Shown: positions 1 to 64,000 of the stretch, one piece after another
Position numbering within the stretch: the first letter of the stretch is position 1
Layout: the number at the start of each line of letters is the position of its first letter
Source of the DNA: Microtetraspora sp. NBRC 13810
Lineage (GTDB): Bacteria; Actinomycetota; Actinomycetes; Streptosporangiales; Streptosporangiaceae
Assembly: GCF_030268685.1 (NCBI RefSeq)
Contig: NZ_BSRQ01000005.1
Location: 62,001-126,000 of the forward strand
Length of the DNA stretch: 64,000 nucleotides
Direction of reading: 5' to 3'
The notes under the pieces: generated by a model
Told to the model about the DNA's origin: nothing
The model's database searches: none
What the model saw: the letters and a program-made list of their open reading frames with translations, nothing else
Position numbers and translations under genes: made by a program

Positions 1-220
1 TCACCCGGTCCCCGGGCGCGGCGGGATGATCGTCCGGCAGGTCGAGCGTGACCGGCGCGGGCCACGGCGTGCCGTCGGCCATCCGGCCGTAGTCGGTCAC
101 GCTGTGCACGTCTGCGGCTGTCATGAAGCCGGTGAGCGGCTGGAACGCGCCGGACAACAGAAGCTCCAGATCGGCGAGCTCGCGGGCGTCGGGGGTCCAC
201 TCGGAATTGCTGGCCGTCAT
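1..220 (-). CDS. N-terminal fragment of a sulfate-activation enzyme (ATP sulfurylase / APS kinase family), cut by window edge
   Basis: Only the first 73 codons lie in the window; the gene runs off the left end. The ATG is at 220-218. Residues about 16-50 contain LLLSGAFQPLTGFM followed by a GRMADGTPWP stretch. This is the start of the PUA-like domain found in ATP sulfurylases and in actinobacterial adenylyl-sulfate kinases that keep that domain. The enzyme would act in cytosolic sulfate activation (ATP plus sulfate to APS, or APS to PAPS). Which of the two activities is present cannot be decided from this fragment. Confidence 0.7.
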   Translation of the reverse strand, partial: MTASNSEWTPDARELADLELLLSGAFQPLTGFMTAADVHSVTDYGRMADGTPWPAPVTLDLPDDHPAAPGDRV

Positions 221-259
221 CGCTTCGCGTCCCTGGTACGTGGCTGCTGCTGTCGTGGC

Positions 260-988
260 TCAGATTAGCCGGGCGAAGTGGTTCTGTGGTTTGCGGATCA
301 CCAGGGTCACCTCGTCGTGCGCGGCCGTACGGCGGCCGCCCGACAGCCGGTCGACCAGCGCGCATATCGACCGGGCCACCCCGCCCCACGGGCCGTAGAG
401 CGCGGGACCGCTGTTGCCGCGCAGGTCGTCGGTGATCCGCAACCCGCGCACCAGGCAGAAGGAGTGCAGGCTCTCCCGCGAGGTGACCGGCTCGTAGACC
501 GCGGGCAGCGGCCCCACGGTGCTCTGCGGCACGAACCTGCGCCACACCGCGCGGCGCAGCCAGCCGGGCAGCAGCCGGTCGCAGAACCCGTAGGCCGAGG
601 TGCGGTCGCGCATCCGGATCAGCAGCAGCCCGCCCGGCCGCAAACCGGCCAGGATGCGGTCGAGCACCAGCTCGGCGTACTGGATGCGCTCCACCAGGAA
701 GTCGATGTAGACGACGTCGAAGGAGCGCGGCGGCAGCGGCACAGAACGCAGGTCGCCGAGCGCCCACGTGTCGAGGTCGTCCCGCTCGGGGACGATCGCC
801 CGCAGCTCCGGCAGGTCTTCGTCGATCCCGGTGATCCGCGCCTCCATCCGCTCCACCCGCAACGGGTCGGGCCTGCCGCACCCGGCGATCAGGATGTCGA
901 GCCGCCTGCCGAGCTGCTCGGTCCATTGCTCCCTGATGCGCCTGATGAACAGGTCGTCGTGTGCCACGACCGATCTCACGTCAGACAT
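260..988 (-). CDS. class I SAM-dependent methyltransferase
   Basis: A 242-aa protein starting MSDVRSVV. A longer in-frame start at 1126 would add a poor N-terminus lying in the mfd promoter region, so 988 is preferred. The fold is visible: a glycine-rich motif I (LDILIAGCGRP, about residues 27-37), an acidic residue after the next strand (GIDED), a motif IV region (FDVVYIDF) and a post-IV GLRPGGLLLIRM segment. The product is a soluble methyltransferase of unknown substrate. It is divergent from mfd and follows the sulfate-activation gene on the same strand with a 39-nt gap, so the two could be co-transcribed. Confidence 0.8.
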   Translation of the reverse strand: MSDVRSVVAHDDLFIRRIREQWTEQLGRRLDILIAGCGRPDPLRVERMEARITGIDEDLPELRAIVPERDDLDTWALGDLRSVPLPPRSFDVVYIDFLVERIQYAELVLDRILAGLRPGGLLLIRMRDRTSAYGFCDRLLPGWLRRAVWRRFVPQSTVGPLPAVYEPVTSRESLHSFCLVRGLRITDDLRGNSGPALYGPWGGVARSICALVDRLSGGRRTAAHDEVTLVIRKPQNHFARLI

Positions 989-1179
989 GTGACTCACAGT
1001 AATCAATCGGGTGCGCTCAGCCAGGTATTTCCGGTCGTTCGGACGAACCGGGAACCCGCCGACGGGCCGCGCGCCGTACCGGGGTGCGGCCAAGTAACCT
1101 TGTGGGGTAACCCCCGCGACCACCACATCTCAGGCCGGGGGTGCTCGTGTTGCCGTCGTGGGGCTGTGGGCGAATCACA

Positions 1180-4100
1180 ATGATGCTTTCCGGAGTGCTT
1201 GACCTTGTCGCGGGCGAGCGGGAGTTCGCCGACGTCCTTGCCGATGTCCGCGGGGGCGACGTCTCCGACGTCTCTCTCATCGCCCCGCCGGCGTTGCGTC
1301 CCTTCGCGGTGGCCGCGCTGTCGCGGGAGGGCGCGGCACAGGGGGCGCGCACCGTGCTCGCGGTGACCGCGACCGGCAGGGAGGCGGAGGACCTCGCGGC
1401 GGCTCTCACCAGCCTGCTGCCCGAGACCACCGTGGCGGTGTTCCCCGCCTGGGAGACGCTGCCGCACGAGCGGCTGTCGCCGCGCAGCGACACCGTGGGC
1501 CAGCGGCTCGCCGTGCTGAGGAGGCTCGCCCACCCGGTGGAGGGCGACTCCTCCGCCGGCCCGCTCCAGGTCGTGGTGGCCCCGGTCAGGGCGCTGCTCC
1601 AGCCGATCGTCGCGGGCCTCGGCCACCTGGTCCCGGTACGGCTGCGCGCCGGCGACGACGCCGAGCTCGAGTCGGTGGTGGAGCGGCTGGTGGAGAACGG
1701 CTACCACCGGGTCGACATGGTGGAGAAGCGCGGCGAGGTGGCCGTGCGCGGCGGGCTGCTCGACGTCTTCCCGCCCACCGAGGAGCACCCGCTGCGGCTG
1801 GAGTTCTGGGGCGACACGGTCGAGGAGGTCCGCTGGTTCAAGGTCGCCGACCAGCGCTCGCTGGAGGTGGCCGAGGGCGGCCTGTTCGCCGCGCCGTGCC
1901 GGGAGCTGCTGCTCACCGGGGAGGTGCGGGAGCGGGCCAGGGAGCTGGCCGAGCGGCACCCGGCGCTGGCCGAGATCCTCGACCAGCTCGCCGAGGGCGT
2001 GCCGGTGGAGGGCATGGAGGCGTTCGCGCCGGTGCTGGCCGGCGAGATGGACCTGCTGATCGACCATCTGCCGCTGCGTTCGGCCGTCTTCGTCTGCGAC
2101 CCCGAGCGGATCAGGGGCCGCGCGGACGAGCTGGTCCGCACCAGCCAGGAGTTCCTGGAGGCGTCGTGGATCAACGCGGCCTCCGGCGGCGAGGCGCCGA
2201 TCGACCTCGGCGCGGCGGCCTTCCGCGACCTGGCCGAGGTGCGCGACCACGCGCGCCGGCTGGGCATGCCGTGGTGGTCGCTGGCGCCGTTCGAGGACAC
2301 CGCGGAGGGGGCCGGCGTCGCGCTGCCCGCCCGGGAGTCCGAGACCTACCGGGGTGACACGCAGCGGGCGCTCGGCGACATCAAGGGCTGGCTCGGCGAG
2401 GGCCGCGCGGTGGTGCTGCTCAGCGAGGGGCACGGCCCGGCCGAGCGGATGGTCGAGCTGCTCAAGGGGGTGGACGTGCCGGCCAGGCTGGAGCCGGGCC
2501 TGCCCGTCCCGCCGGAGCCGGGCGTCGTGCACGTGACCACGGCCCGGATCGAGCACGGCTTCGTCACCGCCTCCCTCGCCGTGCTCACCCACCTGGACCT
2601 CGTGGGCCAGAAGGCGTCCACCAAGGACATGCGGCGGCTGCCCTCGCGCCGGCGGAACATGGTGGACCCGCTCCAGCTCAAGCTCGGCGACCACGTGGTG
2701 CACGAGCAGCACGGCGTGGGCCGCTACGTGGAGATGGTGCAGCGCACCGTGCAGGGCGCCACCCGCGAATACCTGGTGATCGAGTACGCCAAGGGCGACC
2801 GGCTCTACGTGCCCACCGACCAGCTCGACGAGGTCACCCGATACGTCGGCGGCGAGGCGCCCACGCTCAACCGGATGGGCGGCGCCGACTGGTCCAAGGC
2901 GAAGTCCCGGGCCAAGAAGGCGGTCAAGGAGATCGCCGGGGAGCTGATCAGGCTCTACAGCGCCCGGATGGCCTCGCCCGGCCACGCCTTCGGGGTGGAC
3001 ACCCCCTGGCAGCGCGAGATGGAGGACGCCTTCCCCTACGCCGAGACGGGCGACCAGTTGGAGGCGATCGACGAGGTCAAGCGGGACATGGAGCGCCCGC
3101 TGCCGATGGACCGGCTGATCTGCGGCGACGTGGGCTACGGCAAGACCGAGATCGCGGTGCGCGCGGCGTTCAAGGCGGTGCAGGACGGCAAGCAGGTGGC
3201 GGTCCTGGTGCCGACCACGCTGCTGGTGCAGCAGCACCTGTCCACGTTCGCCGAGCGTTTCTCCAGCTTTCCCGTCGTGGTCAGGCCGATGTCGCGGTTC
3301 CAGACCGACGGCGAGGTGAAGGAGACGATGAAGGGCCTCACCGAGGGCGCGGTGGACGTCGTCATCGGCACCCACCGGCTGCTCAGCCCGGAGGTCAGGT
3401 TCAAGCAGCTCGGCCTGATCATCGTGGACGAGGAGCAGCGCTTCGGCGTCGAGCACAAAGAGGCGATGAAGCACCTGCGTACCCAGGTGGACGTGCTGGC
3501 GATGTCCGCCACGCCGATCCCGCGCACGCTGGAGATGGGTCTCACCGGCATCAGGGAGATGTCCACCATCCTCACCCCGCCCGAGGAGCGTCACCCCATC
3601 CTCACCTTCGTCGGCCCCTACGACGAGAAGCAGATCGCGGCGGCGGTGCGGCGCGAGCTGATGCGCGACGGCCAGGTGTTCTTCGTGCACAACCGGGTGG
3701 CCAGCATCAACAAGACCGCGCTGCGGCTGCGTGAGCTGGTGCCCGAGGCCAAGATCGCGGTGGCGCACGGCCAGATGAACGAGAACCAGCTCGAAAAGAT
3801 CATGGTGGACTTCTGGGAGCGCAACTTCGACGTGCTCGTCTGCACCACGATCGTCGAGTCCGGCCTCGACGTGCCCAACGCCAACACGCTCATCGTGGAC
3901 CGGGCGGACAACTACGGCCTGTCCCAGCTCCACCAGCTCCGCGGCCGGGTCGGCCGGGGCCGCGAGCGCGGCTACGCCTACTTCCTCTACCCGCCGGAGA
4001 AGCCGCTCACCGAGACCGCCCACGAGCGTCTCGCCACCATCGCCCAGCACACCGAGATGGGCGCGGGCATGTACGTGGCGATGAAGGACCTGGAGATCCG

Positions 4101-4725
4101 CGGCGCGGGCAACATCCTCGGGGCCGAGCAGTCGGGCCACATCGCCGGCGTCGGGTTCGACCTCTACGTGCGGATGATGGCGGAAGCCGTACAGGAGCAG
4201 AAGGCCAAGCTGTCCGGGGAGCCGGCGGAGGAGGCGGAGCGGTCCGACGTCAAGGTCGAGCTGCCGATCAACGCGCACATCCCGCACGACTACGTCACCT
4301 CCGAGCGGCTGCGGCTGGAGGCGTACAAGCGGATCGCCGCGGTCGGCTCCGACGACGACATCGCCGCCGTCCGCGACGAGCTCACCGACCGGTACGGCAG
4401 GCCGCCCGAGCAGGTGGAGAACCTGCTGGAGGTCGCCCGCTTCCGGGTCCGCGCCCGCCAGGCGGGGCTCACCGACGTGACCCTCCAGGGGCAGCACATC
4501 AAGTTCGCCCCGGCGCGGCTGAAGGACTCCCAGCAGGTCAGGCTCCAGCGGCTCTACCCCAAGGCGTTGCACAAGCAGGCGGTGGACACCCTGCTCGTGC
4601 CGGTGCCGAAGACGAAACCGCTGGGCGGCCGGCCACTGCGCGATCTCGATCTGCTGAAATGGTGCGGCGAACTGGTCCAGGCGATGTTCCTGGAAACGGC
4701 CACAGCGGGCAGCGCGGTAAAGTAA
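1180..4725 (+). CDS. mfd: transcription-repair coupling factor Mfd
   Basis: An 1181-aa protein, a normal length for Mfd, which displaces RNA polymerase stalled at DNA lesions and recruits UvrA. The start is the double ATG at 1180/1183; the frame is open upstream to 1141 but that stretch does not resemble the family. Domains in order: UvrB-like N-terminal module (about residues 1-330), CarD-like RNA polymerase-interaction domain (from about 500, GDHVVHEQHGVGRY), and an SF2 translocase with Walker A GDVGYGKTEIAV (about 648) and DEEQ box (about 749). A RecG-like TRG region follows, then the C-terminal TRCF domain. It is followed 28 nt later by the SurA-like lipoprotein gene, as is usual in actinomycetes. 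Confidence 0.98.
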   Translation: MMLSGVLDLVAGEREFADVLADVRGGDVSDVSLIAPPALRPFAVAALSREGAAQGARTVLAVTATGREAEDLAAALTSLLPETTVAVFPAWETLPHERLSPRSDTVGQRLAVLRRLAHPVEGDSSAGPLQVVVAPVRALLQPIVAGLGHLVPVRLRAGDDAELESVVERLVENGYHRVDMVEKRGEVAVRGGLLDVFPPTEEHPLRLEFWGDTVEEVRWFKVADQRSLEVAEGGLFAAPCRELLLTGEVRERARELAERHPALAEILDQLAEGVPVEGMEAFAPVLAGEMDLLIDHLPLRSAVFVCDPERIRGRADELVRTSQEFLEASWINAASGGEAPIDLGAAAFRDLAEVRDHARRLGMPWWSLAPFEDTAEGAGVALPARESETYRGDTQRALGDIKGWLGEGRAVVLLSEGHGPAERMVELLKGVDVPARLEPGLPVPPEPGVVHVTTARIEHGFVTASLAVLTHLDLVGQKASTKDMRRLPSRRRNMVDPLQLKLGDHVVHEQHGVGRYVEMVQRTVQGATREYLVIEYAKGDRLYVPTDQLDEVTRYVGGEAPTLNRMGGADWSKAKSRAKKAVKEIAGELIRLYSARMASPGHAFGVDTPWQREMEDAFPYAETGDQLEAIDEVKRDMERPLPMDRLICGDVGYGKTEIAVRAAFKAVQDGKQVAVLVPTTLLVQQHLSTFAERFSSFPVVVRPMSRFQTDGEVKETMKGLTEGAVDVVIGTHRLLSPEVRFKQLGLIIVDEEQRFGVEHKEAMKHLRTQVDVLAMSATPIPRTLEMGLTGIREMSTILTPPEERHPILTFVGPYDEKQIAAAVRRELMRDGQVFFVHNRVASINKTALRLRELVPEAKIAVAHGQMNENQLEKIMVDFWERNFDVLVCTTIVESGLDVPNANTLIVDRADNYGLSQLHQLRGRVGRGRERGYAYFLYPPEKPLTETAHERLATIAQHTEMGAGMYVAMKDLEIRGAGNILGAEQSGHIAGVGFDLYVRMMAEAVQEQKAKLSGEPAEEAERSDVKVELPINAHIPHDYVTSERLRLEAYKRIAAVGSDDDIAAVRDELTDRYGRPPEQVENLLEVARFRVRARQAGLTDVTLQGQHIKFAPARLKDSQQVRLQRLYPKALHKQAVDTLLVPVPKTKPLGGRPLRDLDLLKWCGELVQAMFLETATAGSAVK

Positions 4726-4753
4726 GCGCGGTTTGTCGGAAGGGATCCCCACG

Positions 4754-5383
4754 TTGAAGACACCAAAGCGTCTCGCCCTCGCCCTGATGGTCGCCGGCTT
4801 CGCGCTGACCGCCTGCTCCTCGGCGCAGCCCGGCACCGCGGCGATCGTCGGCAGTGACCGTATCACCGCGAGCAGGCTCGATGCGGATGTTCGCGAGGCC
4901 CAGGCGGCGCTGGCGAAGGACCCGTCCGCCCAGCAGCAGCAGAGTTCGCTCTCCCTGCCGCAGATGGCGTTGCTCCAGCTCGTCGAGGTGAGCCGCTACG
5001 ACCAGCTCGCCCGCAAGGACGGCGTGGCGGTCACCAACGGCGAGGTCGACGGCTTCATCAGCGCCCAGGGCGGCCTGCCCCAGGTGCAGCGCACCCTGCT
5101 CGGCCAGGGTGTCGCGCCGTCGATGACCCGGGACTACATCCGGGCGTTCCTCACCGCGCAGAAGCTCCTCGCCAAGCACGGCGGCGGCACCGACGAGGCC
5201 GCCCTCCAGCGGGGTCAGGAGCAGCTGGTCAAGGACCTCCAGGCGATCCCGGTCAGCTACAGCCCGCGCTACGGCAAGTTCGACCCGCAGACGGGCGTCT
5301 TCATCGACAGCGACCGGTTCGGCAAGACCGCGGGCCCGGCCGGCGGCGCCGCCGGCGACCCGGCGGCCCCGCCGATCCAGTAA
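4754..5383 (+). CDS. SurA N-terminal-like lipoprotein
   Basis: A 209-aa exported lipoprotein. The N-terminus has lysines and arginine, a hydrophobic stretch and a lipobox ending LTAC with Cys21. The remainder resembles the SurA N-terminal (SurA_N_3) chaperone-like domain without a PPIase domain. An upstream TTG at 4733 is open, but the sequence GGAAGGG at 4738-4744 is a good ribosome binding site for the TTG at 4754, so that start is used. It sits directly after mfd, with a strong bidirectional terminator downstream. A role in folding extracytoplasmic proteins is inferred from the family only. Confidence 0.85.
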   Translation: MKTPKRLALALMVAGFALTACSSAQPGTAAIVGSDRITASRLDADVREAQAALAKDPSAQQQQSSLSLPQMALLQLVEVSRYDQLARKDGVAVTNGEVDGFISAQGGLPQVQRTLLGQGVAPSMTRDYIRAFLTAQKLLAKHGGGTDEAALQRGQEQLVKDLQAIPVSYSPRYGKFDPQTGVFIDSDRFGKTAGPAGGAAGDPAAPPIQ

Positions 5384-5392
5384 CGCCTCCCC

Positions 5393-5415
5393 GGCCGCCC
5401 CGCACCGGGGCGGCC
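5393..5415. terminator. bidirectional hairpin terminator between convergent genes
   Basis: Perfect 10-bp G+C stem (GGCCGCCCCG / CGGGGCGGCC) with a 3-nt loop, in the 33-nt gap between the lipoprotein gene and mazG, which converge here. Confidence 0.75.
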
Positions 5416-5416
5416 G

Positions 5417-6364
5417 TCAGGCCCGCTGTTCCCAGGACCGGACGAGGGCGGCGTAGGCGCGGGCGGCCGCCCGCAGCTCGGCCTCGGGGTCGAGGCCGTC
5501 GGCGCGGGCCTGCCGCACCAGCTCGAACAGCCGGCGGCCCAGCGCGGAGGCGGCGTCCTCGGGAAGGCCGGCCGGGGCGCCGATGCGGTCGGCGCGGCGC
5601 TGGAGGGCGGCGGCCAGGGTGAGCGCGGGCTGGCCGAGGGGAACCCCGTCCAGTGCCGACTCGCGGCCCTTCTCGGCCCGCTCGGCCGCCTTGATGGCCT
5701 CCCAGTTGGCGTTGACCTCGTCCGCGCCCTCCACGGTGACCTCGCCGAAGACGTGCGGATGCCGGCGGACGAGCTTGGCCACGATGCCCTCGGCCACGTC
5801 GTCGATGTCGAAGCCGTCCGCGCGCTCCTTCGCCACCCTGGCGTGGAAGGCCACCTGGAGCAGCACGTCGCCCAGCTCCTCGCGCAGCGCCGGATAGTCG
5901 CCGTCCTCGACAGTCTCCACCACCTCGTAAGCCTCTTCCAGGAGGTACGGCACCAGCGACTCGTGGGTCTGCTTGGCGTCCCACGGGCACTGGACGCGCA
6001 GCCGGTCCATCACGGCGACGAGATCCAGCACCCGGGCGCCGGGCAGGTCGTAGGACCCGGGCACCATCTCGATCAGCGGCGGCTCGTCGGCGGCCAGCGC
6101 GGCGCGGCCGACGGCCCGCATGAGGTCCTCGTCGCCCTCCTGCGCGGCCAGCCAGACGATCTCGGCGCCGGCCGCCTCCCGCACCAGGCGCGCGGGGTCG
6201 GGCGCGACCACCTCGACCTCGATCCCCGCCTCGGCGAGGTAGGGGAGCTGGGGGTGGTCCGGCGTCCCAGTGAGCACGCGGCCGGACCGCAGGACCTGCC
6301 ACGCGCGGTGCCCGAGCAGGCCGGGCGCGACCCTGGGCGAGGTGGTGAGGAGGATCAGCGGCAT
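5417..6364 (-). CDS. mazG: nucleoside triphosphate pyrophosphohydrolase MazG
   Basis: A 315-aa protein. The MazG domain lies at about residues 105-190: MDRLRVQCPWDAKQTHESL, then the metal-binding acidic helices EEAYEVVE and EELGDVLLQ. It hydrolyses NTPs or dNTPs to monophosphate and pyrophosphate, removing non-canonical nucleotides. The N-terminal 100 residues form the extra domain seen in actinobacterial MazG proteins. A second, C-terminal MazG-like half follows (DVAEGIVAKLVRRHPHVFG). It converges on the mfd-lipoprotein pair. Confidence 0.93.
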   Translation of the reverse strand: MPLILLTTSPRVAPGLLGHRAWQVLRSGRVLTGTPDHPQLPYLAEAGIEVEVVAPDPARLVREAAGAEIVWLAAQEGDEDLMRAVGRAALAADEPPLIEMVPGSYDLPGARVLDLVAVMDRLRVQCPWDAKQTHESLVPYLLEEAYEVVETVEDGDYPALREELGDVLLQVAFHARVAKERADGFDIDDVAEGIVAKLVRRHPHVFGEVTVEGADEVNANWEAIKAAERAEKGRESALDGVPLGQPALTLAAALQRRADRIGAPAGLPEDAASALGRRLFELVRQARADGLDPEAELRAAARAYAALVRSWEQRA

Positions 6365-6479
6365 GGCTAGAAGGCTACGGCCTGCCCGGGGGCGACCGCC
6401 TCACCGGCGCCTTGCCCCTGACGATGGATCGGGCGGGGCATCGGTAGGCTTCTGTCGCAAACCGACTTCCCGAATTTAG

Positions 6480-7766
<1,287 letters not shown>

Positions 7767-7781
7767 CTTGTTGTACGGCTT

Positions 7782-7820
7782 GCCCCGTTTCGCAGCCCCT
7801 TCCGGGCCGCGGAGCGGGGC
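7782..7820 (+). terminator. possible weak hairpin after eno
   Basis: GCCCCG at 7782 and CGGGGC near 7819 can pair with an interrupted G+C stem between them. There is no T-tract, so this may only attenuate read-through into the ftsB-like gene. Confidence 0.35.
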
Positions 7821-7851
7821 GTGAGCCTTACCGGGTGGACGGGAGGGCCTG

Positions 7852-8253
7852 ATGACCAGACGGCCGCAGCTGACCGGGCGGGCGGCGGTGCTCGCGCTGG
7901 TGGTGTGCGCGATCGCGATGAGCCTGGCCTATCCCGTGCGCGAGTTCGTCGCGCAGCGGCGGCAGATCGCCGAGCTGCGCCAGGAGCAGGAGCGCGAGCT
8001 CGCCGCGCTGTCCAGGCTGGAGGAGCGGCGCAAGCAGCTCCAGGATCCCGACTACACCCGGCAGCAGGCCAGGGAGCGGCTGTTCTACTGCGGGCCGGGT
8101 GAGAAGTGCTTCGTGGTGATGGACGGCTCTCCCGACCAGGCTCCGGCCAGGCCGGGAGAGCCCGCGGCCGAGCAGCAGACGCAGGCGCGCCCGCCGTGGT
8201 ACCAGAGCCTGTGGGAGTCGGTCGAGGCCGCCGACGGCGCCGGTGGCGGGTAG
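7852..8253 (+). CDS. FtsB/DivIC-type septum formation initiator protein
   Basis: A 133-aa bitopic membrane protein. A short basic N-terminus precedes one membrane helix (about residues 11-27). It is followed by a coiled coil (about 34-62, heptads in REFVAQRRQIAELRQEQERE) and the conserved tail PDYTRQQARERLFYCGPGEK typical of DivIC. In actinomycetes this protein bridges FtsL/FtsQ in the divisome. The last 40 residues are Pro/Gln-rich and low complexity. The position between eno and DUF501 matches the usual order. Confidence 0.9.
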   Translation: MTRRPQLTGRAAVLALVVCAIAMSLAYPVREFVAQRRQIAELRQEQERELAALSRLEERRKQLQDPDYTRQQARERLFYCGPGEKCFVVMDGSPDQAPARPGEPAAEQQTQARPPWYQSLWESVEAADGAGGG

Positions 8254-8298
8254 CCTGACCGGAAGTGCCGTGTTCGAGGGTCTTCAAGGGGGCACCCG

Positions 8299-8832
8299 GT
8301 GGCGGATCGGGATGACGTGGGTCTGGACGACGGGGCGGCGGTGGAGCGGCAGCTCGGCCGGTTGCCCAGAGGCTCGTGGTCGGTCGCCCATCGGTGCCCG
8401 TGCGGCCTGCCCGACGTGGTGGAGACCGCGCCCAGGCTGCCCGACGGCTCGCCGTTCCCCACGCTCTACTATCTGACCTGCCCGAAGGCCGCGTCGGCGA
8501 TCGGCACGCTGGAGTCGTCCGGGCTGATGCGCGAGATGCAGGCGCGGCTGGCCGGCGATCCGGACCTGGCGGCCCGTTACCGCGCCGCGCACGACGACTA
8601 TCTCGCCCGGCGGGACAAGGCGGCCGCCGCGGCCGGGGTCGCGCCGCTGCCGCAGGGGATGCAGACCGCGGGCGGCATGCCGGAGCGGGTCAAGTGCCTG
8701 CACGCGCTGGTGGCGCACGAGCTGGCCGCGCCGGGGGTCAACCCGTTCGGGCGGGAGGCGATCGACGCGCTGCCCGAGTGGTGGGCCGACGGGCCGTGCG
8801 TGCGGGACGAGCCGGAGGGGGAGACCCGATGA
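8299..8832 (+). CDS. DUF501 domain protein
   Basis: A 177-aa soluble protein. GTG start with a purine-rich AAGGGGG just upstream. The DUF501 signature is visible: VAHRCPCGLPDVVETAPRLP, FPTLYYLTCPKA and RVKCLHALVAHELAAPGVNP. Conserved Cys and His residues suggest a metal site, but no function is established for the family. Its stop overlaps the start of the ppx/gppA gene by 4 nt (ATGA), so the two are translationally coupled. Confidence 0.9.
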   Translation: MADRDDVGLDDGAAVERQLGRLPRGSWSVAHRCPCGLPDVVETAPRLPDGSPFPTLYYLTCPKAASAIGTLESSGLMREMQARLAGDPDLAARYRAAHDDYLARRDKAAAAAGVAPLPQGMQTAGGMPERVKCLHALVAHELAAPGVNPFGREAIDALPEWWADGPCVRDEPEGETR

Positions 8833-9773
8833 CCCGCGTCGCCGCGATCGACTGCGGGACCAACTCGGTCCGTCTCCTCATCGCCGACGTGCCCGCGGGC
8901 GGCGCGGCGGGCGGCGGCGCCCTGGCGGATGTCGAGCGGGTGATGGAGATCGTGCGGCTCGGCGAGGGCGTCGACCGTACGGGGCGGCTCGCCGCCGAGG
9001 CGCTGGAGCGCACGTTCGCCGCCATGCGCGGGTACGCGAAGCTCATCGCGCAGCACGGCGCCGAGCGCACCCGGGTCGTCGCCACCAGCGCCACCCGTGA
9101 CGCCGCCAACCGGGACGTCTTCGTGGCCGGCGTCCGGGAGATCTTCGGCGTCGAGCCGGAGGTGATCACCGGCGCGGAGGAGGCGGAGCTGTCCTTCATC
9201 GGCGCCACCCGGGGGCTGACCGGCCATCCGGAGCCCTACCTGGTGGTGGACATCGGGGGCGGTTCGACGGAGTTCGTGGTCGGCTCGTCGGGTTCGCTCG
9301 CCGGGGCGCTCTCGGTGGACATCGGGTGCGTCCGGCTGAGCGAGCGGCATCTACGGCAGGCGGGCGACCCGCCGGCCGCGGCGGCGGTCGAGGCGGTGGC
9401 CGCGGACGTGGAGGCGGCGCTGTCCCGGGTCGAGGCGGCCGTCCCGGTGGCACGGGCGCGGACCCTGGTGGGGCTGGCGGGCTCGGTGACGACGGTCGCC
9501 GGCATCGCGCTCGGCCTGCCGTCCTACGACCCGGAGCGGATCCACCACGCGCGGATCGACGCGGCGCGGGTGCACGAGGTGTCGGCGCGGCTGCTGGCGA
9601 TGACGCACGACGAGCGCGCGGCGCTGGGCGTGATGCACCCCGGCCGGGTGGACGTCATCGGAGCGGGGGCGCTCATTCTCGACCGCATCGTGCGGCGGTT
9701 CGCATTCACCGAGGTGATAGTCAGCGAACATGACATTCTCGATGGCATAGCTTGGTCTATCACAACAAATTAA
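8829..9773 (+). CDS. exopolyphosphatase / guanosine pentaphosphate phosphohydrolase (Ppx/GppA)
   Basis: A 314-aa ASKHA-fold phosphatase. The start is the ATG at 8829, which overlaps the DUF501 stop; an open frame further upstream is a shadow of the DUF501 gene. Phosphate-binding motifs are seen at DCGTNSVRLLIAD (residues about 7-19) and VDIGGGSTEF (about 140). Adenosine/hinge motif LAGSVTTVAGI is also present. It degrades polyphosphate or pppGpp. The short length, without an HD domain, matches actinobacterial Ppx1/Ppx2 types. Confidence 0.92.
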   Translation: MTRVAAIDCGTNSVRLLIADVPAGGAAGGGALADVERVMEIVRLGEGVDRTGRLAAEALERTFAAMRGYAKLIAQHGAERTRVVATSATRDAANRDVFVAGVREIFGVEPEVITGAEEAELSFIGATRGLTGHPEPYLVVDIGGGSTEFVVGSSGSLAGALSVDIGCVRLSERHLRQAGDPPAAAAVEAVAADVEAALSRVEAAVPVARARTLVGLAGSVTTVAGIALGLPSYDPERIHHARIDAARVHEVSARLLAMTHDERAALGVMHPGRVDVIGAGALILDRIVRRFAFTEVIVSEHDILDGIAWSITTN

Positions 9774-9806
9774 CCATATTGCGACCATCTTAATCTTCCG
9801 TCCGTA

Positions 9807-9836
9807 TTGAGGGATCTATCCGTTCATGGTTAGGTA
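9807..9836 (+). promoter_or_regulatory. candidate housekeeping-type promoter for the secreted repeat protein
   Basis: TTGAGG at 9807-9812 and TAGGTA at 9831-9836 are separated by 18 nt, in an unusually A+T-rich stretch upstream of the gene at 9943. This resembles HrdB-type promoters. It is read by eye only. Confidence 0.45.
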
Positions 9837-9942
9837 AAGGGGCTTTATCGAGACTTTGCCGTGGGGCCCGGCACAGCTCGTGTCGGGGCGGCAACCGTCT
9901 CCAAGCGCACCCTTTCGTTTACTGGAACGGAGCACGCCCTCA

Positions 9943-11346
9943 ATGATGTCCAGGGGATCGATCCGTCGGCTGACCGCGCTCGGCGCGGGATTAGCCGTAG
10001 CGGCGACCACCATCACCGGACTGCTCGCCGCCCCCGCAGCGGCTGCGAGCACCAGCAAGGCAGCACCCAAGGTGTCGGCGACCACTCCGGCCGCCTCGAC
10101 CAAGAACTACGAGGGGAAATGCCCGGCGACGGTCACCTTCTCCTCCAAGGTGAAGGTCAGCCTCAAGGGCGGTAAGGCGCAGGTCGCCTACCGGTGGCTG
10201 CACGGTGATGGTTCGAAGAGCAAGGTGAAGTCCTTCACCGTCAAGGGGAAGGGCACCAAGACCGTCACGGTGAAGGAGAGCGCCACCTTCAAGAGTGACG
10301 TCAAGGGCTGGCAGGCCCTGCAGATCCTCTCTCCGCGCAAGGTGACGACGAAGAAGGCCGCTTTCTCGGTGGACTGCCGTTCCACCGAGATCATCGTTCC
10401 GCCGCGGCCGGTTTACGTGCAGGCCAAGGCCCACGTGAGCCCGTCCGACTACGTCGGGGAGTGCACGCCGTCCACCAAGATCCGCGCGTTCGGGTCGATC
10501 AGCGTGAGCAAGCCGACCACGGTGCGCTACCGCTGGGTCCGCAACGGGGACGTGGTGGACTACGGCAAGACCAGGGTCTACAAGGACAAGCGCGTCTACT
10601 ACTCCTTCACCGCGCGTGACACGCAGCGGGGCTGGGTGCAGTTGCAGGTCCTGAGCCCGCGGCACGACAGCTCCGACCGTGAGTACTACAAGGTCTGGTG
10701 CAAGAAGCCGGAGCCGGACGCCAAGGCGTTCGCCAAGGTGGACGGTCCGTCCGACTACGCCGGTTCCTGCCCCGTCGATCGCACCTTCACCGGTGTCATC
10801 GGTGTGACCCGCGGTGACACCACGGTCAAGTACCGCTGGGCCGGCCCGGGTTACCGCGGTTCGGTGCAGTCGGAGTACTTCTCCAAGCACGGCTCCCGGT
10901 ACGAGACCGTCTCGCTGCCCGTGGGCTTCAAGGAGAGCGGCACCGAGCGGCGCTGGATCGAGATCCTCAGCCCGAACGGCACCACCTCCAACTCCGAGAC
11001 CGCCAAGGTCGAGTGCAAGAAGCCCGAGCCGGTGAAGGTGGCGATCACCAACCTGGCCGCCGCGGCGGACAACAGCACCTGCAAGGACGGCAAGTCCCCG
11101 GCGATCAAGGGGTCCGCGGGCATCGTCGTGTCCGCGCCGACCAAGGTGGTCTACCAGTGGCGGGCCGGTGACAGCGTCGTCGACACCGATGTGATCACGC
11201 CGGACTCGGCGGGCACCACGACCATCAACGTCGATGTCGCCGCCGTGAGCGGGGAGACCAACGAGGGCACGCTGTCCCTCTGGATCCTCGGCCCCGGTGG
11301 CAACAAGGCCTCGGTCGGCTACGACTACACCTGCCCGAAGGCGTAG
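9943..11346 (+). CDS. secreted protein with four tandem Cys-bracketed beta-domain repeats
   Basis: A 467-aa protein. ATG at 9943 with GGAACGGAG 11 nt upstream; a longer frame from 9856 is less likely. It has a clear signal peptide (about residues 1-33, ending AAPAAAAS). Then come four repeats of about 90-100 residues, each with an early Cys, a central V-x-YRW or YQW strand, a LQILSPR / WIEILSPNG-like strand and a closing Cys. The repeats suggest Ig-like or beta-sandwich domains, each with one disulfide. No enzymatic motif is visible. Codon 17 (9991-9993) is TTA, a rare leucine codon in such genomes. It is monocistronic, with a strong terminator. Probably a surface or matrix protein; no family was recognised. 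Confidence 0.85.
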   Translation: MMSRGSIRRLTALGAGLAVAATTITGLLAAPAAAASTSKAAPKVSATTPAASTKNYEGKCPATVTFSSKVKVSLKGGKAQVAYRWLHGDGSKSKVKSFTVKGKGTKTVTVKESATFKSDVKGWQALQILSPRKVTTKKAAFSVDCRSTEIIVPPRPVYVQAKAHVSPSDYVGECTPSTKIRAFGSISVSKPTTVRYRWVRNGDVVDYGKTRVYKDKRVYYSFTARDTQRGWVQLQVLSPRHDSSDREYYKVWCKKPEPDAKAFAKVDGPSDYAGSCPVDRTFTGVIGVTRGDTTVKYRWAGPGYRGSVQSEYFSKHGSRYETVSLPVGFKESGTERRWIEILSPNGTTSNSETAKVECKKPEPVKVAITNLAAAADNSTCKDGKSPAIKGSAGIVVSAPTKVVYQWRAGDSVVDTDVITPDSAGTTTINVDVAAVSGETNEGTLSLWILGPGGNKASVGYDYTCPKA

Positions 11347-11364
11347 TCAGCACGAAAGCACACC

Positions 11365-11399
11365 GGCGCGGTACCCCTTCCAGGGGTGCCGCGCCTTTT
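11365..11399 (+). terminator. intrinsic terminator after the secreted repeat protein
   Basis: 14-bp stem with one G-T wobble, 3-nt loop, followed by TTTT at 11396-11399. Confidence 0.85.
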
Positions 11400-11463
11400 C
11401 GGGTTCGGCGCCGGTTTTCGTGCCGGTTCTCCGTGCGGGCGCCGGGGCTGGGACGATCGGGGG

Positions 11464-12258
11464 ATGAGCTTCGTACCTCCCGGCACCGGCTGGCCCGGCG
11501 ATCCCGCCTCGGCGGAGACGCCCGTCGCGCGCGACCCCGCGGAGGTGCGCGAGCTGGCCGGGGCCTGTTCCGGCGTGGCCGAGCTGGTCGCGCGGGAGTC
11601 GGTGTGCCGGGCGTGCCCCCGGCTGGTGGCCTGGCGGGAGGAGGTCGCTCAGGTGCGGCGGCGCGCCTTCGCCGAGGAGACCTACTGGGGGCGGCCCGTC
11701 CCCGGCTGGGGCGAGGAGAAGCCGCGCGTGCTGATCCTCGGGCTCGCGCCCGCCGCGCACGGCGGCAACCGCACGGGCCGGATCTTCACCGGGGACCGCA
11801 GCGGCGACTGGCTGTTCGCCTCGCTGCACCGCACCGGGTTCGCGGCCCTGCCGACGAGCGTCCACGCCGGCGACGGCCAGCGGCTGATCGGCGCCCGGGT
11901 GGTCGCCGCGGTGCGGTGCGCCCCGCCGGCCAACAAGCCCACCCCGCAGGAGCGCGCGGCCTGCTTTCCGTGGCTGAGCCGGGAGATCGCGCTGGTGGCG
12001 GACTCCGTCCGGGTGATCGTCGCGCTCGGCGGCTTCGCCTGGCAGGCGGCCTGGCCGGCGTTGAGGGAGGCGGGTTACGAGCTGCCGCCCCGGCGCCCGC
12101 CGTTCGGCCACGGCGTGCAGGTCCCGCTTTCGTACGGCGGAGCCGGTGTGCACCTGCTCGGCTGCTACCACCCGAGCCAGCAGAACACCTTCACCGGCCG
12201 GGTCACCGAGGCGATGCTGGACGAGATCTTCACCCGGGCGGCTGTTTCGTCGCGATGA
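11464..12258 (+). CDS. uracil-DNA glycosylase, family 5 (UDGb)
   Basis: A 264-aa DNA repair enzyme. The family-5 hallmarks are [14 protein letters not shown] at about residues 93-106 (no Asp or Asn in the active-site motif, unlike families 1 and 4) and the C-terminal [10 protein letters not shown] motif. N-terminal cysteines (VCRACPRL) and Cys158/Cys174-region residues can ligate the expected 4Fe-4S cluster. It removes uracil and other deaminated bases from double-stranded DNA. A monocistronic gene between the terminator at 11365 and the Rex-controlled ndh gene. Confidence 0.93.
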
Positions 12259-12283
12259 TGTGACCAAGGTCGCATGACTTCGA

Positions 12284-12314
12284 TTGGCGGATGTGCTATG
12301 CGCTCGCATAGGCT
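12284..12314 (+). promoter_or_regulatory. candidate ndh promoter
   Basis: TTGGCG at 12284-12289 and TAGGCT at 12309-12314 (or CATAGG at 12307, spacer 17) form a plausible -35/-10 pair. The Rex-like operator starts right at the -10 element, so a bound repressor would block RNA polymerase. Confidence 0.5.
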
Positions 12315-12333
12315 TGTGAATGCATTCACAAGC
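12312..12333. promoter_or_regulatory. Rex (redox-sensing repressor) operator
   Basis: A perfect 22-bp palindrome whose core TTGTGAATGCATTCACAA matches the Rex consensus TTGTGAA-N4-TTCACAA exactly. It lies between the promoter and the start of the type II NADH dehydrogenase gene. Rex senses the NADH/NAD+ ratio and represses respiratory genes when NADH is low; ndh is an established Rex target in several Gram-positive bacteria. Confidence 0.85.
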
Positions 12334-12346
12334 ACCACCACGAGAG

Positions 12347-13687
12347 ATGGGCACTGATGTGAACGCGAAGTCGAAGCACATCCTGATCGTCGGCGGCGGT
12401 TACGTCGGCCTGTACACCGCGCTCCGCCTCCAGCGCCGGCTGGCCCGGCAGCTCAAGGACGGCAGTGTACGGATCACGATCGTGGACCCCCAGTCCTACA
12501 TGACCTACCAGCCCTTCCTGCCCGAGGCCGCGGCGGGCAACCTCTCCCCCCGGCACGTCGTGGCGCCGCTGCGCCGGGTGCTGCCCAAGGTGCGCGTGCT
12601 CAACGGAAAGATCAGCAAGGTCAACCACGAGGCCAGGACGGCTGTCTTCGAGCCGGGCGAGGGGTCGGCCCGCGAGCTGGACTACGACATCATCGTGATG
12701 GCCGCGGGGTCCATCTCGCGCACCCTGCCCATTCCGGGGCTCAGCGACATCGGCATCGGGTTCAAGACCATCGGCGAGGCCATCGGGATGCGCAACCGGG
12801 TGCTGCGCCAGCTCGACGTCGCGGAGTCCACCGACGACCCGCGGGTGCGCCGCAGGGCCCTCACGTTCGTCGTGGTGGGCGCGGGCTTCGCCGGTGTCGA
12901 GGCGCTGGCCGAGCTGGAGGACATGTCCCGCGACTCCACCCGTTACTACCGCAACATCACGCCCGCCGACCTGCGCTGGGTGCTGGTGGAGGCGACCGAC
13001 CGGGTGCTGCCCGAGGTCGGCCCCGAGATGGGCAGGTGGACGCTGGAGCAGCTCAGGGAGCGCGGCATCGACGTCCGGCTGAACACGCGGCTGAACTCCT
13101 GCGAGGGCGGTCACGTGGTGCTCTCCGACGGCGAGGAGTTCGAGGCCGAGACCCTGGTGTGGACGGCGGGCGTCAAGCCGAGCCAGATCGTCAACTCCAC
13201 CGACCTCCCCGTGGACGAGCGCGGCCGGGTCAAGACGACCACGCAGCTGACCGTCGCCGGCGTGCAGGACGCCTTCGCCGCGGGCGACATCGCGGGCGTC
13301 CCCGACGTCACCAACCCGGGTCAGTACTGCGCCCCCAACGCCCAGCACGCCGTACGGCAGGCCAAGGTGCTCGCCGACAACATCGTCCGGCGGCTGGCCG
13401 GCGAGCCGTTGGCGGACTACCGGCACAAGTACGCGGGCTCGGTCGCGGGCCTCGGCCTGCACCAGGGCGTGGCCAACGTGTACGGCGTCAAGCTGCGCGG
13501 CTTCCCCGCGTGGTTCATGCACCGCACCTACCACCTGTCCAGGGTGCCGACCCTGAACCGCAAGGTCCGGGTGACGGTGGACTGGACCCTCGCGCTGTTC
13601 TTCAAGCGGGAGACCGTCTCCCTCGGCGAGATCCACCGCCCGCGGGACGAGTTTCGGGCGGCGATGGCCACCACCCGGAAGAGCTGA
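12347..13687 (+). CDS. ndh: type II NADH dehydrogenase (NDH-2), FAD-dependent
   Basis: A 446-aa monotopic flavoprotein passing electrons from NADH to the quinone pool without proton pumping. First Rossmann motif ILIVGGGYVGLYTA near residue 12 binds FAD; the second, FVVVGAGFAGVEA near 175, binds NADH. A late FAD motif (AFAAGDIAGVPD) and the C-terminal amphipathic RTYHLSRVPTLNRKVRV membrane-anchoring segment are also present. An ATG at 12320 lies inside the Rex palindrome and is discounted. ATG 12347 or GTG 12359 are the realistic starts. Confidence 0.95.
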   Translation: MGTDVNAKSKHILIVGGGYVGLYTALRLQRRLARQLKDGSVRITIVDPQSYMTYQPFLPEAAAGNLSPRHVVAPLRRVLPKVRVLNGKISKVNHEARTAVFEPGEGSARELDYDIIVMAAGSISRTLPIPGLSDIGIGFKTIGEAIGMRNRVLRQLDVAESTDDPRVRRRALTFVVVGAGFAGVEALAELEDMSRDSTRYYRNITPADLRWVLVEATDRVLPEVGPEMGRWTLEQLRERGIDVRLNTRLNSCEGGHVVLSDGEEFEAETLVWTAGVKPSQIVNSTDLPVDERGRVKTTTQLTVAGVQDAFAAGDIAGVPDVTNPGQYCAPNAQHAVRQAKVLADNIVRRLAGEPLADYRHKYAGSVAGLGLHQGVANVYGVKLRGFPAWFMHRTYHLSRVPTLNRKVRVTVDWTLALFFKRETVSLGEIHRPRDEFRAAMATTRKS

Positions 13688-13701
13688 GCCCCCCTCACAT
13701 C

Positions 13702-13729
13702 AGGCCCGTGGGACACGTCCCGCGGGCCT
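13702..13729 (+). terminator. terminator after ndh
   Basis: 12-bp stem with one G-T wobble and a 4-nt loop, 15 nt after the ndh stop. The rest of 13730-14001 shows no gene; a 10-bp palindrome CTCTTAAGAG lies at 13968-13977 and a TATGAT -10-like hexamer at 13990-13995 just before the tRNA. Confidence 0.75.
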
Positions 13730-14001
13730 CTCGCATACCCTTGTACGACGGACATCCTGCCTGTACGGCGTGCGGACCTGCACCGGCGAGCCCCATCGTC
13801 GTGCACACCGATGCCTGCCCGGGCCCGGGGCGCCCGCGATCCTGCGACCACTTCCGGACGGTGCGATATTCCTCGACTGACCCAGCCATTACCGGGCCGT
13901 CCACCCTCACGGCGCCGAGAATCGCCACTTCGTCATGAACTGTGACGCCTGATGCGAACTTGTGCTCCTCTTAAGAGTGGTCCATTACGTATGATTGCGG
14001 C

Positions 14002-14074
14002 GCCCCCGTAGCCCAATGGCAGAGGCAAACCCCTTAAAAGGGTTCGAGTGCGGGTTCGAGTCCCGCCGGGGGCA
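14002..14074 (+). tRNA. tRNA gene with UAA anticodon but class I (short variable loop) body
   Basis: The cloverleaf folds fully. Acceptor stem 14002-14008 with 14067-14073, seven perfect pairs. D arm 14011-14026, three pairs plus a C-A mismatch. Anticodon stem 14028-14032 with 14040-14044, five perfect pairs, with loop CTTAAAA placing anticodon TAA at 14035-14037. Variable loop of 5 nt (14045-14049). T stem 14050-14054 with 14062-14066, loop TTCGAGT. Discriminator A14074, then CC without encoded A. UAA would decode UUA (Leu), yet bacterial tRNA-Leu normally has a long variable arm. The amino acid identity is therefore uncertain. Confidence 0.85.
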
Positions 14075-14684
14075 CCTCTGTCGTGCACGCTAGAATGGCC
14101 CGCCACCTGTGCTTTTCCAGGAGCGGGCCGCGTGCTGTCCGTCGGCTTCCCGCGCAGGACCGGAACGGTCCAACCGATTAGGACGTTTACGACATAAAAT
14201 GATGTCATCCGGTTATCCAATTGTTAGCTTTTTGCTTTCCCGACAGCATTCCGGTGCGCCCGGCGTGCCAACGCGTGACGGGGGCGCCTTCCCGGCGGGC
14301 GCCCCTGTCCGGCCGGGCGAAGCCCGCACGCCCTCCGGCGCCGGTCAGGCCGCACGGAGCCCTTTCCCGGGTTAATTGCGCGGGTCGAAACCCCTGGGCC
14401 GGGCAAGACTCGTGCCGAAGAAGTAAGGGGAAAGGGGAACTGTCGCGGGTGCTCGCTCGTTGAGAGGTTCGCCGCGAGTGGTTCGCGTCTTCACGACGCG
14501 GGCCGCGGATGTCACTCTGGCGGTGAGTGACGTGCGGAGTGGGCCTTACAGAGCCGGTTCTTCCGGCGATGTGAGGGGAACAAACCGCTGGTAGACCTAC
14601 AGGCAGATAAATAACGGCACGATACGGACTTGTGACCGGGGATCCAATACCCTGGTCCGCAAAGGCCGCAGCGTGGAGGCAGCG
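14075..14684. other. 600-nt region without a recognisable gene
   Basis: Lower G+C than its surroundings in places. It holds a G+C hairpin (8-bp arms 14281-14288 and 14298-14305) and presumably the promoter and leader of the membrane protein gene at 14685. No coding frame with actinobacterial third-position bias was seen on either strand, and no riboswitch could be convincingly folded. Confidence 0.5.
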
Positions 14685-15461
14685 ATGGAGAGCAAGAACC
14701 CGGTTTTCCGGCAGTCCCGGCAGCATGCCTGGGGCGGCCCTACGCCGAGCCCCGGCCAACTTCATGACATGTACAACGCCCCATCGTATGCTCCGCCGGC
14801 CCACCGGCCGATGACGATCGACGACGTCGTCGTCCGCGGGTTCATGACGCTGGGCACGCTCGTCGTGTCGGGCGCGGCGGCGTGGGTGCTGGACGTCCCG
14901 ATGATCGTGGCGGTGGTCAGCGCCCTCATAGGCGTCGTCCTCGCCCTGATCGCGTCCTTCCGGCAGAGCACCAACCCGGTGCTGATCCTCGGTTATGCGC
15001 TGTTCTACGGCGTCTTCGTGGGGGCGTTCAGCCACCTCATGGAGAGCGTGTACAACGGCATCGTGCTCCAGGCGGTGCTCGGCACGGCCCTCGCCTTCGG
15101 CGGTGTGCTGGCCGTCCACTCGCTGAAGATCATTCGGGTGACGCCGAAGCTCTACCGGTACGTCGGAGCCGCGGCCATCGCCGCGCTCGGCCTGATGCTG
15201 ACCAACTTCATCGTCGGCTTCTTCGTCCCGGGCGGCATCGGGATCCGCGCCGACAACCCGATCGGCTGGATCTTCAGCATCGCGATGATCCTGCTCGGCT
15301 GCTTCTTCCTGCTCCTCGACTTCGACTCGATCGAGGAGGCCGCCCGCGCCGGCGTGCCGGAGAAGTTCGCCTGGCAGGCCGCCTTCGGGCTCACCCTGAG
15401 CCTGGTCTGGATCTACCTTGAGGTGCTGCGCTTCATCAGCTACTTCTCGGGCGACGACTGA
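14685..15461 (+). CDS. Bax inhibitor-1 / YccA family membrane protein
   Basis: A 258-aa protein with seven predicted membrane helices starting near residue 50, after a soluble N-terminus rich in Pro and Tyr (NAPSYAPPAHRPMTIDDVV). The end (LEVLRFISYFSG) is typical of the BI-1/YccA/YbhL superfamily, proposed pH-sensitive ion (Ca2+) leak channels. A GTG at 14673 is open, but GGAGG at 14675-14679 is correctly spaced for ATG 14685. Monocistronic, followed by a strong terminator. Confidence 0.92.
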   Translation: MESKNPVFRQSRQHAWGGPTPSPGQLHDMYNAPSYAPPAHRPMTIDDVVVRGFMTLGTLVVSGAAAWVLDVPMIVAVVSALIGVVLALIASFRQSTNPVLILGYALFYGVFVGAFSHLMESVYNGIVLQAVLGTALAFGGVLAVHSLKIIRVTPKLYRYVGAAAIAALGLMLTNFIVGFFVPGGIGIRADNPIGWIFSIAMILLGCFFLLLDFDSIEEAARAGVPEKFAWQAAFGLTLSLVWIYLEVLRFISYFSGDD

Positions 15462-15485
15462 GCCGGCGGCGACTGAGCCGGTAAA

Positions 15486-15513
15486 GGAAGGCCCCGCTTC
15501 GGCGGGGCCTTCC
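15486..15513 (+). terminator. strong terminator after the BI-1 gene
   Basis: Perfect 12-bp stem with a stable TTCG tetraloop. Confidence 0.9.
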
Positions 15514-15665
15514 GCATGTCCGGCGGTTTTCGGGGTACAGCCTCGGGGCAACGGTCCGCGACCAATGATCTACCAGTTGTAACAGAAGACTGGCGGCATC
15601 TGGTCTTGCCATTTACGCGGGCGTGTTGCAGTGTCGAGCAAAGGAGCTCATCCGTGGAGGTGCCC

Positions 15666-15890
15666 ATGTCGTTGAACCACTCACCGGAGACGCACAGCAA
15701 GCTCATCGCGAGAGTCCCGACCATAACGGGACGCGAACTCCCAGAGTGGTTCCAAGCCATCGACAACGGCCCGTCTTTCCTCCGTTGTACCGAGCGTGCC
15801 AACTGGCTCGCCGAGGAGCACGGGCTCACCCACGGCTATGCCACCGCGATCGTGCACGAGCACGAGCGGCGTCGCCGTCCCCGCCTGTAG
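15666..15890 (+). CDS. DUF4287 domain protein
   Basis: A 74-aa small protein; ATG 15666 with GGAGG at 15656-15660 (a longer frame from 15516 has no ribosome binding site). The family pattern is visible: ETHSKLIARVPTITGRELPE, then CTERANWLAEEHGLTHGYAT and a basic tail. DUF4287 proteins are small predicted helical proteins often found alone or fused to DUF5655. No molecular function is established. Confidence 0.88.
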   Translation: MSLNHSPETHSKLIARVPTITGRELPEWFQAIDNGPSFLRCTERANWLAEEHGLTHGYATAIVHEHERRRRPRL

Positions 15891-15959
15891 TCGACACCGT
15901 GATCGCCCGCGCACCGGCCGGTCGCGCGGGCGGTCGCATGTCCCGGGCATGATGGACCC

Positions 15960-16370
15960 ATGGAACTGGAAACGGCACGTGAGTTCGTCCGCGCCAACCA
16001 CCGCGCCATCCTGCTGACCCGGCACGCCGACGGGCGGCCACAGATGTCGCCGATCACGATCGGCGTCGACACGGAGGGGTTCCTGGTCGTCAGCACCCGG
16101 GAGACGGCCGCCAAGACGCGCAACATCAGGCGCGATCCGAAGGTCTCGGTCTGCGTGTTCACCGACGGGTTCTTCGGCGACTGGATCCAGGTGGACGGCG
16201 TCGCCGAGGTGGTCTCCCTGCCGGACGCGATGGAGCCGCTGGTCGACTACTACCGGGCCATCTCCGGCGAGCACCCCGACTGGGACGACTACCGCGCCGC
16301 CATGGAGCGGGACCGCCGGGTCATCGTGCGGATCGCCCTCACCTCCGCCGGTCCCGACGTGCACGGCTGA
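15960..16370 (+). CDS. PPOX-class (F420/FMN-dependent) oxidoreductase
   Basis: A 136-aa split-barrel protein of the pyridoxamine-phosphate-oxidase-like family, close in length and style to mycobacterial Rv1155-type F420 enzymes. Signature features are the N-terminal NHRAILLTRHADGRPQMSP and the cofactor phosphate-binding strand TRETAAKTRNIRRDPKVSV. The substrate is unknown. It converges with the thiolase gene across a perfect hairpin. Confidence 0.88.
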   Translation: MELETAREFVRANHRAILLTRHADGRPQMSPITIGVDTEGFLVVSTRETAAKTRNIRRDPKVSVCVFTDGFFGDWIQVDGVAEVVSLPDAMEPLVDYYRAISGEHPDWDDYRAAMERDRRVIVRIALTSAGPDVHG

Positions 16371-16378
16371 GCCTCGGT

Positions 16379-16409
16379 CCCGTACGGCCGGTCGCCCCGG
16401 CCGTACGGG
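16379..16409. terminator. bidirectional terminator between PPOX and thiolase genes
   Basis: Perfect 13-bp inverted repeat (CCCGTACGGCCGG arms) with a 5-nt loop in the gap between two convergent genes. Confidence 0.85.
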
Positions 16410-16417
16410 AGCGGGGA

Positions 16418-17638
16418 CTAGCTGAGGCGCTCCAGCACCAGGGCCATGCCCTGGCCGCCGCCGACGCACATGGTCTCCAGGCCGATCGACTTGTCGTGGA
16501 ACTGGAGGCTGTTGATCAGGGTGGAGGTGATCCGGGCGCCGGTCATGCCGAACGGGTGGCCGACCGCGATCGCGCCGCCGTTGACGTTGAGCCGGTCCAG
16601 GTCGATGCCGAGCTCCTGGTAGGACGGGATCACCTGGGCGGCGAACGCCTCGTTGATCTCCACCAGGTCCACGTCGTCGATCGACATGCCCGCCCGGCCG
16701 AGCGCCTGCCGTGACGCGCCCACCGGGCCGAGGCCCATGATCTCGGGGGACAGGCCGGTCACGCCGGTCGAGACGATCCGGGCCAGCGGGGTGAGGCCCA
16801 GCTCGGCCGCCTTGGTGTCACTCATGATCACGACCGCGGCGGCGCCGTCGTTCAGCGGGCAGCAGTTGCCGGCCGTCACGGTGCCGTCCGGGCGGAAGAC
16901 CGGCTTCAGGCCGGACACCCCTTCGTAGGTGGTGCCGGGGCGCGGGCCGTCGTCCTTGCTGACCACGGTGCCGTCGGGCAGGGTCACCGGGGTGATGTCC
17001 CTCTCCCAGAACCCGTTGGCCAGCGACTTCTCCGCGAGGTTCTGCGAGCGCACGCCGAACTCGTCCTGCTCCTGACGGGAGACGCCCCTCAGCCGCGCGA
17101 CGTTCTCAGCGGTCTGGCCCATCGCGATGTAGACGTCGGGCACCTCGCCGTCCTCGCGCGGGTCGTGCCACACCGGTCCGCCGCCCTCGGCCGCCTTGGT
17201 CCCGCGGGTCCGGGCCTCGGCGAAGAAGTCGTTGTGGGTGCCGGGCAGCGAGTCCGAGCTGCCCTTGGCGAACCGGGACACGCACTCGACGCCGGCCGAC
17301 ACGTAGACGTCACCCTCGCCGGCCTTGATCGCGTGGAAGGCCATCCGGGTCGTCTGCAGCGACGACGAGCAGTAACGGGTCACCGTCGTACCGGGGACCT
17401 GGTCAAGGCCGAGCAGGACGGTGACCACCCGGGCCATGTTGAATCCCTGCTCGCCGCCGGGAAGCCCGCAGCCGAGCATCAGGTCGTTGATCTCCTGCGG
17501 GTCCAGCTCGGGCACCTTGGCCAGGGCCGCCCTGACCATCTGGGCGGTCAGGTCGTCGGGACGGATGTCCTTGAGCGACCCCTTGAAGGCGCGGCCGATC
17601 GGCGAGCGTGCGGTGGCGACGATGACTGCCTCTGGCAT
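16418..17638 (-). CDS. acetyl-CoA C-acyltransferase (thiolase)
   Basis: A 406-aa thiolase. The nucleophilic Cys is in [10 protein letters not shown] (about residue 90), the second catalytic region is [18 protein letters not shown], and the proton-donor Cys is in [11 protein letters not shown] near the end. It condenses or cleaves acyl-CoAs: a FadA/AcaB type for fatty-acid or steroid breakdown, or acetoacetyl-CoA formation. There is no adjacent fadB-like gene, so the pathway cannot be fixed. Confidence 0.93.
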
Positions 17639-17774
17639 GTGGCTCTCCTGGGTTCATAACAGCGCTCCTGAAGCGGAGGTTATCGCGCGGCAGTCGGCCG
17701 GCCATGAACCGGGGGGCACAAAAACAGAACTTTGTACTGTAATCGACAGACGGGTGAGATCTGCCCCGGTCGCG

Positions 17775-19142
17775 TCAGCCGTACATGCCGGGGACGGTGG
17801 TCGTGCCGTCCTTGACCGCGTGCAGGGCGCCCCGGTCGTCTCGCCACAGGCGCCAGCCGTCCTGGCCGCCGGTGTACCAGGTGGGGGGTGCGCCGGTGGT
17901 GCCGGCGACCCGCTTTCCGGTGGCGAGGTCGTACTCGCAGACCGCGGCGACCGAGTAGAAGCCGGTCGGCTGGCCCTTGATGCCCAGCGGCTTGGGGTCG
18001 GTGACGCAGAACGACCAGCCGCGCTGCTCCTTGGCCGGCACCGCCTTGCCGCTGGTCAGGTTGTAGACCGTGCCCGGCTGGTCGTGCTTGAGGAAGCCGA
18101 TCCGGTCCATCCGCTGCGGGAAGGCGAGCCACCAGCCGGATCCGGGCACCTCGGCGGCGCCGATCTGGCCGAGCACCCGCCCGGTCTCCGCGTCGAGCCT
18201 GGCGAAGCCGCCGTACTGCCCCTGGCCGTCCACCGGGCGGACCACCGGCGCGTGGCCGGGGCTGCCGCTGGGATAGACGCGGACCACGGAGGGCCGCATC
18301 CAGTTGACCGTGCCGTCGGCGATCTTCATGGAGAAGACGCCGAAGGTGGAGGTCTTCTTGCTTCCGGGGCTGGTGTACGGCGCGACGTAGCCGACGAGGT
18401 TGTCGCCGACGGCGCCGAAGGACCAGCCGCCGGACAGGTCCACGCCCGGCCCGAGGGCCTGCGCGACCGGCTGCCGCCACAGCCGCTTGCCGGTCTTCGC
18501 CTCGTACGCCTCGACCACCGGGTGCTCGGCCAGGCGCATCAGCACCACCCGGGTGTCGTCGGCCCACTCCACCTCGGCGATGCCGGACAGCCGCCACAGC
18601 GTCCTGCCGGTGGCGGGATCCAGCACCACCATCCGGGCCGAGGACAGCGCCGTGTGCTCGGACAGGCACAGGTAAGGCCCGCAGCGCTGCGGGCCGAAGG
18701 TCGAGTGCACCGGTCTGGTCCAGGTCTGTCTGCCGGTACGGGCGTCGCGGGCGACCAGGGTGGCCCGCCACCTGCCCTTCTTGACCGGATCGGCCTTGAC
18801 CGGATCGACGGAGGCCACGACGCCGCGCCCCGCGCCGGTGGGCACGGCGGCGGGCGGTGAGACGCCCATCCCGGGCAGCCGGCCGGCCAGGGTGGCGGGG
18901 GCGCCCCACAGCTTCTCGCCGGAGACGAGGTCCACGGCGACGGTCTCCAGGGAGCCGCCCGCCGTGAGGGAGGTCGTCGCGGCGACACCCGCCGCGACGG
19001 TGGTGCGGCTGACCGCGTTGACCCGGTCGTTGGTCCAGGTGGGGTGCACTTCCGTGGCGGCGTCGCTGCCTGAGCAACCGGGCACGCAGAGCACGCCGAC
19101 CAGCGTCACAGCCGTCTTCCTGTTAGGCCGGATCACGGGCAT
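17775..19142 (-). CDS. PQQ-like beta-propeller lipoprotein
   Basis: A 455-aa extracytoplasmic lipoprotein; ATG 19142 with GGAGTGA upstream (the open frame continues further but lacks a better start). The signal peptide ends in VPGC (Cys23). The body has repeated seven-bladed propeller strands with the PQQ-like pattern (DLVSGEKLWG, DARTGRQTW, DPATGRTLWR, EAKTGKRLWR, DAETGRVLGQ, DLATGKRVAG). Likely a surface-exposed binding or scaffold protein rather than a dehydrogenase, since no catalytic PQQ site is apparent. Transcribed in the same direction as the SGNH gene, 53 nt downstream of it. Confidence 0.85.
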   Translation of the reverse strand: MPVIRPNRKTAVTLVGVLCVPGCSGSDAATEVHPTWTNDRVNAVSRTTVAAGVAATTSLTAGGSLETVAVDLVSGEKLWGAPATLAGRLPGMGVSPPAAVPTGAGRGVVASVDPVKADPVKKGRWRATLVARDARTGRQTWTRPVHSTFGPQRCGPYLCLSEHTALSSARMVVLDPATGRTLWRLSGIAEVEWADDTRVVLMRLAEHPVVEAYEAKTGKRLWRQPVAQALGPGVDLSGGWSFGAVGDNLVGYVAPYTSPGSKKTSTFGVFSMKIADGTVNWMRPSVVRVYPSGSPGHAPVVRPVDGQGQYGGFARLDAETGRVLGQIGAAEVPGSGWWLAFPQRMDRIGFLKHDQPGTVYNLTSGKAVPAKEQRGWSFCVTDPKPLGIKGQPTGFYSVAAVCEYDLATGKRVAGTTGAPPTWYTGGQDGWRLWRDDRGALHAVKDGTTTVPGMYG

Positions 19143-19195
19143 TTCACTCCAATGTGGACTAAGAGTGACGACCGTGAAGCGGAGGGTGGCCGGGA

Positions 19196-20188
19196 TCAGG
19201 CGTCGCGAGGCATCGTCCCCAGACGCCGGTGGAACAGCGAGGCCCATCGTCCGTAGGGCCCGACCGCCCGGCCGGCGACACGGGTCTCGGCGACCTCGGT
19301 GCCAGGCTCCTCCGCGGCCAGGGCCGCCGCGAGGTAAATCGATTGCGATCCTTCGCCATGCCGAGGCTCGGGCTCGGGCCAAAGTCCCAACGCGGCGCAT
19401 ACAGACGGTAGCACCGCGTAAGCAGCCTGTTGGTAACCTCGGGCAGATGGGTGATATCTGTCGGGTCGAAACATCTCGGTGGGGTTTGTCGCGAATACCG
19501 GACCCAGTAGGTCGGCGAAGGCCACGGTGCGCCCGCCGGCCTCGACCACCGCGATCGTCTGCGCGGCGGCCAGCTCCCGGGACCACCGCCGGGTGATCCA
19601 CCGTAGCGGCTGCGCGATCGGCCGCACCGTGCCGAGATCCGGGCAGGTCCCCACCACCACCTGCGTCCCGGCCTCCCGCAGCCGCCGGACCGCGTTCTGC
19701 AGGTGCCGCACGGCGTCCGCCGGCCTGGCCCGGGTGGTGACGTCGTTCGCGCCGATGAAGATGACCGCGACATCCGGGGCGGGACCACCCAGCACCTGGT
19801 CCACCTGGGCGGCCAGCTCGGCCGACGCCGCGCCGGACCGGCCCGCCACGGTGAGCAGCACGGGCCGCTCGGCGATCGAGGCGAGCCCGCCGGCCAGCAT
19901 CACGCCCGGCGTGTGCGCGGGGTCGTCCATGCCGAGCCCCACCGAGGTCGAGTCGCCGAGCATGACCAGCCTGAGCGGCTCGCCCGCGGGCTCCGAGGCC
20001 GAGTAGACCCCGTCGGAGGGCGGGCCCTCCGTGCCGTGCGGGTTGCCCACCATGCGGCGGGCGACCAGGGCTTCGGCCAGCAGCAGCCCGTAGGCCAGGC
20101 CGCCGATCGCGGTCAGCCCGCCGCCGCCGACCGCCGCCGCGGTCGCGATCTTCCGTGCCGCATGCGCCACACCGGGTGTCCAGATCAC
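19196..20188 (-). CDS. SGNH/GDSL-type hydrolase with N-terminal membrane anchor
   Basis: A 330-aa protein with a GTG start at 20188. One hydrophobic segment (about residues 12-38) suggests an anchor or uncleaved signal. Block I MLGDSTSVGLG (catalytic Ser near 79), block III GANDVT and block V DRYHPSARG (catalytic Asp-His) form a complete SGNH esterase active site. The substrate is unknown. Upstream lies the divergent cystathionine beta-synthase gene. Confidence 0.9.
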   Translation of the reverse strand: MIWTPGVAHAARKIATAAAVGGGGLTAIGGLAYGLLLAEALVARRMVGNPHGTEGPPSDGVYSASEPAGEPLRLVMLGDSTSVGLGMDDPAHTPGVMLAGGLASIAERPVLLTVAGRSGAASAELAAQVDQVLGGPAPDVAVIFIGANDVTTRARPADAVRHLQNAVRRLREAGTQVVVGTCPDLGTVRPIAQPLRWITRRWSRELAAAQTIAVVEAGGRTVAFADLLGPVFATNPTEMFRPDRYHPSARGYQQAAYAVLPSVCAALGLWPEPEPRHGEGSQSIYLAAALAAEEPGTEVAETRVAGRAVGPYGRWASLFHRRLGTMPRDA

Positions 20189-20321
20189 CTGCGCGTCCCC
20201 CTCGTCACCTCGCGGCGGTAGCGTTTGTCGTGAAAACCGGCCGAGCTTCCCTTAACCTTTCGGGACCGCGGCCCTATTGAAGCTGACAAAGCTTAAGTAA
20301 ATAAGGTGGTATCGAATCGCC

Positions 20322-21692
20322 GTGCGCGTACACGACTCGTTGATCGAACTTATGGGGAACACCCCTCTGGTACGACTCCACCGGGTGACCGGCGGGGCGT
20401 CCGCCCAGCTCCTGGCCAAGGTGGAGTACTTCAACCCCGGCGGCTCGGTAAAGGACCGGATCGCCGTGAGAATGATCGAGGCCGCGGAGCGGTCGGGCGC
20501 GCTCAAGCCCGGCGGCACGATCGTCGAGCCCACCTCCGGAAACACCGGGGTGGGCCTGGCCATCGTGGCGCAGAAAAAAGGATATCGCTGCCTGTTCGTC
20601 GTCCCCGACAAGGTCGCGCAGGACAAGATCGCGGTGCTGCGCGCCTACGGTGCGGAGGTGGTCGTCTGCCCCACCGCCGTCTCCCCGGACCATCCCGACT
20701 CCTACTACTCCGTCTCTGATCGGCTTGCCCGTGAGACGCCCAACGCCTGGAAGCCCGACCAGTATTCCAATCCGGACAATCCGGCCAGTCACTACCATTC
20801 CACCGGTCCGGAGATCTGGGAACAGACCGAGGGGCGGATCACCCACTTCGTGGCCGGGATCGGCACCGGCGGGACGATCAGTGGCACCGGGCGCTACCTC
20901 AAGGAGGTCTCCGGCGGCCGCGTGAAGATCATCGGGGCCGACCCCGAGGGCTCGGTCTACTCCGGCGGCAGCGGCCGGCCGTACCTGGTGGAGGGCGTCG
21001 GCGAGGACATCTGGCCGGAGACCTACGACACCACGGTCTGCGACGAGATCATCGCCGTCTCCGACAAGGACTCCTTCGGCATGACCCGGCGGCTCGCCCG
21101 CGAGGAGGCCCTGCTGGTGGGCGGCTCCTGCGGCATGGCCGTGGTCGCGGCGGTCAAGGTCGCCGCGCAGGCCGGGCCGGACGACGTCGTCGTGGTGCTG
21201 CTGCCGGACGGGGGCCGGGGCTACCTGTCGAAGATCTTCAACGACGACTGGATGGCCGACTACGGCTTCCTCACCTCGCCGGGCGACGAGAGCCTGGTCC
21301 GCGAGGTGCTCAACCGCAAGTCCACCGGGATGCCGCAGTTCGTGCACACCCACCCGCACGAGTCGGTCGCCACGGCGATCTCGATCATGCGGGAGTACGG
21401 CGTCTCGCAGCTCCCGGTGATGAAGGAGGAGCCTCCGGTCATGGCCGCCGAGGTGATCGGCTCGATCGTGGAGCGCGACCTGCTCGACGCGCTCTACCGC
21501 GGGCGGGTCGGTCTGGAGGACCCGCTGGCCGCGCACATGTCCCACCCGCTGCCCATGATCGGCGCGGGCGAGCCGGTGTCCGGCGCGGTCGAGGCGCTGG
21601 AGAAGGCCGACGCCGCCGTCGTCCTCGACGACGGCAAGCCCGTCGGCCTCATCACCCGCCAGGACCTCCTCGCCTTCCTCGCCAACCACTGA
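20322..21692 (+). CDS. cbs: cystathionine beta-synthase
   Basis: A 456-aa PLP enzyme condensing serine and homocysteine to cystathionine. The PLP lysine lies in NPGGSVKDRIAVRM (about residue 44) and the phosphate loop is TSGNTG. A tandem CBS-domain pair occupies about residues 335-456 (TAISIMREYGVSQLPVM and a second copy), which distinguishes it from plain cysteine synthases. Paired with the gamma-synthase/lyase gene at 23288, it gives a complete reverse transsulfuration route. A hairpin terminator follows. Confidence 0.93.
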   Translation: MRVHDSLIELMGNTPLVRLHRVTGGASAQLLAKVEYFNPGGSVKDRIAVRMIEAAERSGALKPGGTIVEPTSGNTGVGLAIVAQKKGYRCLFVVPDKVAQDKIAVLRAYGAEVVVCPTAVSPDHPDSYYSVSDRLARETPNAWKPDQYSNPDNPASHYHSTGPEIWEQTEGRITHFVAGIGTGGTISGTGRYLKEVSGGRVKIIGADPEGSVYSGGSGRPYLVEGVGEDIWPETYDTTVCDEIIAVSDKDSFGMTRRLAREEALLVGGSCGMAVVAAVKVAAQAGPDDVVVVLLPDGGRGYLSKIFNDDWMADYGFLTSPGDESLVREVLNRKSTGMPQFVHTHPHESVATAISIMREYGVSQLPVMKEEPPVMAAEVIGSIVERDLLDALYRGRVGLEDPLAAHMSHPLPMIGAGEPVSGAVEALEKADAAVVLDDGKPVGLITRQDLLAFLANH

Positions 21693-21701
21693 TCCGACAC
21701 C

Positions 21702-21727
21702 CTCCCCGCCGCGGACCCGGCGGGGAG
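21702..21727 (+). terminator. terminator after cystathionine beta-synthase gene
   Basis: 10-bp stem CTCCCCGCCG / CGGCGGGGAG with a 6-nt loop, 10 nt after the stop. Confidence 0.75.
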
Positions 21728-21784
21728 CCCTCCCACCCCGCCGCGGCCCTGGGGGGGAGCCCTCCCACCCCGCCGCGGCCCTGG
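21722..21784. repeat. 31-nt direct repeat, two copies
   Basis: Copies at 21722-21752 and 21754-21784 are identical, with a 32-nt period, in the gap between two convergent genes. The left copy overlaps the terminator stem. Confidence 0.9.
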
Positions 21785-21840
21785 CCGAGGCGCGTCTCCG
21801 TCTCCGTCCCCGGTGGCGGCTTCCGCCGCGCGGGGCGGGG

Positions 21841-23007
21841 TCAGCTCGGGAAGTCGGCGAGGACCTGCCAGCAGCCGTCCGGGGTGGGGCCCGCGACGAG
21901 CTGGCCGCCGAGGGCCTCCACCCGTTCGGCCATGCCCACCAGCCCGAACCCGCCGCCCAGGCGGGCGAGGCGGGCGTCGGAGGCGGAGCCGTGGTTGCGG
22001 ATCCTCAGCACCACCCTGTCCCGCACCACCCGCAGGTCCACCTGCACCCAGCCGGCGTCCGGCGCGTGCCGGCGGACGTTGGTCAGCGACTCCTGGAGCA
22101 CGCGGTGCAGGGTGGTCACCACCTCCGGCGGCAGGGTGTCCTCGCCGATGCCCTGCCCGATCTCGAACGTCACCCGGGGAGTGCCCGAGGCGCCGAACCG
22201 CTCGGCGAGGACCCGGAGATCGACGAGCCGGGTGCCGGGCGCGCGGGTCGCGTCCTCCTGCGCGCGCAGGACGCTGACCAGGCGGCGCATCGAGGTCAGC
22301 GCGTCGGCGCCGGCGGTGGCGATCGCGTCGAGGGCGGGCACCACCGCCGCGGGTTTCTGTTCGGCGACCGTGCGCGCCGCCTGCGCCTGCACGACGATGC
22401 CGGTGATGTGGTGGGCGACGAGGTCGTGCAGCTCCCTGGCCAGCTCCAGGCGCTCCGCCCGCCGTACGGCGTGCACGGCCTCGCGGCGGCGTTCGAGCTG
22501 GAAGCGCAGGTAGGCGCCGACGCCCGCCGCCACCGCCCAGGCGACCAGCACCAGGAACCCCAGCATGAGGCCCGGCGTGGGACCGGGACCCGAGCGCCCG
22601 GTGGACCCCGCCACCAGCACGATCATCGACGCGCCGGCCAGCAGCGCGGCCTTGCTGACCGGCTCGACCCAGCGCAGCACGCTGATCGTGAGCACCAGGA
22701 TGCAGCCGGTCTCGGCGAATCCCGGCGGGGTCTGCACGTGGGTGACCGCGATCGTGATCGACACCGCCAGCGACAGCCCGAGCAGCACCAGGAACCCCGG
22801 CACCCGGTAGGACCGCCGCGTCATCAGCGCCACCATCCCGGCCGCGCCGAGCAGCGGGACCGTGGCGTTCAGGGCCGGCGTCTCCGACTGCAGGGCGGAG
22901 CCGAACGCCAGCAGGACGTCCAGCAGGAGCAGCAGCGACAGCCAGCCGATCAACGCGATCTCGCTGAGCCGGCGCACCCAGCTCACGACCCTGTGCATGT
23001 CCGCCAC
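21841..23007 (-). CDS. NarL-type sensor histidine kinase (orphan)
   Basis: A 388-aa membrane kinase. Several N-terminal membrane helices fill about residues 15-170. Then comes a HisKA_3 box LARELHDLVAHHITG with phospho-acceptor His near 211, and a HATPase_c domain (LQESLTNVRRHA N-box, GGGFGLVGMAERV G-box). ATG 23007 is used; ATG 22998 is also possible. No response regulator gene lies next to it, which is unusual for this class. Its promoter region faces the cystathionine gamma-synthase gene and contains the 22-bp tandem array. Confidence 0.9.
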   Translation of the reverse strand: MADMHRVVSWVRRLSEIALIGWLSLLLLLDVLLAFGSALQSETPALNATVPLLGAAGMVALMTRRSYRVPGFLVLLGLSLAVSITIAVTHVQTPPGFAETGCILVLTISVLRWVEPVSKAALLAGASMIVLVAGSTGRSGPGPTPGLMLGFLVLVAWAVAAGVGAYLRFQLERRREAVHAVRRAERLELARELHDLVAHHITGIVVQAQAARTVAEQKPAAVVPALDAIATAGADALTSMRRLVSVLRAQEDATRAPGTRLVDLRVLAERFGASGTPRVTFEIGQGIGEDTLPPEVVTTLHRVLQESLTNVRRHAPDAGWVQVDLRVVRDRVVLRIRNHGSASDARLARLGGGFGLVGMAERVEALGGQLVAGPTPDGCWQVLADFPS

Positions 23008-23070
23008 ATCCCGAGCCTAGGCCGCCGGGCCCGCCCGCCGGATCCACCGAAAGGCCGACTCCGCCGCCAG

Positions 23071-23202
23071 GATGCCCCGCTCACGTCGCCACGATGCCCC
23101 GCTCACGTCGCCACGATGCCCCGCTCACGTCGCCACGATGCCCCGCTCACGTCGCCACGATGCCCCGCTCACGTCGCCACGATGCTGCGGGAGCACCGCC
23201 AC
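23071..23202. repeat. 22-bp tandem repeat array between divergent promoters
   Basis: Five identical 22-nt units (23071-23180) are followed by a degenerate sixth (23181-23202) and a partial seventh. Each unit starts GATGCCCCGCTCACG and ends TCGCCAC. The period is close to two DNA turns. It lies between the histidine kinase start (23007) and the cystathionine gamma-synthase start (23288). There are no spacers, so it is not a CRISPR. Confidence 0.97.
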
Positions 23203-23287
23203 GATGCCGCGAGACCGCCGTCCGGGCGCCGGGGGCGGCGGTGACCGGGAGCGTTCGTGCGGGCAGGGGAGGGTACGGTGACTGGAT

Positions 23288-24427
23288 ATGAGCAATGGTT
23301 TCGAGACTCTCGCCATTCACGCAGGTCAGCAGCCTGACCCCGTGACCGGCGCGGTCGTTCCGCCGATCTACGCCACTTCCACCTACAAGCAGGACGGGGT
23401 GGGCGGCCTCCGGTCGGGATATGAGTACAGCCGGTCGGGCAACCCGACCAGGACGGCGTTGGAGGAATGCCTGGCCGCGATCGAGGGCGGCACGAGGGGT
23501 CTCGCGTTCGCCTCGGGGCTCGCGGCCGAGGACGCGCTGCTCCGCGCCGTGTGCGCGCCCGGTGACCACGTGCTGATCCCCGGAGACGCGTACGGCGGGA
23601 CCTACCGGTTGTTCGCCCGGGTGTTCTCCCGCTGGGGCCTGGCCTATGACCCGGTGCCGCTGAACGACATCGACGCGGTGCGGGCGGCCATCCGGCCGGA
23701 GACCAAGGTCATCTGGGTGGAGACGCCGACCAACCCGCTCCTCGGCATCGCCGACATCGCGGCTCTGGCCTCCGTCGCGCACGAGGCGGGCGCGCTGCTG
23801 GTGGTGGACAACACCTTCGCCTCGCCGTACCTTCAGCAGCCGCTGGGACTCGGGGCGGACATCGTGGTGCACTCCACCACGAAGTACGTCGGTGGGCACT
23901 CGGACGTGGTCGGCGGCGCGCTGATCGTCAGGGACAGCGGGCTCGGCGAGGACCTCGCCTACCACCAGAACGCGATGGGCGCGGTCGCCGGGCCGTTCGA
24001 CGCCTGGCTGACGCTGCGCGGCGTCAAGACGCTCGGCGTGCGGATGGACCGGCACTGCGACAACGCCGAGCGGGTGGTCGAGCTGCTGACCGCGCACCCG
24101 AAGGTCACCAAGGTGCTCTACCCCGGTCTGCCCGACCACCCCGGGCACGAGGTGGCCGCCAAGCAGATGAAGCGGTTCGGCGGCATGGTGTCCTTCCAGG
24201 TGGCCGGGGGCGAGGAGGAGGCCGTCGCCATCTGCGACCGGACCGAGATCTTCACCCTGGGCGAGTCGCTCGGCGGAGTCGAGTCGCTCATCGAGCACCC
24301 CGGCCGGATGACCCACGCCTCGGTGGCCGGCTCGGCCCTGGAGGTCCCCGGCGACCTGGTCCGGCTGTCGGTCGGCATCGAATCGGTGGACGACCTGCTC
24401 GCCGACCTCACCCGGGCCCTCGGCTGA
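23288..24427 (+). CDS. metB: cystathionine gamma-synthase / gamma-lyase
   Basis: A 379-aa Cys/Met-metabolism PLP enzyme. PLP lysine in VHSTTKYVGGHSDVVGG (about residue 199); other family motifs are YEYSRSGNPTRTALE and SLGGVESLIEHP. It makes cystathionine from an acylated homoserine and cysteine, or cleaves cystathionine to cysteine. Sequence alone does not separate synthase from lyase. The nearby cystathionine beta-synthase gene favours the lyase direction in vivo (inference). Confidence 0.92.
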   Translation: MSNGFETLAIHAGQQPDPVTGAVVPPIYATSTYKQDGVGGLRSGYEYSRSGNPTRTALEECLAAIEGGTRGLAFASGLAAEDALLRAVCAPGDHVLIPGDAYGGTYRLFARVFSRWGLAYDPVPLNDIDAVRAAIRPETKVIWVETPTNPLLGIADIAALASVAHEAGALLVVDNTFASPYLQQPLGLGADIVVHSTTKYVGGHSDVVGGALIVRDSGLGEDLAYHQNAMGAVAGPFDAWLTLRGVKTLGVRMDRHCDNAERVVELLTAHPKVTKVLYPGLPDHPGHEVAAKQMKRFGGMVSFQVAGGEEEAVAICDRTEIFTLGESLGGVESLIEHPGRMTHASVAGSALEVPGDLVRLSVGIESVDDLLADLTRALG

Positions 24428-24476
24428 GCCGTACTCCGCCGCCGCGCGGGCCGGTGGGCCGCCGCCCCGGCTGAGG

Positions 24477-24896
24477 TCAGTTGAACCAGACCATCAGCAC
24501 CAGGATCACCAGCCAGATCAGGGCCACCACCCCGGCCAGCGCGGCGATCCGCCCGGTCTGCACCTTCGCGTCGTCGTCCGCGGTCTCCGTGGAGAGCACC
24601 CGGACGGCGGTGCGCAGGTCGCGTTCGATGAGCACGAGCAGCACGATCGCGACGACGAAGAGCGTCATCGACACGGTCAGGTACGGCTTGCCCAGATCGG
24701 ACCCGCCGAGCCCGAGACCGACGATGAGCACGCCCAGCGCGCCGAGCCCGTAGATCCGCGTGCTTCTCTGCAGGAACCGCAGGAGGCCGACCTCCTTGGC
24801 CCGGATCGCCCGCGGCGCGGCCATGGTGACCGCCGTGAGCGGGCCCAGCGTGAAGATCGCGAAACCGATGTGCAGCACGAGCAGCAGGGTCGTCAT
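24477..24896 (-). CDS. four-helix integral membrane protein (DUF2269-like)
   Basis: A 139-aa protein with four predicted membrane helices (about residues 3-25, 48-65, 74-92, 115-137). Conserved-looking polar residues occur near the first helix (LHIGFAIFTLGPLTAV, with His9). The overall pattern resembles the DUF2269/predicted integral membrane family of actinobacteria. No function can be assigned. Convergent with the metB-like gene. Confidence 0.75.
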   Translation of the reverse strand: MTTLLLVLHIGFAIFTLGPLTAVTMAAPRAIRAKEVGLLRFLQRSTRIYGLGALGVLIVGLGLGGSDLGKPYLTVSMTLFVVAIVLLVLIERDLRTAVRVLSTETADDDAKVQTGRIAALAGVVALIWLVILVLMVWFN

Positions 24897-25521
24897 GCGG
24901 GAGAGGCTATCCGGTCACCTCTCCCCTGGGTGATCTCCCGCCACCCCCTGTTTCCGGAACGTCACGGTTCCGTGGGCGGTTAATGACACGATGTCCGAGA
25001 CATCCGGGTCAGGTGGCCGGTATGGCGTCTGGGGCGAGCCGCTGGTGTGGGGTGTCTGGGGGGTGGGGGGCGTCGGGGGTGCGGCGCTGGGATGTCGGTG
25101 TCGGACCGCTGGCGTGGTGTCGGCCATCTCGGACACCCCCCACCGGTCCACCCAGACACCACACCGGCCATCCGCCCCTCGGCGTCGGATCCACCCCGCT
25201 GGCGGTCCAGCTCGGTGTCTCAAACACCACTTCCGTTCATCCGCCCCTCGGCAACGGCTCCACCACGCTGGCATCCGCCTCTGCGACTCAGGCACCGCTT
25301 ACGGCCATCCGATCCCCGGCATCGGATCCAGCACGCTGGCAGTCCGCCTCGGCGACTCGGACACAACTCCGCCAGTCCGTCCCTGACGGCGTCTCAGGAG
25401 ACACACCAGCGGCCCGATCCATGCGCCCCAGACACCAACCCCGGCGACCCGAACGACTGCACCTGGCAGCCCGACCCCCACGCCCCAGTTGGCTGCCGGG
25501 GTGGTCTCTGAGGTGTCCGGG
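24897..25521. other. accessory intergenic region with degenerate repeats
   Basis: About 620 nt with several overlapping long open frames on both strands, none with convincing codon bias, start or family match. It contains three imperfect 68-nt tandem units (25169-25372). It also contains complementary segments near 25030-25060 and 25145-25168 that could pair as a long imperfect hairpin. I regard it as non-coding. Confidence 0.6.
25169..25372. repeat. three imperfect 67-69-nt tandem repeats
   Basis: Units start at 25169, 25238 and 25306, each opening CATCCG and carrying a shared (G/C)TCCA(C/G)C(C/A)CGCTGGC core. Divergence between units is roughly a third of positions by eye. Confidence 0.8.
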
Positions 25522-25692
25522 TCAGGCCGGCGGCAGGGGTTCCAGGGGGTGGGCGTTGTGCAGGGGATCGGTTGGGGTGATCTTGGCGGTGGGTGTGCGG
25601 GGCTTTCTGGTACGGGAGAGCGAGCCCAGGCACATTTCGTAGGACAGGCACGTGATCGAGATCGCCGCGAGGATGACGATCAAGGCGATCAT
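25522..25692 (-). CDS. 56-aa single-pass membrane protein
   Basis: A small gene with an excellent ribosome binding site: AAGGAGGG ends 5 nt before ATG 25692. The product is MIALIVILAAISITCLSYEM, then a basic Arg/Lys segment (SRTRKPRTPT) and a Pro-rich cytoplasmic or extracellular tail. There is one membrane helix with a Cys at residue 15 and another at 21. Third codon positions are strongly C/G. No homologue was recognised. It is divergent from the DUF6292-like gene. Confidence 0.7.
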   Translation of the reverse strand: MIALIVILAAISITCLSYEMCLGSLSRTRKPRTPTAKITPTDPLHNAHPLEPLPPA

Positions 25693-25928
25693 CCGGTTCC
25701 CTCCTTTCGCGGCGTGTGACCGGCCGGAGAATGTTCCCCCTGTTGAGATGCGTCACCATCGGGATTTGTTCGCGGTCGGCGGTCGTGGATCCGCGGATTC
25801 GCGCCGGAGCACAGGTCGCCGGTGAGTAGGATCACTCACGGGTTCGCTCACCGGTATTGAGCGTTTGGAAACACGATCATGGGCGGGTTTTGCCCGCCGT
25901 GGCACTAGCACTAGGGGGTGCCGATCCC

Positions 25929-26501
25929 TTGACGGTCAAGCACGTCGAGCCGTTCACCGACGAGTGGCGGCAGCAGCCGGGCTCCTACCTCAGGCAGGTG
26001 GTCGAGGCCCTGGGCGGCGAGGTCGACGACTGGTGGGAAGGGCCGTGCGACCCCCGCCGAGCCACCGTCCGCCTGACCGACGGCACCTTCCTCATCTGGG
26101 ACGAGGAGAGCGGCTGGCGCCACGGCACCGCCACCGACGAAGCCCACACGAGCTCTGACACGCACACGACCGCTCCCATGCACGCGGCTGCTTCCGCGCA
26201 CACGGCCGCTTCTGCGCAGATGGGCTCTCCCGTGCACGCGGCTGCTTCCGCGCAGGCGGCTGCTTCCGCGCGGCCGATCGCTTCCGCGCAGACGGTCGCC
26301 CCCGCGCTGACCGGCGTACGCTACCTCGGCGGAGGCGTCCTGCCCCGCCCCGACCGGGTCCCCGCCGCCCTGGCCGACGCCCGCGCCGGAGTCGGCAACA
26401 GCACCGCCTGGCGCCCCTGCTACCGCTCCCACCGCCGCTGCCACGACGGCTTCGACCTCGCCTTGGCCGCCTACACCCCACACACCTACGCCACCTCCTG
26501 A
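25929..26501 (+). CDS. DUF6292-like protein with Ala-rich repeat insert
   Basis: A 190-aa protein. The TTG at 25929 is chosen because AGGGGG lies 11 nt upstream (25912-25917); a TTG at 25857 is open but has no ribosome binding site. The first 75 residues match the DUF6292 style (YLRQVVEALGGEVDDWWEGP, then DPRRATVRLTDGTFLIWDEE and SGWRHG). Residues about 75-125 are a low-complexity insert of repeated A-A-A-S-A and I-A-S-A-Q units, encoded by near-identical 24-30-nt repeats. The tail is Arg- and Tyr-rich. DUF6292 has no known function. Confidence 0.7.
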   Translation: MTVKHVEPFTDEWRQQPGSYLRQVVEALGGEVDDWWEGPCDPRRATVRLTDGTFLIWDEESGWRHGTATDEAHTSSDTHTTAPMHAAASAHTAASAQMGSPVHAAASAQAAASARPIASAQTVAPALTGVRYLGGGVLPRPDRVPAALADARAGVGNSTAWRPCYRSHRRCHDGFDLALAAYTPHTYATS

Positions 26502-26987
26502 TCCCCTCACCCCCACCCGCCCCGGTGACCACGCCACCTCACCCCGCTGCCCAAAGGTGATCCCTCCTGGGCACCGCTCGAAGACGCCGGGTCCCGCCGT
26601 CCCACCTCTCGCCGTCGCGGCGCCAAGGAGGGATCAGGGATCGTCTTTGGGCGGCGGGTCGGAGGTTGTACGGGTGGTCGGGTAGCCGGGGCCCGAACAA
26701 CTTGGTGTGGTGCCGCTCAATGGCGTCGGGTGTTGCCGTTTACCTCTCGTCGTTGATTCGGTTGCTTGATTGCACGTGCGGCATCCAACCTGCTGCCTGC
26801 AGGTGATCCTTAGCCCTCCTGGGCGCCGCAACGGTGAGACGTGGGGCGGTGGGACCCGGCGCCCCTGAACGGTGCCGCGCCGAGAGGTCAGGGAGGGGGC
26901 TTCCGCTGGGGTGGCCGGGGGAGGCGGTTTGTGGGGGTGGCGTGGGGGGGGACGGCCCTGTGGTGGAGGGCCGTCCCGGGGGAGGGG
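26502..26987. other. 486-nt non-coding region with a large inverted repeat
   Basis: No convincing gene on either strand. It holds a 20-bp inverted repeat (26558-26577 against 26617-26636) and a third related copy near 26802-26829. It separates the DUF6292 gene from the end of the VWA operon. Confidence 0.6.
26558..26636. repeat. 20-bp inverted repeat with 39-nt loop
   Basis: Left arm TGATCCCTCCTGGGCACCGC at 26558-26577. The right arm at 26617-26636 is its reverse complement at 18 of 20 positions. A third copy in the left-arm orientation, with a 3-nt insertion, begins near 26802. Confidence 0.85.
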
Positions 26988-28943
26988 TCAGCGGGCTCGG
27001 CGGGCGCGTAGGAAGTCGCTGACGACGTACTCGCCGAGGCGGTCGGCGCTTGGTGAGAAGACCCGGCCGCCGTTGCGGCGTGCCACCTCGTCCACGAAGT
27101 CCTTGAGGCGCTCGTCGGCCGCCAGCATGAAGATGTTGAGAGTGGCCCGGCGCCGGGTCATCTTGTCCACCTCGGCCAGCGTGAGCTCCAGTGTCTCCGC
27201 GGAGGGCGGCCACTCGAAGGCCGACCTGCCGTTGCGCAGCAGGTGCGCGGTCGGCTCACCGTCGGTGACCACCAGGACGACCGGCTCGAAGTCCGGATGG
27301 CGGTCGAGGTGGCGGCCGGCGATGAGGAGCGCGTGGTGCAGGTTGGTGCCCTGCACCATGTCCCAGTCGAGCCCGGCCAGCTCGTCGGGCGCGAGCACGC
27401 GGGCGTAGTTGGAGAAGCCCACGATCTGCACGGCGTCCTGCGGGAACTTCGAGGCCACCAGCGCCTGGAGGGCCAGCGCCGTCTGCTTGGCCGCCGCCCA
27501 GGTGCCGCGCAGGGCCATCGAGTAGGACAGGTCGACAAGCAGGCAGACGGCCGCCGCCGTACGCCGCTCGGTCTCGGCCACCTCGAAGTCGTCCACCGAC
27601 AGCCGGACGCCGCCGCCGTCGCGACCGGTGCCCCGGCGCACGCCGTTGACCACGGTGCGCACCACGTCGAGAGGCTGCTCGTCACCGAACCGCCACGGAC
27701 GGGACGAACCGGTCAGCTCGCCCGCCGCGCCCGCGTCACGCTGGTCGTGGTCGCCGCGACGGCCGGAGTCGAGGCTGGCGAAGACCCTGCGCAGCGCCGT
27801 CTCGCCCAGCCGGCGGACCGCCTTGGGGGTGAGCTCCAGCTTGCCGCGCTGGCGCCGCAGGTAACCCTGCTGCTCCAGCTCGCGCTCGATCTGCTTCAGC
27901 GCCTCCATGTCGTCGACCGCTGACCGGCCGAGGGCCCGCCGGATCGCCGCCTCGTCCACGTCGTCGAGCCGCGCGCCCGGGTAGTCCTGGCGGAGGGCGG
28001 CTTCGAGCTGGGTCAGGTCGGAGAGCTCCTCCAGGGCGGTGACGGCGTCGCCCATCCCCATCGGGTTCTCTCCGGAGAGCCGCTCCGGGGTGTTCCACGC
28101 CAGATCGGGACGGCGGGCGTAGAGCGACTCGCCGAGCCGGCGCATCTGCTCGGACAGGCCGGCCTGCTCCAGCGTCTGGTCGATCAGCCCGGCCAGCTCG
28201 GCGCGCTGCTCCGGGGTCAGCGAGGCGAGCATCCGCTGGGTGGCGGCGGCCCGGCGGGCGAGGATGTCGACCAGCTCTTCCAGGTTGCGCGGCTGCTCGG
28301 GGAACATGTCCCCGTACTCGCCCATGAACCTGTCGAAATCCTCCTGGGTGTGCTCGCCCCGGGCGTCACGGTCGAGCATGTCGTTGAGCGCGGTCATCAT
28401 CTCCCGCACCCGCTCCATCGCCGCCGGGTCGGGGTTGGCGAGAGCCTCGCGCATCCCCCGGAACTGGCTGTCCAGCACCTCCCGGCGGAGCAGGTCGCGC
28501 AGCTCCTCGTAGGTCTGCCGCGCGGCCTGCGAGCGCCACTGGTAGTCGCTCAGCGACCGGATCGCGCTCGCCGTGTCGTCCGGCAGCGTGTCCAGCTCGG
28601 CCTCGCGCATCCGCGCCTCGTCGGAGGGGTCGGGGAACAGCTCCGCCCGCTCCTGGCCGATCGCCTTGTCCAGCAGCGCGCGGGCCCGCTCAAGCGTGCC
28701 GTCGAGCCGGCCCCGCTCGCGCAGCTCGCGCCGCCGCCGCCGGATCTCCTTCAGCAGGTCGTCGAGCCCGCGCCGGTCCGGCGCCCCGGGCAGGCCGCGC
28801 CTGAGCAGGTCGCGCAGGGCGCTCATGGGCGTCGATCCGGACAGGATCGCGTCGCCCATCTCGTCCAGCGCGGCCCGCACGTCGTACGGCGGCGCCAGCG
28901 GATCCGGGCCGTCGTGATACTCGCCGTAGCGGTAACCGCTCAT
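26988..28943 (-). CDS. von Willebrand factor A (VWA) domain protein, partner of MoxR-like ATPase
   Basis: A 651-aa cytosolic protein. A long, mostly helical, Arg/Glu-rich N-terminal part (about residues 1-440, including coiled-coil segments) precedes a VWA domain. Its MIDAS motif is LLVDLSYSMALRGTW near residue 465, with later metal-contacting elements QGTNLHHAL and VVTDGEPTAH. VWA proteins of this kind work with AAA+ ATPases as chelatase-like or remodelling machines. The start ATGA overlaps the stop of the 45-aa ORF upstream, itself overlapping the ATPase stop. Confidence 0.92.
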   Translation of the reverse strand: MSGYRYGEYHDGPDPLAPPYDVRAALDEMGDAILSGSTPMSALRDLLRRGLPGAPDRRGLDDLLKEIRRRRRELRERGRLDGTLERARALLDKAIGQERAELFPDPSDEARMREAELDTLPDDTASAIRSLSDYQWRSQAARQTYEELRDLLRREVLDSQFRGMREALANPDPAAMERVREMMTALNDMLDRDARGEHTQEDFDRFMGEYGDMFPEQPRNLEELVDILARRAAATQRMLASLTPEQRAELAGLIDQTLEQAGLSEQMRRLGESLYARRPDLAWNTPERLSGENPMGMGDAVTALEELSDLTQLEAALRQDYPGARLDDVDEAAIRRALGRSAVDDMEALKQIERELEQQGYLRRQRGKLELTPKAVRRLGETALRRVFASLDSGRRGDHDQRDAGAAGELTGSSRPWRFGDEQPLDVVRTVVNGVRRGTGRDGGGVRLSVDDFEVAETERRTAAAVCLLVDLSYSMALRGTWAAAKQTALALQALVASKFPQDAVQIVGFSNYARVLAPDELAGLDWDMVQGTNLHHALLIAGRHLDRHPDFEPVVLVVTDGEPTAHLLRNGRSAFEWPPSAETLELTLAEVDKMTRRRATLNIFMLAADERLKDFVDEVARRNGGRVFSPSADRLGEYVVSDFLRARRAR

Positions 28944-29077
28944 GAAGCCTCCTGCCCCATGCCCAACCTGCCGGACACCGTGACGATGACCGTGGCGTCG
29001 CCCTTGGTATCGACCGTGGCATCGACCCTGGCGACGGCAGCCACGGTGTCACGGAAGCCGAAGGTGTGTCGCGTCAC
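28940..29077 (-). CDS. 45-aa ORF translationally coupled to both neighbours
   Basis: GTG 29077 overlaps the ATPase stop (GTGA), and the stop TGA (28942-28940) overlaps the VWA start (ATGA). The protein begins VTRHTFGFRDTVAAVARVDA, continues with an Asp/Thr/Val-rich strand-like stretch (TVDTKGDATVIVTVSG), and ends MGQEAS. GGAGG within its last codons also serves as the VWA ribosome binding site. No family was recognised. Overlap on both sides without a frame break supports a genuine gene, though spacer DNA that happens to be open is possible. Confidence 0.6.
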   Translation of the reverse strand: MTRHTFGFRDTVAAVARVDATVDTKGDATVIVTVSGRLGMGQEAS

Positions 29078-30483
29078 GTCCGGTAGACCGAGTTGCCCTC
29101 GACGTCGTCCTTGGACAGGCGGCGCATGAGATAAAGCCCTTCCAGCGCGAACTCCAGCGCCGCCGCCGCGTGACCGGGGGACTCCTCGCCCGCTCCCATG
29201 CCCAGGTTGGACATGATCTTGGACAGCCCGGTGACCGGGCCGATCCGGTGCAGCAGCTCGGCGGCCGGGATCATCTCGCCCGACTCCACCTGCACGCCCT
29301 CGTCGAACTTGTCGAGCAGCACGGAGAGATCCATCCCGCCGAGGGTGTGCCGGAACGTCTCGGCGACGGCCCTGCGCAGCAGGTGGGACAGGATCTCGAT
29401 CTCCCTGCCCTCCTCGCTGACCTCGAACTCGACCTTGCCGCGCAGCGTGTGCACGGACGAGGGCAGGTCGCACACCCGGGTGACGGCCCGCTCCTCGCCG
29501 GTCAGCGCCGCCCGCCGTACGGCGGAGGCGGCGGCGGTCTCGGCGGCGGCGATGGAGAACCGGGCCGAGACGCCCGAGCGGGAGTCGACTGCGGTGGACT
29601 CGCGGACCAGCCGGGTGAACCGGGAGATCACCTCGACGAGGTGGTCGGGCAGGTCGGCCCCCAGCTCGGACCAGCCGAGCTCGGCCTCCTGCCTGATCAG
29701 CCGGAGCTCGGTGTCGAGGTCACGCGGGTAGTGCGTGCGGACCTCGGCGCCGAAGCGGTCCTTGAGCGGGGTGATGATGCGCCCGCGGTTGGTGTAGTCC
29801 TCGGGGTTGGCGCTGGCGATGAGCAGGATGTCCAGGGGGAGACGCAGGTTGTAGCCGCGGACCTGGATGTCGCGCTCCTCCAGCACGTTGAGCAGCGAGA
29901 CCTGGATGCGCTCGGCGAGGTCGGGCAGCTCGTTGACGGAGAAGACGCCGCGGTTGCTACGCGGGACCAGGCCGTAGTGGACGGTCTCCGGGTCGCCCAG
30001 CGTGCGGCCTTCGGCGATCTTGATGGGGTCGACGTCGCCGATGAGGTCGCCGACCGAGGTGTCGGGGGTGGCGAGCTTCTCGCCGTAACGCTCGTCCCGG
30101 TGCTTCCAGGCGATCGGCAGCTCGTCGCCCGTGCTCTCGGCGAGCCGGCGGCAGCGGACGCAGGCCGGCGCATAGGGATGGTCATTGATCTCGCAGCCGG
30201 CGACGACCGGGGTCCACTCGTCGAGCAGGCCGGTCACGGTACGGATCAACCGGGTTTTACCTTGTCCGCGCTCGCCCAGCAGGACCAGGTCGTGACCGGC
30301 CAGCAGGGCGCGCTCCAGATGCGGCAGCACGGTGTCGTCGAAGCCGACGATCCCGGGGAACCTCGTCTCGCCGGCACGCAGCCGGGCCAGCAGGTTCTCA
30401 CGGATCTCAGCCTTCACCGTGCGGTGGATATGACCGCTCTGGCGCAACTCACGCAGAGTGTGGAGCTCTGGGATTTGATGCAC
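29074..30483 (-). CDS. MoxR/ChlI-like AAA+ ATPase
   Basis: A 469-aa ATPase from GTG 30483. Walker A GERGQGKTRLIRTV (about residue 72), Walker B/sensor region GVFSVNELPDLAERIQVSLL and a sensor-1-like LLIASANPEDY are visible. A four-cysteine-like ACVRCRRLA segment with other residues lies between them. This is the magnesium-chelatase ChlI/MoxR branch, which acts on protein complexes with a VWA partner; here the partner follows in the same operon. The order ATPase, 45-aa ORF, VWA is transcribed leftwards. The physiological substrate is unknown. Confidence 0.93.
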   Translation of the reverse strand: MHQIPELHTLRELRQSGHIHRTVKAEIRENLLARLRAGETRFPGIVGFDDTVLPHLERALLAGHDLVLLGERGQGKTRLIRTVTGLLDEWTPVVAGCEINDHPYAPACVRCRRLAESTGDELPIAWKHRDERYGEKLATPDTSVGDLIGDVDPIKIAEGRTLGDPETVHYGLVPRSNRGVFSVNELPDLAERIQVSLLNVLEERDIQVRGYNLRLPLDILLIASANPEDYTNRGRIITPLKDRFGAEVRTHYPRDLDTELRLIRQEAELGWSELGADLPDHLVEVISRFTRLVRESTAVDSRSGVSARFSIAAAETAAASAVRRAALTGEERAVTRVCDLPSSVHTLRGKVEFEVSEEGREIEILSHLLRRAVAETFRHTLGGMDLSVLLDKFDEGVQVESGEMIPAAELLHRIGPVTGLSKIMSNLGMGAGEESPGHAAAALEFALEGLYLMRRLSKDDVEGNSVYRT

Positions 30484-30693
30484 GGGTTCGAGACTACGTC
30501 CCCAGGCGGTAATCCGGCAGCCCGATTGGCCCACAGTCCGTCTCGTCCGCAAACGACGGATCCTGACGATTGCGTGACGATTGGCGTGCGTGTATGCCCG
30601 CACAGTGGGGAGAATCGGGCCAAGGGGACAGCCCATATCGGTGGGTAGGGGTACCCAGGTTAGGGTGGGACGGCTCAATGGGAGGCGAGACGC

Positions 30694-31887
30694 GTGGCAC
30701 TCTTGACTAGTCGCTTCGCCGACGGCCTCGCCGTGGGATCGGATCTGTCCGCCGCCGCCGAGACCGCGGTCGGACAGGCGCTCGCCGGGTTGAGCGGCCC
30801 GGCCGACCTGGTGTGTTTCTTCATCTGCGGCGAGGACCCCGACGACGTGGTCAGGGCCGGCCAGCGCGCCATGACCCTGGCCCCCGGAGCCCATGTGATC
30901 GGCTGCAGTGCCACCGGCGTGATCGGCGACGCCCGCGGGGTGGAGCTCAGCTCCTCCGTCAGCGCCTGGGCCGCCACGCTGGGCAGCGCCCGGGTGACGC
31001 CCTTCGCGCTGGAGACGCTGCGCGCGGAGGACAAGTTTGTCGTCGTGGGGCTGCCGGAGCGGAGCCATGACGACCAGGTGGCGATCCTGCTGGCGGATCC
31101 CTACTCGTTTCCCACCGACGCCTTCGTCGAGCGGTCCGGCGAGGTGCTCGGCGACCTGCCGCTGATCGGCGGCCTGGCCAACGGCCTGCAGGGACGCGGG
31201 TCGGTGCGACTCTTCGCCGACGGCGAGGTCTACACCGAGGGCGCGATCGGCGTCATCCTCAGCGGCCCGATCGAGGTGAGCACCGTGGTCAGCCAGGGCT
31301 GCCGGCCCATCGGCCCCACCATGGTGGTCACCCGCGCCGAGGAGAACCTGCTGCTCGAACTCGCCGGACAGCCCGCGCTGGCCCGGCTGGAGGACATCGT
31401 CAGCGACCTGGAGGAGGACGACCGCGAGCTCGTCGCCTCCGGCCTGCAGATCGGGCTGGCGATGGACGAATACGCGGAGCGGCACGAGCGGGGCGACTTC
31501 CTGATCAGGGGGGTGCTCGGCATCGACCCGGACCGGGAGGCCGTGGCGGTCGGCGACGTGATCGACATCGGGCGGACCGTGCGGTTCCAGGTGCGGGACG
31601 CGGAGACCGCCGACGAGGACCTCTACGAGCTGCTCGACGCCCACCGCGAGGAGTTCGGCAGGGTGGACGGGGCGCTGCTCTTCGCCTGCAACGGGCGCGG
31701 ATCGGCGATGTTCGGCACGGCCGACCACGACGCGCTCGCGCTGCGCGACACCCTCGGCCCGATCGGGGTCGCCGGGTTCTTCGCGGCCGGTGAGGTGGGC
31801 CCGGTCGGCGGGCAGAACCACGTGCACGGCTTCACCGCCTCCATCCTCGTCTTCTCCACCCGCGGGACCGGCTCCTACGATCGGTGA
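30694..31887 (+). CDS. FIST N/C domain sensory protein
   Basis: A 397-aa protein, GTG start. The N-terminal FIST domain (GAHVIGCSATGVIGDARGVE, about residues 66-85) and C-terminal FIST_C domain (ending GPIGVAGFFAAGEVGPVGGQ) are both present. FIST proteins are predicted to sense small ligands such as amino acids in signalling. Here the protein stands alone, without kinase or chemoreceptor domains. Its stop overlaps the ROK kinase start by 4 nt (GTGA), which suggests a link to sugar phosphorylation. Confidence 0.92.
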   Translation: MALLTSRFADGLAVGSDLSAAAETAVGQALAGLSGPADLVCFFICGEDPDDVVRAGQRAMTLAPGAHVIGCSATGVIGDARGVELSSSVSAWAATLGSARVTPFALETLRAEDKFVVVGLPERSHDDQVAILLADPYSFPTDAFVERSGEVLGDLPLIGGLANGLQGRGSVRLFADGEVYTEGAIGVILSGPIEVSTVVSQGCRPIGPTMVVTRAEENLLLELAGQPALARLEDIVSDLEEDDRELVASGLQIGLAMDEYAERHERGDFLIRGVLGIDPDREAVAVGDVIDIGRTVRFQVRDAETADEDLYELLDAHREEFGRVDGALLFACNGRGSAMFGTADHDALALRDTLGPIGVAGFFAAGEVGPVGGQNHVHGFTASILVFSTRGTGSYDR

Positions 31888-33005
31888 CCGTGAACGATCA
31901 GAAGCCGGTGCTCGCGATCGACATCGGCGGCACCAAGTTCGCCGCCGGACTCGTGGATCGTACGGGCGGGCTGACCGCCGCCGTGCGGGTGCCGACCCCG
32001 CCTGGAGGTAACGCGGAAGCCCTGTGGAAAACCCTGTCCGACCTGCTCGACGAGGTGGCCGGCGACAACGGTCCGGCCGGGGTGGGGGTCGGCTGCGGCG
32101 GTCCGATGGCCTGGCCGGAGGGCGTGGTCTCGCCGCTCAACATGCCAGGCTGGCACGGCTTCCCGCTGCGCGAGCGGCTCGCCGAGCGGTATCCGGGGGT
32201 GCCGGTGCGCATTCACAACGACGCCGTCTGCGTGGCCGTCGCCGAGCACTGGCAGGGCGCCGGGCGGAGCGGCGGCGACACCCGCGACGACAGCATCCGC
32301 GGTGGCAACACCGGCGGCGGCAACACCGGCGGCGGCAACACGGGCGGCGACAGCCGCGGCGCCGACAACATGATCGGGATGGTCGTGTCGACCGGTGTGG
32401 GCGGCGGGCTCATCCTCAACGGCAGGCTGATCGACGGCGGCACCGGCAACGCCGGGCACATCGGGCACATCATCGTCGAACCGGACGGCCCGGAGTGCGG
32501 CTGCGGCGGGCGCGGCTGCCTGGAGGCGGTCGCCCGCGGCCCGGCCCTCGCAGCCTGGGCCGTCTCCCAGGGCTGGCAGCCGAGCGCGACGCCGTACGCG
32601 GGGACCACGGGGACCGTGGGGACGGCCGGGATGGAAGGGGCCGCGGGGGCGGCGGGGTATGAGGAGGCCGGGCAGGCGACCGGGCGGCGGCTGGCGGCGG
32701 ACGCGGCGGCGGGGGACGCGGTCGCGCTGGCGGCGATGCGCCGGGCGGGCCGGGCGCTGGGCCTGGCGATCGCCTCCGCCACCCACCTGTGCGACATCGA
32801 CCTGGTCACCATCGGCGGCGGCCTCTCCCAGGCGGGCCGGCTGCTCTTCGACCCGCTGGAGGAGACCCTGCGCGCGCACGCCCGGATGGGCTTCGCCCGC
32901 CGGGTCCGGGTGGTTCCCGCCGCGCTCGGCCAGGACGCCGGGCTCATCGGCGCCGCCGCCCTCCTGCTGGTCGGCCACCGCTACTGGTCCCCAACGACCA
33001 ATTAA
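31884..33005 (+). CDS. ROK family sugar kinase (glucokinase-like)
   Basis: A 373-aa ASKHA-fold protein without the HTH that ROK repressors carry. ATP motif AIDIGGTKFAAGLVD (residues about 11-25). The ROK zinc-binding motif is CGCGGRGCLEA, preceded by the substrate-binding GHIGHIIVEPDGPEC. Two inserts are unusual: a run of G-G-G-N-T repeats at about 138-155 and a Gly/Ala/Thr stretch near 240. It is expected to phosphorylate glucose or a related hexose. Start GTG 31884 is coupled to the FIST gene; GTG 31890 is an alternative. Confidence 0.9.
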   Translation: MTVNDQKPVLAIDIGGTKFAAGLVDRTGGLTAAVRVPTPPGGNAEALWKTLSDLLDEVAGDNGPAGVGVGCGGPMAWPEGVVSPLNMPGWHGFPLRERLAERYPGVPVRIHNDAVCVAVAEHWQGAGRSGGDTRDDSIRGGNTGGGNTGGGNTGGDSRGADNMIGMVVSTGVGGGLILNGRLIDGGTGNAGHIGHIIVEPDGPECGCGGRGCLEAVARGPALAAWAVSQGWQPSATPYAGTTGTVGTAGMEGAAGAAGYEEAGQATGRRLAADAAAGDAVALAAMRRAGRALGLAIASATHLCDIDLVTIGGGLSQAGRLLFDPLEETLRAHARMGFARRVRVVPAALGQDAGLIGAAALLLVGHRYWSPTTN

Positions 33006-33128
33006 ATGCCGAAAAAAGAGATTTATCACCGTTTGGGTGTGTGTGTCGTCGCAGGGGGCAAGGGTGAGATCGCTCGGCGATGACCGCCGGGGGCCATCGT
33101 CGTACGGGCACGGAGTTGGGGGACGACG

Positions 33129-34865
33129 ATGTCGCATGCCAGACGACCGACCAGGGTGAGCAGGGGCTTCGCGGAACAGGACGACGGCAGTTACACGACG
33201 GCCGCGCGGGGTCTCGGGATCCTCCACGAGCCGCTGCTGAACAAGGGGACCGCGTTCTCCAAGGAGGAGCGGGCCGACCTCGACCTCGACGGGCTCATCC
33301 CGCCCGCCGTCGAGACGATCGAGGAGCAGGTGCGCCGGGTCTACGCGCAGTACCGGGCGCAGCCGTCCGACCTGCTGAGGAACGTCTACCTGGAAGGGCT
33401 CCGCGACCGCAACGAGGTCCTGTACTACCGGCTGCTCAGCGATCACCTCCGGGAGATGCTGCCGATCGTCTACGACCCGGTCGTCGCCCAGGCGATCAAG
33501 GCGTACAGCCAGGAGTACCGGCGCCCGCGCGGCGTCTACCTGTCCATCGACGACCCCGGCGGGATCGAGAAGGCGTTCGAGGACCTCGGGATGGGTCCTG
33601 AGGACGTCGATCTGCTGGTGGCCTCCGACGCCGAGGAGATCCTGGGCATCGGCGACTGGGGCGTCGGCGGGGGAGCCGGCATCGCGGCGGGCAAGCTGGC
33701 CGTCTACACGGCGGCGGCCGGCATCGACCCGGCCCGGGTCATCCCGGTCGCGCTGGACGTCGGCACGGACAACGAGGCGCTGCGCAACGACCCCGCCTAC
33801 GTGGGCAACCCGCACGAACGCATCCGCGGCCGGCGCTACGACGAGTTCATCGACGCCTACGTCCGGGCGGCCACCCGGATGTTCCCGATGGCCATGCTGC
33901 ACTGGGAGGACTTCGGCCCGTCCAACGCCCGCCGCATCCTGGAGCGGTACACCGACGAGATCCCCACCTTCAACGACGACATGCAGGGCACCGGCGCGAT
34001 CGTGCTGGCCGCCATGCTGAGCGCGGTCAAGGTGTCCGGGCGGGCGATGCGCGACCAGCGGATCGTGATCTTCGGCGCGGGCACGGCGGGCTGCGGCATC
34101 GCCGACCAGCTCCGCGACGCCATGGCCAGGGACGGCCTGGACCGCGACACCGCGACCCGGCGGGTCTGGGCGGTCGACAAGCAGGGCCTGCTGACCGATG
34201 ACATGTCCGATCTGCGGGACTTCCAGATGCCCTACGCCCGCCCCGCCGCCGAGGTGACCGGCTGGCACAGGGACGAGCGCGGCCGCATCCGGTTGGAGGA
34301 GGTCGTCCGGCAGGTCAAACCGACCATGCTGCTGGGCACCTCCACCGTGCACGGCGCCTTCACCGAGGACGTCGTCCGGCAGATGGCCTACGACGGGAGC
34401 CGGCCCATCATCTTCCCGATCTCCAACCCGACCGAGCGGATCGAGGCCGTGCCGGGCGACCTGCTGCGCTGGACCGACGGCCGCGCCCTGATCGCCACCG
34501 GCATCCCGATCGAGCCGATCACCTACAAGGGCGTCACCTACACCATCGGCCAGGCCAACAACGCCCTGCTGTATCCGGGGCTGGGCCTCGGCGTGGTGGT
34601 CTCCAGGGCGCGGCGGGTGAGCGCGGGGATGCTCCAGGCCGCCGCGGAGGCGGTCGCCGGGCTGGTGAACGCCTCGCTGCCGGGCGCGTCGCTGCTGCCG
34701 CAGGTGGACAACCTGCGCGAGGTCTCGGCGGCCGTCGCGGTCGCCGTCGCCGAACGGGCCGCCGTCGAGGGCCTGGCCCGCACCGAGATGCGCGACACCG
34801 TACGGCAGGTGCACGAGGCCATGTGGCAACCGGACTACCACCTGATCAGGGCCGTGGAGGAGTGA
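33129..34865 (+). CDS. NAD-dependent malic enzyme (SfcA/MaeA type)
   Basis: A 578-aa enzyme, the length of the large malic-enzyme subfamily. It decarboxylates malate to pyruvate, giving NADH. The N-terminal malic domain includes EVLYYRLLSDHLREMLPIVY and SIDDPGG, the metal-binding EDFGPSNARRIL and FNDDMQGT. The Rossmann motif is IFGAGTAGCGIA (about residue 315), followed by PISNPTERIEA. Fumarase follows with a 1-nt overlap (TGATG), placing two consecutive C4-metabolism steps in one operon. Confidence 0.95.
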   Translation: MSHARRPTRVSRGFAEQDDGSYTTAARGLGILHEPLLNKGTAFSKEERADLDLDGLIPPAVETIEEQVRRVYAQYRAQPSDLLRNVYLEGLRDRNEVLYYRLLSDHLREMLPIVYDPVVAQAIKAYSQEYRRPRGVYLSIDDPGGIEKAFEDLGMGPEDVDLLVASDAEEILGIGDWGVGGGAGIAAGKLAVYTAAAGIDPARVIPVALDVGTDNEALRNDPAYVGNPHERIRGRRYDEFIDAYVRAATRMFPMAMLHWEDFGPSNARRILERYTDEIPTFNDDMQGTGAIVLAAMLSAVKVSGRAMRDQRIVIFGAGTAGCGIADQLRDAMARDGLDRDTATRRVWAVDKQGLLTDDMSDLRDFQMPYARPAAEVTGWHRDERGRIRLEEVVRQVKPTMLLGTSTVHGAFTEDVVRQMAYDGSRPIIFPISNPTERIEAVPGDLLRWTDGRALIATGIPIEPITYKGVTYTIGQANNALLYPGLGLGVVVSRARRVSAGMLQAAAEAVAGLVNASLPGASLLPQVDNLREVSAAVAVAVAERAAVEGLARTEMRDTVRQVHEAMWQPDYHLIRAVEE

Positions 34866-36322
34866 TGGCGGGCAACGCGCGGGGACCGCAGGTCAGGGAC
34901 ATCCCCATCGGGCTGGACGCGCACGGCACCAGGACGGAGAGCGACTCGCTCGGCGAGATCGAGGTGCCCGCGGACCACTACTGGGGCGCGCAGACCCAGC
35001 GGTCGCTGATCCACTTCGACATCGGCGACGACCGCATGCCCAAGGCCGTCTACCACGCTTACGGGTACGTCAAGAAGGCCGCGGCGGCCGTCAACGCCGA
35101 GGCCGGCCGACTGCCGCGGTGGAAGGCGGACCTGATCTGCCGGGTCGCCGACGAGGTGATCGCCGGTGAGCTGGACGCGGAGTTCCCGCTCTACGTCTGG
35201 CAGACCGGGTCGGGCACCCAGTCGAACATGAACGTCAACGAGGTGATCTCCAACCGGGCGATCCAGCTCGTCGGCGGACGGCTCGGCGGCAAGGACCCGA
35301 TCCACCCCAACGACCACGTCAACATGGGGCAGTCGTCCAACGACACCTTCGTCACGGCCATGCACCTGGCCGCGGTGCACGCGATCGACAAGATGCTGAT
35401 GCCCGCGGCGGCGCACCTGTGCGACTCGGCCAACCGCAACAGCCGCCGGTGGGCGCACGTCGTCAAGATCGGCCGCACCCACCTGGAGGACGCCACCCCG
35501 CTCACGGTCGGCCAGGAGTGGTCGGGGTACGTGGCCCAGCTCCAGGACGCCATCGAGTACCTGACGATCACCCGGGCCGGCCTGTACAAGCTGGCCGTCG
35601 GGGGCACGGCGGTCGGCACCGGCCTGAACGCGCCGCCCGGTTTCGCGGACGAGGTCGCCGAGCGGCTGGCCCAGCTCACCGGTCACCCGTTCATCAGCGC
35701 GTCGAACAAGTTCGCCGCCCAGGCGTCGTGCGACGCGCTGGTCCGGGTGTCCGCGGCGCTGCGGGCGCTCGCGGTGTCGTTGTTCAAGTTCGCCAACGAC
35801 ATGCGCTGGCTGGGGTCGGGGCCGCGGACCGGCATCCACGAGCTGCTGCTGCCGTCCAACGAGCCGGGCTCGTCGATCATGCCGGGCAAGGTGAACCCGA
35901 CCCAGGCGGAGGCGATGCTGATGGTCGCCATCCAGGTGGTCGGGAACGACACCGCCGTCTCGATGGCGGGCGCCGAGGGCAACTTCGAGCTGAACGCCTT
36001 CCGGCCGGTCATCATCAGCAACGTGCTGCACTCGATCCACATCTTGTCCGACATGATGGATCATTTCCGCACTTACCTGGTGGAAGGCGTACGGCTCGAC
36101 AAGGCCACCCTGAAGGAGAACATCGACCGCTCGATCATGATGGTGACCGCGCTGAGCCCGGTGATCGGCTACGACCGGGCGGCGGCGATCGCGCACCGCG
36201 CGCTGGACGAGGGGCTGACCCTCAGGGAGGCCGCGCTCAAGTCCGGGGTGAGCGAGTCGCTGTTCGACCAGGTGGTCGATCCCGAGCGTCTCACCAGGCC
36301 GGGCGCGGCCGACTCGCGCTGA
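34865..36322 (+). CDS. fumC: class II fumarate hydratase
   Basis: A 485-aa enzyme, ATG 34865 (an in-frame ATG at 34823 lies inside the malic enzyme gene). The fumarase/aspartase superfamily signature is SSIMPGKVNPTQAEA (flexible catalytic loop). WQTGSGTQSNMNVNEVISN and NDHVNMGQSSNDTF are also present, all typical of FumC. It converts fumarate to malate, feeding the malic enzyme encoded just upstream. Confidence 0.96.
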   Translation: MAGNARGPQVRDIPIGLDAHGTRTESDSLGEIEVPADHYWGAQTQRSLIHFDIGDDRMPKAVYHAYGYVKKAAAAVNAEAGRLPRWKADLICRVADEVIAGELDAEFPLYVWQTGSGTQSNMNVNEVISNRAIQLVGGRLGGKDPIHPNDHVNMGQSSNDTFVTAMHLAAVHAIDKMLMPAAAHLCDSANRNSRRWAHVVKIGRTHLEDATPLTVGQEWSGYVAQLQDAIEYLTITRAGLYKLAVGGTAVGTGLNAPPGFADEVAERLAQLTGHPFISASNKFAAQASCDALVRVSAALRALAVSLFKFANDMRWLGSGPRTGIHELLLPSNEPGSSIMPGKVNPTQAEAMLMVAIQVVGNDTAVSMAGAEGNFELNAFRPVIISNVLHSIHILSDMMDHFRTYLVEGVRLDKATLKENIDRSIMMVTALSPVIGYDRAAAIAHRALDEGLTLREAALKSGVSESLFDQVVDPERLTRPGAADSR

Positions 36323-36370
36323 GGAGCGGCCGACCGCGTCCCGTCCGGACGGGAGTGGGAGACTTGGCGC

Positions 36371-37585
36371 ATGTCTCAGCCTCAGGTGACGTACGAGGAC
36401 GTCGTGGCCGCCCGCGAGGTCCTGTCCGGCGTCACGGTGCAGACCCCGGTGCTGCACTCCCGGCTGCTGTCCGAGCTCATCGGCGGCCAGGTCTTCCTCA
36501 AGTGTGAGAACCTCCAGCGCGCCGGATCGTTCAAGGTCCGCGGCGCCTACGTGCGGATCGCGGGGCTGACCGAGGAGGAGCGGGCCAGGGGCGTCGTGGC
36601 GGCCAGCGCGGGCAACCACGCGCAGGGGGTCGCGCTCGGGGCCGGGCTCGTCGGGGCCAAGTCCACGGTCTACATGCCGGAGGGCGCACCCCTGCCCAAG
36701 GTGGCCGCGACCAGGGCGTACGGCGCGGACGTGATCTTCGCCGGGCAGACCGTGGACGTCGCGCTCACCGCGGCCAGGGAGCACGCCGAGCAGACCGGCG
36801 CGGTCTTCATCCACCCCTTCGACCACCCGCACGTGATCGCCGGGCAGGGCACGATAGGGCTGGAGATCCTGGAACAGCTCCCCGACGTCGGCACGATCGT
36901 GATGGCCATCGGCGGCGGCGGGCTGGCCGCCGGGATCGCGCTCGCGGTGAAGTCGTCGCGGCCGGGGGTGCGGATCGTGGGCGTGCAGGCCGAGCGGGCC
37001 GCCGCCTACCCCGCCTCGCTCGCGGCCGGGCACCCGGTCATGGTCGAGCCCGCCTCCACGATGGCCGACGGGATCGCGGTCGGCAGGCCGGGCGAGCTGC
37101 CGTTCGACCTGATCCACTACCTGGTGGACAGCGTGGTGACGGTCACCGAGGAGGAGATCTCCCAGGCGCTCGTGATGATCCTGGAACGGTCGAAGCTCGT
37201 GGTGGAGCCGGCCGGGGTGGCCGGGGTCGCCGCGCTGCTCGCCCATCCGCACGCCTTCGAGCCGCCGGTGGTCGCGGTGCTGTCCGGCGGCAACATCGAC
37301 CCGCTGCTGCTGTCCAAGGTGCTCAGGCACGGCCTCGCCGCCGCGGGGCGCTACCTCGCCTTCCGGGTACGGCTGGCGGACCGGCCCGGCGCCCTGGCGA
37401 CCCTGCTCGGCAGGCTGGCCGAGCTGGGCGCCAACGTGCTGGAAGTGGTGCACGAGCGGGTCGGCTCCCGGCTGCACTTCGACGAGGCCGAGGTGCTCTT
37501 CCAGGTGGAGACCAAGGGACCGGCGCACTGTGACGAGGTGCTGGGCGCGCTGCGCCGCGACGGTTACAAACTCATCTTCGGCTGA
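36371..37585 (+). CDS. ilvA: threonine ammonia-lyase (biodegradative/biosynthetic IlvA type) with ACT domain
   Basis: A 404-aa PLP enzyme. PLP Lys in QRAGSFKVRGAYVRI (about residue 50), glycine-rich phosphate loop SAGNHAQGVALG, and GGGGLAAGIALAVK. A C-terminal ACT domain (about residues 330-404, FRVRLADRPGALATLLGRLA) gives allosteric control by amino acids. It deaminates threonine to 2-oxobutyrate for isoleucine synthesis or catabolism. The single short ACT domain resembles the catabolic TdcB/short IlvA class. Confidence 0.92.
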   Translation: MSQPQVTYEDVVAAREVLSGVTVQTPVLHSRLLSELIGGQVFLKCENLQRAGSFKVRGAYVRIAGLTEEERARGVVAASAGNHAQGVALGAGLVGAKSTVYMPEGAPLPKVAATRAYGADVIFAGQTVDVALTAAREHAEQTGAVFIHPFDHPHVIAGQGTIGLEILEQLPDVGTIVMAIGGGGLAAGIALAVKSSRPGVRIVGVQAERAAAYPASLAAGHPVMVEPASTMADGIAVGRPGELPFDLIHYLVDSVVTVTEEEISQALVMILERSKLVVEPAGVAGVAALLAHPHAFEPPVVAVLSGGNIDPLLLSKVLRHGLAAAGRYLAFRVRLADRPGALATLLGRLAELGANVLEVVHERVGSRLHFDEAEVLFQVETKGPAHCDEVLGALRRDGYKLIFG

Positions 37586-37724
37586 ACACCGTTCGGTTGC
37601 GTGCGCGGCGGCGGCCGGGCGCCTGCTGCTACAGTTCGATCTTCCCTGAGTACCGTGCGGGAAGCCGTGCAGCGCCCGCCGTACTACCGGGTCCCCTGAG
37701 ATAGTCACAGCACCGGAGTCCGCC

Positions 37725-39131
37725 ATGCGCCCACGCGTACCCACGACGATCGCGGCCATGGCCGCCACCGCCGCCCTGCTCGCCCCCACCGCCGCCACCG
37801 CCGCCACGACCGGTTCCGGCGCGGCGTTCGCGCCGGGGTCCTCCGGGCTCGGGGACCCCTACTTCCCGCTGGCCGGCAACGGCGGATACGACGCCGTGCA
37901 CTATGACCTCGACCTGGACTACACCCCCTCCTCGCGCAAGGTGGTCGCCACCTCGACCATGCGGGCCACGGCCACCCGTGGCCTGTCCAGGTTCAACCTG
38001 GACTTCCAGGGGCCGAAGGTCACCAAGGTGCTGGTCGACGGGCGCAAGGCGAAGTTCCGGCGGGACGGGCAGGAGCTGGTGATCACCCCGGCCCGGCCGA
38101 TCCCGGACGGCCAGGACTTCAGGGTCGCCGTCTCCTACGCGGGCCCGCTCGCCCCGATCAAGGACGCCGCCCTCGGCGTCTACGGCTGGGTGCCGACCGC
38201 CGACGGTGCCGTCGTGCTCTCCCAGCCGGACGGGGCCCGCTCGTTCTTCCCGGTCAACGACCACCCCAGTGACAAGGCGTCCTACCGGGTCAGGCTCACC
38301 GTGCCGGCCGGCCTCACCGGCCTGGCCAGCGGCGAGCCGGTCGGCGAGGTCAGCACCGCCAAGGGCCGCAGCACCTCGGTGTGGGAGTCCAGGGAGCCGA
38401 TGGCGAGTTACCTGCTCACCGTCGCGATCGGGAAGTTCCGGGTGAAGAGCGGCTACAACACCGGCGTCCTCAACATCACCGCGGTGGATCCCAAGCTGAG
38501 CAGGAGCGAAGGTCTCCTGTACGACACCACGGAGAAGGTCACGAACTGGGCGAGCGACAAGTTCGGCACGTACCCGTTCTCCTCCACCGGCGGCATCCTG
38601 GATGACGCCAAAGTGGAGTACGCGCTGGAGACCCAGACCAGGCCGGTGTACGACAGCAAGTATCCCGAGGACGGGCTCGTCGTGCACGAGCTGGCCCACC
38701 AGTGGTTCGGCAACAGCGTCTCGCCGGCCTCCTGGAAGGAGATCTGGCTCAACGAGGGCTTCGCCACCTACGCCGAGTGGATGTGGGCGGAGGAGCACGG
38801 CGGCGACACCGCGCAGCAGGCGTTCGACCGGTACTATGCCCGGCCGGCCGGCCACGCGATGTGGAAGAAGCCGCTGCCCGGCGACCCGGGCCGGGCCGGC
38901 ATGTTCGCCGGCTCGGTGTACACCCGGGGCGCGATGACCCTGCACGCGCTGCGGCTGACCATCGGCGACGAGGCGTTCTCCGAGCTGCTCGCCGCCTGGG
39001 CCACGAAGTACCGGCACCGCGACGCGACCACGGCCGACCTGGTCGCCCTGGCCGAGGAGATCTCCGGCAGGCAGCTGGACGACCTCTTCACCGCCTGGCT
39101 CTACACGGCGGGCAAGCCCGACCGGCCGTGA
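37725..39131 (+). CDS. secreted M1 family metallopeptidase
   Basis: A 468-aa exported aminopeptidase-like enzyme. Signal peptide about residues 1-27 (basic start, Ala-rich core, ATAAT). Zinc site HELAHQW with the third ligand Glu 18 residues on in WLNEGFATYAEW. This is the short M1 form: N-terminal beta-saddle plus catalytic domain, without the large C-terminal helical domain. It is converging on, and about half identical by eye to, the neighbouring M1 gene, with only 3 nt between the two stops. Confidence 0.93.
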   Translation: MRPRVPTTIAAMAATAALLAPTAATAATTGSGAAFAPGSSGLGDPYFPLAGNGGYDAVHYDLDLDYTPSSRKVVATSTMRATATRGLSRFNLDFQGPKVTKVLVDGRKAKFRRDGQELVITPARPIPDGQDFRVAVSYAGPLAPIKDAALGVYGWVPTADGAVVLSQPDGARSFFPVNDHPSDKASYRVRLTVPAGLTGLASGEPVGEVSTAKGRSTSVWESREPMASYLLTVAIGKFRVKSGYNTGVLNITAVDPKLSRSEGLLYDTTEKVTNWASDKFGTYPFSSTGGILDDAKVEYALETQTRPVYDSKYPEDGLVVHELAHQWFGNSVSPASWKEIWLNEGFATYAEWMWAEEHGGDTAQQAFDRYYARPAGHAMWKKPLPGDPGRAGMFAGSVYTRGAMTLHALRLTIGDEAFSELLAAWATKYRHRDATTADLVALAEEISGRQLDDLFTAWLYTAGKPDRP

Positions 39132-39134
39132 CGC

Positions 39135-40580
39135 TCACCACGACTCCGGACGCCTGGGCTGGTACAGCCAGGCGTCGAAGAGCCCGTCGAGCTGCTTGCC
39201 GGAGATCTTCTCGGCGAGCGTGACGAACTCGTCCGTCGTGACGTTGCCGTACTTGTGCTGGTCGGCCCACGTGCGCAGGAGCCGGAAGAAGGCTTCGTCG
39301 CCGATCCGCTGGCGCAGGGCCTGCAACGTCATGGCGCCACGGGTGTAGACGGAGTTGTTGAACAGGTCGTCGGCCCGCGCCTTGCCCGGGGGGTATTTCC
39401 ACATCGGGTCGCTCTTGGCGGCATAGTGCCGCTTGAAGATGCTGTCGACGGTGCCCCTGCCGGTGTGCTCGCTCCACAGCCACTCGGCGTAGGTCGCGAA
39501 GCCCTCGTTGAGCCACAGGTCCTTCCACCGGGAGATGCTCAGGCTGTCGCCGAACCACTGGTGGGCCAGCTCGTGGGCGATGATGTCCTGGTCGGGGTCG
39601 AAGCCGCCGTAGATGGGCTTCGTCTGGTTCTCCAGCGCGTAGCCCGCGGCGTAGTCGTCGACGACGCCGCCGGTGGAGGAGAACGGGTAGGGGCCGAAGA
39701 CCGTGCTCCAGTAGTCGGTGATCTCACCGGAGAGCCGGTAGACCCGGTCCAGCGAGGCGCGATATTTCGGGTCCACCGCCGCGAAGTTGGGGATGCCGGA
39801 CGCGGTCTTGCCCTCGCGCAGGTCGAACTTGCCCAGCGTCATCGTGGCGAGGTAGGTCACCATCGGGTGTTTCTCGCGCCAGGTCCAGGTGGTCTTGCCG
39901 TCGGCGGTCTGCGGCTTGGCGGTCATCTCGCCGTTGGCCAGCGCGGTCACGCCCTGCGGGACGGTGATGGAGAAGTCGAAGCTCGCCTTGTCGGCGGGGT
40001 GGTCGTTGGCCGGGAACCACGTCTTCGCGCCGTTGGGCTCACAGGTCACGAAGGCGCCGTCGGCGGTCGGGATGAACCCGTACAGCCCGAGGTTGCCGGA
40101 GTCGCGCATCGGCTTGGGCTCCCCGCCGTAGCGCACCTCGACCTGGAACGGCGCCTTGTCCTTGATCAGCGTCTCCGGCGAGACGGTCAGCTCGGTGCCG
40201 CTGCGCGAGAACCGGGCCGGCGTGCCGTCGACCTTCACCGTGTCGACCTTCAGGCCGGACAGGTCGAGGTTGAACCGGGACAGCCCCTGGGAGGCGGTCG
40301 CGTCGATGAGGGCCACGCCGTTGAGATGCTTGGCGGCCGGGTCGTAGGCGAGTTTCAGCCCGTAGTGGCGCACGTCGTAGCCGCCGTTGCCGTCGTGCGG
40401 GAAGTCGGGGTCGCCGATGCCGGCCGCGCCGGCCGTGCTCGTGTTCGGCGCGTGGGAGGCGACGGTCCCGCCCGGGGCGCCGCCCGCGGGCGGGACCACC
40501 CCGCCTCCCGTGGTCGCCGCACAGGCGAGCGTGCTGGCGAGTGTGACGGACACCGCGAGTGTGAGCCGGCCGATACCCAT
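39135..40580 (-). CDS. secreted M1 family metallopeptidase, paralogue
   Basis: A 481-aa exported enzyme. The N-terminus MGIGRLTLAVSVTLASTLAC is a signal peptide and possibly a lipobox (the Cys at 20 is preceded by TLA rather than the usual L-x-x-C pattern, so lipidation is uncertain). A Gly/Pro linker follows. Zinc site HELAHQWFGDSL and WLNEGFATYAEWLW. Collinear with the M1 protein at 37725 throughout, but in the opposite orientation. A duplication with inversion is the simplest reading. Confidence 0.93.
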   Translation of the reverse strand: MGIGRLTLAVSVTLASTLACAATTGGGVVPPAGGAPGGTVASHAPNTSTAGAAGIGDPDFPHDGNGGYDVRHYGLKLAYDPAAKHLNGVALIDATASQGLSRFNLDLSGLKVDTVKVDGTPARFSRSGTELTVSPETLIKDKAPFQVEVRYGGEPKPMRDSGNLGLYGFIPTADGAFVTCEPNGAKTWFPANDHPADKASFDFSITVPQGVTALANGEMTAKPQTADGKTTWTWREKHPMVTYLATMTLGKFDLREGKTASGIPNFAAVDPKYRASLDRVYRLSGEITDYWSTVFGPYPFSSTGGVVDDYAAGYALENQTKPIYGGFDPDQDIIAHELAHQWFGDSLSISRWKDLWLNEGFATYAEWLWSEHTGRGTVDSIFKRHYAAKSDPMWKYPPGKARADDLFNNSVYTRGAMTLQALRQRIGDEAFFRLLRTWADQHKYGNVTTDEFVTLAEKISGKQLDGLFDAWLYQPRRPESW

Positions 40581-40730
40581 GAGCCGTGAGTCCCCCTTCT
40601 TGGGCCCGGGGCATGGGTGTGCCGAGCCGCAGACGAGCCGTTGACTCGCAAGACTACGCGAGGTGTCCGACCTGGTCAGGCAACTTCGAAAAGCGTTTTC
40701 ATGCCCTTTCCGGGTGCCTGGGAGGGTTCG

Positions 40731-42183
<1,453 letters not shown>

Positions 42184-44364
42184 GTGGGAAACGGCGCGGA
42201 TAAAGGTGTGCCGGGGCGGCAGGCCCTGCGAATACTGCCCAGACGGCGATTCCTCCGCCGTCTGCTGATCGCCGTCGGAATCGCGATCATTTCCTTGATC
42301 GCCGTTTTCGGCGTCGCCTGGGCGATGACCCCCATCCCCGACGCCTCCCAGACGGCTGTCGCCCAGGGCTCCGTGATCTTCTACCGCGACGGCAAGACCG
42401 TGCTGGCCCGCCAGGGCGAGAACCGGAAGAACGTCAAGCTCGCGGAGGTCCCCAAGTACGTCAGGGACGCCGTGATCGCCGCCGAGAACCGCACCTTCTA
42501 CCAGGACGAGGGCGTCTCGCTGCGCGGCACCGCGCGCGCGGTCTGGTCCACCGTGAGCGGCCAGCAGCTGCAGGGCGGCTCCACCATCACCCAGCAGATG
42601 GTGCGCAACTACTACAGCGGCCTCAGCCAGGAGCGGTCGATCACCCGCAAGATCAAAGAGATCATCGTCGCCCTCAAGGTCGACCGGTCCCGCTCCAAGG
42701 ACTGGGTGCTGGAGCAATACCTCAACACGATCTACTTCGGGCGCGGCGCGTCCGGCATCCAGGCCGCCAGCCAGGCCTACTTCGGGGTGGACGTGGGGAA
42801 GCTCACCGTGGCGCAGGGGGCCTACCTCGCGGCCGTGATCCAGCAGCCCTCCCGGTTCGCCGAGCCCTCCGGGGCCAACCTCAAGGCCGCCACCGAGCGG
42901 TGGAAGAGCGTGATCAACGCCATGCGCCAGACCGGCGCCCTCACCGCCGCGCAGGCCGCCGAGCAGCGCTTCCCCAAGCTCAACAAGGCAGTGAGCACCC
43001 TCATCCCCAAGGGCCAGGAGCACTACATCGTCGACCAGGTGGAGGCCGAGCTCAACCGGCGCGGCTACAGCGACGAGGACATCAACCAGGACGGCCTGAA
43101 GGTCACCACCACCTTCGACAAGAAGCTGATGACCGCCGCCGAGAAGGCCGTCAACTCGGTGCTGCCCGACGACACGCCCAAGGAGGTGCGCACCGGCCTG
43201 GCCGCCGTCGACCCGGCGACCGGCGAGGTGATCGCCTTCTACGGGGGCCGGTTCAAGTCCTCGCAGTACGACAACGCGTTCTCCGCCAAGGTGCAGGCCG
43301 GTTCGACGTTCAAGCCCTACACGCTGGCCGCCGCGCTCCAGGCCGGCCTGCCGCTGTCCACCCGGGTCAACGGCAACTCCCCGATGACCGTCGCGTCCGC
43401 CTCCACCCCCATCCCGAACGAGGGCGGCACCTCCTACGGCATGATCAACCTGGTCACCGCGACCCAGAACTCCGTGAACACCGCGTTCGTGGACCTCGGC
43501 CAGAAGGTCGGCCTGGACAACGTCGCCAAGCTGGCCGAGGCGGCCGGCATCCCCAAGGCGCAGATCGACCCGCACCGGAGCGCGGCCACCTTCCCGCTCG
43601 GCGTCGCCTCGGTGAGCGCGGTGCAGCAGGCGTCCGGCTTCGGCACCTTCGCGGCCAACGGCGTCCACCACGAGGCGCACGTCATCCGCTCGGTCACCGA
43701 CGCCTCGGGCCGGACCACCGAGATCAGGGCCAGGACCGACCAGGCGTTCAGCGAGCAGACCGCCGCCGACGCCACCTACGCGATGACCCAGGTGGTCAAG
43801 GCCGGGACGGGCACGTCGGCGCGGCTCTACGACCGCCCGGTGGCCGGCAAGACCGGCACCAGCGACGAGTCCGCCGCCGTCTGGTTCGCCGGCTTCACGC
43901 CGCAGCTCGCCACCGCGGTCAACATGTTCCGCGACGACAACAAGACCGTCTCCGTCCCCGGCTACGGCGACCTGTACGGCGGCACCCTCCCGGCCCGGAT
44001 CTGGCAGGCGTTCATGACCGAGGCCATGCGCGGCAAGCCGGTCAAGGAGTTCCCCGAGCCGTCCGAGTACGGCTACGGCCCCTACTGGAACCCGTACGAC
44101 TCCTGGCGGGACGAGCGCGACGAGGAGCCGGTCGCCCCCGACGAGCGCCCGACCGAGAGCGGCGAGCCGGCCGAGCCGGACCCGCAGCCGACCGGCACGG
44201 AGGAGCAGCCCCCCGAGGAGGAGTCCCAGCCGCCCTTCGACGACCCGGGCTTCGAACAGCAGGAGCAGGCCCCCGACGACGGCGGCGGCCCCGTCGAGCA
44301 GGCGCCCGACCAGCCGCCGGCCGAGGACCAGCCGCCGACCGACCTGCGCCCGCCGGCGGGCTGA
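42184..44364 (+). CDS. class A penicillin-binding protein (transglycosylase/transpeptidase)
   Basis: A 726-aa bitopic murein synthase. GTG 42184 has GGGGGG 6 nt upstream; the frame is open back to 41998, but that part looks non-coding. One membrane helix at about residues 27-47. GT51 transglycosylase motifs: AAENRTFYQDEGV, GGSTITQQMVRNYYS and RKIKEIIVALKVD. Transpeptidase motifs: SxxK in AGSTFKPYTL, SxN in QNSVNTAF, KTG in AGKTGTSDES. The C-terminal 90 residues are Pro/Glu/Gln-rich and disordered, common in actinobacterial PBPs. It polymerises and crosslinks peptidoglycan. Confidence 0.95.
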   Translation: MGNGADKGVPGRQALRILPRRRFLRRLLIAVGIAIISLIAVFGVAWAMTPIPDASQTAVAQGSVIFYRDGKTVLARQGENRKNVKLAEVPKYVRDAVIAAENRTFYQDEGVSLRGTARAVWSTVSGQQLQGGSTITQQMVRNYYSGLSQERSITRKIKEIIVALKVDRSRSKDWVLEQYLNTIYFGRGASGIQAASQAYFGVDVGKLTVAQGAYLAAVIQQPSRFAEPSGANLKAATERWKSVINAMRQTGALTAAQAAEQRFPKLNKAVSTLIPKGQEHYIVDQVEAELNRRGYSDEDINQDGLKVTTTFDKKLMTAAEKAVNSVLPDDTPKEVRTGLAAVDPATGEVIAFYGGRFKSSQYDNAFSAKVQAGSTFKPYTLAAALQAGLPLSTRVNGNSPMTVASASTPIPNEGGTSYGMINLVTATQNSVNTAFVDLGQKVGLDNVAKLAEAAGIPKAQIDPHRSAATFPLGVASVSAVQQASGFGTFAANGVHHEAHVIRSVTDASGRTTEIRARTDQAFSEQTAADATYAMTQVVKAGTGTSARLYDRPVAGKTGTSDESAAVWFAGFTPQLATAVNMFRDDNKTVSVPGYGDLYGGTLPARIWQAFMTEAMRGKPVKEFPEPSEYGYGPYWNPYDSWRDERDEEPVAPDERPTESGEPAEPDPQPTGTEEQPPEEESQPPFDDPGFEQQEQAPDDGGGPVEQAPDQPPAEDQPPTDLRPPAG

Positions 44365-44462
44365 CCCCGGGAGTCCTTCCGGGGCTCCCCGCGAGCCGCG
44401 GCCGAGGTTATGGTGGCGGATCTCGGAGGGGTGGATCGTCGACGGCGAGGGAGGGGCCGGGG

Positions 44463-45284
44463 ATGCGGGTTCAGGTCAACGGGATCGGGCTGGAGGCGCA
44501 GGTCAGCGGTGAGGGGCCGGCGGTGGTGCTGGTGCACGGGTTCCCGGACACGCACGCGCTGTGGCGGGCGCAGGTCGCGGCGCTGAACGCGGCGGGATAC
44601 CGGACCGTCACCTTCGATCTGCGCGGGTTCGGCGCCTCGGACCGGCCGGCGGCCGTCGAGGACTACGGGATGGCCCAGCACATCGGAGATCTCGCGGGCG
44701 TACTCGACCACTTCGGGGTGACCCGCGCGCACGTCGTGGGACACGACTGGGGGGCCGCGATCGCGGTGGCCTTCGCCGCCTTCCTGCCGGACCGGGTGCA
44801 CAGCCTCACGCTGCTGTCCGTCGGTCATCCGGCCGCCTTCGCGCACGGCGGCATGGCGCAGCGGGAGAAGTCGTGGTACATGCTGGCCTTCCAGTTCCCC
44901 GGGCTCGCCGAGCGCTGGCTGGCGCAGGACGACTTCCGGGCGGTGCGGGAGTGGGCGGCCCACCCGGAGGAGGACGAGGTCATCGCCAGGCTGAGAGACC
45001 CGGAGGCGCTGACCTCGGCCCTCGCGGTCTACCGGGCCGTCCTGCCGCCCGAGGCGCTGCTGCTGCCCTCTCCCGCCATGCCCCGGCTCCAGGTGCCCAC
45101 GATGGGCGTGTGGAGCAGCGGCGACCGCTTCCTCACCGAGGCGCAGATGACCGCCACCGGGGAGTACGTGGACGCGCCGTGGCGTTACGAGCGCGTCGAG
45201 AAGGCCGGGCACTGGATGCAGTTGGAGGCCCCCGAGGAGGTCAACGCCCTGCTGCTGGACTTCCTCGGGGACGACGCCGCCTGA
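44463..45284 (+). CDS. alpha/beta hydrolase (epoxide-hydrolase-like)
   Basis: A 273-aa enzyme with ATG 44463. Oxyanion-hole motif VHGFPDTHALW (HGxP), nucleophile elbow VVGHDWGAAIAVAF with Asp as nucleophile (about residue 98), and a catalytic His in KAGHWMQLEAPEEV. An Asp nucleophile plus HGxP is the signature of epoxide hydrolases and haloalkane dehalogenases. The substrate is unknown. Located between the PBP and the convergent DUF255 gene. Confidence 0.92.
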   Translation: MRVQVNGIGLEAQVSGEGPAVVLVHGFPDTHALWRAQVAALNAAGYRTVTFDLRGFGASDRPAAVEDYGMAQHIGDLAGVLDHFGVTRAHVVGHDWGAAIAVAFAAFLPDRVHSLTLLSVGHPAAFAHGGMAQREKSWYMLAFQFPGLAERWLAQDDFRAVREWAAHPEEDEVIARLRDPEALTSALAVYRAVLPPEALLLPSPAMPRLQVPTMGVWSSGDRFLTEAQMTATGEYVDAPWRYERVEKAGHWMQLEAPEEVNALLLDFLGDDAA

Positions 45285-45317
45285 CCGGGACCCCGGGGCC
45301 TCGGAGGCCGGGCGAGG

Positions 45318-47303
<1,986 letters not shown>

Positions 47304-47350
47304 GAGTCCATCCTCCCGCACCGGCTCCCGGGGGCGTAGGCTCAGGTCGC

Positions 47351-48499
47351 GTGGATCTGGACTTCGTCTGCACCTATGCCGGCCGGCCCGCCAAGGCGCT
47401 GACCCGCAGGGACGTCGCGCGGGCGCTGCTCGCGGTGCCCTCGGGGGTCGCCCTGGTCGCGCTTCCCGAGCTGCGCCGGGCGTTCCTGGCCGCGGGCAAC
47501 CCCCTGTCGGCGACCTTCTGGGACTCCGCGAAGCAGAAGCTCGGCGCCATCGAGTCGGGCGCCGCCACCGTGGGCGAGGTGCAACGCTGGCTGGAGGCCA
47601 CCGGCACCGAGCCGATCCTGCTGACCCGCACCTACTTCGTGTGGCCCGACGAGGACGAGCGCGGCCCGGTGGCCGAGGAGATGTACGACCTGCTGGTGGC
47701 GTACCTGGAGGGCCGGGTGGCGGCCGGGGAGATCAGCCCGGACGCGCTGGCGGCCGAGGACGAGCAGGCCCGCCGGGCGTACGAGGAGCTTCAGGAGCGC
47801 TGGCTCAACGAGCCGCTGCCGGACGGCAGGGTGCCGATGTTCGCGGTCACCGACGAGCAGGACGAGAAGCTCTTCGCCGCCTGGGACGAGGAGGAGGCGT
47901 TCGCGCTGAGCGAGCTGCGCCGGGTGATGGGCGAGCTGCCCGAGCCGCCGCGGCCGGAGGCCGAGCTGCGCGCCGCCGCCGTACGGCTGCGCGGGCTGCT
48001 GGCCTCGTCCGGTTATCCGGGCAACATCCTGCGGGCCTGCGCGGGCCTGGACGACGAGGAGCCGCCCGCCGACGACGCCGAGCTGTGGCTGGCGGTCGTC
48101 GCCGGGGTGGCCGGGCCGATCTCGGACCTGCCGGAGGACGACGACACGGTCGAGGAGTTCACCGACCTGGAGGGCGACCTCAGCCCGGAGGACACGATCC
48201 TCGCCGCGCTGTGCGCCATCCACCACGCCGACTGGCTGGCCGCCGTGGCGGCGCTGGCCAGGCGCGGGCCGGGCGTGCTGGCCTCGGCGGAGCGGATCGC
48301 CCGGCTGATCGCGGAGTCCGAGGACATCGCCGGCGAGCCGGGCGATCCGGACGACGTGGAGGCGACCGAGACGCTTTTCATGCCGGTCGTCCCGCTGTGG
48401 CGGGAGCTGGGCGTCGTGGACAAGGCCGAGGTGCTGACGCCGCTGGGCTGGTGGGGGTTGCCGAAGGCGCTGGAGCGCGCCTGGACCCCGTCGGAGTGA
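47351..48499 (+). CDS. conserved hypothetical protein, acidic and helical
   Basis: A 382-aa soluble protein starting GTG 47351, 47 nt from the divergent DUF255 gene. It is strongly acidic and predicted mostly helical, with no membrane segment, signal or catalytic motif I recognise. The segment [20 protein letters not shown] begins a basic N-terminal domain. The C-terminal half includes [20 protein letters not shown]. Clean actinobacterial codon use supports a real gene. Function unknown. Confidence 0.8.
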
Positions 48500-48510
48500 G
48501 ACCCGGTGCG

Positions 48511-48532
48511 GGCGGGCACGGCGGTGCCCGCC
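48511..48532. terminator. terminator between convergent genes
   Basis: Perfect 9-bp stem GGCGGGCAC / GTGCCCGCC with loop GGCG, 12 nt after the hypothetical gene stop. Confidence 0.8.
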
Positions 48533-48554
48533 ACGCGCCGCGGCGGCGGCTCGC

Positions 48555-48872
48555 TCAGCCGGTCTTCTCGACGGCCTCGCGGTAGTCCTCGGCCACCAGG
48601 TCCTGATATTCCGGGTGGCGTTGGATGTATCTCACGAAGAAGGGGCAGATCGGCCCGACGGCGAGGCCCGCGGCACGGGCGCCGTCGAGGGCTCCGGAGG
48701 CCAGCCGGCCGCCCAGGCCACGGCCTTCGAAGCTTGAGTCGATCTCGGTGTGGGTGAAGATGATCTTTCCGGGTCGTAGCCGGTACGCCGCGAACCCGGC
48801 GGGCTTCCCGTCCACGGTGATCTCGTAGCGGGACGCCTCCGGGTTGTCGGCGACCACGATCTCCTCACTCAT
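48555..48872 (-). CDS. GNAT N-acetyltransferase, short YjdJ-like type
   Basis: A 105-aa protein of the COG2388 small GNAT family. It has the beta-bulge/P-loop region TEIDSSFEGRGLGGRLASGA, where the Q/RxxGxG/A-like pyrophosphate-binding element is FEGRGLGGRLA. Then come CPFFVRYIQRHPEYQDLV and the tail. These proteins bind acetyl-CoA, with poorly known substrates. Ten nt downstream of the 65-aa membrane protein gene on the same strand. Confidence 0.9.
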   Translation of the reverse strand: MSEEIVVADNPEASRYEITVDGKPAGFAAYRLRPGKIIFTHTEIDSSFEGRGLGGRLASGALDGARAAGLAVGPICPFFVRYIQRHPEYQDLVAEDYREAVEKTG

Positions 48873-48882
48873 GCTGATCCCT

Positions 48883-49080
48883 TCAGTGAGCGCCGTTGGG
48901 CTTGGGTGTGCCGTTCACCTTGCCGTTGGACTCCTGCTCGTTCTCGTGCGGGAGATCGATCTTGGAGATCTGCTTGTTCATCGACTTGACGAGCAGGTAC
49001 AGAGCGATGCCGAGCCCGGCGACGACGACAAAGCCCAGCAGGCCCGGGCTCACATCGCCGGCGGCGGCGAGAATAGTCAC
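48883..49080 (-). CDS. 65-aa single-pass membrane protein
   Basis: GTG 49080. One hydrophobic helix (about residues 12-32, GLLGFVVVAGLGIALYLLV) is followed by a basic then polar tail KSMNKQISKIDLPHENEQES and an Asn/Lys/Pro-rich end. It resembles the small membrane protein encoded next to mca in many actinomycetes. No function assigned. Confidence 0.8.
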   Translation of the reverse strand: MTILAAAGDVSPGLLGFVVVAGLGIALYLLVKSMNKQISKIDLPHENEQESNGKVNGTPKPNGAH

Positions 49081-49119
49081 CCGTCCAGTCTGCCATCCGC
49101 GCCCCCCGCCCCGCCGGGC

Positions 49120-49141
49120 GGGAGGCGCGGGCGCGCCTCCC
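49120..49141 (-). terminator. hairpin after mca
   Basis: 9-bp stem GGGAGGCGC / GCGCCTCCC with a 4-nt loop, between mca and the 65-aa gene on the same strand. It may reduce co-transcription. Confidence 0.6.
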
Positions 49142-49156
49142 CGCCGGGCGGCCGGG

Positions 49157-50041
49157 TCAGTTGCGGACCGGGGCGACGTCCTCGGCGTGGATGCCGGTGA
49201 ACAGGTCGTCCTCGGGCAGCTCGGTGTCCACCAGGGAGCGGGCCAGGTGGTAGTCCTCCGTCGGCCAGACCTCCGCCTGGAGCTCGGTCGGGCAGACGAA
49301 CCAGAAGCCGTCGGGGTCGATCTGGGTGGCGTGCGCGAGCAGCGCGCGGTCCCGGACGTCGAAGTAGTCGCTGCACGGCACCTTGGTGGTGACCGGCCAC
49401 TTCTGCGGCCGGTCCTCCCAGCGGGAGATCCAGTCGGCGTACGGCGAGCCGAGGCCGCGGCTGGTCATCGCCTCGTGCAGCGCCTCGAAGCGCTCCTTGC
49501 CGAAGCCCATCTGGTAGTAGAGCTTGAGCGGCTGCCAGGGCTCGCCGGTGCCGGGGTAGCGGTCCGGGTCGCCGGCCGCCTCGAACGCCTCGACCGACAC
49601 CCGGTTGGTCATGATGTGGTCCGGGTGCGGGTAGCCGCCGTCGTCGTCGTAGGTGAGGATCACGTGCGGCCGGAACTCGCGCACCGCGGCGACGAGCGGC
49701 GCGGAGGCGACATCCAGGGGCTGCACCGCGAAGCAGCCCTCGGGCAGCGGCTCCTCCTCGTTCTCCGGCAGGCCGGAGTCGACGAAGCCCATGAAGCGCT
49801 GGGACACGCCGAGGATCTCGCGGGCGCTCTCCATCTCCTGGCGGCGCACCTCGGTCAGGTTGGCGAGGACCTCGGGCCGGTCCATCTTGGGGTTGAGGAC
49901 GGAGCCGCGCTCACCGCCGGTGAGCGTGCAGACCAGCACCTCGACGCCTTCGGCGACGTAACGCGCCATCGTCGCCGCGCCCTTGCTGGACTCGTCGTCA
50001 GGATGCGCGTGGACGGCCATCAGCCGCAGCGGTGCACTCAC
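49157..50041 (-). CDS. mca: mycothiol S-conjugate amidase
   Basis: A 294-aa zinc amidase of the LmbE/MshB fold. Zinc ligands are in VHAHPDDESSKGAA (HPDD) and the later His in YPHPDHIMTN. It cleaves mycothiol conjugates of toxins to mercapturic acids and GlcN-Ins, a detoxification step specific to mycothiol-producing actinobacteria. GTG 50041 preceded by GAGGAG fits the conserved N-terminus SAPLRLMAVHAHPD; an upstream ATG at 50095 is open but unneeded. Confidence 0.95.
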   Translation of the reverse strand: MSAPLRLMAVHAHPDDESSKGAATMARYVAEGVEVLVCTLTGGERGSVLNPKMDRPEVLANLTEVRRQEMESAREILGVSQRFMGFVDSGLPENEEEPLPEGCFAVQPLDVASAPLVAAVREFRPHVILTYDDDGGYPHPDHIMTNRVSVEAFEAAGDPDRYPGTGEPWQPLKLYYQMGFGKERFEALHEAMTSRGLGSPYADWISRWEDRPQKWPVTTKVPCSDYFDVRDRALLAHATQIDPDGFWFVCPTELQAEVWPTEDYHLARSLVDTELPEDDLFTGIHAEDVAPVRN

Positions 50042-50191
50042 GGTGCCGATGTCTCCTCGGGGATCGGTCAGATCGCTAGACGGAACACTGGTCAAGACAG
50101 GTTAGTTTCTCCTGGGGCGGACGCGACGGGCGACACCCCTACGGGGGACAATTGTCTCGGATAACGCTCAGGGAGTGCAGGGAGATTCCGC

Positions 50192-50632
50192 ATGGCCACC
50201 AGTGAGGCCGGGAAGGGCCAGTCGTTCACGCCCGTCCTGGGCACCCCCGACGACCTCCCGGAGGTGCCCGACCGCCCCCAGCGGCAGGGCCGGCTCGTCG
50301 TCCACATCGTGATCGGGGTGCTGGTGGCGATCGCCGCGGGCGGGTGGGGCTACGTGATGTACGCCGCGACCGGCGACAGCGGCGGGGTGAGCAGTCAGGT
50401 GATCAGTTTCGACGCGAGCAGGGCAGACTCGGCGGAGATAACCTACGAGATACATAAACCTTCCGATCAGGGAGCACTTTGCCGTCTGCGCGCGCTGGAT
50501 ACGGATCACGCCGAGGTCGGCAGCCGCGAGGTCACTATTCCCGCAGGTGAGGCATATGTGGTGCGCACCGAGCGAGTAAGCACCACCGCCAAGGCCACTG
50601 CGGTTCACGTCCAGTACTGCTATCTCGTATAG
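50192..50632 (+). CDS. DUF4307 membrane protein
   Basis: A 146-aa protein with one membrane helix (about residues 39-60) and an extracytoplasmic domain. The DUF4307 signature is visible in the C-terminal half: VISFDASRADSAEITYEIHK, CRLRALDTDHAEVGSREV and a C-terminal VQYCYLV. It is commonly found between mca and greA in actinomycetes, as here. Unknown function. Confidence 0.9.
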   Translation: MATSEAGKGQSFTPVLGTPDDLPEVPDRPQRQGRLVVHIVIGVLVAIAAGGWGYVMYAATGDSGGVSSQVISFDASRADSAEITYEIHKPSDQGALCRLRALDTDHAEVGSREVTIPAGEAYVVRTERVSTTAKATAVHVQYCYLV

Positions 50633-50742
50633 TGAGACATTTGGGGAAGCGTTCGAGCCGTTAACTTGTTAGCCTTTCGAAATTCGAACGTGCCCGATGC
50701 ATCACTGAGAGCAAACCCCTTACGAGGAAGCAAGGAGAACCC

Positions 50743-51243
50743 GTGGCCGACTCCCACACCGAGAGCGTCACCTGGCTCACCCAGGAGGCGTACGACCGCC
50801 TGAAGGCGGAGCTGGAGTACCTTTCGGGCCCGGGGCGTACCGACATCGCGAAGAAGATCGAGGCCGCCCGCGAAGAAGGTGACCTGCGCGAGAACGGTGG
50901 CTACCACGCGGCGAAAGAGGAGCAGGGCAAGATGGAGGGGCGCATCCTCCAGCTTCGCCAGCTGCTGGACAACGCCCGGGTGGGTGAGGCGCCGCGCACC
51001 GAAGGCGTGGTCGGCCCCGGCATGACGGTCACCATCCGCTTCCAGGGAGACGACGAGGAGGTCACCTTCCTGCTCGCCTCCCGCGAGGAGAGCGGTGCCC
51101 CGATCGACGTCTACTCGCCCAAGTCCCCGCTCGGCGCCGCGATCAACGGCAAGAAGATCGGCGACAAGGCGACGTACACCATGCCCAACGGCCGGTCCAA
51201 CACGGTGGAGATCCTCGAGGCCGTGCCGTACATCGGCAACTGA
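50743..51243 (+). CDS. greA: transcription elongation factor GreA
   Basis: A 166-aa protein, GTG 50743 with AAGGAG upstream. The N-terminal coiled coil carries the acidic tip (GDLRENGGYHAAKEEQGKME). The C-terminal FKBP-like domain ends GDKATYTMPNGR and EILEAVPYIG. It rescues backtracked RNA polymerase by stimulating transcript cleavage. Monocistronic, with a hairpin downstream. Confidence 0.96.
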   Translation: MADSHTESVTWLTQEAYDRLKAELEYLSGPGRTDIAKKIEAAREEGDLRENGGYHAAKEEQGKMEGRILQLRQLLDNARVGEAPRTEGVVGPGMTVTIRFQGDDEEVTFLLASREESGAPIDVYSPKSPLGAAINGKKIGDKATYTMPNGRSNTVEILEAVPYIGN

Positions 51244-51255
51244 CAGCATCCGCAT

Positions 51256-51284
51256 CCGCCGGGGCCGGGTCCGGGCTCCGGCGG
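51256..51284 (+). terminator. likely terminator after greA
   Basis: CCGCCGG at 51256-51262 pairs with CCGGCGG at 51278-51284, with a T-containing tract (TTCTTC) just after. Confidence 0.55.
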
Positions 51285-51424
51285 TTCTTCATGCCCGCGC
51301 CGGTTGGCCGAATCCGGTGCGTACGGATCACCCCGTTTTACCAGTAAGACGTGCGCCGGAGCGGGAAGTGCGGCATCCTCTTTAGGCACGCATCGGGGAG
51401 TTAAGGGCAGGAAGGGGTGGGATC

Positions 51425-52792
51425 GTGCTCGATGAGCGAGCGCGGGCCCAGGATCCCCGGCAACAGCCCTACTACGCCTACTACGCGCAGCTCCAGCCGC
51501 CGCCCGTGGACGGGCACCGCACCCGCCGCAGGCAGCGCAGGATCCGGCTGCTGCGCCGCGCGGTCCCGGTGATCGCGGGGGTGCTCGTGGCGGTCGTCAC
51601 CGCCGACCTGATGGTGCTGAACGAGCTGTCGAGGCGGGGGAGCGCCGCGGCCGGGCCGCCGGCCGAGGTGGCGCCGCAGCGGATGAGCGGCGGTTACGTC
51701 GCGGCGACCGAGCCGGTGCCGAGCGCGTCGCCGCAGGTCGCCGAGCTGGGCAAGCTGCGCGCGCCGCACCTTTTCGCGGTCGCCCGCCAGCCGCTGACCA
51801 ACGAGACGCTGGTCAAGGTCGGCAAGGTGGCCGGGATCAAGGCGGTGGAGATCGCCGACGCCGCCGAGGTGACGATCGACGGCAAGCAGGTGCAGACGCT
51901 CGGCGTGGATCCCTCGACCTTCCGCGCCTACACCCCGAAGCCCACCGCGCGTTCCGACGGGCTGTGGCGGAACGTCGCGTCCGGCGACATGGTGGTGTCC
52001 TTCGTGCTGGGCAACGACGGCGGGCTGGCGCTCGGCCGTACGGTCCCGGCCGGCGGGGGCACGCTCCGGGTGGGCGGCTACGCGACGATGGGCATGGGCT
52101 CGATCGACGCGGTGGTGTCCCGGCAGACCGGCCGGTCGCTCGGCATGCCGCAGAACAACGCGCTGGTGATCAGCGCCCCCGGCACCGATTCGGCCAAGGT
52201 GAGGGCCGCGCTGCTGAAGGCGTTGCCGAAGGGCTCCCAGGTGGCGACGATCAACCCGGTGCTCGTGGCGCCGAGGGGCGGGACCGGCCAGAACCAGAGC
52301 CAGAGCCAGAGCCAGGGCCAGAGCACGCAGGGGCGGCAGAACCAGGCCCCGCCGCCGCAGCAGCAACAGCAGAACTGGCCCACCGGGTCGCTGATGTCGG
52401 TGCCGCAGGTGGAGGCGATGCTGAGGGCCGCCGCCTCCAAGATCGGCCGGCCTTACGTGTGGGGGGCCGAGGGGCCGGACAGCTTCGACTGCTCGGGGCT
52501 GGTGCAGTGGGCGTTCGCCCAGGCGGGCGTGAAGATGCCCCGGGTCACCCACCAGCAGTTCGTGACCGGGCCGCAGGTGTCGCTCGACCAGGCCCAGCCG
52601 GGTGACCTGATCTTCTGGCGCAACGACCCGACCAATCCCGGGTACATCTCGCACGTGGCGATCTACTGGGGCGACGGCAAGATGCTCAACGCGCCGAGGA
52701 CCGGTGACGTCGTCAAGATCGCCCCGGTCTACACGAAGAACCTCGCCGGCGTCGTCCGGGTGAGCCCACAGGTCGCGCAGAGCGTCCGCTGA
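51425..52792 (+). CDS. NlpC/P60 cell-wall hydrolase with N-terminal anchor and FtsX/MacB-like middle domain
   Basis: A 455-aa protein, GTG 51425. The cytoplasmic N-terminus is basic and Tyr-rich, with a membrane helix at about residues 44-66. The middle region (about 110-285) resembles the MacB/FtsX periplasmic core domain. It is followed by a Gln/Ser-rich linker with Q-S repeats (about 286-320). The C-terminal NlpC/P60 domain has catalytic Cys in DSFDCSGLVQWAF, then GDLIFWRND and His in ISHVAIYWGDG. It should cleave peptidoglycan stem peptides. The combination is unusual for a secreted NlpC/P60 enzyme. Confidence 0.9.
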   Translation: MLDERARAQDPRQQPYYAYYAQLQPPPVDGHRTRRRQRRIRLLRRAVPVIAGVLVAVVTADLMVLNELSRRGSAAAGPPAEVAPQRMSGGYVAATEPVPSASPQVAELGKLRAPHLFAVARQPLTNETLVKVGKVAGIKAVEIADAAEVTIDGKQVQTLGVDPSTFRAYTPKPTARSDGLWRNVASGDMVVSFVLGNDGGLALGRTVPAGGGTLRVGGYATMGMGSIDAVVSRQTGRSLGMPQNNALVISAPGTDSAKVRAALLKALPKGSQVATINPVLVAPRGGTGQNQSQSQSQGQSTQGRQNQAPPPQQQQQNWPTGSLMSVPQVEAMLRAAASKIGRPYVWGAEGPDSFDCSGLVQWAFAQAGVKMPRVTHQQFVTGPQVSLDQAQPGDLIFWRNDPTNPGYISHVAIYWGDGKMLNAPRTGDVVKIAPVYTKNLAGVVRVSPQVAQSVR

Positions 52793-52845
52793 TCCCCGTT
52801 TCCGATCGGCTGGGTGTTCTCACCCGCCCATGTCGCCGATTTGCG

Positions 52846-52863
52846 ATGTAATCTCGATTACAT
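52846..52863. promoter_or_regulatory. perfect palindrome overlapping a start codon (candidate autoregulatory operator)
   Basis: ATGTAATCTCGATTACAT, two 8-bp arms around a TC centre. Its last two bases are the AT of the ATG at 52862. The A+T-rich element stands out from its surroundings, and there is no ribosome binding site, which suggests a leaderless mRNA. Confidence 0.7.
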
Positions 52864-53389
52864 GGAAAGCGATGAAGCAGTGGCACAGCTACGGGGTTGG
52901 TTCGCGGGCCGGCTGCCGGCCGAGTGGTTCAGCGCGCCCCCTTCGATCACCCTCGACCGGGAGGAAGTCACGATCGTCGGGAAGCTGCCCGATCCGCAGC
53001 TTCCCGACGACGCGCCCGAGGCGGAGCGGGCCGCGCACGTCGAAGGGCTGATCCGGCGCTTCCGCGAGGAGACCAGGGAGCGGCGCATCGAGATCGCCCG
53101 CGAGGTGGAGCACCGGTTCCGCAGGAAGGTGTCGTGGGGGGTCTCGTGCGCGGAGGAGACAGTGATGTTCACCACACTGTCGGTCCCCGTCATGACCCGG
53201 CTCAGGCAGCAGGAGCGGCAGGTGCTCGACACCCTCGTCGCGGCCGGCGTGGCCCGCAGCCGCAGTGACGCGCTGGCCTGGTGCGTGCGCCTCGTGGGCC
53301 GGCACACCGACACCTGGCTGGCCGAGCTGCGCGACGCGTTGCAGCATGTCGACCGGGTCCGGGCGGCGGGTCCCGACCTCGATTCGTGA
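52862..53389 (+). CDS. hypothetical protein with ribbon-helix-helix-like C-terminal region
   Basis: A 175-aa soluble protein. ATG 52862 lies in the operator palindrome; an upstream start at 52814 is possible but unsupported. Residues about 1-45 are acidic (ESDEAVAQLRGWFAGRL), the middle is a charged helix (RFREETRERRIEIAREVEHR). The C-terminal part reads as a strand then two helices: TTLSVPVMTRLRQQERQVLD, LVAAGVARSRSDALAWCVRL. That pattern resembles ribbon-helix-helix DNA-binding proteins. An autoregulated DNA-binding protein is the best guess; not a confirmed family. Confidence 0.75.
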   Translation: MESDEAVAQLRGWFAGRLPAEWFSAPPSITLDREEVTIVGKLPDPQLPDDAPEAERAAHVEGLIRRFREETRERRIEIAREVEHRFRRKVSWGVSCAEETVMFTTLSVPVMTRLRQQERQVLDTLVAAGVARSRSDALAWCVRLVGRHTDTWLAELRDALQHVDRVRAAGPDLDS

Positions 53390-53496
53390 ACGTGCGGTGT
53401 CCTCGGGAAGAACGGACAGCCCCTCCTCGTAGACGCCGGAATCCCGCCCTGCGCTGGGGGAACGGAATGGCCGGTGGACTATACCTCTGCCCCCAT

Positions 53497-53527
53497 TGGT
53501 TTAGACCTCCGGCAATGGCCTAAACCA
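53497..53527. promoter_or_regulatory. two DasR/HutC-type (GntR family) operator-like boxes upstream of pckG
   Basis: Box 1 TGGTTTAGACCT (53497-53508) and box 2 TGGCCTAAACCA (53516-53527) each match the DasR core TGGTCTAGACCA at 10 of 12 positions. Box 1 fits the HutC-subfamily pattern GTNTANAC exactly. Centres are 19 bp apart. They lie 280-310 nt before pckG, close to a TATACC -10-like element near 53480. Confidence 0.6.
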
Positions 53528-53809
53528 CTGACATAAGCTGCTTTTTTAAGCTCGCTCGATCTGGGTAGATGCCCGGGATCGTCATGATGTGACCCGCGCT
53601 GACCTCACCGGAGGCCGTCCGGACGGGGGAGCGGGTCCGGCCGTGACAGCGACGAATCGCGCGAAATTTACCTGGCAGGAATGGCTGCGAAACGCTCGCA
53701 CCGGATGTTCGACGGCATCCGAGAAGCCTTTCCAATGGTCTACGCCAATTGGATGGAACGCGGTTATGTCGTTAATGATGCTTGGGCCAGAGAGTGAGGA
53801 GCAGCCGCT

Positions 53810-55603
53810 GTGTCCGTTTCCGTTGAGGCACCCGCCCCGACAGTCCACGCCGAGTTGAGGGAATGGGTCGGCAAGATCGCCGAGCTGGCCCAGCCCGATC
53901 GGATCGAGTGGTGCGACGGCTCCGAGGCCGAGTGGACGCGTCTGACGAACCTGCTGGTCGAGCAGGGCACCTTCAAGCGCCTCGCCAAGCGGCAGAACAG
54001 CTTCTATGCCGCCTCCGACCCCTCGGACGTGGCGCGCGTGGAAGACCGCACGTACATCTGCTCCGAGAAGGAGCAGGACGCGGGGCCGACCAACAACTGG
54101 ATCGCCCCCGCCGAGATGCGGAAGACCTTCGACGGGCTCTTCCAGGGCTGCATGCGCGGCCGCACGATGTACGTCGTGCCCTTCTGCATGGGCCCGCTGG
54201 GCGGGGAGATCTCCCAGCTCGGCGTGGAGATCACCGACTCGCCGTACGTCGTGGTCTCCATGCGGATCATGACCAGGATGGGCGAGTCCGCGCTGCGGCT
54301 CATCGAGCAGCGGGGCGACTACGTCAAGGCCGTGCACTCCGTCGGCGCGCCGCTGGAGCCCGGACAGCGGGACGTCCCGTGGCCGTGCAACCAGACGAAG
54401 TACATCAGCCACTTCCCCGAGACCAGGGAGATCTGGTCCTACGGGTCCGGGTACGGCGGCAACGCCCTGCTCGGCAAGAAGTGCTACGCCCTGCGCATCG
54501 CCAGCGTCATGGCCCGTGACGAAGGCTGGCTCGCCGAGCACATGCTCATCCTCAAACTCACCCCGCCGCGGGGCGAGGCCCGGTACATCGCCGCGGCCTT
54601 CCCCAGCGCGTGCGGCAAGACCAACCTCGCCATGCTCCAGCCGACGATTCCCGGCTGGAAGGTGGAGACGGTCGGCGACGACATCGCCTGGATGCGGTTC
54701 GGCGAGGACGGCCGCCTCCGCGCGATCAACCCGGAGGCCGGTTTCTTCGGCGTCGCCCCCGGCACCGGCGAGAAGACCAACGCCAACGCGGTGCGAACGC
54801 TGTGGGGCAACAGCATCTTCACCAACGTCGCGCTCACCGGCGACGGCGACGTGTGGTGGGAGGGGCTGACCGAGGAGCCGCCCGCGCACCTCACCGACTG
54901 GAAGGGCCGCCCCTGGACGCCCGCGTCCGGCGAGCCCGCCGCCCACCCCAACGCCCGCTTCACCACCCCGGCGGGCCAGTGCCCGACCATCGCCCCGGAG
55001 TGGCAGGACCCGAACGGCGTGCCGATCTCCGCGATCCTCTTCGGCGGACGCCGCGCCACGGCCGTGCCGCTGGTCACCGAGTCGATGAGCTGGCAGCACG
55101 GCGTCTTCCTCGGGGCCAACGTGGCCTCGGAGAAGACCGCCGCCGCCGAGGGCAAGGTGGGCGAGCTGCGCCGCGACCCGTTCGCGATGCTGCCCTTCTG
55201 CGGTTACAACATGGGCGACTACTTCGCCCACTGGCTGAGCGTCGGCCGCAGGGCCGGGGCCAAGCTGCCGACGATCTACTACGTCAACTGGTTCCGCAAG
55301 GACGCGGGCGGCCGGTTCGTCTGGCCGGGCTTCGGCGAGAACAGCCGGGTCCTCAAGTGGATCGTCGAACGCCTGAACGGCGAGGCGACCGCCGTACGGA
55401 CGCCGATCGGGCTGCTGCCGGAGTCACTGGACACCGACGGGCTCGACATCGCGCCCGAGGACATGGAGCTGCTGCTCTCGGTGGACGAGGAGGTGTGGCG
55501 GGAGGAGGCCGCCCTCATCCCCGGCCACTTCGAGACCTTCGGCGACCACATGCCCAAGGAGCTGTGGGACGAATACCGGGCTCTCGTCGACCGTCTCGGC
55601 TGA
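53810..55603 (+). CDS. pckG: phosphoenolpyruvate carboxykinase (GTP)
   Basis: A 597-aa gluconeogenic enzyme converting oxaloacetate and GTP to phosphoenolpyruvate. GTG 53810 with GAGG/AGGAG upstream. Motifs: [20 protein letters not shown], the kinase-1 P-loop [12 protein letters not shown] (mobile catalytic Cys included), the metal site in [10 protein letters not shown], and the nucleotide-binding [14 protein letters not shown]-like segment. The GTP type is normal for actinobacteria. The 420-nt upstream region holds GntR-type operator boxes; the gene ends at a strong terminator. Confidence 0.97.
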
Positions 55604-55622
55604 GCTCGCGACGCACCCCCCG

Positions 55623-55646
55623 CGGGCCGGCCACCGGGCCGGCCCG
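55623..55646 (+). terminator. terminator after pckG
   Basis: Perfect 10-bp stem CGGGCCGGCC / GGCCGGCCCG with a 4-nt loop, about 20 nt after the stop. Confidence 0.75.
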
Positions 55647-55784
55647 GGTCAGGACCGGCCCCGCGCGGCCGGTCCCCGCTGCCCGTCCGTGGGCCGACCG
55701 CCAACGACGCCGGCGCCCACGGACGTAGACTGCCGGCCAGGCGCGGACCGGCGTACCGCGCGCAGACGGGCGAGGAGGCGGCGG

Positions 55785-56630
55785 ATGGCCTTCGAGACGC
55801 CGGGCCGCACCGGCGGCGCGGTCGTGCCTTACCGGCTGGGAGTCGGCATCGGCTGGCGGCCGGAGATCGACCTGACCGTGGAGCGGCTGCCCGGGGTCGA
55901 GTTCGTCGAGGTGATCGCCGAGGGCGTCCAGCCGTCCCGGCCGGCCGACTCGCTGCGCGTCCTGAGGGCCCGCGGCCTGCCGGTCATCCCGCACGGCGTC
56001 GGCCTCGGCATCGGCGGCGCCGAGCCGCCCGACCCGGCCCGCCTCGCGCACCTCGCCGCCTGCGCCGAGGCGTTCGACTCGCCGCTGGTCAGCGAGCACC
56101 TCGCCTTCGTCCGCGCCGGCGACCTCGACGCCGGCCATCTCCTCCCGGTGCCGCGCACCCGCGAAGCCCTGTCGGTGATCGCGGACAACGTACGGCGGGC
56201 GCAGGCGGCCCTCCCCGTGCCGCTGGCCCTGGAGAACGTAGCGGCGCTCTTCGGCTGGCCGGAGGACGAGCTGACCGAGGCGGAGTTCCTCTACGAGCTG
56301 GTGGAGCGGACCGGCGTCGGCCTGCTGATCGACGTGGCCAACCTGTACAACAACCAGGTCAACCTCGGCCTGTCCGCCCGCAGGGCCCTCGACGGGCTGC
56401 CGCTGGACGCGCTGGCCTACGTGCACGTGGCCGGCGGCTACGCCCACGACGGCGTCTGGCACGACACGCACACCGCCTCGGTCCCGGACGCCGTCCTCGA
56501 CCTGCTCACCGAGCTGTGCGCGCGGGTCCGCCCGCCGGGGGTGCTGCTGGAGTGGGACGACGCCTACCCCAGCGACCAGGCCCTCGCCGCCGAACTCGAC
56601 CGGGTACGGGAGGCGATCTCCCGTGCCTGA
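55785..56630 (+). CDS. DUF692 multinuclear non-heme iron oxidase (MNIO)
   Basis: A 281-aa TIM-barrel enzyme; ATG 55785 preceded by GAGGAGG. Iron-site motifs in order: [55 protein letters not shown] and VLLEWDD. These match the His/Asp/Asn/Glu ligand pattern of the MNIO family (MbnB, BufB, TglH, ChrH), which oxidatively modify Cys, Asp or Asn in peptides. The DUF2063-like partner gene overlaps its end by 8 nt. A TIGR04222 Gly/Cys-tail protein gene lies 2.6 kb further on, beyond an inserted island. Confidence 0.9.
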
Positions 56631-57117
56631 CCAGGAGACCGCCCCGGAACCCCTGTCGGAACCCGCGCCCGGACCCCTGCCGGGACCCCTGTCGGAACCT
56701 GCGCCGGACCCCGGCTCCGGCCCGATGTGCGGCCCGGGGCGTGGTGGTGACGTGCCGGCGCGCGGCAGGCTCGCCGAGGCCCAGCGGGAGCTGCTCGCCG
56801 CGCTGGTCGCGGGCGGGCCCCGGCCCGAGGGGTTCGACGAGGTACGGCTGCGCATCCAGTCGGCCAGCCTGATCGCGAAGCGGCGCGGCCTGGTGGCGAG
56901 GTTCGCCCCGGAGCTGACCCGCAGGCTCGGCTCCGACTTCGCGCCGCTCTTCACGTCCTACGCCCAGGGGCACCCCAAGCCGCCCGGCGGTTCCCGGGCC
57001 GACGCCCGCGCCTTCATCGAGTGGCTGGACCGCTGCCGGTCGCCCGAACGCCGGCACACGACCGGCCCGGTGCCCCCGCCCGAGCGGATCTCCCGCTGGC
57101 GCCGCTTCTTCCGCTGA
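56623..57117 (+). CDS. DUF2063-like MNIO partner protein
   Basis: A 164-aa protein, GTG 56623 inside the last codons of the DUF692 gene (8-nt overlap). The first 45 residues are a Pro/Glu/Gly low-complexity leader made of repeated LSEPAPGP-type units. Residues about 48-140 follow the DUF2063 (HvfC/BufC N-terminal) pattern: [40 protein letters not shown], then [20 protein letters not shown] and a final FIEWL. Such proteins bring the precursor peptide to the MNIO enzyme. The assignment is by pattern and context, without a search. Confidence 0.7.
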
Positions 57118-57124
57118 GCCCTCC

Positions 57125-57141
57125 GCCCTGTCCTCCGCCCC
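57125..57141 (+). repeat. left copy of 17-bp direct repeat flanking the accessory island
   Basis: GCCCTGTCCTCCGCCCC, identical to 59558-59574. It lies 8 nt after the stop of the DUF2063-like gene. Confidence 0.7.
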
Positions 57142-57164
57142 CGATAGACGATCATGAACAAGGG

Positions 57165-57184
57165 CGCTCGTTTGGCTACGAGCG
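57165..57184 (+). terminator. hairpin after the DUF692 operon
   Basis: 7-bp stem CGCTCGT / ACGAGCG with a 6-nt loop, 48 nt after the DUF2063-like gene; it could terminate the pair of genes. Confidence 0.5.
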
Positions 57185-57269
57185 TGAACGAGCATGAGCG
57201 AGGACGAAGTCCCCACACCATGCCGAAAGCCTCAAAGTAAACGCCAGCGAGACTCAGCTTGGGCGAACC

Positions 57270-57398
57270 TCACACCGGCTTGATCCTCAGCCACAGGGGC
57301 CTGGCCTCTGGCGGCCAGTAATCCCCTCGGGCCCGGTCGGCGAATTCCTCGTATGTCACACCGAGCCGGTCGCGGGCCACCTCAAAGCGTCGGCGAGG
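57270..57398 (-). pseudogene. 3' remnant of an unidentified gene
   Basis: A 42-codon open frame without a start codon or ribosome binding site, ending RIKPV-stop at 57270. The sequence RFEVARDRLGVTYEEFADRA and GDYWPPEARPLWLR reads as real protein with coherent codons. It is cut off by a stop directly upstream. It lies just downstream of the XRE gene on the same strand. The family was not recognised. Confidence 0.5.
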
Positions 57399-57436
57399 TC
57401 AGCACTCAACGATGCTTCATGGCCTGCGGCTTCTGA

Positions 57437-58186
57437 TCAGGGCCCTGCCCAGGCATCCCGGCCGTCCGCCCACAGCTCGTTGATGTGGTAAGCGAAGCGG
57501 TCGTACAGGCCATCGTCCTGGAGGCGGTGAAGATGCAGCAACGGAGAGTCATGGCCGACGAGCTTCGCAAGGTGGGGGGTCACAAGCATTTCGTCGTCGA
57601 ACTGGAAGACCGACATCGCGATATGTTCTTCCCCGAAACGCACTTGAATACCCGGCACGTCCTTGAGCTGATCCAGTTCAGCAAGCGTGATCCGAATGCG
57701 CGTGGAAACGGTCAGAGGGACGTCCTCGATCTCCTCACGACGTCGAGTGACCTCACTGTCCGGATCTCCGAGGAGAAAACGGATGGTGCACCCTTTTTGC
57801 GCCTTCTGCTTGAGCGCCCGCGCGAGATTCGGATGTTCGAGCCAGAGGAAGTAGTTCGTATACCCGCCGAAGATGATATTGTTTTTCGCTGCTCCGATCA
57901 GGCGTCGCCAGACCGACTTGGGACAGGCTGACCGGTGCGGGTACACGGCCTGCACTTCCCGGTCTGGGCCGGTCTTAATGTTCGCGCGGATCGAGTCTGG
58001 CCAGAGCGTCATCTCGTCAACCCCCAAGGCATCTGCTGCGGCCCATCGGTGTCGGGGGTGTGGTACCCGGGCCTCATCGCCCAGCCAACGCTCCACCGTT
58101 TTGATGTCAACTTCGCACCGCTTAGCGAGATCCCTCTCAGTTATTCTCGCGGCGACCATTGCGCGCCGAAGAAGATCATTTGCCAT
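57437..58186 (-). CDS. XRE-type HTH regulator with C-terminal DUF5919 (PLD-like) domain
   Basis: A 249-aa protein; ATG 58186 with GAGGGA upstream. The N-terminal HTH (residues 1-65) has LLRRAMVAARITERDLAKRC and KTVERWLGDEARVPHPRHRW. The C-terminal domain (about 75-245) has the DUF5919 style: VYPHRSACPKSVWRRLIGAA, FGGYTNYFLWLE and IRFLLGDPDSEVTRRREEIE. The fold resembles phospholipase D, but I see no HxK(x)4D catalytic motif, so a ligand-sensing role is more likely. Lower G+C than its neighbours. Divergent from the small-gene operon. Confidence 0.82.
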   Translation of the reverse strand: MANDLLRRAMVAARITERDLAKRCEVDIKTVERWLGDEARVPHPRHRWAAADALGVDEMTLWPDSIRANIKTGPDREVQAVYPHRSACPKSVWRRLIGAAKNNIIFGGYTNYFLWLEHPNLARALKQKAQKGCTIRFLLGDPDSEVTRRREEIEDVPLTVSTRIRITLAELDQLKDVPGIQVRFGEEHIAMSVFQFDDEMLVTPHLAKLVGHDSPLLHLHRLQDDGLYDRFAYHINELWADGRDAWAGP

Positions 58187-58202
58187 GAAGGTCCCTCGTT
58201 CC

Positions 58203-58263
58203 AAGGACGTCAAGGACGTCAAGGACGTATGCAGAACGTACACGGAAACGTCCCTGACGTCCT
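58203..58263. promoter_or_regulatory. direct and inverted GGACGTC repeats in a divergent promoter region
   Basis: AAGGACGTC occurs three times in tandem (58203-58229, last copy with A for C). The complementary ACGTCCCTGACGTCCT lies at 58248-58263, nearly an exact inverted copy. Further ACGT cores are at 58236, 58248 and 58268. The array sits between the start of the XRE gene and the small-gene operon, as expected for an operator of that regulator. Confidence 0.65.
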
Positions 58264-58287
58264 CAGAACGTGGTGGGAACGACCAGA

Positions 58288-58530
58288 ATGACCAGCGAGA
58301 TTAGCCGCATGAGCAAGCCTCAGATCCTCGACGACCTCCAGCCGGTATTCCCCGACTGGGTCATCTGGAGGTCTTCGGCTGGCCAGCCGTGGGCGACGCG
58401 TAGGCGGCATCTCACTGACGACGAGCGCAACCTCGGACTCGTCCCCACGATCACCGGCCAGGACATGCAGCAACTGGTGGAAGCTCTGCGCGAGCAGGAA
58501 CGCCAACCCGCGATGTCCAGCCTGACCTAG
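58288..58530 (+). CDS. small hypothetical protein, island operon gene 1
   Basis: An 80-aa soluble protein; ATG 58288 is used (GTG 58270 and ATG 58309 are alternatives). The core is ILDDLQPVFPDWVIWRSSAG, WATRRRHLTDDERNLGL and DMQQLVEALREQERQ. It shares this layout with the product of gene 4 of the same operon: a P-x-W strand, W-A-T, acidic T-x-x-E, LG, then an L-V-x-A-(L/I)-x-E-Q helix. Such small proteins often accompany XRE regulators in actinomycete islands. Function unknown. Confidence 0.7.
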   Translation: MTSEISRMSKPQILDDLQPVFPDWVIWRSSAGQPWATRRRHLTDDERNLGLVPTITGQDMQQLVEALREQERQPAMSSLT

Positions 58531-58597
58531 TCAGCGGGACCCACCGAGTCGCGGCCGGCGCTCGGCGGGTCCCTTGATCGCATGGAGGTGCGACCCA

Positions 58598-58882
58598 ATG
58601 CCAAACCCTAGGACAACGCCGCTGTCCGGACAGCCCCCTGTCCGTGTCCATCCCCAGAATCATGATCCAGCGAAACGGGAGGCCGCGGCACGCCTCGACG
58701 CCCAGCATCCGGCCTGGCTGGTGCTCTACAGCCTCCACCGTCGCCAGTTCTGTGCTATCGCCGCGTGGCCGGCCCCGGAGCCGCTCACGCTGTGGGCGCG
58801 CACCGTCGAGGACCTCGCCCAGCAGATGCACGCGACGATGCCTGTCGTCCCCCGGCCGCGCGTTTTTCAGGACGCCCGATGA
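58598..58882 (+). CDS. small hypothetical protein, island operon gene 2
   Basis: A 94-aa protein; ATG 58598 with GGAGGTG upstream. N-terminus Pro/Arg/Thr-rich. The core HPAWLVLYSLHRRQFCAIAA then LTLWARTVEDLAQQMHATM again has the P-x-W strand and a closing helix, similar in layout to genes 1 and 4. The stop overlaps the next start by 4 nt (ATGA). No known family recognised. Confidence 0.72.
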   Translation: MPNPRTTPLSGQPPVRVHPQNHDPAKREAAARLDAQHPAWLVLYSLHRRQFCAIAAWPAPEPLTLWARTVEDLAQQMHATMPVVPRPRVFQDAR

Positions 58883-59166
58883 GCGGCCGGCAGGTGACGT
58901 CCGCGGTGTCGCACCTCACCGCTCTCGCCGCCGTGCTCAGTAGCCTGTCCCTGGACACCCAGATGGAGGACGGCGACGAGCCGAAACTGATCGTGACGAA
59001 CCCACGGGCACCGCAGCTCAGCGAGTCCATCACCGTCGCCGCGGACCCTGACGGCGTGCAGCAGTTCTGGTGGTCGTGGCATAAGCCGATCGCCGCCGTT
59101 GAGAACCGGCACGCAGTAGCCATGCGGATCAAATTCGTCCTCACCCCCGCGAGGACGCTCCGGTGA
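58879..59166 (+). CDS. small hypothetical protein, island operon gene 3
   Basis: A 95-aa protein; ATG 58879 overlaps the previous stop, and its own stop overlaps the next GTG (GTGA). Sequence features: a helical N-terminus (SAVSHLTALAAVLSSLSLD), then predicted strands ending VQQFWWSWHKPIAAVENRHA. No similarity recognised. The 4-nt overlaps on both sides imply coupled translation and fixed stoichiometry with its neighbours. Confidence 0.7.
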   Translation: MSGRQVTSAVSHLTALAAVLSSLSLDTQMEDGDEPKLIVTNPRAPQLSESITVAADPDGVQQFWWSWHKPIAAVENRHAVAMRIKFVLTPARTLR

Positions 59167-59396
59167 CCCCGGAGGAGGAGGCGCTTCACCTGGGCGTCCT
59201 CGACCAGACGTTCCCCGCGTGGCGGTTCACCGTCCTTGACGGCGGCTGGTGGGCCACGAAAGTGGACCCGCCCACGGAGAAGGAGAAGGCGTTGGGGATC
59301 CACGCGCAGATCCGCCGGGACCATCCGCACGCGCTCGTCTCAGCAATCGCCGAGCAGCAGGGCATCATCTCCGCACAGCGTGGCATCTTTGTCTGA
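59163..59396 (+). CDS. small hypothetical protein, island operon gene 4
   Basis: A 77-aa protein from GTG 59163, coupled to gene 3. LDQTFPAWRFTVLDGGWWAT, EKEKALGIHAQI and LVSAIAEQQGI parallel the product of gene 1, so the two are probably distant paralogues. Last gene of the small operon. Confidence 0.7.
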   Translation: MTPEEEALHLGVLDQTFPAWRFTVLDGGWWATKVDPPTEKEKALGIHAQIRRDHPHALVSAIAEQQGIISAQRGIFV

Positions 59397-59502
59397 CGCT
59401 ACCCCCCTCTGAGCCTCTCGGCGGGGGCACACTTCCCCCAGGATGCGCCCCCGCCGAGGTCCCATATGACGTCGAGCCCGAGATCAGCTGATTGCGATGC
59501 CA
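59397..59502. other. right end of the island, no gene seen
   Basis: About 105 nt after the small operon with no coding frame I accept. It includes a G+C-rich segment GGCGGGGGC near 59422 and CCCCGCC near 59449 that could pair as a weak terminator. Confidence 0.4.
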
Positions 59503-59700
59503 TCACTCCAGGATGTGGACCTCGGCCGCGTTGCCGGGCAGGATCTCAACGCCCTTGGCCCTGTCCTCCGCCCCGCCCTTGGCCCTGACCTCCGTACAGA
59601 GCCCCGCGCAGACCGCTGTACTGATCTTCGGCACGTTCCCGGCAAGATCACGGCACAGATCGCCGGGCAGGAGAGGAAACTTCTGCCGCGCGGCGGGCGT
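59503..59700 (-). pseudogene. 3' remnant of an unidentified gene containing the right direct-repeat copy
   Basis: An open frame of 65 codons ending at TGA 59505-59503, blocked upstream by TAG 59703-59701. It has no acceptable start or ribosome binding site. The protein LLPGDLCRDLAGNVPKIS, LCTEVRAKGGAEDRAKGVEI and a final AAEVHILE has regular G/C-ending codons, so it looks like true but truncated coding sequence. Family not recognised. The 17-bp repeat at 59558 lies inside it. Confidence 0.45.
59558..59574 (+). repeat. right copy of 17-bp direct repeat flanking the accessory island
   Basis: Identical to 57125-57141; the two copies are 2433 bp apart and bracket the XRE/small-gene island. Confidence 0.7.
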
Positions 59701-59755
59701 CTACAAGACACCAGGGCACGCGCCCAGCGCGCCCCGCTGCGCAGGGGAGGCGGAC

Positions 59756-60787
59756 GTGGAGATCATCCTCCTGTTGGTCACGATCACGGTTGCCGTGCTG
59801 GTAACGGGCACAAGGTCCGCCGCCACGCGGGAGTACGACAGGGTCCGCGGCGTCACCGCCGGGCAGTCGGGCCCGCTGGATCACTACCAGCTCGCCTACC
59901 TGGCGGGCGGCCCGCTCCGGGCCGTGAACACGGCGCTGGCGCTGCTCGCCCAGGCCGGCGCCATCCGCATCGCGCGCGGCGGCCGGGTCTCGCCTGTGCA
60001 CGGCGCGCCGCCCTCGGCCGATCCGGTCGAGCAGGCCGTGCTCGACGAGGTGGCGATTTACCCCGGAGAGTCCCTCGGGGAGATCCGCCGTCAGGTCGCC
60101 GCCGGCACGGCGATGCAGCAGCTCCGCTACTCACTGGTCGGCCGGGGCTTCCTGCTGCCCGACGGGGCCTTCACCCCGGTGCTGCGGCGGATCGGCCGGC
60201 TCAAGGCGGTCTCGGTGGGCGCGATCGTGCTCACCGTGATCATCATGGGCCTGATCGCCGTCGGCACCGTCGATCTCACCATGCCCTCGACGGCCGCGAT
60301 GCTCATCGCCGGCGTCGTCGGCATCCACGGCCTGCACACCTGTCGCCGCCTGGCCCGCGCCACCCGCAACCTCGTCAGTACGGCGGGCCACGCCGAGCTC
60401 TCCGCCGCCCGCCGCGCCCACCCCAGGACCGGGGGCACGCTCGCGCCCGACGTGGTCCTCGCCGTCCCGGTGGCCCTCTACGGGATCCAGGAGCTGGGCG
60501 ACCCCGCCCTGGAGACCGAGCTCAGCCGCCAGGAGGTCCGTTCCACCACCGCCGGCACCGCCGGTGTGGCCGGTTCCTGCGGCGGCGGCAGCGCCTATGC
60601 GGGCGACCCCACGTACGGCGGCGTCTCCTACGGCGGCGGTTCCTCGCACGGCGGTTCCTCCCCCGGCGGCGGAGACTTCGGCGGCGGGTGCGGCTCCAGC
60701 GGTGGCAGCAGCGGCGGCGGTGGTGGTGGCTGCGGCGGCGGCGGTGGTGGTGGTGGCGGTGGCTGCGGCGGCGGTGGCGGCGGCTGA
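59756..60787 (+). CDS. TIGR04222 membrane protein with Gly/Cys-rich C-terminal tail
   Basis: A 343-aa protein; GTG 59756 with GGGGAGG 8 nt upstream (the frame is open from 59492, but that part is the antisense of a gene remnant). Layout: membrane helix 1 (residues 2-18); TIGR04222 domain (about 20-145, DHYQLAYLAGGPLRAVNTAL and GEIRRQVAAGTAMQQLRYSL); two more helices (about 148-192); a short soluble region; and a 70-residue Gly/Ser tail with Cys at 275, 312, 326 and 337. TIGR04222 proteins are defined by such low-complexity tails and lie near DUF692 genes. The Cys-Gly units are candidate MNIO substrates. Confidence 0.88.
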   Translation: MEIILLLVTITVAVLVTGTRSAATREYDRVRGVTAGQSGPLDHYQLAYLAGGPLRAVNTALALLAQAGAIRIARGGRVSPVHGAPPSADPVEQAVLDEVAIYPGESLGEIRRQVAAGTAMQQLRYSLVGRGFLLPDGAFTPVLRRIGRLKAVSVGAIVLTVIIMGLIAVGTVDLTMPSTAAMLIAGVVGIHGLHTCRRLARATRNLVSTAGHAELSAARRAHPRTGGTLAPDVVLAVPVALYGIQELGDPALETELSRQEVRSTTAGTAGVAGSCGGGSAYAGDPTYGGVSYGGGSSHGGSSPGGGDFGGGCGSSGGSSGGGGGGCGGGGGGGGGGCGGGGGG

Positions 60788-60827
60788 CCCGGCGACTCCC
60801 GCCTCGGTCGAAGCTCCCGCTCGGTTT

Positions 60828-60970
60828 GAAGCTCCCGCCTCGGGTGGGGCTTCGGCCTCAGGTGAGGCTCCGGTCTTGGTGGAGGCTCCCGTCTTGGGTG
60901 GGGCTTCGGCCTTGGGTGAGGCTCCGGTCTCGGTGGAGGCTCCCGTCTCGGGTGGGGCTTCGGCCTTCAG
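60828..60970. repeat. 54-nt tandem repeat, about 2.7 copies
   Basis: Units start at 60828, 60882 and 60936; they differ at a few positions. The region directly follows the TIGR04222 gene and overlaps the end of the monooxygenase remnant. Confidence 0.9.
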
Positions 60971-61274
60971 GGGAAGCTCTTGTCCCAGGTGGAGGATGCG
61001 TCTGATCTTGGGCCGAACCAGGCCGTCAGGGCCTGTGCCAGGGAGCCGGTCGAGGTGGGGTCGCCGGCCCAGGCGACGTGGCAGTCGGGGCGGATGAGGA
61101 GGGCGGCGGCGGGCGGGTTCGCGCAGCGGGCGGCGATCACGTCCACCCGGCCCTTCCACCCGGCCGCGACGGAGGCCGACGCGGCGGGTCAGGGTGGCGA
61201 GGCGGATCTCGTCGCCGGTTGCGGTGGTGAGGGTGAGATCCGGGACGAAGCGGCCGGTCAGCGGGTGGGGGCGG
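60967..61274 (-). pseudogene. C-terminal remnant of a FAD-dependent aromatic monooxygenase
   Basis: Two frames together give the end of a class A flavoprotein hydroxylase. HPLTGRFVPDLTLTTATGDE (from about 61267) and RLATLTR are in one frame. SVAAGWKGRVDVIAARCANP, AAALLIRPDCHVAWAGDP and the terminal ALTAWFG are in another, ending at TGA 60969-60967. The family normally has about 15 extra residues between these blocks, so there is a frameshifting deletion. The FAD- and substrate-binding parts are absent and replaced by repeats. It lies directly downstream of the TetR gene, whose target it probably was. Confidence 0.75.
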
Positions 61275-61341
61275 GCGTGGCGGGCCGGGGACCCGGGCGT
61301 GGCGGGCCGGGGACCACTTCCGTCGGCGTGGCGGGCCGGGG
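61273..61341. repeat. short G+C tandem repeats at the broken end of the monooxygenase gene
   Basis: Three copies of a 18-21-nt unit built on GGCGTGGCGGGCCGGGG at 61273, 61295 and 61324. Confidence 0.8.
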
Positions 61342-61383
61342 CGCCGGGAGAGTTCGGAGGGGGAGGGCTGGTGGGGCGGTGGG

Positions 61384-62013
61384 TCAGCGGGAGGGGTCGG
61401 GCATTCCGGCGGCGAGCTGGGCGAGGGCCTCGCGGAGCAGCACGATGAGGGGGACCGGCGGATCGGCGTGCAGGAACCGCTCGGTGGCGACGTGGACGGC
61501 GGTGGACACGGCGGCGGCGACGAGACGGGGGTAGAGGTCCCGCTCGGCGTCGGTGCCGGTGCGCTCCGCCACGGCCAGGGCGAAGTCGCGGTCGGCGGTC
61601 ACCATGATCTTCAGGTGGGTCTGGTCGGAGGCGGCCTCGGTGACCAACAGCCGGAGCCCGGCGAGCAGCTCGGCGCCGGGACTCCGGGTGACCCGGTCGC
61701 CGCGCCCCAGGGGTTCGAGCACGGCCTCAGTGATCGCCTCCCACAGCGGCTCGGCCGCCGGGCGGGCACGCAGCAGCTCGGCGGACCGCCGCATCCGGGA
61801 GACGTGCCGGTAGCCGACGGCCTCGTGCTTACTGGAGAAATAGTTGTTGAAGGTGCGCGGAGAGACCCCGGCCTCCGCGGCGATCTCCTCGATCCGCACG
61901 TTCTCCAGCCCGCGCTCGGCCGCCAGCCGGACCACGGCCAGCGACAGCGCCTCGCGGGTCGCCTGCTTCTTGCGCTCGCGCAGGCCGGGGGGCTGGTCGG
62001 ATGAGGTGCTTAC
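61384..62013 (-). CDS. TetR/AcrR family regulator lacking a canonical start codon
   Basis: The open frame codes for a complete TetR protein of about 209 residues. N-terminal helices (LRERKKQATREALSLAVVRL) and HTH (RIEEIAAEAGVSPRTFNNYF) are intact, and a helical ligand domain follows. The natural start position (before STSSDQPPG) is GTA at 62013-62011, and no ATG, GTG or TTG precedes the HTH. The first canonical start is GTG 61935, which would cut into helix 1. Either the start has mutated, or a non-standard start is used. A perfect palindrome lies 19 nt upstream. Confidence 0.75.
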   Translation of the reverse strand, partial: VSTSSDQPPGLRERKKQATREALSLAVVRLAAERGLENVRIEEIAAEAGVSPRTFNNYFSSKHEAVGYRHVSRMRRSAELLRARPAAEPLWEAITEAVLEPLGRGDRVTRSPGAELLAGLRLLVTEAASDQTHLKIMVTADRDFALAVAERTGTDAERDLYPRLVAAAVSTAVHVATERFLHADPPVPLIVLLREALAQLAAGMPDPSR

Positions 62014-62031
62014 GGCACCAAGGTACAGGAT

Positions 62032-62048
62032 TTTGCGTCTGACGCAAA
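62032..62048. promoter_or_regulatory. perfect palindromic TetR operator
   Basis: TTTGCGTCTGACGCAAA: 8-bp arms around a single T, immediately upstream of the TetR reading frame. Size and symmetry are typical of TetR autoregulatory sites. Confidence 0.75.
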
Positions 62049-62224
62049 CTTTCTAAACACGCAATATTCTGGGTGGTAGGTCGTCGGGCGATGGGATTCT
62101 CCGGCGGACGGGTACCGGCTGCGTCGTCCGGTGGGCGGGGGAGGGGTGGAAGGCGGGGATAATTGCGTGTGACCCGGGCACCGCTCCGCCGTGGTTCGGC
62201 GGGGCCCGGAGGGGAGGATCTCCA

Positions 62225-62986
62225 TTGGGCGTGCGCGATCTCGTCTACCGCCTGTACGAACACCGGCTGGAAGGCAAGCTCTCCGGCGACAGCATCCCCC
62301 GCCATGTCGCCATGATCGTCGACGGCAACCGGCGCTGGGCCCGTGCGATGGGCATGGCGGATGTCGCCCGCGGCCACCGGAAGGGCGCGGACAAGATCAC
62401 CGAGCTGGTCGGGTGGTGCCGTGACGCGGGCGTGGAGGTCGTCACGATCTGGATGCTGTCCAGTGACAACCTGTCCCGCCCGAAGGACGAGCTTGAGCCG
62501 CTGCTGAGGATCATCGAGGATGTCGTCCAGGAGCTGGTGGAGGCCGGATGGCACATCAAACCCGTCGGAGCCCTCGATCTGCTGCCGGATCACACGGCCC
62601 ATGTCCTCAAAAAGGCAAAAGAGGCCACATCACACCGTCCAGGGCTGATTGTTAACGTTGCAGTTGGGTATGGAGGAAGACGTGAGATCGCTGATGCGGT
62701 GCGCTCACTCCTCCAGGAGCACGCCAGCAAGGGGGCGAGTATCGAGGACCTCGTCGAGGTTCTCGATGTGGAGCACATCGCGGAGCATCTCTACACGCGC
62801 GGCCTGCCCGACCCGGATCTTGTCATCCGGACTTCGGGAGAGCAACGGCTCTCCGGCTTCTTGCTCTGGCAGAGCGCCCACTCCGAGTTCTACTTCTGCG
62901 AGGCCTTCTGGCCTGACTTCCGCAGGGTCGACTTCTTGCGGGCGCTGCGTTCCTACGCCGCGCGTCACCGACGGTACGGCACCTGA
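62225..62986 (+). CDS. isoprenyl transferase (cis-prenyl diphosphate synthase, UppS family)
   Basis: A 253-aa cis-prenyltransferase. TTG 62225 follows GGAGG by 8 nt; GTG 62231 is an alternative. Motifs: HVAMIVDGNRRWARAMG with catalytic Asp (about residue 36), SSDNLSRPKDEL, VAVGYGGRREIADAV, and the C-terminal DLVIRTSGEQRLSGFLLWQS with SEFYF. It extends farnesyl or geranyl diphosphate with isopentenyl units to make Z-prenyl carriers such as decaprenyl phosphate for cell-wall synthesis. The short length matches UppS or the Rv1086-like enzymes. Confidence 0.95.
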   Translation: MGVRDLVYRLYEHRLEGKLSGDSIPRHVAMIVDGNRRWARAMGMADVARGHRKGADKITELVGWCRDAGVEVVTIWMLSSDNLSRPKDELEPLLRIIEDVVQELVEAGWHIKPVGALDLLPDHTAHVLKKAKEATSHRPGLIVNVAVGYGGRREIADAVRSLLQEHASKGASIEDLVEVLDVEHIAEHLYTRGLPDPDLVIRTSGEQRLSGFLLWQSAHSEFYFCEAFWPDFRRVDFLRALRSYAARHRRYGT

Positions 62987-63077
62987 CGCTGCACACGGGC
63001 TGGAAACGGCACGTGAACTCGTTGTTTCGGTCGTCCTAGACATATTGGGGATCGGGCATACAGGACGTACCGTTGGA

Positions 63078-63103
63078 AGTAGGCGGAGAACAGACCGCCT
63101 ACT
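63078..63103 (+). terminator. hairpin between the isoprenyl transferase and phoH-like genes
   Basis: 9-bp perfect stem AGTAGGCGG / CCGCCTACT with an 8-nt loop. It could be a terminator or an operator; there is no T-tract. Confidence 0.5.
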
Positions 63104-63250
63104 CCGGAGAGGGCCCGCCTTTGCACAACCACCTGTTGAGGGGGCCGGCATCCGGCCGTGCCTTCGCCAGGCGGACGCGCGAGCCCGGGTCCGGTCCGTT
63201 TCCCACCTCATCTGGCAGGGCGTCCGCTCCAGGCGCCCGGGGGAGAACGC

Positions 63251-64000
63251 GTGGCAGTGTCGTCGAGTAGCCCATCCTCACGCAAGTCGCCGTCCCGTCG
63301 TCGTCCCAAGCGGCGCACCTATGTGCTGGACACCTCGGTCCTGCTTGCCGATCCGGCGGCGATGACCAGGTTCGCCGAGCACGAGGTAGTCGTCCCGATC
63401 GTCGTCATCACCGAGCTGGAGGCCAAGCGGCACCACCCTGAGCTGGGGTATTTCGCCCGGAAGGCGCTCCGCTACCTGGACGATCTGCGGATCACACACG
63501 GCAGGCTGGACGCGCCCATGCCGATCGGCGAGGGCACCCTGAGGGTGGAGCTCAACCACAGCGACCCATCGATCCTTCCAGTCGGCTTCCGCCTGGGGGA
63601 CAACGACACCCGCATCCTGACAGTGGCCCGCTCGCTGGCCGCCGAGGGCTGCGACGTGGTGCTCGTGTCCAAGGATCTCCCCATGCGGGTGAAGGCCGCG
63701 TCCATCGGCCTGGTCGCCGAGGAATACCTCGCCGAGCTGGTCGCGGAGTCCGGCTGGACGGGTATGGCCGAGCTCCAGGTGACCACCGAAGACGTCGAGA
63801 CGCTCTTCGAGCACGGCACCGCCGACATGGCCGAGGCCAGGGATCTGCCCTGCCACACCGGCCTGCGGCTGCTCTCCAGCCGCGGCTCCGCCCTCGGCCG
63901 GGTGCTGCCCGACAAGTCCGTGCGGCTCGTCCGCGGCGACCGCGAGGTGTTCGGCCTGCACGGCCGCTCCGCCGAGCAGCGCATCGCGCTCGACCTGCTC
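63251..64000 (+). CDS. PhoH-like protein with N-terminal PIN domain, cut by window edge
   Basis: The first 250 codons, open to the window end. GTG 63251 with GGGAG upstream. A basic Ser/Arg leader is followed by a PIN nuclease domain ([17 protein letters not shown] near residue 24, [29 protein letters not shown] with acidic residues placed for metal binding). The expected PhoH P-loop ATPase half lies beyond the window; its beginning may be [17 protein letters not shown]-PhoH (PhoH2) proteins are RNA helicase-nucleases. Confidence 0.9.

Follow-up and report, generated by a model that had tools for sequence, protein, structure and literature searches.

Can an MNIO enzyme modify the tail of an integral membrane protein? 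The familiar substrates of this enzyme class are mostly short peptides, either secreted or equipped with a leader. Antoine et al. 2025 (PMC12452194) have proposed Cys-bearing tails of TIGR04222 proteins as MNIO substrates, with partners of PME-type 2; the system, of which an earlier note on this DNA knew no description, is thus described there. The locus that raises the question here lies in a stretch of 64,000 nt from Microtetraspora sp. NBRC 13810 (NZ_BSRQ01000005.1, positions 62,001-126,000, forward strand), which as a whole is called the window. The features of interest, in window coordinates and with their basis in brackets, are:

53810-55603, plus strand: PEPCK gene, upstream synteny marker outside the system (NF003253, 1004 bits)
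55785-56630, plus strand: MNIO (DUF692/PF05114) enzyme, 281 aa, bufferin-maturase-like (Pfam, NCBIfam, PDB relatives)
56623-57117, plus strand: PME-type 2 MNIO partner, 164 aa, with a helical DUF2063-like domain (model, structural matches, fusions)
57118-57141, plus strand: left copy of a direct repeat, 24 nt, abutting the partner stop codon (22/24 identical to 59551-59574)
57142-59550, no strand assigned: probable inserted cassette (ORFs found only in the window among 73 loci; parts recur in the genome)
59551-59574, plus strand: right copy of the direct repeat, 24 nt (repeat comparison)
59756-60787, plus strand: TIGR04222 membrane protein, 343 aa, proposed substrate (TIGR04222 score, model, hhalign)
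60557-60787, plus strand: disordered tail rich in Gly (residues 268-343, then the stop codon), with the proposed modification sites (sequence, pLDDT, conservation)
62225-62986, plus strand: isoprenyl transferase gene (uppS), downstream synteny marker (NF011403, 402.9 bits)

What kind of enzyme is encoded here? The product of 55785-56630 matches PF05114 at E 2.3e-79 (266.8 bits, gathering cut-off 25), and ten residues, which we take to be the metal ligands, are invariant in the window protein and 13 relatives (H70, H105, E150, D183, N186, H214, H226, D227, H229, E256), which bears out the earlier reading as a DUF692 enzyme with its ligand motifs. Relatives in the PDB are 8hci_D (E 2.1e-29), the DUF692 protein of the TglHI entry, as well as 3bww and MbnB. 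Among the MNIO subfamilies listed, NF050167 (BufB) scores best with 193.7 bits, and it is matched at E 1e-5 or better by 14 of 14 sequences in alignment A1. Since the window score lies below the equivalog cut-off of 310 bits for NF050167 MNIO_BufB, the chemistry may differ from that of BufB.

The partner gene overlaps the MNIO stop codon, the two genes sharing 8 nt. Its product had been read as DUF2063-like, with a profile search suggested as a check. Alone, the window partner has no match in Pfam at E 10, DUF2063 (PF09836, PME-type 1) included, nor in NCBIfam at E 1, but in the partner alignment DUF2063 matches more members than any other family does (11 of 71, weakly, best E 2.4e-4). The AlphaFold2 model (pLDDT 83.5) is nearest to MbnC (7dz9_C, VIA-align Z 6.7 over 81 residues) and TglI (8hci_A, Z 4.3 over 93 residues), the only chains with Z > 4 among the 80 aligned, the best value standing below the Z of 8 that VIA-align advises; NGO1945 (3dee) is absent among the structural matches listed. 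Foldseek with the model returned no match at E 0.001 or better, the partner profile run against PDB sequences found no relevant entry (best E 0.094), and an RRE domain is not visible in the model. A gene that follows the MNIO gene, a product free of the DUF2063 signature and a fold related to MNIO partners are the marks of PME-type 2, and all are found here.

The partner accompanies nearly every linked MNIO-TIGR04222 locus. It was detected by tblastn in 69 of 73 loci and, by eye, as a motif in the listed next ORF of the remaining four (L119, L128, L132, L133); the partner profile, scored as presence, matches in 77 of 80 named loci. Natural fusions of MNIO and partner occur in L131 and in Streptomyces loci, in this genus often. 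A homologous partner gene also stands beside the MNIO gene in Saccharothrix sp. NRRL B-16314 (L247), the organism of example A in PMC12452194.

In the window, a 2.4-kb cassette parts the enzyme and partner genes from the gene of the proposed substrate, and the MNIO gene lies 3.1 kb upstream of the TIGR04222 gene on the same strand. The cassette holds an HTH/DUF5919-like gene (57437-58243, minus strand) and small ORFs (58270-59400). It is probably an insertion: across 73 loci the three of its ORFs that were tested find no match beyond the window itself, and parts of it are found again elsewhere in the same genome at 67-86% identity. Direct repeats of 24 nt (57118-57141 and 59551-59574), identical at 22 of 24 positions, flank it. 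A plasmid collection gave no match to the insert. When the partner-TIGR04222 DNA of genome G027 was compared with the window's joined flanks, the alignment covered the partner gene and otherwise very short stretches, so that no empty site was seen.

Is the third protein a plausible substrate? It scores 112.2 bits with the TIGR04222 profile (NCBIfam cut-off 43). Because the domain begins only at residue 94 of the listed ORF, which starts at 59492, the GTG at 59756, preceded by GGGGAGG, is the likelier true start and gives a product of 343 aa. In the model, TM1 is followed by a soluble GPP34-like core, a TM2-TM3 hairpin, helices and the Gly/Cys tail, and pLDDT is below 50 for nearly all of residues 268-343. 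This tail is of low complexity and varies in length among relatives. It carries four Cys with a Gly after each, a pattern already noticed in the sequence and now seen to be conserved in relatives. A Cys-bearing low-complexity C-terminus with an MNIO next to it makes the protein a candidate MNIO substrate.

The earlier note had staked its reading on a conserved DUF692-TIGR04222 linkage and on conserved tail cysteines. Both were found in a sample of 200 genomes of the window's family, in which 150 TIGR04222 matches were listed from 107 of 126 positive genomes: 94 of these 150 have an MNIO match no more than 6 kb away, on the same strand in 94 of 94 cases, TIGR04222 is nearby for 74 of 94 MNIO match entries, and the grouping of the three genes is conserved. 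By a criterion fixed after the tails had been inspected, and among the TIGR04222 matches listed, 90 of 94 linked proteins have a Cys/Gly tail (the other four fail) versus 4 of 56 unlinked ones. All four of the latter come from MNIO-positive genomes, none of the 33 unlinked proteins from MNIO-free genomes has such a tail, and MNIO is present in 73 of 73 genomes with one, again among the matches listed.

A narrower comparison takes tails whose last 30 residues are 40% Gly or more. Cys occurs in this stretch in 86 of 86 linked proteins. Of the unlinked tails, only 14 in number, 5 of 9 from MNIO-positive genomes and 1 of 5 from MNIO-free genomes have it. In the single Cys-bearing tail from an MNIO-free genome, the Cys lies at the edge of the counted stretch. 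Could such cysteines be neutral noise, given that one change from GGC to TGC in a GC-rich run of Gly codons yields Cys? The low complexity and variable length of the tail would suit this, as would the one Cys among the five MNIO-free tails. Yet the linked tails hold Cys without exception, the Cys-Gly run stands at the very end of 88 of 89 full-length linked tails, and all 89 carry 3 to 9 Cys; in the 90 MNIO-linked proteins with a Cys/Gly tail, Gly follows 379 of 448 tail Cys. In two genomes, G067 and G098, the PEPCK-TIGR04222-uppS order is kept and the Gly tail has 0 Cys; neither MNIO nor partner was detected there. Tail Cys are thus missing where the enzyme is missing, although the two genomes may represent one event because both are of one genus. 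Judged on this small set of comparable tails, neutral noise is unlikely, and we give it hardly any weight.

It could also be that the substrate is something other than the tail: the tail Cys, unmodified, would bind metal or form disulfides, while MNIO and partner act on another protein or peptide. Indeed, 19 of 80 named MNIO loci, several of them short or cut by contig ends (L229 is cut), hold no TIGR04222 protein with at least 3 tail Cys, so that the substrate of their MNIO must be a different one or be encoded elsewhere. In 15 of these 19 an MNIO-partner fusion was seen by eye, 13 of the 15 being named Streptomyces. Other Cys-tailed ORFs in the 19 loci were three on the minus strand (L232, L251, L266), which were dismissed. 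The association of MNIO and Cys tail is partly shared ancestry. A tree test, in which the starred branches provide only 6 independent pairs, is underpowered or neutral: for MNIO proximity about 4.3 pairs agree with a Cys tail and 0 oppose (median p 0.125), and for MNIO anywhere in the genome, which it leaves unsupported, about 1.1 agree and 0 oppose (median p 1). Against another substrate speak the absence of Cys from the Gly tail at the very locus that lacks both MNIO and partner, the MNIO found in every listed genome with such a tail, and the consideration that metal-binding Cys, if unmodified, need no enzyme. We regard this alternative as quite unlikely. The conserved linkage, the partner, the Cys-Gly tails and the Cys-free Gly tail where the enzyme is missing together strengthen the substrate proposal, and judged from sequence we find it probable that the MNIO and its DUF2063-like PME-type 2 partner modify the Cys-Gly tail of the adjacent three-pass TIGR04222 protein.

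The setting of the locus is conserved as well. PEPCK was matched in 52 of 73 loci and uppS in 50 of 73, both lower bounds given short flanks and contigs that end. That the locus keeps its place between PEPCK and uppS suggests vertical inheritance of its function rather than a mobile natural-product cluster.

What is the soluble part of the protein? Its core aligns with GPP34 (GOLPH3-Vps74) over about 75 columns at an hhalign probability of 93.1, while none of 50 column-shuffled controls exceeded 1.8, and VIA-align places the model near 3kn1 (Z 7.7), 4tu3 (Z 7.6) and 2zih (Z 7.1). GPP34 proteins are peripheral and are not known to have such TM segments or such a tail. The Pfam family (PF05719) is matched by 2 of 59 alignment members (best E 0.0094); the window protein stays below its gathering score, and the family is not listed for it. 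The part after TM3 has no sequence similarity to GPP34 (hhalign 0.5%), and Foldseek with the model gave no match with an E-value of 0.001 or less. The majority of its high-scoring VIA-align matches (BAG, ExbB/TolQ, Smac) were discounted, since they rest on long helices. The alignments support a distant kinship of the soluble domain with GPP34/GOLPH3 proteins, a point beyond PMC12452194. According to PMC12402492, proteins of this kind occur widely among actinomycetes, and one, SCO4440, affects peptidoglycan in Streptomyces coelicolor.

On which side of the membrane would the tail lie? The earlier note had it displayed at the surface and PMC12452194 predicts it to be periplasmic, in which case the same system would buffer metal at the surface or in the periplasm, as bufferins do. 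A hydrophobic stretch past TM3 scores 1.6 or more in 13 of 59 proteins, and in the window 1.48, above TM3 itself (1.37); in some members it could be a fourth crossing that leaves the tail outside. Against this, 58 of 59 proteins have a greater K+R density on the side of the soluble domain than in the loop between TM2 and TM3, the model shows three long hydrophobic helices with only broken or short ones past TM3, and charged residues are often seen by eye in the equivalent stretch of unlinked homologues. The soluble domain, moreover, resembles GPP34, whose proteins are cytosolic. Both the distribution of charge and the number of membrane segments speak for the cytoplasmic side, so that the tail probably faces the cell interior, another point beyond PMC12452194; an exported tail appears rather unlikely.

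How might these parts work together? MNIO and partner would form a two-part modifying enzyme with the Cys-Gly tail as its substrate, and the MNIO would oxidise the Cys residues of the tail. The likeliest products are 5-thiooxazoles, as in characterised bufferin/oxazolin-type relatives; for FonA they are reported with a mass loss of about 4 Da per Cys (PMC13097082). With the tail on the cytoplasmic side, a cytosolic enzyme would have direct access to it while the protein sits in the membrane, and the soluble domain of the substrate, which is winged-helix-like, could replace the RRE domain that the short partner lacks. The product may be a membrane-tethered ligand for a soft metal, perhaps copper. 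This fuller picture, a GPP34-like membrane protein with an enzyme-modified Cys polymer on the inner face, modified in place into a tethered cytosolic metal ligand and with its soluble domain in the role of an RRE, we put forward tentatively, as somewhat short of an even chance.

If an integral membrane protein is the substrate, the MNIO class reaches general protein modification in actinobacteria, at a locus inherited beside PEPCK and uppS, unlike a typical natural-product cluster. The joint absence of enzyme and tail Cys at the same locus points to the residues of interest, and the predicted topology indicates where the product should be sought.

How does the system compare with known ones? 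Methanobactin (MbnABC) and 3-thiaglutamate (TglAHI) biosynthesis share the enzyme-partner pair and provide the nearest partner folds (Z 6.7 and 4.3); their substrates are short leader-bearing or scaffold peptides, and their products are others. In bufferins and captophorins (BufABC, HvfABC, FonABC), too, an MNIO and a DUF2063-type partner act on Cys, often in Cys-Gly (EGKCG), but the precursors have Sec signal peptides and the partners are full DUF2063-RRE proteins, whereas here an integral membrane protein meets a short partner. Closest are the systems of PMC12452194, with an MNIO, a DUF2063-like partner lacking a Pfam signature, a TIGR04222 membrane protein whose Ser/Gly tail with Cys is the proposed substrate, and an occurrence mostly in Actinomycetota. 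They differ in that the window's TIGR04222 gene lies downstream of the partner gene with a 2.4-kb insert between, and in the tail, placed inside the cell here and outside in the paper. The paper also finds the partner in at least 10% of TIGR04222 clusters, many being without it, in a count that includes MNIO-free clusters, while here it stands at nearly every MNIO-linked locus. The type of system was already proposed in 2025 (PMC12452194), and the present survey strengthens that proposal.

A conserved neighbourhood joins the MNIO (DUF692) enzyme, its partner and a Gly/Cys-tailed membrane protein of the TIGR04222 family. The features of the window that enter the argument are:

53810-55603: PEPCK gene, a synteny marker
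55785-56630: MNIO gene, a clear PF05114 member (Pfam)
56623-57117: partner gene, whose start overlaps the MNIO gene end by 8 nt
57142-59550: probable inserted cassette, an HTH/DUF5919-like gene and small ORFs with 24-nt direct repeats at both ends
59756-60787: TIGR04222 gene, reading frame intact
60800-60990: GC-rich short imperfect repeats immediately past the TIGR04222 stop codon (by eye)
61384-61935, minus strand: TetR-type regulator gene, between TIGR04222 and uppS
62225-62986: uppS, isoprenyl transferase gene, the second marker

Among 200 genomes of the window's taxonomic family, TIGR04222 occurs in 126 and MNIO in 85. The linkage for which the earlier note suggested a neighbourhood survey is borne out: 94 of the 150 TIGR04222 matches listed are found no more than 6 kb from an MNIO match, all 94 on the same strand, 86 upstream and 8 downstream. 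Conversely, 74 of 94 MNIO matches have a TIGR04222 gene nearby and 20 have none, among the TIGR04222 matches listed. At 73 linked loci including the window, the window's PEPCK matches 52 and its isoprenyl transferase 50 (tblastn; lower bounds given short flanks and some contig ends), and the usual order is therefore PEPCK, TIGR04222, MNIO, partner, uppS. A second, shorter TIGR04222-like match sits downstream of the partner at loci L069:4768, L074:5082, L088:4864, L089:4824 and L116:5183 (MNIO-strand orientation), with a Cys tail in the first two and no Cys in the others.

The partner is near-universal at these loci. In a set of 80 named actinobacterial loci (Streptosporangium, Nonomuraea, Planomonospora, Streptomyces, Kitasatospora, Saccharothrix, Actinokineospora, Mycolicibacterium and others), its profile matches 77, TIGR04222 75, and TIGR04222 with at least three tail cysteines 61; the loci without a partner match (L206, L209, L269) are short and end soon past the MNIO gene. 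By our own count, MNIO and partner are naturally fused into a single ORF in 19 of these 80 loci, as they are in genome G024. No Cys tail is found nearby at 15 of the 19 fusion loci, leaving a genuine gap in the substrate proposal where Streptomyces is concerned. At L256:6028-9274 (Streptomyces olivaceoviridis) and L266:5965-8260, the fusion stands beside a short, Cys-tail-less TIGR04222-like protein, and the nearby genes checked there gave no convincing Cys tail; L256 also encodes a DUF4142 protein (E 1.9e-23).

Among solved structures, the window's MNIO is closest to 8hci (the DUF692 protein from the TglHI entry), 3bww and MbnB, and its top NCBIfam model is bufferin maturase, at a score under that model's cut-off. 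The earlier reading of the partner as DUF2063-like is supported: searched singly, the protein has no family match in Pfam or NCBIfam, but across the partner alignment DUF2063 is the commonest match, weakly (11 of 71 members). The protein is modelled as a helical domain (pLDDT 83.5). Foldseek against the PDB returned nothing significant (top match MbnC, E 1.7); among 80 chains, VIA-align gave Z > 4 for MbnC (Z 6.7, 81 residues, 3.1 Å) and TglI (Z 4.3, 93 residues, 3.3 Å) only, both MNIO partners. The window genome holds two more MNIO genes without TIGR04222, L315:5337-6179, near nitroreductase-like genes, and L316:5081-6112.

Do the tail cysteines go with the enzyme? Under a criterion fixed after inspecting the tails (three or more Cys among the final 60 residues, with Gly, Ser and Cys together making up 60% or more of the final 30), 90 of 94 linked versus 4 of 56 unlinked proteins qualify among the matches listed. 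Those four all belong to genomes with MNIO elsewhere; among the matches listed, none of 33 unlinked proteins from MNIO-free genomes qualifies. The linked exceptions are an upstream copy (L082), a protein open at a contig end (L088) and two short second copies (L089, L116). Gly-richness accounts for part of this contrast: just 14 of the 56 unlinked tails listed have at least 40% Gly in the last 30 residues. Within Gly-rich tails, again among the matches listed, Cys occurs in the last 30 residues of 86 of 86 linked proteins, and of unlinked ones in 5 of 9 from MNIO-positive and 1 of 5 from MNIO-free genomes.

The sharpest case, as judged from sequence, is offered by genomes G067 and G098, in which no MNIO was detected. 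Both keep a TIGR04222 gene between PEPCK and uppS (markers 86.8-88.1% identical, TIGR04222 domain 45-46% identical to the window's), with neither MNIO nor partner seen at this locus, and their tails are rich in Gly, contain Asp and Glu, and lack Cys altogether. As members of a single genus they may stand for just one event, and their estimated contamination is 5 and 8%. G120, of the same genus, has an MNIO match and no nearby TIGR04222 among the matches listed. A tree of 122 domains has 9 changes of Cys state. Over 6 independent pairs (starred branches), MNIO proximity has about 4.3 agreements and no disagreement (median p 0.125); for MNIO anywhere in the genome there are about 1.1 agreements, again no disagreement, and mostly no difference (median p 1). 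Neither reaches significance in these pairs.

In the window, partner and TIGR04222 are 2.4 kb apart. The flanking direct repeats are identical at 22/24 positions, and across 73 loci the three cassette ORFs tested match the window's copy alone. Cassette parts recur elsewhere in the window genome at 67-86% identity; the plasmid collection gave no match. G027 (L095) has the order PEPCK, MNIO, partner, TIGR04222 as in the window, the last two about 0.2 kb apart. The gene order is thus common with G027, and the cassette has most likely been inserted, separating the enzyme pair from the proposed substrate gene, although the flanking DNA in G027 aligns too poorly to show an empty site. The TetR-type regulator is nearest to the mycofactocin regulator MftR (65.6 bits, cut-off 224.9) and has no tblastn match in the other 72 loci.

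The TIGR04222 gene should start at GTG 59756 rather than 59492, because the family match to the longer ORF begins only at its residue 94 and GGGGAGG precedes 59756. The protein model (pLDDT mostly >90 to about residue 220, 84-90 to about 260) begins with a long hydrophobic helix (2-31), followed by a soluble part that has winged-helix-like elements (43-132), two more long hydrophobic helices (140-169 and 176-202), short helices and a tail disordered from residue 268. With three crossings, tail and soluble domain would both lie inside; the tail is probably cytoplasmic. In 58 of 59 proteins, the TM2-TM3 loop has a lower K+R density than the flanks on the soluble side. The weak point is a hydrophobic stretch after TM3, reaching at least 1.6 in 13 of 59 and in the window exceeding TM3 itself (1.48 versus 1.37). 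The soluble core appears distantly GPP34-like, with sequence backing over about 75 columns only: alignment probability with the GPP34 profile is 93.1, against ≤0.6 for reversed, MNIO and partner profiles and ≤1.8 for 50 column shuffles. GOLPH3/Vps74 chains align at Z 7.1-7.7 over residues 39-263 (VIA-align, which warns that such Z may be common), and Pfam finds GPP34 in 2, HTH_Crp_2 in 9, HTH_20 in 4 and DUF2207_C in 5 of 59 members.

Linkage, partner kind, conserved Cys-Gly tails and a tail lacking Cys where there is no enzyme are established at sequence level, and there is a good chance that the tail is the substrate of MNIO and partner, which would modify its cysteines. Of the options for this chemistry, 5-thiooxazole is the likeliest, if tentatively so; copper as physiological ligand seems rather unlikely.

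The locus is genuine and well conserved, and its type has been proposed before in print. The earlier note knew of no description; PMC12452194 proposes Cys-bearing TIGR04222 tails as MNIO substrates with PME-type 2 partners, and is the only report of the system that our search of 5.39 million open papers found. According to PMC5183585, a bacteriocin cluster of Pseudonocardia includes a TIGR04222 peptide, and PMC12402492 treats a GOLPH3-like protein of Streptomyces coelicolor, DUF692 being absent from its available text. The choice of 5-thiooxazole draws on the bufferin maturase model and on FonA, whose EGKCG repeats carry 5-thiooxazoles with loss of 4 H per repeat (PMC13097082), and is carried over to the window's tail by analogy. 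Added here are the Gly tail without Cys at a locus devoid of the enzyme, the GPP34-like core (neither GPP34 nor GOLPH3 appears in the main text of PMC12452194) and two departures from the system as set out there: PMC12452194 regards the tails as periplasmic, whereas here the tail is probably cytoplasmic, and it gives at least 10% as the share of TIGR04222 clusters with PME-type 2 genes, counting clusters without MNIO too, with many MNIO-bearing clusters apparently lacking a partner gene, whereas here the partner is near-universal.
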